A stretch of 35,241 bases of DNA from Spirochaetaceae bacterium (GTDB lineage: Bacteria; Spirochaetota; Spirochaetia; Treponematales; Rectinemataceae), in assembly GCA_026418115.1 (NCBI GenBank), contig JAOABY010000019.1, positions 1 through 35,241 on the forward strand, read 5' to 3'. How positions within the stretch are numbered: the first letter of the stretch is position 1; every line of letters begins with the position of its first letter. Under the pieces are notes generated by a model, which saw nothing but the letters and a program-made list of their open reading frames with translations, had not been told where the DNA came from and made no database searches. The translations under genes and the position numbers were made by a program. Shown here in pieces: positions 1 to 35,241 of this stretch.

Positions 1-24
1 CACGTACATTCTATCATACAGAAA

Positions 25-53
25 CAGCGCCCCAGAATATACATGGGGCGCTG
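25..53 (-). terminator. Intrinsic terminator of argF
   Basis: A perfect 10-bp inverted repeat (25-34 and 44-53, arms CAGCGCCCCA/TGGGGCGCTG) encloses a 9-nt loop. It lies about 50 bases beyond the argF stop on the minus strand and is followed in that direction by TTTCTGT, a modest U-rich tail. The strong GC stem makes a terminator likely, although the U-tract is short. Bases 1-24 hold nothing else I can identify. Confidence 0.7.
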
Positions 54-105
54 TCATGATGCTGTTCCCGTCCTGTGGCAGTACGAGGGTCAGCGTGGCT
101 GCGGA

Positions 106-1050
106 TCAGGGAAGCGTCGCGAGCATGATCGCCTTGATAGTGTGCTTGCGGTTTTCCGCCTGATCGAAGACCTTGGACTGCGGCCCTTCGATAACATCAA
201 AGGTGACTTCCTCACCTTTCACTGCCGGCAGGCAGTGGAGGAAGATGGTGTTGGGATTGCCGGTCTTTGCCATGAGTTCTGCATTGACCTGATAGGGAGT
301 GAGCAGCCGGACACGCTCTGCCTTGAGCGCTTCCTCGCCCATGGAGACCCACACGTCGGTGTAGATTGCGTCGGCACCCTTTACGCCTTCTTCCACGCTG
401 TCCGTGATGGAGAGCACCGAACCTGATTCCCTGGCAAAGGTTTCACAGAGATTTCGGAGTTCATTGTCGGGCCACAGTTCCTTCGGGGACACAATGGTGA
501 AGTGCATGCCGAGCTTGGAGCTGATCACCATGAGAGAGCGTGCGACGTTGTTACGGCCATCTCCCACAAAGACCAGCTTGCGGCCTTTGCAGTTGCCGAA
601 ATTTTCCTCGATGGTGAGCACATCGGCAAGTGCCTGGGTTGGATGATACATGTCGGTAAGACCATTGTAGACCGGCACACCGCTGTATTTGGCAAGAATT
701 TCAACATACTCCTGCTTGAAACCGCGGAACTCGATGGCATCGAACATTCTGCCAAGCACGCGGGCAGTATCCTCGATGGATTCCTTGGCACCAAGCTGGA
801 TGTCCTGATTGGAGAGGAACACGGGGTGCCCTCCCTCCTCGCCAAATGCCGTTTCAAATGCGCAGCGCGTACGTGTGGAGCGTTTCTCAAAGAGCAGCGC
901 AAGGGTCTTGCCTACAAAACGCTGCTTGCGGACGCCTTTTTTGGCTTCTTCCTTGACCTTTTTTGAAAGATCGACAAAATAGCGGATTTCTTCGGGGGTG
1001 TAGTCGATCCATGTAAGCAGGGATCTGCCTTTCAGACTTGCCGGATTCAT
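106..1050 (-). CDS. argF: Ornithine carbamoyltransferase
   Basis: This cytoplasmic enzyme condenses ornithine and carbamoyl phosphate to citrulline, for arginine synthesis or, in reverse, in the arginine deiminase pathway. The 314-residue length is typical of the family. The carbamoyl-phosphate loop STRTR is at residues 58-62, HPTQ at 136-139, the DVWVSMG ornithine-side segment at 232-238 and HCLPA with the catalytic Cys at 272-276. I chose the ATG at 1050 because AGAGGAGG lies about 5 bases upstream; an in-frame upstream extension to 1071 lacks such support. The gene is monocistronic, with a putative promoter at 1085-1114 and a terminator at 25-53. No other arginine genes are adjacent, so the sequence does not decide between an anabolic and a catabolic role. 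Confidence 0.96.
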   Translation of the reverse strand: MNPASLKGRSLLTWIDYTPEEIRYFVDLSKKVKEEAKKGVRKQRFVGKTLALLFEKRSTRTRCAFETAFGEEGGHPVFLSNQDIQLGAKESIEDTARVLGRMFDAIEFRGFKQEYVEILAKYSGVPVYNGLTDMYHPTQALADVLTIEENFGNCKGRKLVFVGDGRNNVARSLMVISSKLGMHFTIVSPKELWPDNELRNLCETFARESGSVLSITDSVEEGVKGADAIYTDVWVSMGEEALKAERVRLLTPYQVNAELMAKTGNPNTIFLHCLPAVKGEEVTFDVIEGPQSKVFDQAENRKHTIKAIMLATLP

Positions 1051-1084
1051 GATTCCTCCTCTGTGGGGCATAAAGCTTGGTAGG

Positions 1085-1114
1085 ATAGTACCCTCAGTCC
1101 CTTGAAATGGTCAA
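1085..1114 (-). promoter_or_regulatory. Putative sigma70 promoter of argF
   Basis: On the minus strand a -35 of TTGACC (1109-1114) is separated by 18 bases from a -10 of TACTAT (1085-1090). This gives a 5' leader of about 30 bases to the argF ATG. The match is 5/6 and 4/6 with slightly long spacing. No convincing promoter was found for the divergent nth gene. I saw no obvious ArgR-type operator. Confidence 0.5.
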
Positions 1115-1164
1115 GTTTGGACGGTGGTTGCGCCAAGGGGCCAAACCGGTTCAGAATAGCGTGT

Positions 1165-1851
1165 ATGTCGGTAGCACCCAATCCAGCAATCGCGGCGCGC
1201 TGCGTCGAAGTGTACAACAGGCTGGTACCGCGCTGGCCCGATCAGAGACCGCTTGTGCATCACCGCAACTGCTTTGAACTCCTCATTGCAGTCATTCTCA
1301 GCGCCCAAACCACTGATGAGCAGGTCAATGCCGTCACACCGGTGCTCTTTGCGCGATATCCCGATGCATGGAGCCTTGCCGGTGCGGACATCGAAGATGT
1401 CGCGTCAATCATACATCCTGTCGGCTTTTTCAACGCCAAGGCACGTCATATAGTACGCACCGCCCAGGAGCTCGTAACACGATTTGGCGGAAAGGTTCCC
1501 GATACGATGGAGGACTTGCTGAGCCTGCCTGGTGTGGGGCGAAAGACTGCCAATCTGGTGCACTCAGCCTGCCACGATGCTCCCGGCATTATTGTGGATA
1601 CCCATGTGCTCCGGGTGCTGTACCGGCTTGGCATCACTCCAAGACGCGACCCTGGCATTGCCGAGGAAACTGTAAGAATACATCTCGACCCTGCCCTGCA
1701 CACTGCATTTTCCTATGCAGTGAACAGGCACGGCAAATTCGTGTGCATGGCAAGGAAACCCTGCTGCACGCAGGAACATTGCGAATGTCCTCTGCTTGAT
1801 CTCTGTCCCCGGCGTGATGTCGCAAGGCGGCATCCGGAAACACCGGGCTGA
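1165..1851 (+). CDS. nth: Endonuclease III (DNA glycosylase/AP lyase)
   Basis: This enzyme excises oxidised pyrimidines and cleaves the abasic site in base-excision repair. The helix-hairpin-helix LPGVGRKTAN carries the catalytic Lys and is followed by VDTHVLR with the conserved Asp. Four C-terminal Cys residues that would hold the [4Fe-4S] cluster are present, but the spacing is C-X6-C-X6-C-X5-C instead of the usual C-X6-C-X2-C-X5-C, and an extra Cys sits in the enlarged middle loop. The ATG at 1165 gives 228 residues, close to the family length; a TTG at 1102 would add 21 residues lying over the argF promoter. No clear Shine-Dalgarno decides the start. The gene ends 4 bases from the convergent downstream gene, with no terminator between them. 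Confidence 0.93.
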   Translation: MSVAPNPAIAARCVEVYNRLVPRWPDQRPLVHHRNCFELLIAVILSAQTTDEQVNAVTPVLFARYPDAWSLAGADIEDVASIIHPVGFFNAKARHIVRTAQELVTRFGGKVPDTMEDLLSLPGVGRKTANLVHSACHDAPGIIVDTHVLRVLYRLGITPRRDPGIAEETVRIHLDPALHTAFSYAVNRHGKFVCMARKPCCTQEHCECPLLDLCPRRDVARRHPETPG

Positions 1852-1855
1852 ACCA

Positions 1856-2554
1856 TCATTTCATCTGTGACAGAAGCTTTGCTGCATCCTTGTTGCCCAT
1901 TGCTGCAGCCTTCTCAAGATCTGCCCGAGCCTGCGCTGGGCGGTTGGTGTCCTTGTAGAGCTGGCCTCGGTAGTACCATGCGCTGCTGTGTGCAGCAGGA
2001 TTGCTGCCGAACAGTGCGATGTACTCATCAAACAGCGCTTCTGCCTTCTTGCGATCCTGGCCCGCAATGGCGGGAAGTACCTGCCAGAACCGACCCAGGG
2101 AGATGATGGGGCCGCCTGTATCATAGGTCTTGTCGAGGCGATATGCGGTTTCAAATGCCTGCTGGGTCTTGCCCTTGAGTCCCTCTGCGATTGCCTTTAT
2201 GACGCTCACGCAGTCGGAATAGGTACCCACACAGGTACCGTACCAGTACCAGCCTTCTACGCCGGCAGGATTGAGTCTGGTAGCGATTTCGCCATACTTC
2301 ATGCCTTCCCGTGCCGCCACTCGTGCCGTATCCTTCCAGCCTGGAATCTCTTCGGTTACAAGGTAATCGCCATAGAGACGGGCAGCCTTTGCAGCCTGCC
2401 AGTTGAGCACATAGTCCTGAGGAGCTGCTGCCGCAAGGCGCACAGCCTCTTCATAGGCAGCTTTCAGTTCAGCGACGCCTGCCTCGGCAAGGGCAGGCAT
2501 TGCCACTATGGCGAGCATCAGAAGAGCCAGCAGCGCCCTGTATGTTCTTGTCAT
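1856..2554 (-). CDS. Secreted TPR-like protein, function unknown
   Basis: The 232-residue protein opens with a clear Sec signal peptide (positive MTRTYR, a hydrophobic stretch to about residue 20, and an ALA cleavage motif before EAG). The rest is alpha-helical and Ala-rich, with TPR-like helix pairs. The best pairs are near residues 165-230, where WYYRGQLYKDTNRPAQARAD is followed by a typical second helix. A central segment rich in Tyr/Trp/Gly and Cys (about 100-125) is not a standard repeat. I infer a periplasmic protein-interaction role and recognise no specific family. The start is supported by GGGAGGAC 7 bases upstream. A weak promoter and a perfect palindrome lie just upstream. The gene may be monocistronic, since the upstream lipoprotein gene ends in its own terminator. 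Confidence 0.8.
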   Translation of the reverse strand: MTRTYRALLALLMLAIVAMPALAEAGVAELKAAYEEAVRLAAAAPQDYVLNWQAAKAARLYGDYLVTEEIPGWKDTARVAAREGMKYGEIATRLNPAGVEGWYWYGTCVGTYSDCVSVIKAIAEGLKGKTQQAFETAYRLDKTYDTGGPIISLGRFWQVLPAIAGQDRKKAEALFDEYIALFGSNPAAHSSAWYYRGQLYKDTNRPAQARADLEKAAAMGNKDAAKLLSQMK

Positions 2555-2569
2555 GAAAATGTCCTCCCT

Positions 2570-2584
2570 GGATGAACTTCATCC
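2570..2584. promoter_or_regulatory. 15-bp perfect palindrome, operator candidate
   Basis: GGATGAA-C-TTCATCC is a perfect dyad that overlaps the putative -10 element (2581-2586) and the expected transcription start of the secreted TPR-like gene. It lies directly upstream of that gene's ribosome-binding site. This position suits a repressor operator or a small 5' hairpin. The regulator is unknown. Confidence 0.35.
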
Positions 2585-2609
2585 TATGTGAAGAGAGGCG
2601 CAGATGCAA
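2581..2609 (-). promoter_or_regulatory. Weak putative promoter of the TPR-like gene
   Basis: On the minus strand TTGCAT (2604-2609), a 17-base spacer and TAGGAT (2581-2586) form a sub-consensus promoter. The expected start is near 2574, about 20 bases before the gene's ATG. Its position between the upstream terminator and the gene supports it; the hexamers are only partial matches. Confidence 0.3.
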
Positions 2610-2633
2610 TATGGCCGGATGCAGAGAAAAACA

Positions 2634-2662
2634 AGGGGAAACGGCCCCGGACCGTTTCCCCT
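2634..2662 (-). terminator. Intrinsic terminator after the lipoprotein gene
   Basis: A perfect 11-bp stem (AGGGGAAACGG at 2652-2662 read on the minus strand, pairing with CCGTTTCCCCT at 2634-2644) has a 7-nt loop. Read on the minus strand it is followed by TGTTTTTCTC, a proper U-tract. This is the clearest intrinsic terminator in the window and separates the lipoprotein gene from the TPR-like gene. Confidence 0.88.
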
Positions 2663-2690
2663 GACGGGTTCATCCTGTTCTATCTTGCTG

Positions 2691-3068
2691 TCAGCGGGAA
2701 AGAGCGTTCCCTGAAACAGACACGTAGCCCCAGTTCAGCAACCCACCGGTGACGCTGCTGATGAGAAGCCCAATTATATCGAATCCATACTTGATCTCGA
2801 CATTCTCGGCTGCATTGGCTCCCCTCGACGAAAGTTCAGGGTCAATCAGCTTGTCGAGGTTTTCGTAAGGTTTGGTGATGGGGAAGATATAGGGGCTTAT
2901 GATGCTGATGGCTGCCGCCCTGTTCTCAAAAGTTCCTCTTGATGTGCCGGTCATCGAACCGTAGGCGAGTTTTCCATTGCTTGCCTTGAAGGTAGTCGCA
3001 CAGGAGCCCAGCAGAAGAGGCAGGATTAGGAGAGCCAGCACGAGCACTGCAATTCCTTTCTTTTTCAT
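2691..3068 (-). CDS. Small lipoprotein, function unknown
   Basis: The 125-residue protein has a type II signal: MKKK, a hydrophobic run, then LLLGSC with the lipidated Cys at residue 23. The mature part is about 100 residues, is rich in Gly/Ser/Ile/Tyr and ends in a short hydrophobic Gly-rich stretch (DIIGLLISSVTGGLLNWGYV). I do not recognise a family with confidence; it recalls short bacterial lipoproteins of the Bor/TRL size class, which is only an impression. The ATG at 3068 is chosen because GGAGG precedes it by about 7 bases. It is followed by a strong terminator and lies 54 bases downstream of the outer-membrane-like gene, so the two may be cotranscribed. Confidence 0.82.
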   Translation of the reverse strand: MKKKGIAVLVLALLILPLLLGSCATTFKASNGKLAYGSMTGTSRGTFENRAAAISIISPYIFPITKPYENLDKLIDPELSSRGANAAENVEIKYGFDIIGLLISSVTGGLLNWGYVSVSGNALSR

Positions 3069-3122
3069 ACGCACCTCCATTTGTTTACTGTGTATGCAAT
3101 CATCCCACAGGATGTCACCGCC

Positions 3123-3689
3123 TCATTTCAGGATATAGGCTCCTCCCATACTCTCCAGTCGCCAGACGAATCCTCTCCGGCTGTCATAGCCCGCACCAAA
3201 AGCCAAGCCGCCCAGCGCAGTCAGTGGCACCAGCAGCCGCAGCGAGGGCTCGAAGCTCACATCCACTCCACTTGAAGAGAAATATGCATGGCCATCTGCA
3301 TACAGATACACACCGATCTTCCTCGAGCGAGCTTCGGAGAGAAGCTCAAACAACGGCAGTTCCATACCCAGCGTCAGCATGAAGGGGCGGGATGGCCACC
3401 AGCCGATTCCTGCACGCGCTCTCAGAGGTAATCCTCCTGTCAGAGCGCGATTGCCGTACGATCCAGTGAGCGCAAGCGAATCAACTGCCCTCCAGGAGTC
3501 GGCTATCGAACCCTGCCAGACGCCTCGCAATTCCCAGTTGATGCCCACAAACGATGATGACCAGATATCATTTTCCGCAAAAACCGGAACCATGCCATAC
3601 AGAAGGACGCAAACCAGGAGTATCTTGCACGGCAGACGGCAATCGATCGCAAAATTATTCACATTTTTATTGTAGGTTGGCCGACTCAT
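3123..3689 (-). CDS. Putative small outer-membrane beta-barrel protein
   Basis: The N-terminus contains a hydrophobic Sec signal (CKILLVCVLLYG...PVFA, then END). The mature part of about 150 residues alternates polar and hydrophobic or aromatic residues in short Gly-bounded strands, as expected for a small beta-barrel or envelope beta-sandwich. No family is recognised. The start is uncertain. The ATG at 3689 gives 188 residues with a long 38-residue signal region. A consensus promoter (3669-3697) would start transcription near 3662, exactly at an in-frame GTG, which would give a leaderless 179-residue form with a normal-length signal peptide. The gene diverges from recQ and precedes the lipoprotein gene by 54 bases, suggesting a linked envelope function. 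Confidence 0.7.
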   Translation of the reverse strand: MSRPTYNKNVNNFAIDCRLPCKILLVCVLLYGMVPVFAENDIWSSSFVGINWELRGVWQGSIADSWRAVDSLALTGSYGNRALTGGLPLRARAGIGWWPSRPFMLTLGMELPLFELLSEARSRKIGVYLYADGHAYFSSSGVDVSFEPSLRLLVPLTALGGLAFGAGYDSRRGFVWRLESMGGAYILK

Positions 3690-3697
3690 GATGTCAA
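3669..3697 (-). promoter_or_regulatory. Consensus sigma70 promoter
   Basis: On the minus strand TTGACA (3692-3697), a spacer of exactly 17 bases and TACAAT (3669-3674) form a near-perfect vegetative promoter. The expected start, 7 bases past the -10, falls at 3662. It lies across the first codons of the longest reading of the outer-membrane-like gene and across the longest 5' extension of divergent recQ, arguing that both true starts lie further in. Confidence 0.75.
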
Positions 3698-3843
3698 ACC
3701 GAAAAGCGTTTCCATACAGGAGCGCTCCTCGATCCAGTTTTGAAGCGTCGGCTGTGGCGGTTGCATCAGGATCCATGATGGGTACTGCTATTGGTAGTGA
3801 GGCCCCGACCTCTGTCTCTCAGATGGAGCAAAGGAAGAGCTCG

Positions 3844-5493
3844 ATGGACATGCAGTCTCTGGTGGAGCCGCTCGCTCGTGAGAAGCTGGGAATAGTTTCG
3901 CTGGCGCCATTGCAGCGCTTCGTGATCGCCAATGTGCTGGATGCCGCAACAGATTCGGCCGGTATGGACAGTTTGCCAGACGAAACGTATCGACAGCTTG
4001 TGCTCTTCCCCACTGGATTTGGCAAGACTGCCTGCTTTCAGCTGCCGGCCATGCTCCTTGATGGGCTCACGCTGGTTATCTATCCGCTGCTGGCGCTCAT
4101 GCATGACCAGTACCGGCGTCTGCAGGAGGCAGGGATTCCTGCAGCACTATTCAAAGGAGGACTGGGAGAAGAGGAGTGGGCCGGCCAGGCCAGCCTGGTA
4201 CTCTCAGGCAAAGCCCGGCTGGTGCTGACGAACCCCGAAATGCTCGCAACCGCCAGACTGCAGCAGCTACTGCGCACGCAAAGAGTTGCCCATGCGGTTC
4301 TTGATGAAGCGCATTGTGTCGCATCCTGGGGAACGACATTCAGGCCTGCCTATCTCGGGACCGGCGCCATCATTGCATCGCTGCAGCCTCGTGTGATCAG
4401 CGCGTTTACCGCAACGGCAGGTCCGGACATGATTGAGGCGATAAGGCAGCATGTATTCCTGGATCAACCCTGTGCGCTGGTGAGCACGGAATGGGATCGG
4501 CCCAATCTACGGTACGCGGTTATCCCCACTCTCTCACCATCACGTACGCTGAGGCATCTGCTGGGTCGCTGCCCAAAGCCCTGCATCATTTTCCAGAGAT
4601 CGCGCCCCGGCACCATGCTGATGGCATCCCAGGTCCGCGCCTGGGGTTTTTCTGCAACAAGATACTATCATGCAGGCCTCACGCGTTCCGAACGCACTGC
4701 GACAGAAACATGGTTCCATGCATCGACTGACGGCATCCTCGCTGCCACCAATGCCTACGGCCTCGGTGTCGATAAGAAGAATATACGCACAGTGATCCAC
4801 ACGGACTTGCCTGATTCCGTCGAGGCGTACATCCAGGAGGCAGGACGCGGCGGCAGAGATGGAAATCCTGCGTTGGCAATCATGGTTACGCCTCTTGCGG
4901 GGGATGAAACGGCAAGAACATCAGAAAGCGCAAAGGAGGAACAGGCCGGCTTGCCCAGCACTCGCCTCCCCTGGACCATGTATCCTTTTACAGAGGACTG
5001 CAGGCGTGCCTTTCTGCTGCGAAAGCTGGGAGAAATCGCTACACCCGAATGTTCCGGCTGCGATGTCTGCATGGAACAGGCTCAGCTTCGCGCTTCCCCT
5101 GCATGGTGGAGCATGCAGCCGGACATCCGCCGTTTCCTTCGGGCGGACGGTGCGTTCGAAATGCTGGGCTTCATTGGAAAACACCCACGTCGATTTACCC
5201 ATATCGAAGTATGCCGGCTGCTGGGCTCTCAAGGCAAAGGAACCTGGGGCTGGGGTGGAAGCCTGGCAGGCTGGACTGAACCAGAAAGGCTCGAGCTGCT
5301 CCAGTCCTGCATGAAGCTCGGCATGGTAAGAACGGCAACCAGGCTGGGATGGAAGGGGCAACTTGAACTCACACCCCTGGGGAAGGAGGCTGCCCGGCAG
5401 GCCGAGTTTTTGTACAAGGAATGCAGGCGTCATTCCTCCACATGCTGTCATGATGCAGCCTTGAAGTGTTCCGAAAATAGCCATATCATGTAG
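3844..5493 (+). CDS. recQ: RecQ-family ATP-dependent DNA helicase
   Basis: This is a 3'-5' superfamily 2 helicase of recombination and replication repair. Seen in the 549 residues: Walker A PTGFGKT (56-62, where most RecQs have GGGKS), DEAH (154-157) followed by CVASWGTTFRP, motif VI QEAGRGGRDG (331-340), and a zinc site at C386, C403, C406 and C409 with the classical X16/X2/X2 spacing. A winged-helix RQC-like region follows, and there is no C-terminal HRDC domain. About 15-20 residues are inserted between motif 0 and Walker A. I chose the ATG at 3844 because AAGGA lies 8 bases upstream. The frame stays open to 3688, but that extension is Ser/Ala-rich and lies over the divergent promoter; ATG at 3778 is another option. 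It leads the operon with pgi 30 bases downstream. Confidence 0.9.
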   Translation: MDMQSLVEPLAREKLGIVSLAPLQRFVIANVLDAATDSAGMDSLPDETYRQLVLFPTGFGKTACFQLPAMLLDGLTLVIYPLLALMHDQYRRLQEAGIPAALFKGGLGEEEWAGQASLVLSGKARLVLTNPEMLATARLQQLLRTQRVAHAVLDEAHCVASWGTTFRPAYLGTGAIIASLQPRVISAFTATAGPDMIEAIRQHVFLDQPCALVSTEWDRPNLRYAVIPTLSPSRTLRHLLGRCPKPCIIFQRSRPGTMLMASQVRAWGFSATRYYHAGLTRSERTATETWFHASTDGILAATNAYGLGVDKKNIRTVIHTDLPDSVEAYIQEAGRGGRDGNPALAIMVTPLAGDETARTSESAKEEQAGLPSTRLPWTMYPFTEDCRRAFLLRKLGEIATPECSGCDVCMEQAQLRASPAWWSMQPDIRRFLRADGAFEMLGFIGKHPRRFTHIEVCRLLGSQGKGTWGWGGSLAGWTEPERLELLQSCMKLGMVRTATRLGWKGQLELTPLGKEAARQAEFLYKECRRHSSTCCHDAALKCSENSHIM

Positions 5494-5523
5494 AAGAATG
5501 AAACACCCTGAGAGGTAGCCAGT

Positions 5524-7140
5524 ATGATCCGCTTCGAAAATCTCGATACCCTGCCCGCATTCAGCAGGCTGCGTGCCGCTGCTCCGGTAAAGCTCTCTGA
5601 TGTACTTACTCCAGAACGAATTCGGACATGGTGGATCGATCATGCCGCAGATATGCGATATTGCTATGCGTGCGCCCCAGTGGACGAGAAGGTCCTCGAT
5701 CTCCTGCAGGAGCTTGCAGATGAAAGTCAGCTGATCGACAAATATCGAGCGCTCCTTGATGGTGCGGTCATGAACACGGGCGAGCAGCGAATGGTACTCC
5801 ATCACCTCGCACGAGGAAGGCTCGGAAAACCTGTCGTATGGCAGGGCGAGGACAAGGAAGCATTCTACACACGCGAGAGGCGCAAGTCTGCGGATCTGGC
5901 ACGCAGAGTCCATACGGGTGAACTGCGCGGCTCCACAGGACTGAAATTCGCCAATGTAGTACAGATAGGCATCGGCGGTTCCGATCTTGGTCCCCGGGCA
6001 GCCTGCATTGCGCTGTCACGTTGGGCGCAGGCCCATGGCCGGGCATTCCTCAAGCCATGGTTCATTTCGAATGTCGACCCCGATGATGCCGATGCGGTGC
6101 TCGGCGCCCTCAATCTGGCAGAGAGCATATTCATTCTGGTATCCAAGAGCGGCACCACGCAGGAGACCCTTGCCAACGAAATGCTGGTCCGCTCCCGCCT
6201 GCAGGAAGCAGGTTTGGATCCTGACAGACACATGGTGGCAGTCACCAGCGCGACGAGCCCTCTGGCAGGCAATCCCCATTATCTGGAAAGCATCTACATC
6301 GATGACTTCATCGGAGGAAGATACTCGACATCGAGCGCGGTCGGGGGCGTCATCATCTCTCTTGCCTTCGGGCCTGAGACTTTTGAGGAATTCCTGCAGG
6401 GCGCGCATGAGGCCGACAAGCTTGCACTCGAACCATCCCTGCGGCAAAATCCTGTCCTTCTCGATGCCATGATCGGTCTCTATGAGCGATCCATCCTGGA
6501 CATGCCCTGCACCGCGGTACTGCCCTATGCCGAACCTCTGGCACGATTCCCTGCGCATCTCCAGCAATTGGATATGGAATCCAACGGCAAGTCAGTCACG
6601 AGAGACGGCAGACCTCTGCCCTACCGAACCGGTCCTGTGGTGTTTGGCGAACCTGGCACAAATGGCCAGCATTCCTTCTATCAGCTGCTGCATCAGGGAA
6701 CGGACCGTATCCCCTTGCAGTTCATCGGATTCCTGGAGAATCAGCTCTCGCGCGACATGGAATCGGAGGGCAGCAGCTCCCGGAGCAAGCTTCTCGCAAA
6801 CCTGATGGCCCAGATGCTCGCATTCGCGATTGGCAAGAAGGATAGCGATCCCAATAAGACATTCGAGGGCAATCGACCATCCACGCTGATCCTGGGAAAA
6901 AGGCTTGGGCCGCAGCAGCTTGGTGCACTCTTCTCTCACTATGAAAACAAAGTCATGTTCCAGGGCTTTGCATGGAACATCAATTCCTTCGACCAGGAAG
7001 GCGTGCAGCTCGGCAAGGTACTGGCCGGCAAGGCGCTCCATGGCATGCGCACAGGCTCCTCGACAGGCGACAGCCTGCTTGATGCGCTGCTTGCTGCCAT
7101 ACTGGGACAGGGCAGCAGCACCCATGGAGGCAAGGTTTGA
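5524..7140 (+). CDS. pgi: Glucose-6-phosphate isomerase
   Basis: This cytosolic glycolytic enzyme interconverts glucose-6-phosphate and fructose-6-phosphate. Of 538 residues, IGIGGSDLGPRA (148-159) and SKSGTTQET (207-215) form the phosphate-binding sites of the SIS domains. GGRYSTSSAVG, the ESNGKSVTRDG segment, GQHSFYQLLHQGTDRIP and QEGVQLGK carry the conserved catalytic Arg, Glu, His and Lys environments. The ATG at 5524 follows AGAGGT by about 6 bases. It begins 30 bases after recQ and its TGA overlaps the murG TTG start. Fructose-6-phosphate is the entry point to UDP-GlcNAc, the MurG donor, which is one possible reason for the pairing with murG (inference). Confidence 0.97.
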   Translation: MIRFENLDTLPAFSRLRAAAPVKLSDVLTPERIRTWWIDHAADMRYCYACAPVDEKVLDLLQELADESQLIDKYRALLDGAVMNTGEQRMVLHHLARGRLGKPVVWQGEDKEAFYTRERRKSADLARRVHTGELRGSTGLKFANVVQIGIGGSDLGPRAACIALSRWAQAHGRAFLKPWFISNVDPDDADAVLGALNLAESIFILVSKSGTTQETLANEMLVRSRLQEAGLDPDRHMVAVTSATSPLAGNPHYLESIYIDDFIGGRYSTSSAVGGVIISLAFGPETFEEFLQGAHEADKLALEPSLRQNPVLLDAMIGLYERSILDMPCTAVLPYAEPLARFPAHLQQLDMESNGKSVTRDGRPLPYRTGPVVFGEPGTNGQHSFYQLLHQGTDRIPLQFIGFLENQLSRDMESEGSSSRSKLLANLMAQMLAFAIGKKDSDPNKTFEGNRPSTLILGKRLGPQQLGALFSHYENKVMFQGFAWNINSFDQEGVQLGKVLAGKALHGMRTGSSTGDSLLDALLAAILGQGSSTHGGKV

Positions 7141-8372
7141 GCGCCGCCAAGCCCGACCTGAAGGACACTGAGCACGACCTCCACGCCAGGATCTGTCTGG
7201 CTTTTACGGGGGGCGGCACAGGCGGCCATATCTACCCCGGACTGGCCGTCATAGAGGCCTTGCGCCGGGCTGGCTTCCAGGGTCGTATTGTATGGCTGGG
7301 TTCCGAAAAGGAACTCGATCGACGCATTGTGACCGAAGCGGGAATAGAGTACTTTGCCATCCCCTCCGGAAAATTCCGCCGCTCGCTGGATCTGCGCAAT
7401 CTCTCGGACCTGACCCGCATTGCCGCGGGGTATTTTGCCTCGAGAAGCATTCTCCGACAGATCGCGCCTGCCCTGCTTTTCTCAAAGGGTGGCTACGTGA
7501 GTGTGCCGCCCTGTTGTGCGGCAGCCTCACTGGGTATACCAGTATTCACGCACGAGTCGGATACTACGCCCGGCCTTGCCACACGCCTGAATGCCAGAGT
7601 AGCGGAAAAAATACTGACAAGCTGGGAAGGCACCGCCACCTTCCTGCCAGAAGGTTACCGGCACAAGGTCATCAGGACCGGCAACCCGGTGCGCCGTTCC
7701 CTGTTCGAAGGAGATGCGAACCGTGGCAGGACACTGCTCGGTATCCCTGATGCTATACCTGTCGTGCTGGTGCTGGGAGGAAGTCAGGGTGCACAGGAAG
7801 TCAACAGGCTCGTGCTGGATGCACTGCCGCTCCTCGAAGGCAGGTGCTTCGTGGTGCACCAGACAGGTACGGAGCATTATCAGGAGGTAGTCGCAACCGC
7901 ACGCAGCAGGGGTGTCAGCGACCAATGGTACAGAGCCATGCCCTACATTGGCAGCGAACTGCCAGACATCATGGCCGCGGCATCCGTACTGGCAGGAAGA
8001 GCTGGCGCCGGTTCCGTATGGGAAGCTGCCTCACTGCTCAAGCCCATGGTGCTGGTACCTCTCTCCGGGATTGGCACGAGGGGTGATCAGGTTGAGAATG
8101 CTGCAGCAGCCCAGGCGGCCGGCGCGGCACGATCGCTCACGGGTCCGGATGTGCATCCACAGGCGTTTGCAGCTGCCGTCCTCCACTATCTCAAGGACGC
8201 TCAAGCCTATGATGCGGCACGGAATGCGTGCAGACACCTCACCGTAGTGGAGCAGGCAGGATCAGGTCATGCAGCCGATTTCATTGCGAACCTCATCCTT
8301 GCGAGAATTGGCTGGAAGGATAAAAGCCTGCGGCCATCAGGCATGAAGGAGCAATCACATGAACGTGCTTGA
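7137..8372 (+). CDS. murG: MurG, lipid II-forming GlcNAc transferase
   Basis: MurG transfers GlcNAc from UDP-GlcNAc to lipid I at the cytoplasmic face of the membrane, giving lipid II. Of 411 residues, GGGTGGHIYPG (25-35) is the N-domain glycine loop, and GGSQGAQEVN and GRAGAGSVWEA mark the C-terminal GT-B domain. The start is a TTG whose bases overlap the pgi stop (TTGA, 4-base overlap), with TGGAGG 6 bases upstream; this implies translational coupling to pgi. The first 18 residues are polar and not conserved. The protein is slightly longer than the usual 355-370 residues, from this N-terminal part and a tail past residue 390. MurF and MraY, which act before it, are on the opposite strand in the dcw operon. 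Confidence 0.96.
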   Translation: MSAAKPDLKDTEHDLHARICLAFTGGGTGGHIYPGLAVIEALRRAGFQGRIVWLGSEKELDRRIVTEAGIEYFAIPSGKFRRSLDLRNLSDLTRIAAGYFASRSILRQIAPALLFSKGGYVSVPPCCAAASLGIPVFTHESDTTPGLATRLNARVAEKILTSWEGTATFLPEGYRHKVIRTGNPVRRSLFEGDANRGRTLLGIPDAIPVVLVLGGSQGAQEVNRLVLDALPLLEGRCFVVHQTGTEHYQEVVATARSRGVSDQWYRAMPYIGSELPDIMAAASVLAGRAGAGSVWEAASLLKPMVLVPLSGIGTRGDQVENAAAAQAAGAARSLTGPDVHPQAFAAAVLHYLKDAQAYDAARNACRHLTVVEQAGSGHAADFIANLILARIGWKDKSLRPSGMKEQSHERA

Positions 8373-8889
8373 CTGGATTTTCACTGCTGTGGTGGTGGTG
8401 CTGGCGCTGCGGTGCTTCGTGAGAGGATTCATTCATGAAATTCTGTCTGCAGCAGCCATTGTCGTAGGCATCATGGCGGGTCTGCTCTTCGCGAACACCG
8501 TCAACCGCGATCTGCTCCAGAAAATCGGACTCAATGCGCTTCCCTACCAGGCACAGTATGCAATTGCCTTTGTGCTGTGCTTCCTGGTGGGATTTCTGAT
8601 CATGAAACTCATTGAACGGATGCTCAGGGAGGGACTCGAGGCGGGGAACCTCGATTTCATCGACCGTCTGCTGGGGCTCGCTGCAGGAGTACTGGAGGGT
8701 TTTGTAGTTGCCGCGCTGTTCATTGTGATCCTCAAGCTGCAGCCGCTCCTCGATGTCAAGGACCTGCTGGAAGGCAGCATCTATGTGCGCCTCCTGGCTC
8801 CCATCATCGAGCCGGCCATGTATGGCACACTCGACCAGATGCTGCAGAAGGGCATTCCTTCCATGATCCCTTCCGGTAGAGGAAAATGA
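8359..8889 (+). CDS. CvpA-family membrane protein
   Basis: The 176-residue protein has the CvpA layout. A hydrophobic N-terminus (LDWIFTAVVVVLAL) is followed by RCFVRGFIHE, and there are four predicted membrane helices (about 5-20, 28-48, 64-82 and 105-125) and a polar C-terminus. CvpA proteins are inner-membrane proteins required for colicin V production in E. coli and linked to envelope stress; their activity is unclear. The start overlaps the last 14 bases of murG and is preceded by AAGGAGC. Its place after murG agrees with the treponemal order I recall and fits an envelope role. Confidence 0.85.
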   Translation: MNVLDWIFTAVVVVLALRCFVRGFIHEILSAAAIVVGIMAGLLFANTVNRDLLQKIGLNALPYQAQYAIAFVLCFLVGFLIMKLIERMLREGLEAGNLDFIDRLLGLAAGVLEGFVVAALFIVILKLQPLLDVKDLLEGSIYVRLLAPIIEPAMYGTLDQMLQKGIPSMIPSGRGK

Positions 8890-8892
8890 GGC

Positions 8893-10230
8893 ATGTTCGA
8901 GAATCTGCTCCATCAGGATCGTGTGAAGAGCCAGCTCATCACGGCACTGCAGACCGACACCCTTGCTCCTACCCTCCTGTTCACAGGACCTGAGGGATCC
9001 GGCAAAACCACTGCCGCCCTCGAGCTCGCGAGGGTCCTGTCCTGCAACAGAGAGGGGGGATGGAACTGTGCCTGCCCTTCCTGCACAAGACACAGAACGC
9101 TTTCCCACCCCGATCTGCTGCTCTTCGGGCCAAGGACCTTTCCGCAGGAAATACGGGTCGGTGCCGAACTCATGCAGCGGGAAATGAGCCCTGCCTCCTA
9201 TTATTTCTTCGTGCGTGCGGTTCGCAAGCTGCTGAAACGATTCGATCCGCCACTCTGGGCAGGAGAGGAGACCCGCCTTGCCAGGGTCTCATCATCGATC
9301 GAGGCAATAGAGGAGGATCTTGGTCGACTGGAAAGCCTCATGGGCTACTCGCAGGGCATGCAGTTCACCTTGCAGACCGCCGGACCGGACAGGAAGGAAC
9401 TGGCAACCTTGCTGGAGCGCATTACGGAGGCGTGCTGGGCGCTCGAGCCTTCTGTGCCCGATGGCTTTCCTGTCTTCATGGTTCGGGCAATGACATCCTG
9501 GGCGCTGCTTGCTCCACTGTCTGCACGAAAGACCATCATCCTGCAGAATGCCGATACTGCAAACGACAGCGCGCGGAACGCCATGCTCAAGATTCTGGAG
9601 GAGCCACCGCCCTCGGTTGAATTTGTGCTGACCGCTTCCCACAAGGCAACCATCATGGCGACCATTCTGTCCCGCGCCAGGCTGTATTCTTTCGAGCCTC
9701 GCGGACAGGATGCAACAGGAGCCGTGCTGACGCGTGTCTTCAAGGAACAGGAAGCGCACGCCCACTATCCGGATCTGCGAAGCTATTTTCTTGGCAAGAG
9801 CGCTTTTACTCCGGAGCAGGCTGAACGGGAAGCCATACGTTTTCTTGGCGCACTGCTGCGTACGCGACTGGACAGGAATGGCAGGATTGCGCAGCAGGTG
9901 CCAGTCGGCAAGGTTGCTGACCTGCTCAGACAGAGCGAGGAGGATTCTCTCTCACCTCTCCAGGTGCTGCGAGAACTTGTCGCAACAACAGGAGGCTTTG
10001 GAGCACGGAGCGCACAGTATGCCGATTCCTTCCCTCAATTTCTCCGTGCCCTGACCAGAGAATGCGTGGCGCTTGCAAGTGATCCTGTCCAACCGGCTGA
10101 AATGCTGATGCTGGCCAACAGTCTTGCAGCAAGGGTGCGAGAGGCTGCACGCCACTATCATCAGCTCAACCGATCTCCCGAATTGCTCATGGAGACGCTT
10201 GCCGGCTCATTTGGCCTGGAGGAAAGCTGA
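8893..10230 (+). CDS. Clamp-loader-like protein (HolB/DnaX family)
   Basis: The N-terminal AAA+ domain resembles DNA polymerase III delta' and gamma/tau. Walker A GPEGSGKT is at 32-39, and a Cys cluster (C51, C59, C61, C64) is in the position of the DnaX/HolB zinc site. ARNAMLKILEEPP and TILSRARLYSFEPR match the family's LLKTLEEPP and SRC regions. Two features are odd. The Walker B acidic residues expected before this helix are replaced by LQNAD, and about 90 extra residues, largely helical, lie between the zinc site and that strand (roughly 85-210). The C-terminal 175 residues are helical. I infer a delta' subunit or a specialised clamp-loader paralogue; ATPase activity is uncertain. The ATG is 3 bases after the CvpA stop. 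Confidence 0.75.
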   Translation: MFENLLHQDRVKSQLITALQTDTLAPTLLFTGPEGSGKTTAALELARVLSCNREGGWNCACPSCTRHRTLSHPDLLLFGPRTFPQEIRVGAELMQREMSPASYYFFVRAVRKLLKRFDPPLWAGEETRLARVSSSIEAIEEDLGRLESLMGYSQGMQFTLQTAGPDRKELATLLERITEACWALEPSVPDGFPVFMVRAMTSWALLAPLSARKTIILQNADTANDSARNAMLKILEEPPPSVEFVLTASHKATIMATILSRARLYSFEPRGQDATGAVLTRVFKEQEAHAHYPDLRSYFLGKSAFTPEQAEREAIRFLGALLRTRLDRNGRIAQQVPVGKVADLLRQSEEDSLSPLQVLRELVATTGGFGARSAQYADSFPQFLRALTRECVALASDPVQPAEMLMLANSLAARVREAARHYHQLNRSPELLMETLAGSFGLEES

Positions 10231-10232
10231 TC

Positions 10233-11504
10233 ATGAAGCCCCTGTTCAAGCAGATGCTCAAGCGCATCGACAGGCTCTCGCCCGATATCATACGCCAGAT
10301 GCTTTCCCTCCTCGCGCGGGAAAACTCGGTGTATGAGGCGGCTCTCAACTCTACCCTTGATGGCATCATTGTCTGCGACCTCGAACACAGACCGCTGTTC
10401 ATCAACAGGTCGGCCGAAAAAATGCTCAGGTTCTCTACCTGGCATGAAGACCTTCCTCTCTGGCAACTCATTGAGGATGAAGCACTGCAGGAGTTCTTCA
10501 GCTCGGTACTGCAGGGAGAGGAAAAAGTGCTCGGCAGGGAATTTGCACTCGATCGTCCCGGCAATGCCCGCATTGTCGCCATCTCCGTCACCGAGCTGCT
10601 CTCGGATGGCCGTATCTCAGGCACGCTCATCCATATCGAGGACATCACCGACAAGCGCAAGCGGGAAGCTCAGCTCAGACGGGCCGAGAGCCTCGCCGCC
10701 CTCACTACCCTTGCTGCAGGCGTCGCTCATGAAATCAAGAATCCTCTTGCATCAATCCGGATCCAGCTGGGAATTATCCGCAGGCTTCTCCAGCAATGTC
10801 AGAACCTCCATGAGCGCGAAAGAACCATGACGCACCAGCTTGGCCACAATCTGGATCTCGTCGAGCAGGAAATCGACCGACTCAATGCAATCGTCGTCGA
10901 TTTTCTCTTCGCAGTCCGTCCCATGGATATCATCCTCATGCGGGACAGGGCCGAGGAGGTAGTGCGCGAAGTTGCTGAATTCATGAAAGACGAGATCGAA
11001 CAGCAGCACATCACGCTGCGTCTGGAAATCGCTGAGAATCTGCCGGAGGTCATGCTCGACCGCAAATATCTCAAGCAGGCTCTGCTCAATATTGTGAAGA
11101 ACGCTATCGCTGCGATGCCTGAGGGAGGCACGCTCACCATGTCCGTCACCTCCGCGAACGATGAGCTTCTTCTGTCAGTGACCGATACAGGCATCGGCAT
11201 TCCCGAAGAGCTCCAGCCCAAGATCTTCGAGCCATACTTCACCACCAAGGAAACAGGTACCGGCCTTGGCCTTACCATTACCTTCAAGATCGTCAAGGAA
11301 CACAATGGCGAAATTACCGTCACATCAAAACCAGGCAAGGGCTCGACGTTTACCATACATATTCCCGTGCCACAACCCGAGCGCAAATCTCTCCCCCCAG
11401 GAGAGGAACACTCGACCACGGGAACCTCGGTACATGCAGGTGCCGGCATGACGGAGGCCGATTTGCAGGAAGTGGCCGGGGAAGCCCAGCGGACGGAGGC
11501 ATGA
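10233..11504 (+). CDS. Soluble PAS-domain sensor histidine kinase (NtrB/AtoS type)
   Basis: The 423-residue kinase has no membrane segment, so it senses a cytoplasmic signal or a partner protein. Order: a short helical N-terminus, a PAS domain (about 35-138, TLDGIIVCDLEHRPLFINRS), the HisKA dimerisation helix with H166 in AAGVAHEIKNPLASI, then an HATPase domain with the N box (NIVKNAIAAMPEGG), the G1 box (DTGIGIP), an F box (FEPYFTTK) and the G2 box (GTGLGL). The last 45 residues are polar and probably disordered. It starts 2 bases after the preceding stop with GGAGG upstream, and ends directly at its partner response regulator. H166 would phosphorylate D53 of the regulator (inference from adjacency). 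Confidence 0.94.
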   Translation: MKPLFKQMLKRIDRLSPDIIRQMLSLLARENSVYEAALNSTLDGIIVCDLEHRPLFINRSAEKMLRFSTWHEDLPLWQLIEDEALQEFFSSVLQGEEKVLGREFALDRPGNARIVAISVTELLSDGRISGTLIHIEDITDKRKREAQLRRAESLAALTTLAAGVAHEIKNPLASIRIQLGIIRRLLQQCQNLHERERTMTHQLGHNLDLVEQEIDRLNAIVVDFLFAVRPMDIILMRDRAEEVVREVAEFMKDEIEQQHITLRLEIAENLPEVMLDRKYLKQALLNIVKNAIAAMPEGGTLTMSVTSANDELLLSVTDTGIGIPEELQPKIFEPYFTTKETGTGLGLTITFKIVKEHNGEITVTSKPGKGSTFTIHIPVPQPERKSLPPGEEHSTTGTSVHAGAGMTEADLQEVAGEAQRTEA

Positions 11505-12881
11505 ATGAAATCCAGTCTTCTGGTAGTTGATGACGAGAAAAACATCCGAGAAGGGCTGGCGCAGCTTTTCTCACTCGAAGGGTACGAAGTCAGAACCGCT
11601 CAGGATGGCATGGAGGCCAAGACCATCATCGACACCGAGGATGTCGATGTCGTGATCACTGATTACAAAATGGGGAGAATGAGCGGACTCGATCTGCTCC
11701 AGCATGTGGTGACCACCCACCCCGGTCTGCCTGTCATCATCCTCACCGCCCACGGCACCGTAGACAAGGCAGTGGAGGCAATGCGCCAGGGGGCTTTCGA
11801 TTTTGTGGCAAAGCCACCCAACATGGATCACCTGGTCAACCTTGTCCGCCGGGCGCTCGAAACGCGGGAACTGTACCGAACCAATCAGGAGCTGCGCGCG
11901 GAAGTGGAGACCATGCGCGCTCGCAGCTACATCATCGGCAAGTCTCCTGCCATGAAACGCATTTTCGATCTCGTACGCAAGGTAGCCCCCACCAGAGCAA
12001 GCGTGCTGATTACCGGCGAGTCAGGCGTTGGTAAGGAGCTCATCGCAGACGCCATTCACAATCTCTCACCGCGTCGGGACAAACCATTTGTCAAAGTCCA
12101 TTGTGCAGCGCTTGCTGAGAGCCTGCTCGAGAGCGAGCTTTTCGGCCACGAGAAGGGAGCTTTCACAGGCGCGGCCAGCCGGAAACGCGGCCGATTCGAG
12201 ATGGCAGACGGCGGCAGCCTCTTCCTCGATGAAATCGGTGAAATCAATCAGAATGTGCAGATCAAGATCCTTCGCGTCCTGCAGGAACGCAAGTTCGAAC
12301 GGGTAGGCGGTGAACAGACCATTGAGGTCGACGTTCGGCTCATTACCGCTACCAACCGCGACCTTAAAAAGGAAATCACCGAGGGGCGCTTCCGCGAGGA
12401 TCTCTACTACAGGCTGAATGTGGTGAATATCCACGTGCCACCGCTGCGCGAACGACGCGAAGATATTCCGTTGCTCGCCATGGCTTTCCTCAAAGAGTTT
12501 GCCGAAGAAAACGGCAAGCAGATCGAGGGATTTGATCCGCGGGCCCGTCAGGCTCTGTTTGCCTACTCATGGCCCGGCAATGTACGCGAGTTGCGCAACT
12601 GCATAGAGAGCGCGGTAGTCATGGCGTCAGGCAGGCTCATTACCCTCGATGATCTGCCTCCGGGACCACGATCCTCATCGGAGGCCAGATCGATCAGTAT
12701 TCCGGCCTTTGCATCGCTCGAGGAGGCCGAACGCATCATCATTGCCGAAACGCTGGCTCTTGTTGGAGGCAACAAGTCGAAGGCTGCAGAGATTCTGAAG
12801 ATAGGGCGCAAGACGCTGTATCAGAAAATCGAGCAATATGGCATTGCCACCGGCGACCGCACTGAGGAGCAGCAGAACTGA
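11505..12881 (+). CDS. NtrC-family sigma54-dependent response regulator
   Basis: This 458-residue activator would drive sigma54-RNA polymerase open-complex formation. The receiver domain (1-115) has the acidic pair D9/D10, phospho-acceptor D53 and K103. The AAA+ domain has Walker A GESGVGKE (171-178), the sigma54-contact loop GAFTGA (218-223) and Walker B LFLDEIGE (239-246). A Fis-type helix-turn-helix (GGNKSKAAEILKIGRKTLYQ) closes the protein. The ATG follows the kinase TGA with no gap, so the pair is coupled. The target promoters are not evident in this window; I found no convincing sigma54 -24/-12 element. It is the last gene of the plus-strand operon and faces the sigma factor gene tail to tail. 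Confidence 0.95.
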   Translation: MKSSLLVVDDEKNIREGLAQLFSLEGYEVRTAQDGMEAKTIIDTEDVDVVITDYKMGRMSGLDLLQHVVTTHPGLPVIILTAHGTVDKAVEAMRQGAFDFVAKPPNMDHLVNLVRRALETRELYRTNQELRAEVETMRARSYIIGKSPAMKRIFDLVRKVAPTRASVLITGESGVGKELIADAIHNLSPRRDKPFVKVHCAALAESLLESELFGHEKGAFTGAASRKRGRFEMADGGSLFLDEIGEINQNVQIKILRVLQERKFERVGGEQTIEVDVRLITATNRDLKKEITEGRFREDLYYRLNVVNIHVPPLRERREDIPLLAMAFLKEFAEENGKQIEGFDPRARQALFAYSWPGNVRELRNCIESAVVMASGRLITLDDLPPGPRSSSEARSISIPAFASLEEAERIIIAETLALVGGNKSKAAEILKIGRKTLYQKIEQYGIATGDRTEEQQN

Positions 12882-12950
12882 GCGCCCCACACCGATAGCC
12901 TCAGAGGCCTGCCGTGAGTCGTGATGAGGTACCTCGGGCGAAGCTGTAGC
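12882..12950. other. Convergent intergenic spacer with small palindromes
   Basis: These 69 bases separate the ends of the two longest operons. They contain short perfect dyads: GCCTC-A-GAGGC (12898-12908), GAGGTACCTC (12926-12935) and CTGTAG-C-CTACAG (12944-12956, running into the sigma gene stop). None has a T-run on either strand, so no canonical intrinsic terminator is visible for either operon. Termination may be Rho-dependent or caused by converging transcription. Confidence 0.4.
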
Positions 12951-13730
12951 CTACAGGATACCGCGCGTTCTGTTCTGGAGTCTGGCCTTGAGACGCAGGA
13001 TTGCCTTGGTGTGGAGCTGGCTTACCCTCGATTCGGTGACTTCGAGAATGCGACCGATCTGACGAAGCGTCAGATTCTCATAGTAATACAGAATGAGTAC
13101 TGTTTTTTCCTTTTCAGGCAGTTCCTGAATCGCCTCGGCAATCACACGCCTGATCTCCTCCCGTTCATACCGCGATTCAGGACCGGAAGCATGCAGCGAT
13201 TCACACAGGTCGTGCTCGTGCATGCCATCGCCGTCGGGATCCGCAAACCAGAGATCTTGCAGTGAGACTATGGCTGAAGAGGCAAGCCTGGCCATGAGCG
13301 TATTGAGTTCCTTGCGCTCGATGCCCAGTTCTGCCGCTATTTCGTCGTCAGTAGCAGGGCGTCCCAGTTTACTCTCTAGCTTGGCAATGCAGCGTTCGAG
13401 CTGCTTGGCTTTCTGTCGTACCGATCGCGGCACCCAGTCAAGATCCCGGAGATGATCATAGATTGCGCCGCGGATGCGCGTGACTGCATAGGTTTTGAAT
13501 TTGACATGCTTCTCGGGATCGAATTTCTCTATGGCATCGAGAAGGCCAAAGTTGCCATACCCTACGAGATCGGCATATTCCACCATGGCAGGCAGCGTGA
13601 CCGAGATCTTCCCCGCGATGTACCGCACCAGAGGCTCGTAACGTGCCACAATCTCATCACGCACTTTTCTGTCAGAGCTTGCTCTGTAGAGTTGCCAGAG
13701 ATGATCTTCAGTCATCGTTGCATAATCCAT
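12951..13730 (-). CDS. Alternative sigma factor, FliA/WhiG (sigma28) type
   Basis: The 259-residue protein has sigma70 region 2 (about 30-105, with LVGYGNFGLLDAIEKFDP and FKTYAVTRIRGAI), the DWVPRSVR segment typical of FliA/WhiG at the start of region 3, and region 4 with the helix-turn-helix LTLRQIGRILEVTESRVSQL. There is no region 1.1, as expected for this group. In spirochaetes and many motile bacteria such factors transcribe late flagellar genes. No flagellar gene or anti-sigma FlgM is present here. The ATG at 13730 follows AAGGGG by about 7 bases and lies 20 bases after the hslU stop, with no terminator between. It is therefore the last gene of the cell-division operon. A FliA role is likely but a WhiG-like or other developmental role cannot be excluded. 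Confidence 0.9.
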   Translation of the reverse strand: MDYATMTEDHLWQLYRASSDRKVRDEIVARYEPLVRYIAGKISVTLPAMVEYADLVGYGNFGLLDAIEKFDPEKHVKFKTYAVTRIRGAIYDHLRDLDWVPRSVRQKAKQLERCIAKLESKLGRPATDDEIAAELGIERKELNTLMARLASSAIVSLQDLWFADPDGDGMHEHDLCESLHASGPESRYEREEIRRVIAEAIQELPEKEKTVLILYYYENLTLRQIGRILEVTESRVSQLHTKAILRLKARLQNRTRGIL

Positions 13731-13750
13731 GTCCGACCCCTTCCCATCCC

Positions 13751-15124
13751 CTAGAGGATGTACTTGCTCAGGTCCTGCTGCTGGACATAATCCTTGAATT
13801 TTCCATCGACATAGGCCTTGTCGATGGTGATACTCCTGCCTGCCATGGTATCCGCCTCGAATGAGATATCCTCGAGCAGGCGCTCCATGACGGTATGGAG
13901 ACGACGAGCACCTATATTCTCGGCCTGACGGTTGGCGGCAGCCGCAATTTCCGCAATTCTTGCAATGGCCTCAGGGGTAAAGTCGAGGCTGACCCCCTCG
14001 GTCGCCAGCAGTTGCGTGTACTGATAGACAAGCGCGTTTCTGGGCTCTGTCAGAATGCGCACGAAATCCTCGCCAGTGAGCGCCTCCAGCTCTACGCGAA
14101 TGGGGAAGCGGCCCTGCAGTTCGGGTATGAGATCCTGAGGCTTTGCAACATTGAATGCGCCTGCCCCAATGAACAGGATGTGGGTGGTATCGATGGGCCC
14201 CCACTTGGTATTCACGGTGGAGCCTTCCACAATAGGCAAAAGATCGCGCTGGACTCCCTCGCGCGAGACATCGATGCCGGAGCTCCCACGTCCTTCCCGA
14301 TTGGCGATCTTGTCCATCTCATCAATGAAAATGATGCCTGATTCCTGCACGCGGCGGCGGGCTTCCTGCGTAATACGCTCCTGATCCACAAGCCGCTCCT
14401 TTTCTTCTTCCACCAGAAGAGGAAGCGCTTCCGCCACCGTGACGGTTTTCTTCTTTTTTTTGCCACCAAACAGGTTCTGCAGTCCGCCAAGCGCAATGTT
14501 CATTTCCTCGAACTGGGTGCCGGCAAACAGCTCGATCTGCGGCCCCTGGGCAGGTACGGCCAGTTCAATCATGCGGGAATCGAGTTTGCCTTCGCGGAGA
14601 AGTTTGCGGAATTTCTCCCTGGTTTCGGAGGCGCTGGTGGATGCCGGAGTAATGACTGTCGCCTGCGTGGCGCCAACGGGCTCGTCTGAGGCTGCCAGCC
14701 CAGGCAGCAGCAGATCCAGAAGCCGCTCTTCAGCCCTCTTGCGTGCCTCCTCCTCTACCTGTTCCTGCATCTCTTCCTTGACCATTGCAATGGCAGAGGC
14801 CATGAGGTCGCGGACCATGGATTCAACATCGCGGCCTACATAGCCAACCTCGGTAAACTTGGTAGCCTCTACCTTGATAAAAGGCGCGCCACACAGTCGG
14901 GCCAGGCGGCGGGCTATCTCGGTCTTGCCGACACCTGTGGGGCCTATCATGAGAATATTCTTGGGAGCTATTTCTTCGCGGACCTCCGGCGCCAGCTGCT
15001 GCCTCCGGTAGCGGTTGCGGAGCGCTATGGCCACAGCCTTCTTCGCTTTCTGCTGTCCGACAATATAGCGGTCGAGCTCCTCGACTATCTTCCGTGGCGT
15101 GAGATTTACCTGCTCGAGGCTCAT
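13751..15124 (-). CDS. hslU: HslU, ATPase subunit of the HslUV protease
   Basis: This AAA+ unfoldase (Clp/Hsp100 family) feeds substrates to the HslV peptidase. Of 457 residues, Walker A GPTGVGKT is at 61-68, followed by the pore-loop region GYVGRD (94-99). The I-domain spans about 110-240, and Walker B FIDEMDK and the C-terminal sensor and HslV-contact tail (ending DLSKYIL) are intact. A run of five Lys (222-226) in the I-domain is encoded by an A8 homopolymer at 14454-14461. The start overlaps the hslV stop as ATGA with GGAGG just upstream, indicating translational coupling. Confidence 0.96.
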
Positions 15125-15705
15125 AGTTCCTCCACGACAATCTGGTCATTGGTGTAAATACAGATGCCTGCAGCAATCCTCAGGCTTCTGAGCGCGATCT
15201 CCCGCGCCGACAGATAACCGGGCATTGCGGTATACTCACCACCTTGCGATATCTGTGCTTCAATGCGACGCGCAGCGTCCAGATACGCCATTGCTGCCGC
15301 ATAGGCGTAGGGCCCGCCTGAGCCAATCGCAATGGCATCCTCCGAAGGTTCGACCACATCGCCGGTCCCGGACAGCAGCAGCATTCTGGTGCTGTCAGCC
15401 ACGAGCATCATGGCCTCCAGGCGGCGCAGTATCTTGTCGGTACGCCATGCCTTGGCGAGCTCGACCGCCGAACGGGTCAGGTCGCCTCCGTATTCCTGAA
15501 TACGCGCTTCGAAATGCTCAAAGAGCGTAAACGCATCGGCAGTCGATCCAGCAAACCCACAGAGTACCTTGCCGCCAAAGGTGGTTCTGATTTTGCGGGC
15601 ATTGTGCTTGAGCACCGTGGTGTTCATCGTGACCTGGCCATCGCCGGCCATGGCGACATGTCCATCCTTTCTGACAGCAAGTATCGTTGTCCCATGCAAT
15701 TCCAT
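15121..15705 (-). CDS. hslV: HslV, proteolytic subunit of the HslUV protease
   Basis: This is a threonine peptidase of the proteasome beta family that assembles as double hexamers capped by HslU. With the ATG at 15705 the protein is 194 residues and begins MELHGTTI. Removal of the five-residue propeptide would expose Thr6 as the nucleophile, resembling the short propeptide seen in some other bacteria. AGDGQVT and FAGSTADAF are family motifs. GAGG about 7 bases before this ATG supports it; a GTG at 15717 overlapping the xerC stop (GTGA) is possible but would lengthen the propeptide. The 3' end overlaps hslU by 4 bases. Confidence 0.95.
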
Positions 15706-15713
15706 ACTCATCC

Positions 15714-16625
15714 TCACTTTTCCCGCGGCGCTCGCCGGCCGCCGTGCGGGTGCGCCTTCTCGTAGACATTCCGCAATCGCTCCATGTCGACATGCGCATA
15801 CACCTGCGTCGTCGATATGCTCGAGTGTCCCAGCATTTCCTGCACCATGCGCATATCTGCTCCCGCAGCGACCAGATGGGTCGCAAAACTGTGCCGGAAG
15901 GTGTGCGGAGTGGCACGGGTCCTCAACCCTGCGGCCAGGCGCCGGCGCTCCACAATCTTCTCAATACCTCGCACACCAAGCGGGGTTCCCCTGGCATTCA
16001 CAAAGAGCACGTCGTGATCCTCGATTCCTCTCCGACGCAGCAGGGCCGCCCGGTATGGCAGGTAGCGGTCTATCGCTGCCAGAGCGGAATTGCAGAAGAA
16101 CACCACCCGTTCTTTCGAGCCCTTGCCTTTCACGCGAGCTGTGCCTGATGCTCTCTCAATCCCATGGACGCGAAGGCCGCAGACCTCGCCGACGCGGCAG
16201 CCAGTTGAATACAGGACTTCGAGCAGCGCTCTGTCGCGAACATCCTGAAAATCGGAACCCTCAATGCCGTCAAGGAGCGCTGCAGCCTCATCCTCAAACA
16301 GGAAGCGTGGCAGCGTTCTGCCGGCAGGCATATTCTCGATATCCGCAGCAGGGTTCTTTTCATGCGCATGAAATTTCATACGATATCGATAGAAACCTCT
16401 TATTGCGGAGAGAAGGCGGTTTATCGATGCGACGGCGAGGTTCTCCATCACCAGACGGCCTGCAAATTCCCGGATATCGGACGCATCAGCCTCGTCCAGA
16501 TCTCTGCCGGCAAGGAATTCGAGATACTTCGCCAGGTCGCGGCGGTACACCTGGACAGTACGGGGAGCAAGCCCGCGCACTGTCTCGAGATAGGCCAGAT
16601 ATTCCTCGACGCGGGCGTCTCTCAT
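15714..16625 (-). CDS. xerC: Tyrosine recombinase XerC
   Basis: This site-specific recombinase resolves chromosome dimers at dif together with XerD. It has 303 residues: a SAM-like core-binding domain (about 1-90) and a catalytic domain with R144 (TGCRVGE), K171, H241/R244 ([11 protein letters not shown]), H267 (GHSS) and nucleophile Y276. The ATG at 16625 lies one base past the topA stop and has GGAGG with 6-base spacing; the frame is open further upstream inside topA, but that reading has no support. The position between topA and hslV matches the codV-hslVU order of Bacillus, so this is the housekeeping recombinase rather than a mobile-element integrase. Confidence 0.94.
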
Positions 16626-16626
16626 C

Positions 16627-18861
16627 TCATTCCTCCTGCCTGCCTTCCTCGGATTTTTCTTCCTCGGAATGGAGGTAGTCACAATCAGGATTGATGCATG
16701 CCTTGTGCACGCCTCGTTTCTTGTCGTACTTTTCCACCAGGAACCAGCCGCATCGGGGGCAGTTCGATCCTGTTGGCTTGTACAGTGTCAGAAAATCGCA
16801 CTGCGGATAGTTGGAGCAGCCGTAGAATTTCTTGCGGCGTCCCTTTGTTGCGACACGCGGTACAATATCGCCGCCACAGCGCGGGCATTTGGCCAGCGCG
16901 ACCGGCTTGGTAAAGGTACAGGCGGGAAATGCCGAACAGGAAATGAAATACCCAAATCTGCCAAGCTTTTTCACCAATGGTTTGCCGCATACCGGACAGG
17001 CCTCTCCGGTTGGCTCATCGAAGCGTCCGCGCATGTCCTCCAGCGACTCGATGACTCGTGCGACCTTGTCCCTGAAGGGAAAGTAGAACTTCTTCAATTC
17101 GGCAACCCAGTCGACCTGCTGTTCTTCCACTTTGTCGAGCATGGCTTCCATCTCGGCAGTAAAGCCGGTGTTGATCACCTCGGGGAAATTGCCCGAAAGT
17201 ATGTCGTTAATGGCCTTACCCAACGCAGTCGGCACAAGCTGGCGCTTTTCGCGCTGGACATAGAAGCGCTCGATGAGGGTTTCAATGGTGGGTGCGTATG
17301 TCGAAGGCCTTCCGATACCAAGCTCCTCGAGGGCGCGTACGATGGAAGCATCCGTGTAGCGGCTGGGTCCCTGCGTAAAGTGCTGGATGCCTTGCATTCT
17401 GTCGACACGGAGCACCTGACCCTTCGCCAGCGGCAGAGTATGTCCGGTTCGCTCCTCGCGTGAAGCTCCAAGACGTATGACTTTGTAGAAGCCCTCTTCC
17501 ACAAATGATGTTGCCGAGGCCCTGAAAATGCCCTCACCAATCTCGATATCAGCTGTATGGGTGCGGACGATCGCAGGCTTCATCTGCGAAGCGACAAAGC
17601 GCTCCCAGATCAGCGTGTAGAGCTTGAGGTGATCTCCCTTGAGATAGCGTCCCGCCTCTTCCGGAGTGAGCGAGACGCGGGTAGGACGGATCGCCTCATG
17701 TGCATCCTGAGCTCCCGTAGCAGCGCTGTAGCGCTGAGGAGCTTCCGGCGTCTGTTCCGGATGATTGGCCATGAGCCATGCGTGTGCTTCCTGAAGCGCC
17801 GATTCCGAGATTCTGGTAGAATCCGTACGCATATAGGTGATAAGACCGATACGCTGGGATCCGAGGTCCACGCCTTCATACAGCTGCTGCGCAATCTTCA
17901 TTGTCTTGGTCGAAGTGAAGCCAAGTCTGTTGGCTGCCGCCTGCTGCAATTTCGAGGTGGTAAAGGGAGGCTTGGGCCGGACTGTTCGGTCACTGTACTG
18001 GATGTCTGCCACTCTCGCTTCGTGTCCCTTTAGATTGCTGATGATGGCATGCGCAGTCTTCTCATCGGGAATCGATGGTTTGGCGCCCTGATACAGTGCT
18101 AACTCCGCCTTGATCGCATGGTGCTGTGCATGCAGCTGGGCTTCTACCGTCCAGTATTCCTCCGGTACAAAAGACTCAACCTCACGCTCGCGGTCACAGA
18201 TGAGCTGGAGTGCGACGGACTGCACTCTGCCGGCAGAAAGCCCGGATTTTACCTTTTTCCAGAGCAGGGGCGAGAGCGTGTAGCCGACCAGGCGATCAAT
18301 CACTCTGCGGGCCTTCTGGGCTTCTACAAGGCTTGCATTGATATCTCTCGGATGCTGCATCGCCTCCTGGACTGCCTGTTTCGTAATCTCATTGAAGGTG
18401 ACCCGCTGTATGGGTTTGCCTTTTGCCTTGTCGGCGAGGTATCTGCCGATGAGGTAGGCAATCGCTTCTCCCTCTCGGTCAGGGTCCGAAGCCAGCACGA
18501 TGCCTTTCGATTTTTTGGCTTCCTCGGTTAATTCCTTTAGCTTTTCTGCCTTGCCTCGCACTGTGATGTATTCAGGTTCGAAATCATGCTCGACATCTAC
18601 CGCCATCCGCGATTTGGGCAAGTCGATAACCTGGCCGTTCGAGGCAAGCACCCTGAAACGGGTGCCAAGGTACTTCTCTATGGTACGAGCCTTGGCAGGC
18701 GATTCTACAATTACCAGCGTCTTGCCTTCCGCACTGCCCGCAGGCTGCGTTTTACTCTTTGATTCTGCACCTTGCTGGCCAGTGCGCCGGGAGGAGGTCG
18801 TTTTCCCAGTGTCCGACTGCGCAGTAACAGATGCTGCAGTCGAATGCTTTCTTGTTGCCAT
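16627..18861 (-). CDS. topA: DNA topoisomerase I
   Basis: This type IA topoisomerase relaxes negative supercoils. Of 744 residues, the first 45 are a Ser/Thr/Lys-rich, probably disordered leader. The TOPRIM domain begins at LVIVESPAKA, with catalytic E53 and the acidic DPDREGE (126-132). The DNA-cleaving tyrosine is Y343 in ITYMRTDST. Three C-terminal four-Cys zinc ribbons follow, starting at CPVCGKPL, CPRCGGDI and CPRCGWFL. The ATG at 18861 comes 7 bases after the dprA stop, with GGAGAGGAG upstream; the frame extends to 18960 within dprA without a better start. The last codons lead directly into xerC. Confidence 0.96.
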   Translation of the reverse strand: MATRKHSTAASVTAQSDTGKTTSSRRTGQQGAESKSKTQPAGSAEGKTLVIVESPAKARTIEKYLGTRFRVLASNGQVIDLPKSRMAVDVEHDFEPEYITVRGKAEKLKELTEEAKKSKGIVLASDPDREGEAIAYLIGRYLADKAKGKPIQRVTFNEITKQAVQEAMQHPRDINASLVEAQKARRVIDRLVGYTLSPLLWKKVKSGLSAGRVQSVALQLICDREREVESFVPEEYWTVEAQLHAQHHAIKAELALYQGAKPSIPDEKTAHAIISNLKGHEARVADIQYSDRTVRPKPPFTTSKLQQAAANRLGFTSTKTMKIAQQLYEGVDLGSQRIGLITYMRTDSTRISESALQEAHAWLMANHPEQTPEAPQRYSAATGAQDAHEAIRPTRVSLTPEEAGRYLKGDHLKLYTLIWERFVASQMKPAIVRTHTADIEIGEGIFRASATSFVEEGFYKVIRLGASREERTGHTLPLAKGQVLRVDRMQGIQHFTQGPSRYTDASIVRALEELGIGRPSTYAPTIETLIERFYVQREKRQLVPTALGKAINDILSGNFPEVINTGFTAEMEAMLDKVEEQQVDWVAELKKFYFPFRDKVARVIESLEDMRGRFDEPTGEACPVCGKPLVKKLGRFGYFISCSAFPACTFTKPVALAKCPRCGGDIVPRVATKGRRKKFYGCSNYPQCDFLTLYKPTGSNCPRCGWFLVEKYDKKRGVHKACINPDCDYLHSEEEKSEEGRQEE

Positions 18862-18868
18862 ATTCGGT

Positions 18869-20017
18869 TTACTCCTCTCCTGTTTCGTTCGATAGAGCCG
18901 CATCTGTCGTATTCTTCGGAAAATCAGGGGTTCCCATGTTCCAGATTCCACCACCCTCAAGAATGGTCTTTAGATCGTCCTTTCCTTCCACCTGGCAGGC
19001 GCCCTGCAGTGCCAGGGCAAGGCCTCCCGCATTCCTGGAAGAGTAGAGACAGGCTCGTGCCACCGCAACGTCGCGGCCTTCCGAGAGTGCGAAATCGGCA
19101 GTAATGAGCGCGCCGGAACGCTCGGGCGCTTCCACTATTACGGTAAGCGGCGAAAGTCCCGCGAGAATGCGGTTCCGCTCAGGAAACCGAAAGCGTTCCA
19201 TTGAAGCCCCCGGCGGATATTCCGAAATCAGAGCTCCTCCCTGCCGGATCATGTCAGCTGCAAGCGCCCGGTTGGATGCGGGATACACACTGTCGATAGG
19301 GCTTGGCAGAACAGCAACCGTGGTTCCGGCCGCGGCAAGCGCTCCGCGGTGGGCGGCTGCATCGATACCTCTTGCAAGCCCCGAGACCACCGTACACCCC
19401 TCAAGGACACAGGCCTGCGCCACTGCACGAGCTGCCTTGATGCCTGCCCAGGTTGGCCCTCTGGTACCTACTACCGTGATAGAACGTCCCCGGGGCAGCG
19501 TCCCGCGCACAAAAATGCCAAAAGGCGCTCGATGGATTTCCCGGAGGAGAGCCGGGTACTCCGGATCGAGCACAGAAACGAATCTGGCTCCTGTCCGCTG
19601 CAGGAGGATTGCCTGGCGTTCCGCTTCCTCAAGCCTCGCTCTCGGATTCCATGCCGCTCTCCGTATGCTTCTGCGAGCCAGGAGCATGAGATCTGCCAGG
19701 TCCATACGCCCCAGGTCCTCAGCGGAGTCCAGTACGGCAAGCAATCTCAGTTTCTCCCGCCATGAAAGAAAGCCCATGGCATGAAGCGCCAGCATAAGGC
19801 GTATATCGCCAGCTCCGCGGGCGCGTGTTGCTGCAGGCAGTATCGCATCCGTCTCATGCATCTCCTGCGACACCAGACCAAGTGTGCCCTGGCTGAAACC
19901 GGCAATGCCCGATATTCCCTGGATGGCGGACTGCCGGATAACTCTGCCTGTCGAGCGCTGCATCATCTTTCTGCCTCCATGAGAGATGATGCTTCCGACT
20001 GCCATATTCGCTTTCAT
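18869..20017 (-). CDS. dprA: DprA/Smf DNA-processing protein
   Basis: DprA loads RecA on incoming single-stranded DNA during transformation. The Rossmann-like core shows ITVVGTRGPTWAG (180-192), VSGLARGID (211-219), the SVYPASNR segment, and RNRILAGLS (281-289) with SGALITADFALSEGR. The usual C-terminal winged-helix domain appears to be missing: the protein ends about 45 residues after the core in a polar tail. About 55 residues precede the usual N-terminal helical domain with this start. The ATG at 20017, 16 bases after the xerD stop with GGAAGG upstream, is the best supported; ATG at 19861 would give a conventional N-terminus but its ribosome-binding site is too close. The frame extends to 20218 only as overlap with xerD. 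Confidence 0.92.
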   Translation of the reverse strand: MKANMAVGSIISHGGRKMMQRSTGRVIRQSAIQGISGIAGFSQGTLGLVSQEMHETDAILPAATRARGAGDIRLMLALHAMGFLSWREKLRLLAVLDSAEDLGRMDLADLMLLARRSIRRAAWNPRARLEEAERQAILLQRTGARFVSVLDPEYPALLREIHRAPFGIFVRGTLPRGRSITVVGTRGPTWAGIKAARAVAQACVLEGCTVVSGLARGIDAAAHRGALAAAGTTVAVLPSPIDSVYPASNRALAADMIRQGGALISEYPPGASMERFRFPERNRILAGLSPLTVIVEAPERSGALITADFALSEGRDVAVARACLYSSRNAGGLALALQGACQVEGKDDLKTILEGGGIWNMGTPDFPKNTTDAALSNETGEE

Positions 20018-20033
20018 GTTCGTCCGCCCTTCC

Positions 20034-20909
20034 TCAATCCCTCGGAAAGTGACGCCGGTGCCCCTCACCCAGCGCCGCCTCGTCGATATGGGTGTAGATC
20101 TGGGTCGTGGCAATGTCGGAATGGCCCAGCAACTCCTGTACGGTACGGAGGTCCGCGCCTCCCGCCAGCAGATGTGTGGCAAAACTGTGCCTGAAGGTAT
20201 GCACCTTAGCCTGGACACCGGTTTTTATCCTGATGTCGCTGAAACGCTTCCAGATACCTTTGCGGGAAATCCCTTTGCCTTCCTGATTCAGAAACACGTA
20301 CTTGCTGCGGTTTCCTTTCTCCAGAAGCGGCCTTGCCTCGGCAAGATAGCGCCTGAGCCACCATGATGCAGTCTCGCCGAAAGGCACAAGCCGTTCCTTC
20401 TTGCGTTTGCCTACGATACGTACCAGGCGCTCCTCGAGATACAGCCTCTCGAAGGTGAGCGTCGCCGCCTCGGAAATTCTCAGTCCGCAGGAATAGATGA
20501 GCTCGAAGAGCGCGCGGTCCCGCAGACCATTGGGCGTGGTGATATCGATCGCATCCAGCACCCTCTCCACTTCGTCGGGAGGCAGCACTTCCGGCAGGTT
20601 CCTCTCTCGCTTCGGGGTTCTGATCTGGGCGGAAGGATCATCATCACGCAGTTTTTCCAGCCTTAAAAAACGGTAGAAGGCATGCACGCCCGCAATGATC
20701 CGGGCGATGGTGGTGTGCTGCAAGCCTTGCTGGCCACGCTGCACCAGATACGAGAGAATGTCTTCCGATCGAGCATCGAGCAGGGTTCTCCCCGACTGTA
20801 CGAGGAATGCATCCAGTTGCTCGATTTCGCGAACATATGCTTCGGCTGTAGCCGCTGAGCGGCGGCGCACCGTGAGCAGATAGGATCGGAACCTTCTCTC
20901 AAGATCCAT
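20034..20909 (-). CDS. xerD: Tyrosine recombinase XerD
   Basis: This is the partner of XerC in dimer resolution at the division septum, activated by the FtsK translocase (not in this window). It has 291 residues with the catalytic set R144, K171, H237, R240 ([15 protein letters not shown]), H263 and Y272. The core-binding domain occupies about 1-95. The ATG at 20909 overlaps the ftsZ TGA by one base (TGATG), with GGAGG 9 bases upstream; a GTG immediately before it is an equal alternative. I assign D rather than C from the sequence feel and from xerC being adjacent to hslV; the two could be swapped. Confidence 0.9.
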   Translation of the reverse strand: MDLERRFRSYLLTVRRRSAATAEAYVREIEQLDAFLVQSGRTLLDARSEDILSYLVQRGQQGLQHTTIARIIAGVHAFYRFLRLEKLRDDDPSAQIRTPKRERNLPEVLPPDEVERVLDAIDITTPNGLRDRALFELIYSCGLRISEAATLTFERLYLEERLVRIVGKRKKERLVPFGETASWWLRRYLAEARPLLEKGNRSKYVFLNQEGKGISRKGIWKRFSDIRIKTGVQAKVHTFRHSFATHLLAGGADLRTVQELLGHSDIATTQIYTHIDEAALGEGHRRHFPRD

Positions 20910-22147
20910 CACTGCCTGCCTCCGAAGTTATCTGAATTCATGCGCTTGTTCCGCAGCACGGTAGGTATGTCCCACTCGTCGGTCTCGGCAGCGGGATCAT
21001 AGGCATTTCTGACCGGTGTCTCGCGCTGGTTCTGAGTCTGCTTCTGTTCGGTTCTGGCAGGCTCTTCATCACGGTAGGGCCATTCACCAGGATTGATGTA
21101 GTCCCCCATCTTCGATGCAATACCCGATGCCTGGGAAACCGGCCTGGAGGCTGCCTTCGGCTCGGTGGCGGGTCTGGCCTTGGCTGCGCCGAAGCCTGTG
21201 GCAATAACCGTGACTCGTACTTCATCCTTCAGCGAAGTATCGGTGACGATGCCGGCGATGATGTGCGCATCCTCTGCTGCCCTGGAGGTAATGAGATCAA
21301 TGACCTCCTGATACTCGAGCAGGCTGAAGTCCTCGCCGCAGGTGACATTGACGAGTATGTTGCGTGCTCCTTCGATGCGTGCATCGTCGAGAAGGGGATT
21401 GGCGATGGCTCTCTCCGCCGCTTCCTGAGCCCGGTTCTCACCGCTCGCCACGCCAATGCCCATGATGGCATCCCCCTGCCCCTCCATGACGGTGCGAACA
21501 TCCGCAAAATCGATGTTGATGTCGCCAGCCAGCGTAATGAGATCGGAAATACCCTGCACACCCTGGCGCAAGACCTCATCTGCAATGCGGAATGCCTCCC
21601 GCAAGGGCGTTTTCTTGTCCACCACCTTGAGCAGGTTCTGGTTCGGAATCACTATGACCGTGTCGGCAGCCTGCTTGAGTTTTGCAAACCCCTCTTCTGC
21701 GATCCGGTTCACCACTTTGCCTTCGAACGTGAAAGGCTTGGTCACCACAGCCACGGTAAGCGCCCCGAGATCCCGTGCGGTCTGTGCGATGACCGGTGCG
21801 GAACCTGTGCCTGTGCCGCCGCCGAGCCCTGCGGTCACAAACACCATGTCTGCGCCCCTCAGCGCCTGCTCGATCTTATCCCTGTCCTCAAGCGCAGCCT
21901 TTTCGCCTATGTCAGGCTTGCCGCCGGCACCGAGCCCCTTGGTAATCTTGGTGCCAATGCCGAGCCTGATTTCGGCCTTGGACCTGTTCAGGTCCTGCAG
22001 GTCGGTGTTCACCGCGATGAACTGTACATTCTTGAGACCAGCCTGAATCATGCGGTTGACTGCATTGGAACCGCCTCCACCCGTGCCGATGACCTTGATC
22101 ACCGTCGGGTTTGCCAATCCGTTCTCTTCGACAATTTCAAATGCCAT
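20909..22147 (-). CDS. ftsZ: Cell-division GTPase FtsZ
   Basis: FtsZ is the tubulin-like protein that polymerises into the Z ring. Of 412 residues, the GTPase loop GGGTGTGS is at 109-116, the N-terminal [15 protein letters not shown] nucleotide-binding start is intact, and the T7-loop region near [10 protein letters not shown] is present. After a variable linker rich in Gln/Arg/Pro comes the conserved C-terminal peptide [13 protein letters not shown] (390-402), which binds FtsA; it has Val where Phe or Leu is common and is followed by ten more residues. The ATG at 22147 has AGGAGG about 7 bases upstream. An in-frame ATG at 22168 lacks this. The gap to ftsA is 23 bases, the largest in the operon. 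Confidence 0.97.
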
Positions 22148-22170
22148 CGCGTTCCTCCTGGACCACATGA

Positions 22171-23409
22171 TCAGAAAAACCTGTCCTTGAACCAGCGCAG
22201 AATTCCGCCCTGAGACCTGCGCTCCCGCCTTTTCCCTTTTCTGGGAGCCGCTTCCATATGTGCAGCGATGATATCTGCTTCCATCATGGCAATGCCAACC
22301 GAAGCCGCAAAGGCCGGCGAGCGGTATGCTTCTTCCATGCCACCACAGGACACGGGATACCCCACCCGAACCGGCAGACCGAAAATTGACTGGGCGAGTT
22401 CCTCGATCTGAGGCATCTCGGCAGTGCCGCCTGTGAGTACCACGCCGGCTTTTACTCTATCCAGCATGCCGCTCTTTTCCACCCGGTCACGAGCCATCGA
22501 GAGAATTTCCTCCATCCGGGGTTGAATGATGGAAACAAGCTTGCGCCGCTCCAGTTCAGCTGGCTCCCTTGCACCAAAGGGAGGAATGATCACCGTCTCA
22601 TCCGGATCAACCGCTTCGATCCAGCAGGAGGCCGACTCTCGTTTGAGTTTTTCAGCAGTTTCCACCGGCACACTCAGCATGATGGAGATGTCTCCCGTAA
22701 CCTGACTGCCTCCGGCGGGGATTGAGGAAGTGAGGACGGGCTGGCCGTCAGAGAACACCATGATATCTGTTGTGCCTCCGCCAATATCGAGCAGCAGGCA
22801 ACCGAGTTCGCGTTCATCCTCAGAGAGCACCGAACGGGCAGCTCCCAGAATGCCGAGATAGGTGCCATCGACGTGATAACCGGCCCGGCTGACGCACTTC
22901 AGCATGTTCTGAATCGTGGTGCTGGATCCCGTGATGATGTGCATCGAACATTCAAGCCGAACTCCTGACATGTGCAGCGGGTTGCGGATATCCGGCTCAT
23001 CATCCACTTTATAGGTCTGTGGAATGGTGTGCAGAATCTGCCGTTCCATGGAAATGGACACCGCCTTGGCAGCCTCATGCACACGGGCAATATCATCCTG
23101 CGTGATCTCCCGACCCTTGCCGGTCACCGCCACCTGGCCGGTAGTATTGAAACTCTCAACATTGGCACCTGAAAGCGCCAGTGTAACTCCCTTGATATCG
23201 ATGCCGGACATCAGCTCAGCAGCCTCGAGCGCAGTGGCTATGCTCTTGAGCGTGCCTTCGATGTTGAGCACAATGCCTCTCCTGAGCCCATTCGAGGGGG
23301 CGGTGCCGATGCCGACGATCGCCAGGCGGTCTTCTTCATCGAATGTCGCAATGACCGCCTTGGTGGTGGATGTTCCTACATCCAGTGCGACAACATGCGA
23401 ATCAGCCAG
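22171..23409 (-). CDS. ftsA: Cell-division protein FtsA, apparent CTG start
   Basis: FtsA is an actin-like ATPase that tethers FtsZ to the membrane. Of 412 residues, phosphate 1 is DVGTSTTK (10-17) and phosphate 2 DIGGGTTD (208-215); a later LTGGTAEMP is the adenosine motif. The C-terminus ends with an amphipathic membrane-targeting helix ([12 protein letters not shown]). I place the start at the CTG at 23409-23407. It gives the expected N-terminus ([11 protein letters not shown]), has AGGAGG with 6-base spacing and overlaps the ftsQ end by 8 bases. No ATG, GTG or TTG lies close by in frame. ATG at 23478 would add 23 residues inside ftsQ with poorly spaced GAGGG. Gene identity is certain; the start needs proof. 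Confidence 0.95.
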
Positions 23410-24505
23410 AGACTGCCTCCTTTGTCCGGAAAATGAGTGTTCCTTCGCGGATATCGACTTCGCCGGATCTGGCACCATACCCTCTTGTACGGAGTATGTC
23501 CAGAACCGCAATGGAGAGCTTGAGTGTCGCCACACTCAGCTCAAGTGGAGCGCGAACCGCAATCCGCGAGCCCGCCGGATAGAGCACTACTTCCGGGCTA
23601 CCCTGCCCTGTCTGCACCACCTTGATTTCGGAGAAGGCCTCAAGTACTGCCGGTTCGTGTTCGAGAACCTTTGCCAGGCTCTTTGTCAGAGGGAGCAGAG
23701 CTTCAGGCAGGCGCTGTCCGGGTTGGAACGAAGAAAATCTGATGCCAGAAAGCAGAGGAATACCCCTCGCTCCCGATTCCGGATCGATGGCGGCATAGGC
23801 GACTCCCTCGGCATCCACCAGCACCAGCCTTGAGCCCATGCTACTCTGCTCCAGAATGCCAGCTACCGGCTTCCTCTCGCGGATCTCTATGGCCAGGGTG
23901 TTGGGCAGACAGCACTGGAATTTCGCCTCTGCAATGCGCGGATCCTGCAAAAGCCTGGAGGAGAGTGCCTTTGCATCGAGAGTCACCAGACTGGTGCCGT
24001 TCATATCGCCAAGCATCTTCATGATTTCCTGCTCGGTGACCGTTGCAAGTCCTTCCAGCCTTATCATGCGTACCTGCGTGAGCGCAGGAAGGCCAAATGA
24101 AAGCGCAGCGGCGAGGAGCAGCATGCAGCCGATCATCGCCAGCAGGCTGACGAGAACCCGGTGCTGGCTCCTTGCATGTGCAGGCGCTCCGTCGTCCTGC
24201 TCCTGGCGCGCCCTCTGGGCTGCAGCTGCACCTGACTGGAACAGGCGAGGATCCATCCGCAGAGGCTCGATCCGGAAACCTGTCCTGTCGCTAGTCTCAT
24301 GATGCTCGTGCTGACCGACGCCAGCCCGGTTGGCAGAAGGTTCCTTCCGGGCGGAAGGTCTTTGCCCCTGCCTGCTCTGGCGCTCATGCACCTGAGCGGC
24401 GGATCCGGAAGGTCTTGCTGTGGTGCGTTCCTCAAGTTTTACGGCATAGCTGTCGGCAATAGTGAGCATGACCCTCGGCTTCCGATCCAGCGTGGATTCA
24501 GACAT
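23402..24505 (-). CDS. ftsQ: Cell-division protein FtsQ/DivIB
   Basis: This bitopic membrane protein scaffolds the divisome with FtsL. Of 367 residues, the first 115 form an unusually long, polar, Arg/Gln/His-rich cytoplasmic tail. One membrane helix is at about 117-140, followed by a POTRA domain (about 145-215, RMIRLEGLATVTEQEI...) and the FtsQ beta domain in the periplasm. The ATG at 24505 overlaps the ftsW stop by 8 bases, and GGAGAGGAG lies upstream. The 3' end overlaps ftsA. Confidence 0.92.
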   Translation of the reverse strand: MSESTLDRKPRVMLTIADSYAVKLEERTTARPSGSAAQVHERQSRQGQRPSARKEPSANRAGVGQHEHHETSDRTGFRIEPLRMDPRLFQSGAAAAQRARQEQDDGAPAHARSQHRVLVSLLAMIGCMLLLAAALSFGLPALTQVRMIRLEGLATVTEQEIMKMLGDMNGTSLVTLDAKALSSRLLQDPRIAEAKFQCCLPNTLAIEIRERKPVAGILEQSSMGSRLVLVDAEGVAYAAIDPESGARGIPLLSGIRFSSFQPGQRLPEALLPLTKSLAKVLEHEPAVLEAFSEIKVVQTGQGSPEVVLYPAGSRIAVRAPLELSVATLKLSIAVLDILRTRGYGARSGEVDIREGTLIFRTKEAVSG

Positions 24506-25649
24506 GAGTCGCTCCTCTCCCCACCGGGTGTATGTAGATCGGTTCGAATGATGGCGCGATATGGGTTGCAGCGGTGAAATTCACGAGCAGACCGAAACAG
24601 AACGAGGTAGCAAGCACAGAAGTTCCTCCAGCCGAGAAGAAAGGCAGAGCCATGCCTGTAGTGGGTATGAGGCCCGAGACAACGGCCAGATTCACCAGCA
24701 CCTGCAGCAGAAGTGCCGAAAGGATCCCCAGACCGGCTACCCGCGGAAAATCATGAGCGTCCTTCAGCCTCTTTACCACTCTCCAGGCTATGAATGCCCA
24801 CAGGGCAAAGAACAGCACCACGCCAAGGAAGCCTGTTTCCTCTGCATAGGCAGCAAAGATGAAATCCGACTGGATTTCAGGAATTGATGCGAGCTTGTTG
24901 GTGCCCAGCCCTATGCCGGTACCGAGAAGCCCGCCTGCGCGGATTGCCCTGAGCGACTTGATCATCTGGTAGCTGGCTCCCTGCGCATGTTCCTCCGGAT
25001 TCAGATAGCCCAGTATGCGCTGGAGACGGTACTGCGAGAGGAGTACAACAATCACCGCGTACAGAGCCGCAAGCCCGCCGATATTTACAATGAAGAGGAT
25101 TTTCATGCCGGCAAACCAGAGCACCGCGAGCGCAATGGCAGCGACCAGCGCAGCCGTCGAAAAGTCGCTCTGCAACGTGATAATGAAGATCGCGCAAATG
25201 ACAAAGCCCAGGGCCGGCATGGCTGCATAGGATGACCCCTTGATCTGCTCTCTGTGCCTGTCAAGAAAGTGAGCCATGTAGAGCACCATCACAGGCTTCC
25301 AGAACTCGGAGGGCTGCAGCGTAAAACCGCCGATGCGGATCCATCTTTTTGCATTATTGATGGTGCCTCCGATGCCAGGAAGCAGCGGCAGCACCAGCAG
25401 CGCCAGAGAGCCCAGACACATTGCCGGAATCAAGGTGCGCAGCATGCTCAGCGGAAGCAGGGCGGCAACTCCAAATACCACCAGGGATAGGAGCGTGACG
25501 ATCGCCTGCTTGCCGATAACCGCAAGCGGCCCTCCATTGCGGAGCGCGAACCCGATGGAACCCGACCACAGCGAAATGAGTCCCAGCAAGGCCAGGACTG
25601 CCATGGCTGCGATGAGCTGTTTGTCGTACTCACCACCGGAGCTTCGCAT
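24498..25649 (-). CDS. ftsW: FtsW, SEDS-family septal peptidoglycan polymerase
   Basis: FtsW polymerises lipid II glycan strands at the septum together with a class B penicillin-binding protein. The 383 residues contain about ten hydrophobic helices. The SEDS signatures are visible: YAEETGFLGVVLFF and PTTGMALPFFSAGGTSVL near the C-terminus. Assignment as FtsW rather than RodA rests on its place between mraY and ftsQ. The ATG at 25649 has AGAGG about 8 bases upstream, 11 bases after the mraY stop. No ftsI-type transpeptidase gene is in the window, so its partner must be encoded elsewhere. Confidence 0.94.
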   Translation of the reverse strand: MRSSGGEYDKQLIAAMAVLALLGLISLWSGSIGFALRNGGPLAVIGKQAIVTLLSLVVFGVAALLPLSMLRTLIPAMCLGSLALLVLPLLPGIGGTINNAKRWIRIGGFTLQPSEFWKPVMVLYMAHFLDRHREQIKGSSYAAMPALGFVICAIFIITLQSDFSTAALVAAIALAVLWFAGMKILFIVNIGGLAALYAVIVVLLSQYRLQRILGYLNPEEHAQGASYQMIKSLRAIRAGGLLGTGIGLGTNKLASIPEIQSDFIFAAYAEETGFLGVVLFFALWAFIAWRVVKRLKDAHDFPRVAGLGILSALLLQVLVNLAVVSGLIPTTGMALPFFSAGGTSVLATSFCFGLLVNFTAATHIAPSFEPIYIHPVGRGATHV

Positions 25650-25660
25650 ATTGTTTCCTC

Positions 25661-26743
25661 TTACTGAATCTTGAGGGTCGACAGGGCGATGAGGGCGAAA
25701 ATCCCTCCCATGATCCAGAACCTCACTACCACCTTGGTTTCCTTCAGACCTCCAAGCTCGAAGTGATGATGCAGCGGGGCCATCCTGAAGAGGCGCTTCC
25801 CTTTGGTGAGCTTGAAATACAGCACCTGCAGCATTACCGAGCCGAGTTCGGCGACAAACATGCCACCGATGAGCAGCAGCAGTATTTCCTTCTTCACCAT
25901 GAGCGAGAGCACGCCGAGCACTCCGCCCAGCGAAAGCGAGCCGGCATCGCCCATGAACACTTCTGCGGGATGGGCATTAAACCACAGAAAACCGGTACAC
26001 GCGCCAAGCAGGGCCAGATTGAACACAGTCAGTTCGCTCGCCTGCTTGATGTAGGGAATGCCAAGATACACTGACCAGTCGGCACGACCAGTCACATACG
26101 TAAGAATGGAAAATGCAATCAGCGCGAAGATCACCAGACCGGTGGCCAGACCATCGAGGCCATCGGTAATGTTCACGGCATTTGACCAGGCAGAGATATA
26201 GATGACTGCAAGCGGGATCCACCAGAGGCCGACATCGACCAGGTGGTTTTTCAGGAAAGGCACATAGATCTTGGTGACACTCGCCCCTCCGAACCGGTAG
26301 ATGCCATACACCACTGCCAGAGAGACAACAAACTGCAGCACCAGCTTCTGAATGGGAGACAGGCCATCCGGGCTGCGTTTCTTTATTTTCAGGTAATCAT
26401 CGGCTGCCCCGATGAGCCCGAATCCGATCAGGGCTGCCAGCGCAATCCAGGAATAGGCGCTTTTGACATCCACCCAGAGCACCACCGAAATGCTGACTGC
26501 GGCTATGATGAGTATGCCGCCCATGGTCGGTGTCCCTGTCTTGGAGAGATGGGTCTGTGGACCATCTGTGCGCACGGCCTGCCCGAACTTGAGCACCCGG
26601 AGCTTCTCGATCACAAACGGGCCTGCGAGATAGCAGATAATTAGTGCAGTCACCGCTGCATACGCCGACCGGAAGGTCAGATAGCGAAAAATATTGAAGG
26701 GAGTGAAATACCGCACCAGCGGCAGAAAGAGTTCACGAAGCAT
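25661..26743 (-). CDS. mraY: MraY, phospho-MurNAc-pentapeptide transferase
   Basis: MraY makes lipid I from UDP-MurNAc-pentapeptide and undecaprenyl phosphate in the inner membrane. Of 360 residues, about ten are transmembrane helices. The catalytic motifs are intact: the Asp pair D115/D116 (GAADDYLKIKKR), NITDGLDGLA (191-200), FMGDAGSL (263-270) and the HHH loop (325-327, PLHHHFELGG). The ATG at 26743 follows GGGAGG and overlaps the end of murF by 11 bases. Its product is the substrate of MurG, encoded at 7137-8372 on the other strand. Confidence 0.97.
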   Translation of the reverse strand: MLRELFLPLVRYFTPFNIFRYLTFRSAYAAVTALIICYLAGPFVIEKLRVLKFGQAVRTDGPQTHLSKTGTPTMGGILIIAAVSISVVLWVDVKSAYSWIALAALIGFGLIGAADDYLKIKKRSPDGLSPIQKLVLQFVVSLAVVYGIYRFGGASVTKIYVPFLKNHLVDVGLWWIPLAVIYISAWSNAVNITDGLDGLATGLVIFALIAFSILTYVTGRADWSVYLGIPYIKQASELTVFNLALLGACTGFLWFNAHPAEVFMGDAGSLSLGGVLGVLSLMVKKEILLLLIGGMFVAELGSVMLQVLYFKLTKGKRLFRMAPLHHHFELGGLKETKVVVRFWIMGGIFALIALSTLKIQ

Positions 26744-28193
26744 GGGATCCTCCCTGAGAGCTGTTTGTCATGTCGATGAGGCCACGAGATGCGAGCGCTT
26801 CGGTGAGTCGCTCGAGGGCCATCCCTCTCGAGCCCTTGATCAGCACTAAATCTCCATCCTGTACTGCGTCACAGACAGCTTCGATGAGCGCCTGCATGTC
26901 GGTGCAGGCAACCAGCCTCATGGTTCCCGACTCCTGTGCCTGGAGACCGGCAGCTGCAGCAGCCATATCCTCGCCAAAGGCAAAGACTGCAGCAGGGTTG
27001 ATGGCAAAAGCCTGCCCGAGCACTCTGCGATGCGCTTCTCCGGCTTCTTCTCCAAGCTCCAGCATGGAGCCGAGCACCAGCATTTTCCTGCCCTCCCAGG
27101 GAAGGGAGGCAACAAGCTCAAGCGCCGCAGCCATGCTCTCCGGATTTGCGTTGTAGCAATCCTGCAGTACGGTGATCCGTCCGGTTCTCAATTCAGACCT
27201 TCCGAACAGCGGCCTGACAGATGCCAAACCGCGTGCAACCGCCTGAGGATCGAGCGCAAGCGCGTCTGCTACGGAAAGCGCCGCACAGGCGTTGAGCAGA
27301 TTGTGTTCGCCAGGAAGTGGAAACTGCAAAGACTGCCCCTTCCAGACCAGCTGCCAGCCGTGGATGCCAAGGCTTACCGCCTGCTCCAATCCTCTGGTAC
27401 TCTTCGGACCGAATTCCAGAATGGTCCCCTGCACATCCCTGACAAGGAAATCCCGGTATTCATCATTCTCCCAGATAAAGCCGCGCTGGCTGCCTGTGAA
27501 CCGCGAGAAAATCTTCTTCTTTTCTTCAGCAATGGCCTGACGTGAACCAAGCATGCCAAGATGTGCGGTTCCTATGTTGGTAATGACCGCCATATCAGGC
27601 TCGTACATTGCAACAAGCTCATCCATCTCGCCCTTGCGATTCATGCCCATTTCAAATACGCCGATGCGATGTTCAGGCCGGAGCGTGAACATCGCGAGAG
27701 CCAGACCGATATCGCTGTTCAGATTACCCTCGTTCATGGCAACGGTGTTGTCGGGGTAACAGGCGCGAAGTATGGCTCCAATGCATTCCTTGGTGGTAGT
27801 CTTGCCGCTCGAACCCGTCACGCCGATGCGGAAAAGGTTCATGCGGCGCCTGTATGCTCGTGCCGCAGCCTGGAGACCCGAGAGAGTAGATTCCACCAGA
27901 AGGAGGCAGGCGCGATCCATGCACCCCGCATTGCGGAACGCGGCGAGCGCCACATCTTTCTGGGCCATCTCGGCCATAACCGCTGCCGCTCCTGCCCTGC
28001 ATGCATCCTCGATGAACCTGTGGCCATCTACCCGTGCTCCACGGAGCGCCACAAAGAGCGCGCCTTCGCGCACCAGCCGCGAATCGGTGACCACCTCCAT
28101 AATGGGTGCATCAAGATTGCCCTTGCAGGCTGCGCCAATCATGCCTCCAAGCTCTCCCGCTGCAAAGAGGATGTGCTGCCTGTTCTGCGCCAT
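26733..28193 (-). CDS. murF: MurF, UDP-MurNAc-tripeptide D-Ala-D-Ala ligase
   Basis: MurF adds D-Ala-D-Ala to UDP-MurNAc-tripeptide, completing the pentapeptide in the cytosol. It has 486 residues: an N-terminal UMag-binding domain (VVTDSRLVREGALFVALRG), the ATP loop GVTGSSGKTTTKE (124-136), NEGNLNSDIGL and EMGMNRKGEM typical of MurF, and a C-terminal domain with YNANPESM. The ATG at 28193 has GGAGG 6 bases upstream and overlaps the ftsL TGA by one base. murE, murD and murC are not in this cluster. Confidence 0.96.
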   Translation of the reverse strand: MAQNRQHILFAAGELGGMIGAACKGNLDAPIMEVVTDSRLVREGALFVALRGARVDGHRFIEDACRAGAAAVMAEMAQKDVALAAFRNAGCMDRACLLLVESTLSGLQAAARAYRRRMNLFRIGVTGSSGKTTTKECIGAILRACYPDNTVAMNEGNLNSDIGLALAMFTLRPEHRIGVFEMGMNRKGEMDELVAMYEPDMAVITNIGTAHLGMLGSRQAIAEEKKKIFSRFTGSQRGFIWENDEYRDFLVRDVQGTILEFGPKSTRGLEQAVSLGIHGWQLVWKGQSLQFPLPGEHNLLNACAALSVADALALDPQAVARGLASVRPLFGRSELRTGRITVLQDCYNANPESMAAALELVASLPWEGRKMLVLGSMLELGEEAGEAHRRVLGQAFAINPAAVFAFGEDMAAAAAGLQAQESGTMRLVACTDMQALIEAVCDAVQDGDLVLIKGSRGMALERLTEALASRGLIDMTNSSQGGSHAS

Positions 28194-28510
28194 CACTGTC
28201 CTCCCCCCGGCTGAACCTTGCTGCCTGGCTTCTGATCCCTGCTTTCCTCTCCCGGCATGATCACAATGTATTTCTCTGGTTCGGCAATCTTGAGATTGCT
28301 GCGTGCTGCAGCCTTGTCGACTGCTTCGGTATTGCCATACCGCGCAATCGTTGCATCCAGCTCCTTGCCCTGTTTGATCAGATCGAGTTCCTTGGCCTCA
28401 AGATGCTTTACTTCCATCCTGAGCTCCGTGTATCTGGCAGTCTGCGCTACCAGCATTGCAAGCAGCATGCAGGCAGCAACGGCGAAGATCCAGAAACCCC
28501 GTGCATTCAT
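28193..28510 (-). CDS. ftsL: FtsL-like cell-division protein
   Basis: This 105-residue bitopic protein has one membrane helix (about 5-23, FWIFAVAACMLLAMLVA). A periplasmic coiled coil follows (about 28-60, heptad-like Leu/Ile/Val positions in LRMEVKHLEAKELDLIKQG), and then a short segment ending in a polar Pro/Gly-rich tail. Sequence identity in FtsL is always low, so the call rests on topology plus position between rsmH and murF. It would bridge FtsQ to FtsW and its transpeptidase. It overlaps the rsmH end by 4 bases (ATGA). Confidence 0.85.
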   Translation of the reverse strand: MNARGFWIFAVAACMLLAMLVAQTARYTELRMEVKHLEAKELDLIKQGKELDATIARYGNTEAVDKAAARSNLKIAEPEKYIVIMPGEESRDQKPGSKVQPGGGQ

Positions 28511-29466
28511 GACCCTGCTCCTTCCAGGGATCCGGCAGTTGTCTCCCTGGCTTGTACCGCCCGCAGTTTCGCAGATCTCGAAGGTGGATTGGAGGCGATT
28601 TCAGCCTCTCCCGGTTCACGCGGTTTTTTCCACAGCAGCTCGACCCTTCCTGCTTTTGCAGCCTCGGCAAAGGCATGCTTCACAATTCTGTCTTCAAGCG
28701 AATGAAAGCTTATGACGGCCAGAATGCCGCCAGGTGCGAGCAGATCCGGCGCAAGCCGCATTGCCCGCTCCACTCTTCCCAGCTCATCATTCACGGCAAT
28801 TCTGAGCGCCTGGAAAGTCCTGGTCGCAGGATGGATGCGGCCATGACGGTATTGCGGAGGCACTGCCCCGCCTATGATCCATGCCAGGCGACTTGCAGTC
28901 TGGATGCGCTCAGTCCGGCGTGCCTGGACGATTGCCCGTGCTATGCGTCGCGAATAGCGTTCCTCTCCATACCTGTAGATGAGGTCGGCGAGATCTTCCT
29001 CACGCCAGGAATTCACGATATCGGCAGCGCTCAGCGGAGCATCCGGAGAAAATCTCATGTCGAGCGGTTCATCAGCCGCGAGGCTGAATCCTCTGCCTGA
29101 TGCGCCAAGCTGGAACATCGAGAGCCCAAGGTCAAACAGCATGAACGAAGCATGAGGCGCAGGTGTCCGTTCCCTGAGCATGGCGAGCGCTTCATCATAG
29201 TAGGCGTTGATGATTTCAAGGCGTGAGGCAAAGGCCTGCAGCCTCTCCGCAGACCTGGTGCAGGCTTCGGGATCAGCATCGATACCGATATAGCGTACCG
29301 ATGGCAGAGCCTCGAGCAGCGCTGCGGCGTGACCACCTGCTCCAAGCGTTGCGTCGATGACAAGTGAAGGCGAAGTCAGCGCAGATGCCAGGGAAAGCAC
29401 TTCATCGAGCATGACGGGAACGTGCCGTACGCCACGGGATGTACCATCTTCCTGCCAACCATCCAT
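28507..29466 (-). CDS. rsmH: RsmH (MraW), 16S rRNA C1402 N4-methyltransferase
   Basis: RsmH methylates the base of C1402 in the ribosomal decoding centre using S-adenosylmethionine. Of 319 residues, HVPVML (15-20), the SAM loop DATLGAGGHAA (38-48), GIDADPEA (61-68), GFSLAADEPLDMRF and SFHSLEDRIVKH are family signatures. The ATG at 29466 has GAGGAG upstream and lies 10 bases after the mraZ stop. It is cotranscribed with mraZ, as in most bacteria. Confidence 0.97.
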   Translation of the reverse strand: MDGWQEDGTSRGVRHVPVMLDEVLSLASALTSPSLVIDATLGAGGHAAALLEALPSVRYIGIDADPEACTRSAERLQAFASRLEIINAYYDEALAMLRERTPAPHASFMLFDLGLSMFQLGASGRGFSLAADEPLDMRFSPDAPLSAADIVNSWREEDLADLIYRYGEERYSRRIARAIVQARRTERIQTASRLAWIIGGAVPPQYRHGRIHPATRTFQALRIAVNDELGRVERAMRLAPDLLAPGGILAVISFHSLEDRIVKHAFAEAAKAGRVELLWKKPREPGEAEIASNPPSRSAKLRAVQARETTAGSLEGAGS

Positions 29467-29476
29467 GGCACACTCC

Positions 29477-29920
29477 TCACGGCATCAGCAATCCGCCGAG
29501 CTCCTCGGCAGCCGCCATGAATGCATCCTGATTCTCAGCAAGATACTTCTGATAGGTATGCTGATCCCATATCTCGATATAGCGGCCGATGCCCAGAATG
29601 ACACACTCGCGGCTGAGCCCCGCATATTCACGGAGGCTTTGGGGTATGGAAATTCTGCCAAGCTTGTCTATTTCAACTTCCTGAGCCGGCGCAAGGATCC
29701 GGCGCTGGACAAGGCGGGATGTTGCCTGAAAGGGATTGGTTGATGCAAGGATCTTGCTTGAGAGATCTTCCCATTCCTGCGGTGGGAAGAGCCAGAGGCA
29801 GGTATCAGCGCCCTGCGTGAGCACAATACTGGCTGGCAATTCGGCGCGGAGCCGGACGGGAAGGGAAATGCGGCCCTTCTCGTCAAGCGTGTTCCTGAAT
29901 TCACCAGTCAGCAGTTTCAT
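29477..29920 (-). CDS. mraZ: MraZ, transcriptional regulator of the dcw operon
   Basis: MraZ is a ring-forming AbrB-like DNA-binding protein that controls its own operon. The 147 residues contain the two expected repeats, FRNTLDEKGRISLPVRLR and VEIDKLGRISIPQSLR, each with the conserved D-x-K/L-GR core. I use the ATG at 29920 (MKLLTGEF), which is the common N-terminus; a GTG two codons upstream is possible. AGAGG precedes it by 5 bases and lies inside the TGGGA repeat array, so bound MraZ could hinder both transcription and ribosome loading. It is the first gene of the 16-gene operon. Confidence 0.96.
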   Translation of the reverse strand: MKLLTGEFRNTLDEKGRISLPVRLRAELPASIVLTQGADTCLWLFPPQEWEDLSSKILASTNPFQATSRLVQRRILAPAQEVEIDKLGRISIPQSLREYAGLSRECVILGIGRYIEIWDQHTYQKYLAENQDAFMAAAEELGGLLMP

Positions 29921-29955
29921 TCCCACCTCTTCCTACAATTTCCCACTAAATCCCA
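29921..29955 (-). promoter_or_regulatory. MraZ-box array: four 10-bp-phased TGGGA repeats
   Basis: Read on the minus strand, TGGGA, TGGGA, TAGGA and TGGGA begin exactly 10 bases apart (plus-strand positions 29951-29955, 29941-29945, 29931-29935, 29921-29925). The last one touches the mraZ start codon. Known MraZ operators are direct TGGG-type repeats separated by 5 bases, so the spacing is as expected. The array lies downstream of the promoter, in the leader, and includes the ribosome-binding site. The third box has one mismatch. Confidence 0.85.
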
Positions 29956-29965
29956 CTTACTACCA

Positions 29966-29993
29966 ATTGTAGACGCATAACGGCACATGTCAA
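29966..29993 (-). promoter_or_regulatory. Near-consensus sigma70 promoter of the dcw operon
   Basis: TTGACA (29988-29993 on the minus strand), a 16-base spacer and TACAAT (29966-29971) predict a start near 29959, just before the first MraZ box, and a leader of about 40 bases. An A/T-rich stretch lies upstream (30000-30050), as in promoters with an UP element. No intrinsic terminator separates it from the upstream ttcA-like gene, so readthrough is possible. I see nothing else in 29994-30067. Confidence 0.8.
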
Positions 29994-30067
29994 CAAATCT
30001 TGAGCAAAAAAGAATAGACAGAAACAATTGTTGCGGGAAAATAACTATACGGAAGTTAAGTGAAACG

Positions 30068-30805
30068 TTAGCGGTTGGAATTTCCGGAGAGGTTGGATGA
30101 TGCAAGTGCAGCGCGCATAATGTGAAGGGCTGCGTGCGGATTCCTGTTTGCAAGCGAAACCAGAGCCTGTTCTGCATCTGCGCGCGCAGTGCTGCCTGCC
30201 AGAGGACAGGGATTTTTACATATGGAGAGATTCAGCCGGCGAACCAGTCGTCGCACGTCGGCATCTTCAAGATACATAAGCGGCCGTATCACGGTGATAC
30301 TGTTCCCGAAATAGGACCGCACAGGTTCGAGCGTTTCCAGTCTGCCACGGGTGGACAGATTGAGCAACGCGGTTGCAGCAAAGTCCTTGCGAGTATGGCC
30401 GAGTGCGAGCCGTGAGCAACCGGCATCACTGGCAGCAGCAAGGAGCGCCTTCCGGCGAGCATGTGCGCATGCATAGCAGCCCTCATGCTGATCGAGCTGG
30501 ATCGAGCTGACCATGAAGGGGATGTCCATTTCACCACAGAGCATGGCCATGCTCTCCAGCGCCTCCGGTGCATCAGGCGACGCCAGATTCTGTATATGGC
30601 AGGCTTTCAGCGGTCGTATGCTACGATTCAAGATATGGAGACAGACCAGCAGCGCGAGAGAATCCTTGCCTCCCGACAGCCCTACCATGACACCTTCATC
30701 TGGAGGCAGCATGCGATAGGCCTGCATCGCTGCCTGTACCTTCAGCAGAATTCGTGCAAGCCATGGCTCATGCTTCCGGGAGAGGAGAAAGTCCGTGGGT
30801 GCCAC
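30068..30805 (-). CDS. TtcA-family tRNA 2-thiolation enzyme
   Basis: TtcA enzymes thiolate cytidine 32 of tRNA with ATP and an iron-sulfur cluster. The 245 residues contain the PP-loop SGGKDS (44-49), a CxxC at C110/C113 and a later NPCPLAGS (C200), the three-Cys pattern of the family. GHTRKDFAATALLN replaces the usual GHHRDD segment. I find no TtuA-type zinc fingers. The start is uncertain. The frame runs back to 31207 over the HD gene in another phase, but similarity begins only after the HD stop. The GTG at 30805, 4 bases past that stop, is the likely start, with a weak GGGATAAGG upstream. Confidence 0.82.
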   Translation of the reverse strand: MAPTDFLLSRKHEPWLARILLKVQAAMQAYRMLPPDEGVMVGLSGGKDSLALLVCLHILNRSIRPLKACHIQNLASPDAPEALESMAMLCGEMDIPFMVSSIQLDQHEGCYACAHARRKALLAAASDAGCSRLALGHTRKDFAATALLNLSTRGRLETLEPVRSYFGNSITVIRPLMYLEDADVRRLVRRLNLSICKNPCPLAGSTARADAEQALVSLANRNPHAALHIMRAALASSNLSGNSNR

Positions 30806-30809
30806 AGCC

Positions 30810-32066
30810 TTATCCCAGGAGCGCGCCGGCCAGTTCAGGCAGGACATCCGCCGTTTCGGCGTGCACATGCATTCTTGCGAACACTCGTATCGTGCGGAGC
30901 GCTCCGGCCACCGAAGCGACCGATGCAGCATTGAACAGCGAAGATCGAGTCGTGAACGGTTCAAAATGGCTGTTGGTTCGCACCATGAGGTCTGTCTCGA
31001 GCTTGATGCGTTCCGGAATGTCGATGACCAGATCGAGCTCATCGATCCCAGCAGCCTGCGCGAGAGCTGCCTCAGCCTCAATCCGTTTGGTGATATCGAG
31101 AAGATCATTGTGCACAGGATTGGTTTCATCAAAACGGCGCTCCAGCGCGAGGCGGTAGAGCTGCTTTTCCTCTGCCTCTCTGATGAGCCTGAATGGCCTG
31201 AAATCATCGCGGGCTACCAGTCTGCCAAAACTTGCATCATCAAGGCCATAGAGCGAGGCCGGCTGGAGCGCTCCTTCCGCCAGCCCGAGATAGACCGCCT
31301 TCCTCACCATGGCTGTCGCGGCCCGCACCTGCGGATGCCAGTACACCGCCCTGTACATCTGATATTTAGCGAAGAGCAGGGCCTCGATGCTCATTTCTCC
31401 CTTGCTGTCTATGGCAAGCCTGTCCTCGTTTACTACGAGGCGACGCATGATGTAATCGGCATCCTGCACGCCATAGGGCACGCCACAGTAGAACGCATCA
31501 CGGGTGAGATAATCAATCTTGTCCGGATCCAGTACTCCCGACAGAAAGGACCGATACAGCCGTGTCTCGCCATCATCGGGCAATGGTCGATCGGGATCAA
31601 TGATGGCAGCCACCTGCTGGGGATCCGCACCGCAGCGGGAAATCATCTCGCTGAGAGGAGGTTCCAGAACCATGGCCCCACCGATAGCCTCATGGTGCGC
31701 GAGAGGCAGGTCCTTGAAGGAATGGGCGTAGGGGAAATGACCTATGTCATGGCACAGTGCCGCAACAAGAAAGGCTTTGAGCCCGGCCCTGGTAGCGCAG
31801 GCGAGCTCGCCTTTTTCCACCAGCGCGATCACCATGCGTCTGGCGATATGATAGACCCCCAGACTGTGTGCCTTTCTCGTATGGGTTGCGCCTGGATATA
31901 CCAGCGCAACCGGACCGAGCTGACGGATGCGATCCAGCACCATGAACGTCTTCGACTGGAAGAGCGCATGGAGGGGAGCATCCATGTGGATATCTCCCCA
32001 TACAGGGTCACGCACGACGACATCGTAATGGTGCACCAGTGAGTGCAGGAGTGCAGTTTCGGTCAT
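30810..32066 (-). CDS. HD-domain phosphohydrolase (SAMHD1/dGTPase-like)
   Basis: The 418-residue protein carries the HD metal site: H62 in THTRKAHSLGV, H106/D107 in ALCHDIGHFPYAH, and D180 in LDPDKIDYLTRDAFYCG. The RxxRxxQLG-like RIRQLGPVALVYPGATH and the DKIDYL motif place it in the SAMHD1-like group rather than among nucleic-acid HD hydrolases. The substrate is unknown; dNTPs are one possibility. The C-terminal 160 residues are helical with a possible small beta domain. The ATG at 32066 has CAGGAAAG upstream. A weak promoter lies at 32117-32145, and the TtcA-like gene begins 4 bases downstream, implying cotranscription. Confidence 0.87.
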   Translation of the reverse strand: MTETALLHSLVHHYDVVVRDPVWGDIHMDAPLHALFQSKTFMVLDRIRQLGPVALVYPGATHTRKAHSLGVYHIARRMVIALVEKGELACATRAGLKAFLVAALCHDIGHFPYAHSFKDLPLAHHEAIGGAMVLEPPLSEMISRCGADPQQVAAIIDPDRPLPDDGETRLYRSFLSGVLDPDKIDYLTRDAFYCGVPYGVQDADYIMRRLVVNEDRLAIDSKGEMSIEALLFAKYQMYRAVYWHPQVRAATAMVRKAVYLGLAEGALQPASLYGLDDASFGRLVARDDFRPFRLIREAEEKQLYRLALERRFDETNPVHNDLLDITKRIEAEAALAQAAGIDELDLVIDIPERIKLETDLMVRTNSHFEPFTTRSSLFNAASVASVAGALRTIRVFARMHVHAETADVLPELAGALLG

Positions 32067-32116
32067 TGAAGCTTTCCTGTTCTCATTCCATATGCTTTCA
32101 GTTGAGGCAAAAATGT

Positions 32117-32145
32117 ATTGTAGCGCGACTCACCACCGCGGTACA
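32117..32145 (-). promoter_or_regulatory. Putative promoter of the HD-ttcA pair
   Basis: On the minus strand TACAAT (32117-32122), the same -10 as at two stronger promoters in this window, is 17 bases from a poor -35 TGTACC (32140-32145). The predicted leader is about 45 bases. It lies in the 96-base divergent spacer with the methyltransferase gene, for which I saw no clear promoter. Confidence 0.4.
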
Positions 32146-32162
32146 GAGTCTGATTGACGAAA

Positions 32163-33143
32163 ATGCGGCTTGTCGAGCATGATGATGCAATGGATCTGCT
32201 CTCTGGCCGAGTCTACCATGCAGCCGAAGGTTTTCTGCACCATCTGCTCGATGAGGTGCCTTACATTACCCGGCAGGATGGCGATCTTGTGAGCGCATGG
32301 AAAAGGGCGCCGGATGCTCCCTTCTCGCCGGATGCCGTCCCGGTCTTCTGGGTGCGCAACATCTGGCTGGAGCCATTTCTGCTGGAGTTCGATTCCATTT
32401 CGGATGCTGCACGGGCCCTCAGAGCCATCCAGCGCAACTGGGCCCCCTGCCCTGTTCATTATGCCCGCCGCACCCTGCTGATAGCAGACAGGCTTCCTCA
32501 TATTCCCGACAGGCCGAGAACCTTTCCCTTCGTGCTCCCTACGGCACCCATGGGTGCCTTTACCCTTCTGGATGAGCACACGCTCATGGGGTCTGCACGA
32601 TGTTCGAGCCCTTTCCCCAATGGAGCCTTCGCGTTTGCAGAGAACAGGGATGAGCCTCCATCACGCGCATACAGAAAACTGTGGGAAGCCCTGGTGCTTG
32701 CTGGTACCATGCCGCAGCCCGGTGCACGCTGTCTGGATGCGGGTGCCAGCCCGGGCGGCTGGACATGGGTACTCGCCTCGCTTGGAGCTGAAGTGCTTGC
32801 CGTAGACAGGGCGCCGCTGGATCCACGCATCGCTGCAATGCCAGGTGTTCGCACCCTGAAGCATGATGCCTTTACCCTCAGACCTGAAGATATCGGACCA
32901 GTCGACTGGCTCTGCTCCGATGTCATCTGTTATCCCGAAGCGCTCTGGCGCTGGGTAGAGCGATGGCTTGCATCGGGGCTGGCAAGGAATTTCATCTGCA
33001 CCATCAAGATGCAGGGGAAGACGTATGATCGCGCCACCACGCTGCGCTTCGCGGCAGTGCCGGGTTCCAGGGTGGTCCACCTCTGGCACAACAGGCATGA
33101 GCTGACGTGGATTAGGCTCCAAGACGGGAACGGAGCCGGTTGA
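32163..33143 (+). CDS. RlmM-like 2'-O-methyltransferase
   Basis: The C-terminal half is an FtsJ/RrmJ-fold SAM methyltransferase with SAM loop CLDAGASPGGW (190-200), AVDRAPL, catalytic Asp in DWLCSDV (about 253) and Lys in CTIKMQ (about 282), and the closing HNRHELTW. These match RlmM, which methylates the 2'-O of C2498 in 23S rRNA. The N-terminal 180 residues would be the THUMP-like RNA-binding part and are shorter than in E. coli. The start is unclear: ATG at 32163 gives 326 residues, TTG at 32154 adds three, and neither has a good ribosome-binding site. The gene runs into the convergent helicase gene with a 32-base overlap of coding ends. Confidence 0.85.
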   Translation: MRLVEHDDAMDLLSGRVYHAAEGFLHHLLDEVPYITRQDGDLVSAWKRAPDAPFSPDAVPVFWVRNIWLEPFLLEFDSISDAARALRAIQRNWAPCPVHYARRTLLIADRLPHIPDRPRTFPFVLPTAPMGAFTLLDEHTLMGSARCSSPFPNGAFAFAENRDEPPSRAYRKLWEALVLAGTMPQPGARCLDAGASPGGWTWVLASLGAEVLAVDRAPLDPRIAAMPGVRTLKHDAFTLRPEDIGPVDWLCSDVICYPEALWRWVERWLASGLARNFICTIKMQGKTYDRATTLRFAAVPGSRVVHLWHNRHELTWIRLQDGNGAG

Positions 33144-35136
33144 AGAATTCCTTTCTGAGATCCTCCTCGGATTGCGGTGTCTGCTCATGCTTCTGCTGCT
33201 CCAGATACAGTAGCAATTCCTCTGGAAGCTCATCGAGGAAGGGAGAGGGGAAGGTCTCCACCGCAGTGCCATTTCTGGATCGGTGCATGGCACGGCTCAG
33301 GTAGAGCCTTCGACGAGCCCTCGTGACTGCAACATAGAAGAGACGGCGCTCTTCCTCGACATCACCTCCGCCCTCTTCTACCGAACGTGCATGAGGCAGG
33401 ATGCCCTGTTCGCAGCCGGGTACGAATACGTAGGCAAACTCGAGCCCTTTGGCCGCGTGGATTGTCAGCAGACTCAGCCGATCCTGCTCCTCGCTGCCGT
33501 CATCACGCAGGGTGAGCGACACCCTCGCCAGCCAGGCAAAGATTCCCTTGTCTTCGGTGTCGGGATCCTTTTCCCATCGTTCTGCTGAAGTGGCGAGCAG
33601 TTCGAGATTACGGTATTTCCATATTGCCGTCTTCTCGTGTTTCTTGTGTTCTTCGAGGAGATAGTGCCAGTAGCCGACATCGGCGACTACCGTTCTGATC
33701 GCATCAGCCACAGCAAGCTGGCGGTGCACGAGTTTTTCCCGAAGGCCTGCGAGGTAGGCAAAGAAAGTGCATACCTCGGCAAGCCCCTTCTGGATATGAG
33801 AGTCCTTCTGTACCTTGCCGGCATGATGCTCGAGTAACTCGGCAGCCTGATGAAGGGAGCATGATTGGCTTCGCGCCACTTCGGTAAGGTATTCGAGCGT
33901 TGCCCTGCCGATACCCCTTCGGGGCACATTGATGATCCTCAGGACGGACACGTCATCATCCGGATTCACGGCAGCCTTCAGATAGCTGATGATATCCTTG
34001 ATCTCCTTGCGTTGGTAGAACGAAGTGCCGCCTGCTACCCGATAGGGTATGTTCGCCTCGACAAGCGCATCCTCAAGTGTCTGCGCAAGGGAATTGGTCC
34101 GCACCAGAATCCCGAAATCACCCCAGTCCGCATGCTCACGGAACCTGATTTCGCGGATGGTCGCAAGTATCTTTTCAGCTTCAGCCTTCTCGTCGGGCGC
34201 TTCAAAATAATGAATAGGGGTACCACCCGTTCCGAGTGGCGACCAGAGCGATTTTTTCTTCCTTCTTGTATTATGGGCAATCACTGCATTTGCGGCATCG
34301 AGGATGGTGCTGGTCGAGCGGTAGTTGCGCTCAAGCTTGATTTCCGCCAGTCCGGGATGGTCTGCCTCGTACCGTTCGAAGTTACGGAAATCCGCGCCAC
34401 GCCAGGAATAGATGGATTGATCATCATCACCTACCACGCAGATATTGCCGCTCTCAATCTCACGGATGAATGCATACTGCTGAAGCGAGGTGTCCTGGAA
34501 TTCATCAATCATGATGTAGCGGAACCTGGCACGGTAGCGTTCCCGCACTTCAGGCCTGGTCTGGAGCAGCTCCAGCGGAAGGGCGATGAGATCGTCGAAA
34601 TCTACTGCATTGTAGACTACAAGAGTCTTGCGGTACTGGCGGTAGAGCTCCAGCTCCTGCTCCGAAAGATCGCCAGGCTTGCCATACCCCGCACGCCGTG
34701 CAGAGAAAAGGGAGGACAGGCGCGGCAGATCCAGGCTGTCGGTGACCATGCCCATTTCCCGTGCGCATTCCTTGATGGCATGCATGCGATCCTGTTCATC
34801 ATAGATGCTGAAATTTGGCCGGTAGCCAAGATGGTGCGCCTCCTGACGCAACATCCAGGCACCAAAGGCATGGAAGGTCGTCACCATGAGATTGCGTAGC
34901 GGAAGGCCGGTGAGCGCGTGCGCCCGCTCAGTCATCTCCCGTGCTGCCTTGTTGGTAAAGGTGAGCGCAAGGATCGCTTCCTGCGGTACGCCCCGCATGA
35001 GCATGTATGCAATGCGATAGGTGATTACTCTTGTCTTCCCTGAACCGGCTCCAGCTATGATGAGAACCGGTCCGTCCATGGTAGTCACTGCCCGGTACTG
35101 TTCAGGGTCGAGTTCCTTGCGAAAATCAATGTTCAT
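33112..35136 (-). CDS. UvrD/PcrA/Rep-type DNA helicase
   Basis: This is a superfamily 1A 3'-5' helicase of excision repair and replication restart. Of 674 residues, Walker A AGAGSGKT is at 28-35, TFTNKAA at 59-65, DEFQDTS at 211-217 and VGDDDQSIYSWRGA at 235-248. LLTIHAAKGLEF and VAVTRARRRLYLS are further C-terminal, so all seven helicase motifs are intact. The C-terminus is shorter than in UvrD and PcrA and lacks an obvious RNA-polymerase-binding Tudor domain, closer to Rep. The ATG at 35136 has only a distant GGAG upstream. It probably belongs to an operon with the gene cut by the window edge, 45 bases upstream. Confidence 0.95.
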   Translation of the reverse strand: MNIDFRKELDPEQYRAVTTMDGPVLIIAGAGSGKTRVITYRIAYMLMRGVPQEAILALTFTNKAAREMTERAHALTGLPLRNLMVTTFHAFGAWMLRQEAHHLGYRPNFSIYDEQDRMHAIKECAREMGMVTDSLDLPRLSSLFSARRAGYGKPGDLSEQELELYRQYRKTLVVYNAVDFDDLIALPLELLQTRPEVRERYRARFRYIMIDEFQDTSLQQYAFIREIESGNICVVGDDDQSIYSWRGADFRNFERYEADHPGLAEIKLERNYRSTSTILDAANAVIAHNTRRKKKSLWSPLGTGGTPIHYFEAPDEKAEAEKILATIREIRFREHADWGDFGILVRTNSLAQTLEDALVEANIPYRVAGGTSFYQRKEIKDIISYLKAAVNPDDDVSVLRIINVPRRGIGRATLEYLTEVARSQSCSLHQAAELLEHHAGKVQKDSHIQKGLAEVCTFFAYLAGLREKLVHRQLAVADAIRTVVADVGYWHYLLEEHKKHEKTAIWKYRNLELLATSAERWEKDPDTEDKGIFAWLARVSLTLRDDGSEEQDRLSLLTIHAAKGLEFAYVFVPGCEQGILPHARSVEEGGGDVEEERRLFYVAVTRARRRLYLSRAMHRSRNGTAVETFPSPFLDELPEELLLYLEQQKHEQTPQSEEDLRKEFFNRLRSRLGA

Positions 35137-35181
35137 GGGTACATGAGGCTCCGTGGTTCAGAATTGGCAGATCTCCAATGC

Positions 35182-35241
35182 TCAGCGGATCGGCTTGAAG
35201 AAGATGGTCTGGGCTCCTGCTCCCCATGCTGCCACCAGCAC
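35182..35241 (-). CDS. 3' end of an unidentified gene (window edge)
   Basis: The minus strand reads 19 codons (ending GAGAQTIFFKPIR) and then TGA at 35184-35182; the rest lies beyond the window. The spacing, 45 bases ahead of the helicase ATG on the same strand, suits an upstream operon partner. The fragment is too short to identify, and a chance open frame cannot be excluded. Confidence 0.4.
   Translation of the reverse strand: MLVAAWGAGAQTIFFKPIR

Follow-up and report, generated by a model that had tools for sequence, protein, structure and literature searches.

A candidate barrel-lipoprotein gene pair and a separate TatT-like gene in an nth-recQ insertion of a spirochaete genome

Background

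The lipoprotein RcsF of Escherichia coli offers a precedent for a lipoprotein that works through beta-barrels and monitors LPS (PMC4942254, in excerpt), and it is reported to bind the periplasmic domain of OmpA and not the barrel (PMC7553776, in excerpt). According to the available part of one account, DUF1471, RcsF, YbjQ, DUF74 and an archaeal selenium-binding protein share one fold, and the RcsF domain carries disulfide-forming cysteines (PMC4092069). Other described proteins of comparable kind are the Lambda Bor (PF06291) and LIC20211-family (NF047814) lipoproteins, and the eight-stranded barrels of OmpA/OprF, NspA and OmpX/Ail. How spirochaete lipoproteins cross the outer membrane, or are retained there, is debated (PMC11784454, in excerpt). 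TatT of T. pallidum, a TPR protein, is described as having a hydrophobic pore and as partnering a solute-binding protein (PMC5812351, in excerpt).

Here we report on three genes, A, B and C, in a 35,241-nt stretch of DNA (the window) that is part of a 2.17-Mb spirochaete genome (G000). Two of them form a putative barrel-lipoprotein unit, C-B, for which we found no curated family, and the third is a TatT-like gene that is distributed independently of the pair. Within the portions of the literature returned by a narrow search on RcsF with YbjQ and on spirochaetes with RcsF, no description of the pair was found.

Results and discussion

Three genes inserted between nth and recQ

Genes A, B and C are real, and they constitute an insertion of about 1.9 kb in a conserved junction between nth and recQ (1852..3774, no strand; recQ starts at 3688 or 3775). 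Together they fill the nth-recQ gap, which is 1.84-1.92 kb wide in the window; in all 15 relatives with both genes readable, nth and recQ are neighbours, their BLAST hit ends lying 56 to 371 nt apart. This survey found nth in 25 of 26 genomes and fetched 19 loci beyond the window's, of which L052, L054, L056 and L058 were left out for having no recQ match on the fetched stretch. Because the gap itself was unusable at L055 and L057, where the frame runs on, distances were taken between BLAST hit ends. A first-pass annotation of the window had described an envelope island of three minus-strand genes between housekeeping genes, and both the reading frames and the setting are borne out.

Two genomes that carry C-B (G015 and G032) nevertheless keep nth and recQ side by side (L048 and L057), so that the pair must be located elsewhere in them. 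Repeats flanking the insertion are absent, the longest shared word being 7 (shuffles: mean 6.7, max 10), and mobile-element scars were ruled out on the same comparison. The window as a whole contains no tRNA, no Rfam match above gathering score and no tandem repeat above a score of 50. At positions 7137-8372 and 20909-29466 of the window, a murG-like gene is seen to stand apart from a cell-division cluster with ftsZ-, ftsA-, ftsQ-, ftsW-, mraY-, murF- and mraW-like members, all of these names coming from frame reading.

The genes are transcribed in the order C, B and, past the terminator, A. Gene C (3123..3662, minus strand) is predicted to encode an exported eight-stranded outer-membrane beta-barrel with about 151 aa in the mature protein; its signal peptide, read by eye, ends in VFA, and its candidate starts are the GTG at 3662 and the ATG at 3689. 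Gene B (2691..3068, minus strand) would encode a lipoprotein of 103 aa when mature, with GGAGGT preceding the ATG at 3068 and a lipobox, LGSC, whose lipid cysteine codon is 3002-3000. The signal-peptide region is kept in the homologues of both B and C. Gene A (1856..2554, minus strand; 232 aa) encodes a putative periplasmic TatT-like TPR protein, again with a signal peptide recognised by eye. The localisations originally proposed (outer-membrane-like, lipoprotein and periplasmic TPR) thus agree with the predicted barrel of C, the lipobox of B and the profile and structure matches of A described below.

A consensus promoter, a strong internal terminator and a palindromic site had also been described, and all three are present in the DNA. 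The promoter-like sequence TTGACA-17-TACAAT (3669..3697, minus strand) fits the consensus at 11 of 12 positions, but RNA would start from it at about 3662, on the GTG of C, giving a near-leaderless transcript, and a start at the ATG at 3689 would place the promoter inside the gene; as the best promoter starts RNA at the presumed start codon, both starts of C are kept as candidates. The intrinsic terminator (2634..2662, minus strand; 13 pairs, a loop of 3 and a T-rich tail) stands 3' of B and 5' of A, and would therefore end the C-B transcript and set A apart. The perfect 15-nt palindrome, GGATGAAcTTCATCC (2570..2584, no strand), lies in the leader of A but was not seen, by eye, in the A leaders of nine relatives (about 110 nt each). 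Promoter-like sites number 4, compared with a mean of 1.5 (sd 1.3) in shuffles, and terminator-like sites also 4, compared with 2.4 (sd 1.6); these counts are so little above chance that we place weight only on the two best sites.

Gene A is separate from the C-B pair

The three products had been regarded as a plausible barrel-lipoprotein-TPR complex, and they are all exported, consecutive and contained in one insertion. Their distribution makes a single complex of A, B and C extremely improbable: among 39 genomes, 19 have a strong A and four have C-B, but the window's genome is the only one with both. In the phylum sample, the remaining C hosts show no A match at E 1e-10, the terminator parts A from C-B, and on the fetched stretches of 18 other A loci there is no otc, nth, recQ, B or C. 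Co-occurrence of the three genes in relatives, named beforehand as the point on which the proposal could be refuted, thus breaks down, and the trio as a conserved set is refuted; what stands of it is the C-B unit, present at seven of seven loci. The best explanation, which taken as a whole we regard as evenly balanced, is that the insertion holds two independent units: C-B, and a stand-alone gene A native to the window's spirochaete family.

The 19 strong orthologues of A include the window's own, and those outside the window show 61-76% identity; a match in G010 (E 7.8e-4, 25% identity, internal stop) was not counted. Mean column identity in the alignment of the 19 members is 75%, so gene A is well conserved. 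It is absent from G015, G024 and G032, the three other C-B genomes among the 39, and matches at E 1e-10 in 14 of 392 phylum genomes, the three other C hosts of that sample not being among the 14; these co-occurrence figures cover genomes other than that of L026. At eight loci of the same genus, the neighbours of A are dppC-, deoC-, dipeptidase- or RpiR-like genes (names by eye). The copy in the window is the only strong one in its genome and lies away from these genus-typical neighbours, suggesting that A was relocated or that an old copy was lost. We have no explanation for A sharing one insertion with C-B.

Gene A is best called TatT-like. Its resemblance to TatT, the T component of TPAT/TRAP systems, lies in a partial match to the Pfam profile (PF16811; profile positions 78-199 of 263), but the score of 23.7 bits is below the gathering score of 26.5. 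TatT is matched at E <=0.01 by 16 of the 19 A-family members, the listed A-family places scoring 18.5-23 bits with none above the cut-off. Other proteins do exceed the TatT cut-off in 20 of the 39 genomes, including the strong-A genomes G011, G012, G016, G019 and G023. On both counts we rejected gene A as a true TatT. Nor were TRAP P and M genes found beside it in the window, where A adjoins nth, C-B and recQ; the neighbour check covered the window and, of the 18 other A loci, the eight from the same genus. A match to the uncharacterised TPR structure 8g52 (E 8e-7) agrees with the TPR assignment, and gene A could possibly be a periplasmic binder of hydrophobic ligands. The earlier statement that none of the three proteins could be placed in a family holds for B and C, which remain below the Pfam and NCBIfam cut-offs, but needs amending for A in view of its weak likeness to TatT.

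Linkage and distribution of C and B

At all seven loci found, C lies 5' of B on the same strand, with 25-112 nt between the C stop and the likeliest B start. These loci are the window, L025 (G015), L024 (G024), L023 (G032), L022 (G049), L026 and L074 (G408), and they span at least three spirochaete families. The homologues of B and C used for the profiles match by construction; the independent finds are G049, detected through C alone, and L026 and G408, detected through B alone, and in each of them the other gene adjoins. Among the 39 relatives, C occurs in four and B in five, namely the same four, strongly, and G033, where it is weak and solo. Searches for C gave five hosts among 291 genomes of the order and four among 392 of the phylum; B adjoins C in every one, and a close B (E < 1e-20) is present in the same four phylum genomes as C.

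The coupling of C and B is thus well supported, and their linkage is shown to be independent of gene A. As the linkage holds at every locus found, C and B are likely to work together. A scan for B in 84,980 species genomes, limited to two peptide patterns, returned four loci, all in spirochaete MAGs; since it missed G049 and G408, the rarity of the pair rests on the searches of the order and phylum. In the MAG G015, the B frame is lost near the C-terminus on a short contig (L012:1420-1836), which may be a real break or an assembly error; the broken frame was kept in alignments A1, A3 and A5 and trimmed before the break from A7 on.

Gene C as a predicted outer-membrane barrel

An AlphaFold2 model of C built with five homologues has eight strands (pLDDT 86.6, pTM 0.79), and with good confidence C is predicted to be an outer-membrane barrel closed by eight amphipathic strands. 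Its best structural match in VIA-align is OprF (Z 15.1, rmsd 2.0, 120 residues aligned), followed by a de novo barrel, a Thermus outer-membrane protein, NspA (12.8), OmpA (12.7) and PagL (12.4). The OprF, OmpA and NspA rows of C thus lie at Z 12-15, while the Foldseek hits of B are insignificant (best E 0.11). C resembles the barrel domain of OmpA/OprF, NspA and OmpX/Ail in strand number and approximate size; it differs from them in having neither a Pfam match above cut-off nor a periplasmic OmpA domain, and in being found, in the searches made, only in spirochaetes.

Seven C homologues share 14 invariant columns, with no His or Ser among them, and 12 of the 14 residues, including R53, R55, E73, Y91 and D95, fall on the less hydrophobic strand parity, a test that is partly circular as the invariant residues enter the hydrophobicity mean. 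The parity suggests a lumen network, and networks of this sort occur in small OmpA-type barrels. Sequence comparisons gave no Pfam or NCBIfam match for C above cut-off, no OmpA family among the Pfam matches of six C homologues up to E 10, and nothing better than E 0.64 for the C profile against PDB sequences. A relationship to RecJ_C was rejected (E 0.012-0.021; 15.6-16.4 bits, with 30 needed), the matched stretch being modelled as barrel strands.

Genes for outer-membrane lipids lie beside two of the seven pairs in the stretches read, with L023 read to 1.5 kb and the neighbours annotated in part by family search: an MlaD protein and an ABC auxiliary lipoprotein gene adjoin the pair in G408 (L074), and an acyltransferase gene stands directly 5' of C in G049. 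With the PagL match, a weaker one to PagP (Z 10.0) and the conserved polar residues on the lumen parity, these neighbours would suit a C that is a lipid-modifying enzyme of the PagL/PagP type with B as its chaperone or regulator. We consider this unlikely, however, because the eight-stranded fold is common to many non-enzymes that score equally high and because the seven homologues have no invariant His or Ser. The active site of PagL is a His-Ser-Glu triad.

Gene B and its relatives

The model of B is poor (pLDDT 60.6), and only with low confidence do we propose an RcsF/YbjQ-type fold. The top seven VIA rows are DUF74, YbjQ (twice), STM0082 of Salmonella (2jna), chain B of an IgaA entry and RcsF (twice), with Z values of 5.5-7.1, a range that VIA calls common. 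We take 2jna to be SrfN, a DUF1471 protein, and chain B of the IgaA entry to be RcsF, the latter from its residue range. Only one of the six pair-type B proteins has a Pfam match, to the selenium-binding family (E 0.11).

Against 30 YbjQ proteins, 25 of which have the motif under test, the profile built from 15 B relatives reaches 25.6, and 150 column shuffles give a mean of 11.0 and a maximum of 18.8; the seven pair-type B proteins alone score 21.5 (shuffle maximum 20.2), and the accepted YbjQ-RcsF pair scores 23.0 in the same comparison. By contrast, single proteins of the B family reach at most 16.6 with a YbjQ profile made from 23 of the 30 proteins, selected by the motif under test, and the best unrelated protein reaches 21.0; with the B profile, the best unrelated protein scores 20.2. 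B compared with RcsF alone is at chance (11.7). RcsF (PF16358) hits nothing in G000, with E. coli recovered as a control, and YbjQ_1 (PF01906) has no match in G000 and none for B. At a limit of E 10, Pfam yields nothing for B itself, Lambda_Bor included; B also has no NCBIfam match above cut-off, and its profile finds nothing better than E 0.42 among PDB sequences.

Distant forms of B occur in seven further genomes of the phylum (E 1.6e-11 to 1.5e-5) and in G033, and no C gene was seen by eye beside them in the stretches read. At a limit of E 10, Lambda_Bor is matched by 8 of 15 B relatives (best 6.7e-6) and the LIC20211 family by 3 of 15 (best 6.5e-4), and one solo relative, L082, passes the Bor cut-off (26.1 vs 25 bits). 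The solo relatives score 26.6 in profile comparison with Bor, whereas the pair-type profile is at chance (11.4, reached by 46 of 150 shuffles), so that only the solo relatives support a kinship of B to Bor. A comparison of Bor with YbjQ is likewise at chance, and the link to Bor and that to the YbjQ fold therefore do not confirm each other. B differs from Bor and LIC20211-family lipoproteins in matching neither, and only its branch is paired with C. It is best read as a one-cysteine lipoprotein from a branch of the spirochaete Bor-like family that has diverged and is linked to C, the single cysteine, that of the lipid attachment, being the only one in all 15 aligned family members, which leaves the domain without disulfide-forming cysteines.

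Lambda, besides Bor, has a small outer-membrane protein, Lom. The Bor matches of the solo relatives, the patchy distribution of C-B and the fold class that C shares with OmpX and Ail could thus be taken to mean that the pair is phage or plasmid cargo, as lom and bor are in lambda. This is very improbable, for tblastn at E 1e-5 found neither B nor C in any phage or plasmid record, a pattern-limited scan for B hit no viral contig, and no repeat flanks the insertion; on the first two of these results we rejected such an origin for the pair. A relationship of C to Lom was rejected separately, the hhalign score of 13.4 being at chance (shuffled Lom: mean 12.5, max 21.2).

A possible role for the C-B pair

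Taken together, the C-B linkage, the lipid-gene neighbours and the RcsF precedent lead us to prefer the view that the pair makes up an accessory outer-membrane complex, with B acting through C, likely for membrane integrity or sensing, although the proposal could as easily fail as hold. C and B would be co-transcribed as an accessory operon of two genes that together specify one outer-membrane complex. C would fold into its eight-stranded barrel, and B would be lipidated and then carried to the outer membrane, where its small alpha/beta domain may be docked on the periplasmic side of C or surfaced via C assembly. The two proteins, presumably in physical contact, would then stabilise or monitor the outer membrane, giving the pair a probable role in its integrity.

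RcsF with its OMP partners would be alike in comprising an outer-membrane lipoprotein with a small alpha/beta domain that works with a beta-barrel, and RcsF is among the best structural rows of the low-scoring B model. B differs from RcsF in that its only cysteine is the lipid cysteine, its N-terminal stretch is short and the Pfam RcsF profile does not match it; its gene is also paired with that of the barrel, whereas rcsF in E. coli is flanked by trmO and metQ. That C has no periplasmic OmpA domain counts against a contact in the style of RcsF and OmpA.

Alternatively, C might be a dedicated surface-export path for B, the elusive lipoprotein flippase of spirochaetes having been proposed to be a barrel. 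The strict pairing of the genes would agree with such a function, but the lumen of an eight-stranded barrel is narrow and the low-confidence N-terminal stretch of the B model extends over only about 16 residues. We regard an export path as improbable, even though lipoprotein surfacing in spirochaetes is debated and BamA is reported to surface RcsF during OMP assembly (PMC11784454, in excerpt). A broader proposal, tentative and still rather unlikely, is that C-B is a self-contained spirochaete module that has spread as an accessory device for outer-membrane stress or for the surface. Its barrel would be the dedicated partner that delivers the lipoprotein onto the outer membrane or across it, and the module would be convergent with RcsF and its OMP partners.

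Returning to an accessory outer-membrane complex, C-B would represent a minimal barrel-plus-lipoprotein system in which contact, assembly order and topology are accessible gene by gene. Several features of the surroundings of the pair may be added. In L074:242-3339, the pair adjoins MlaD and a long gene that opens with an ABC auxiliary lipoprotein domain, in what appears to be an unusual lipid-transport cluster. At L026:2968-3636 (SKQU01000276.1), divergent from the pair, lies a gene for an exported 222-aa protein that is barrel-like by eye. A small lipoprotein gene stands beside the pair on the opposite strand at two of the seven loci (L010:2067-2399 and L024:6707-7141); the latter encodes a PEGA-domain protein, and the former is similar by eye.
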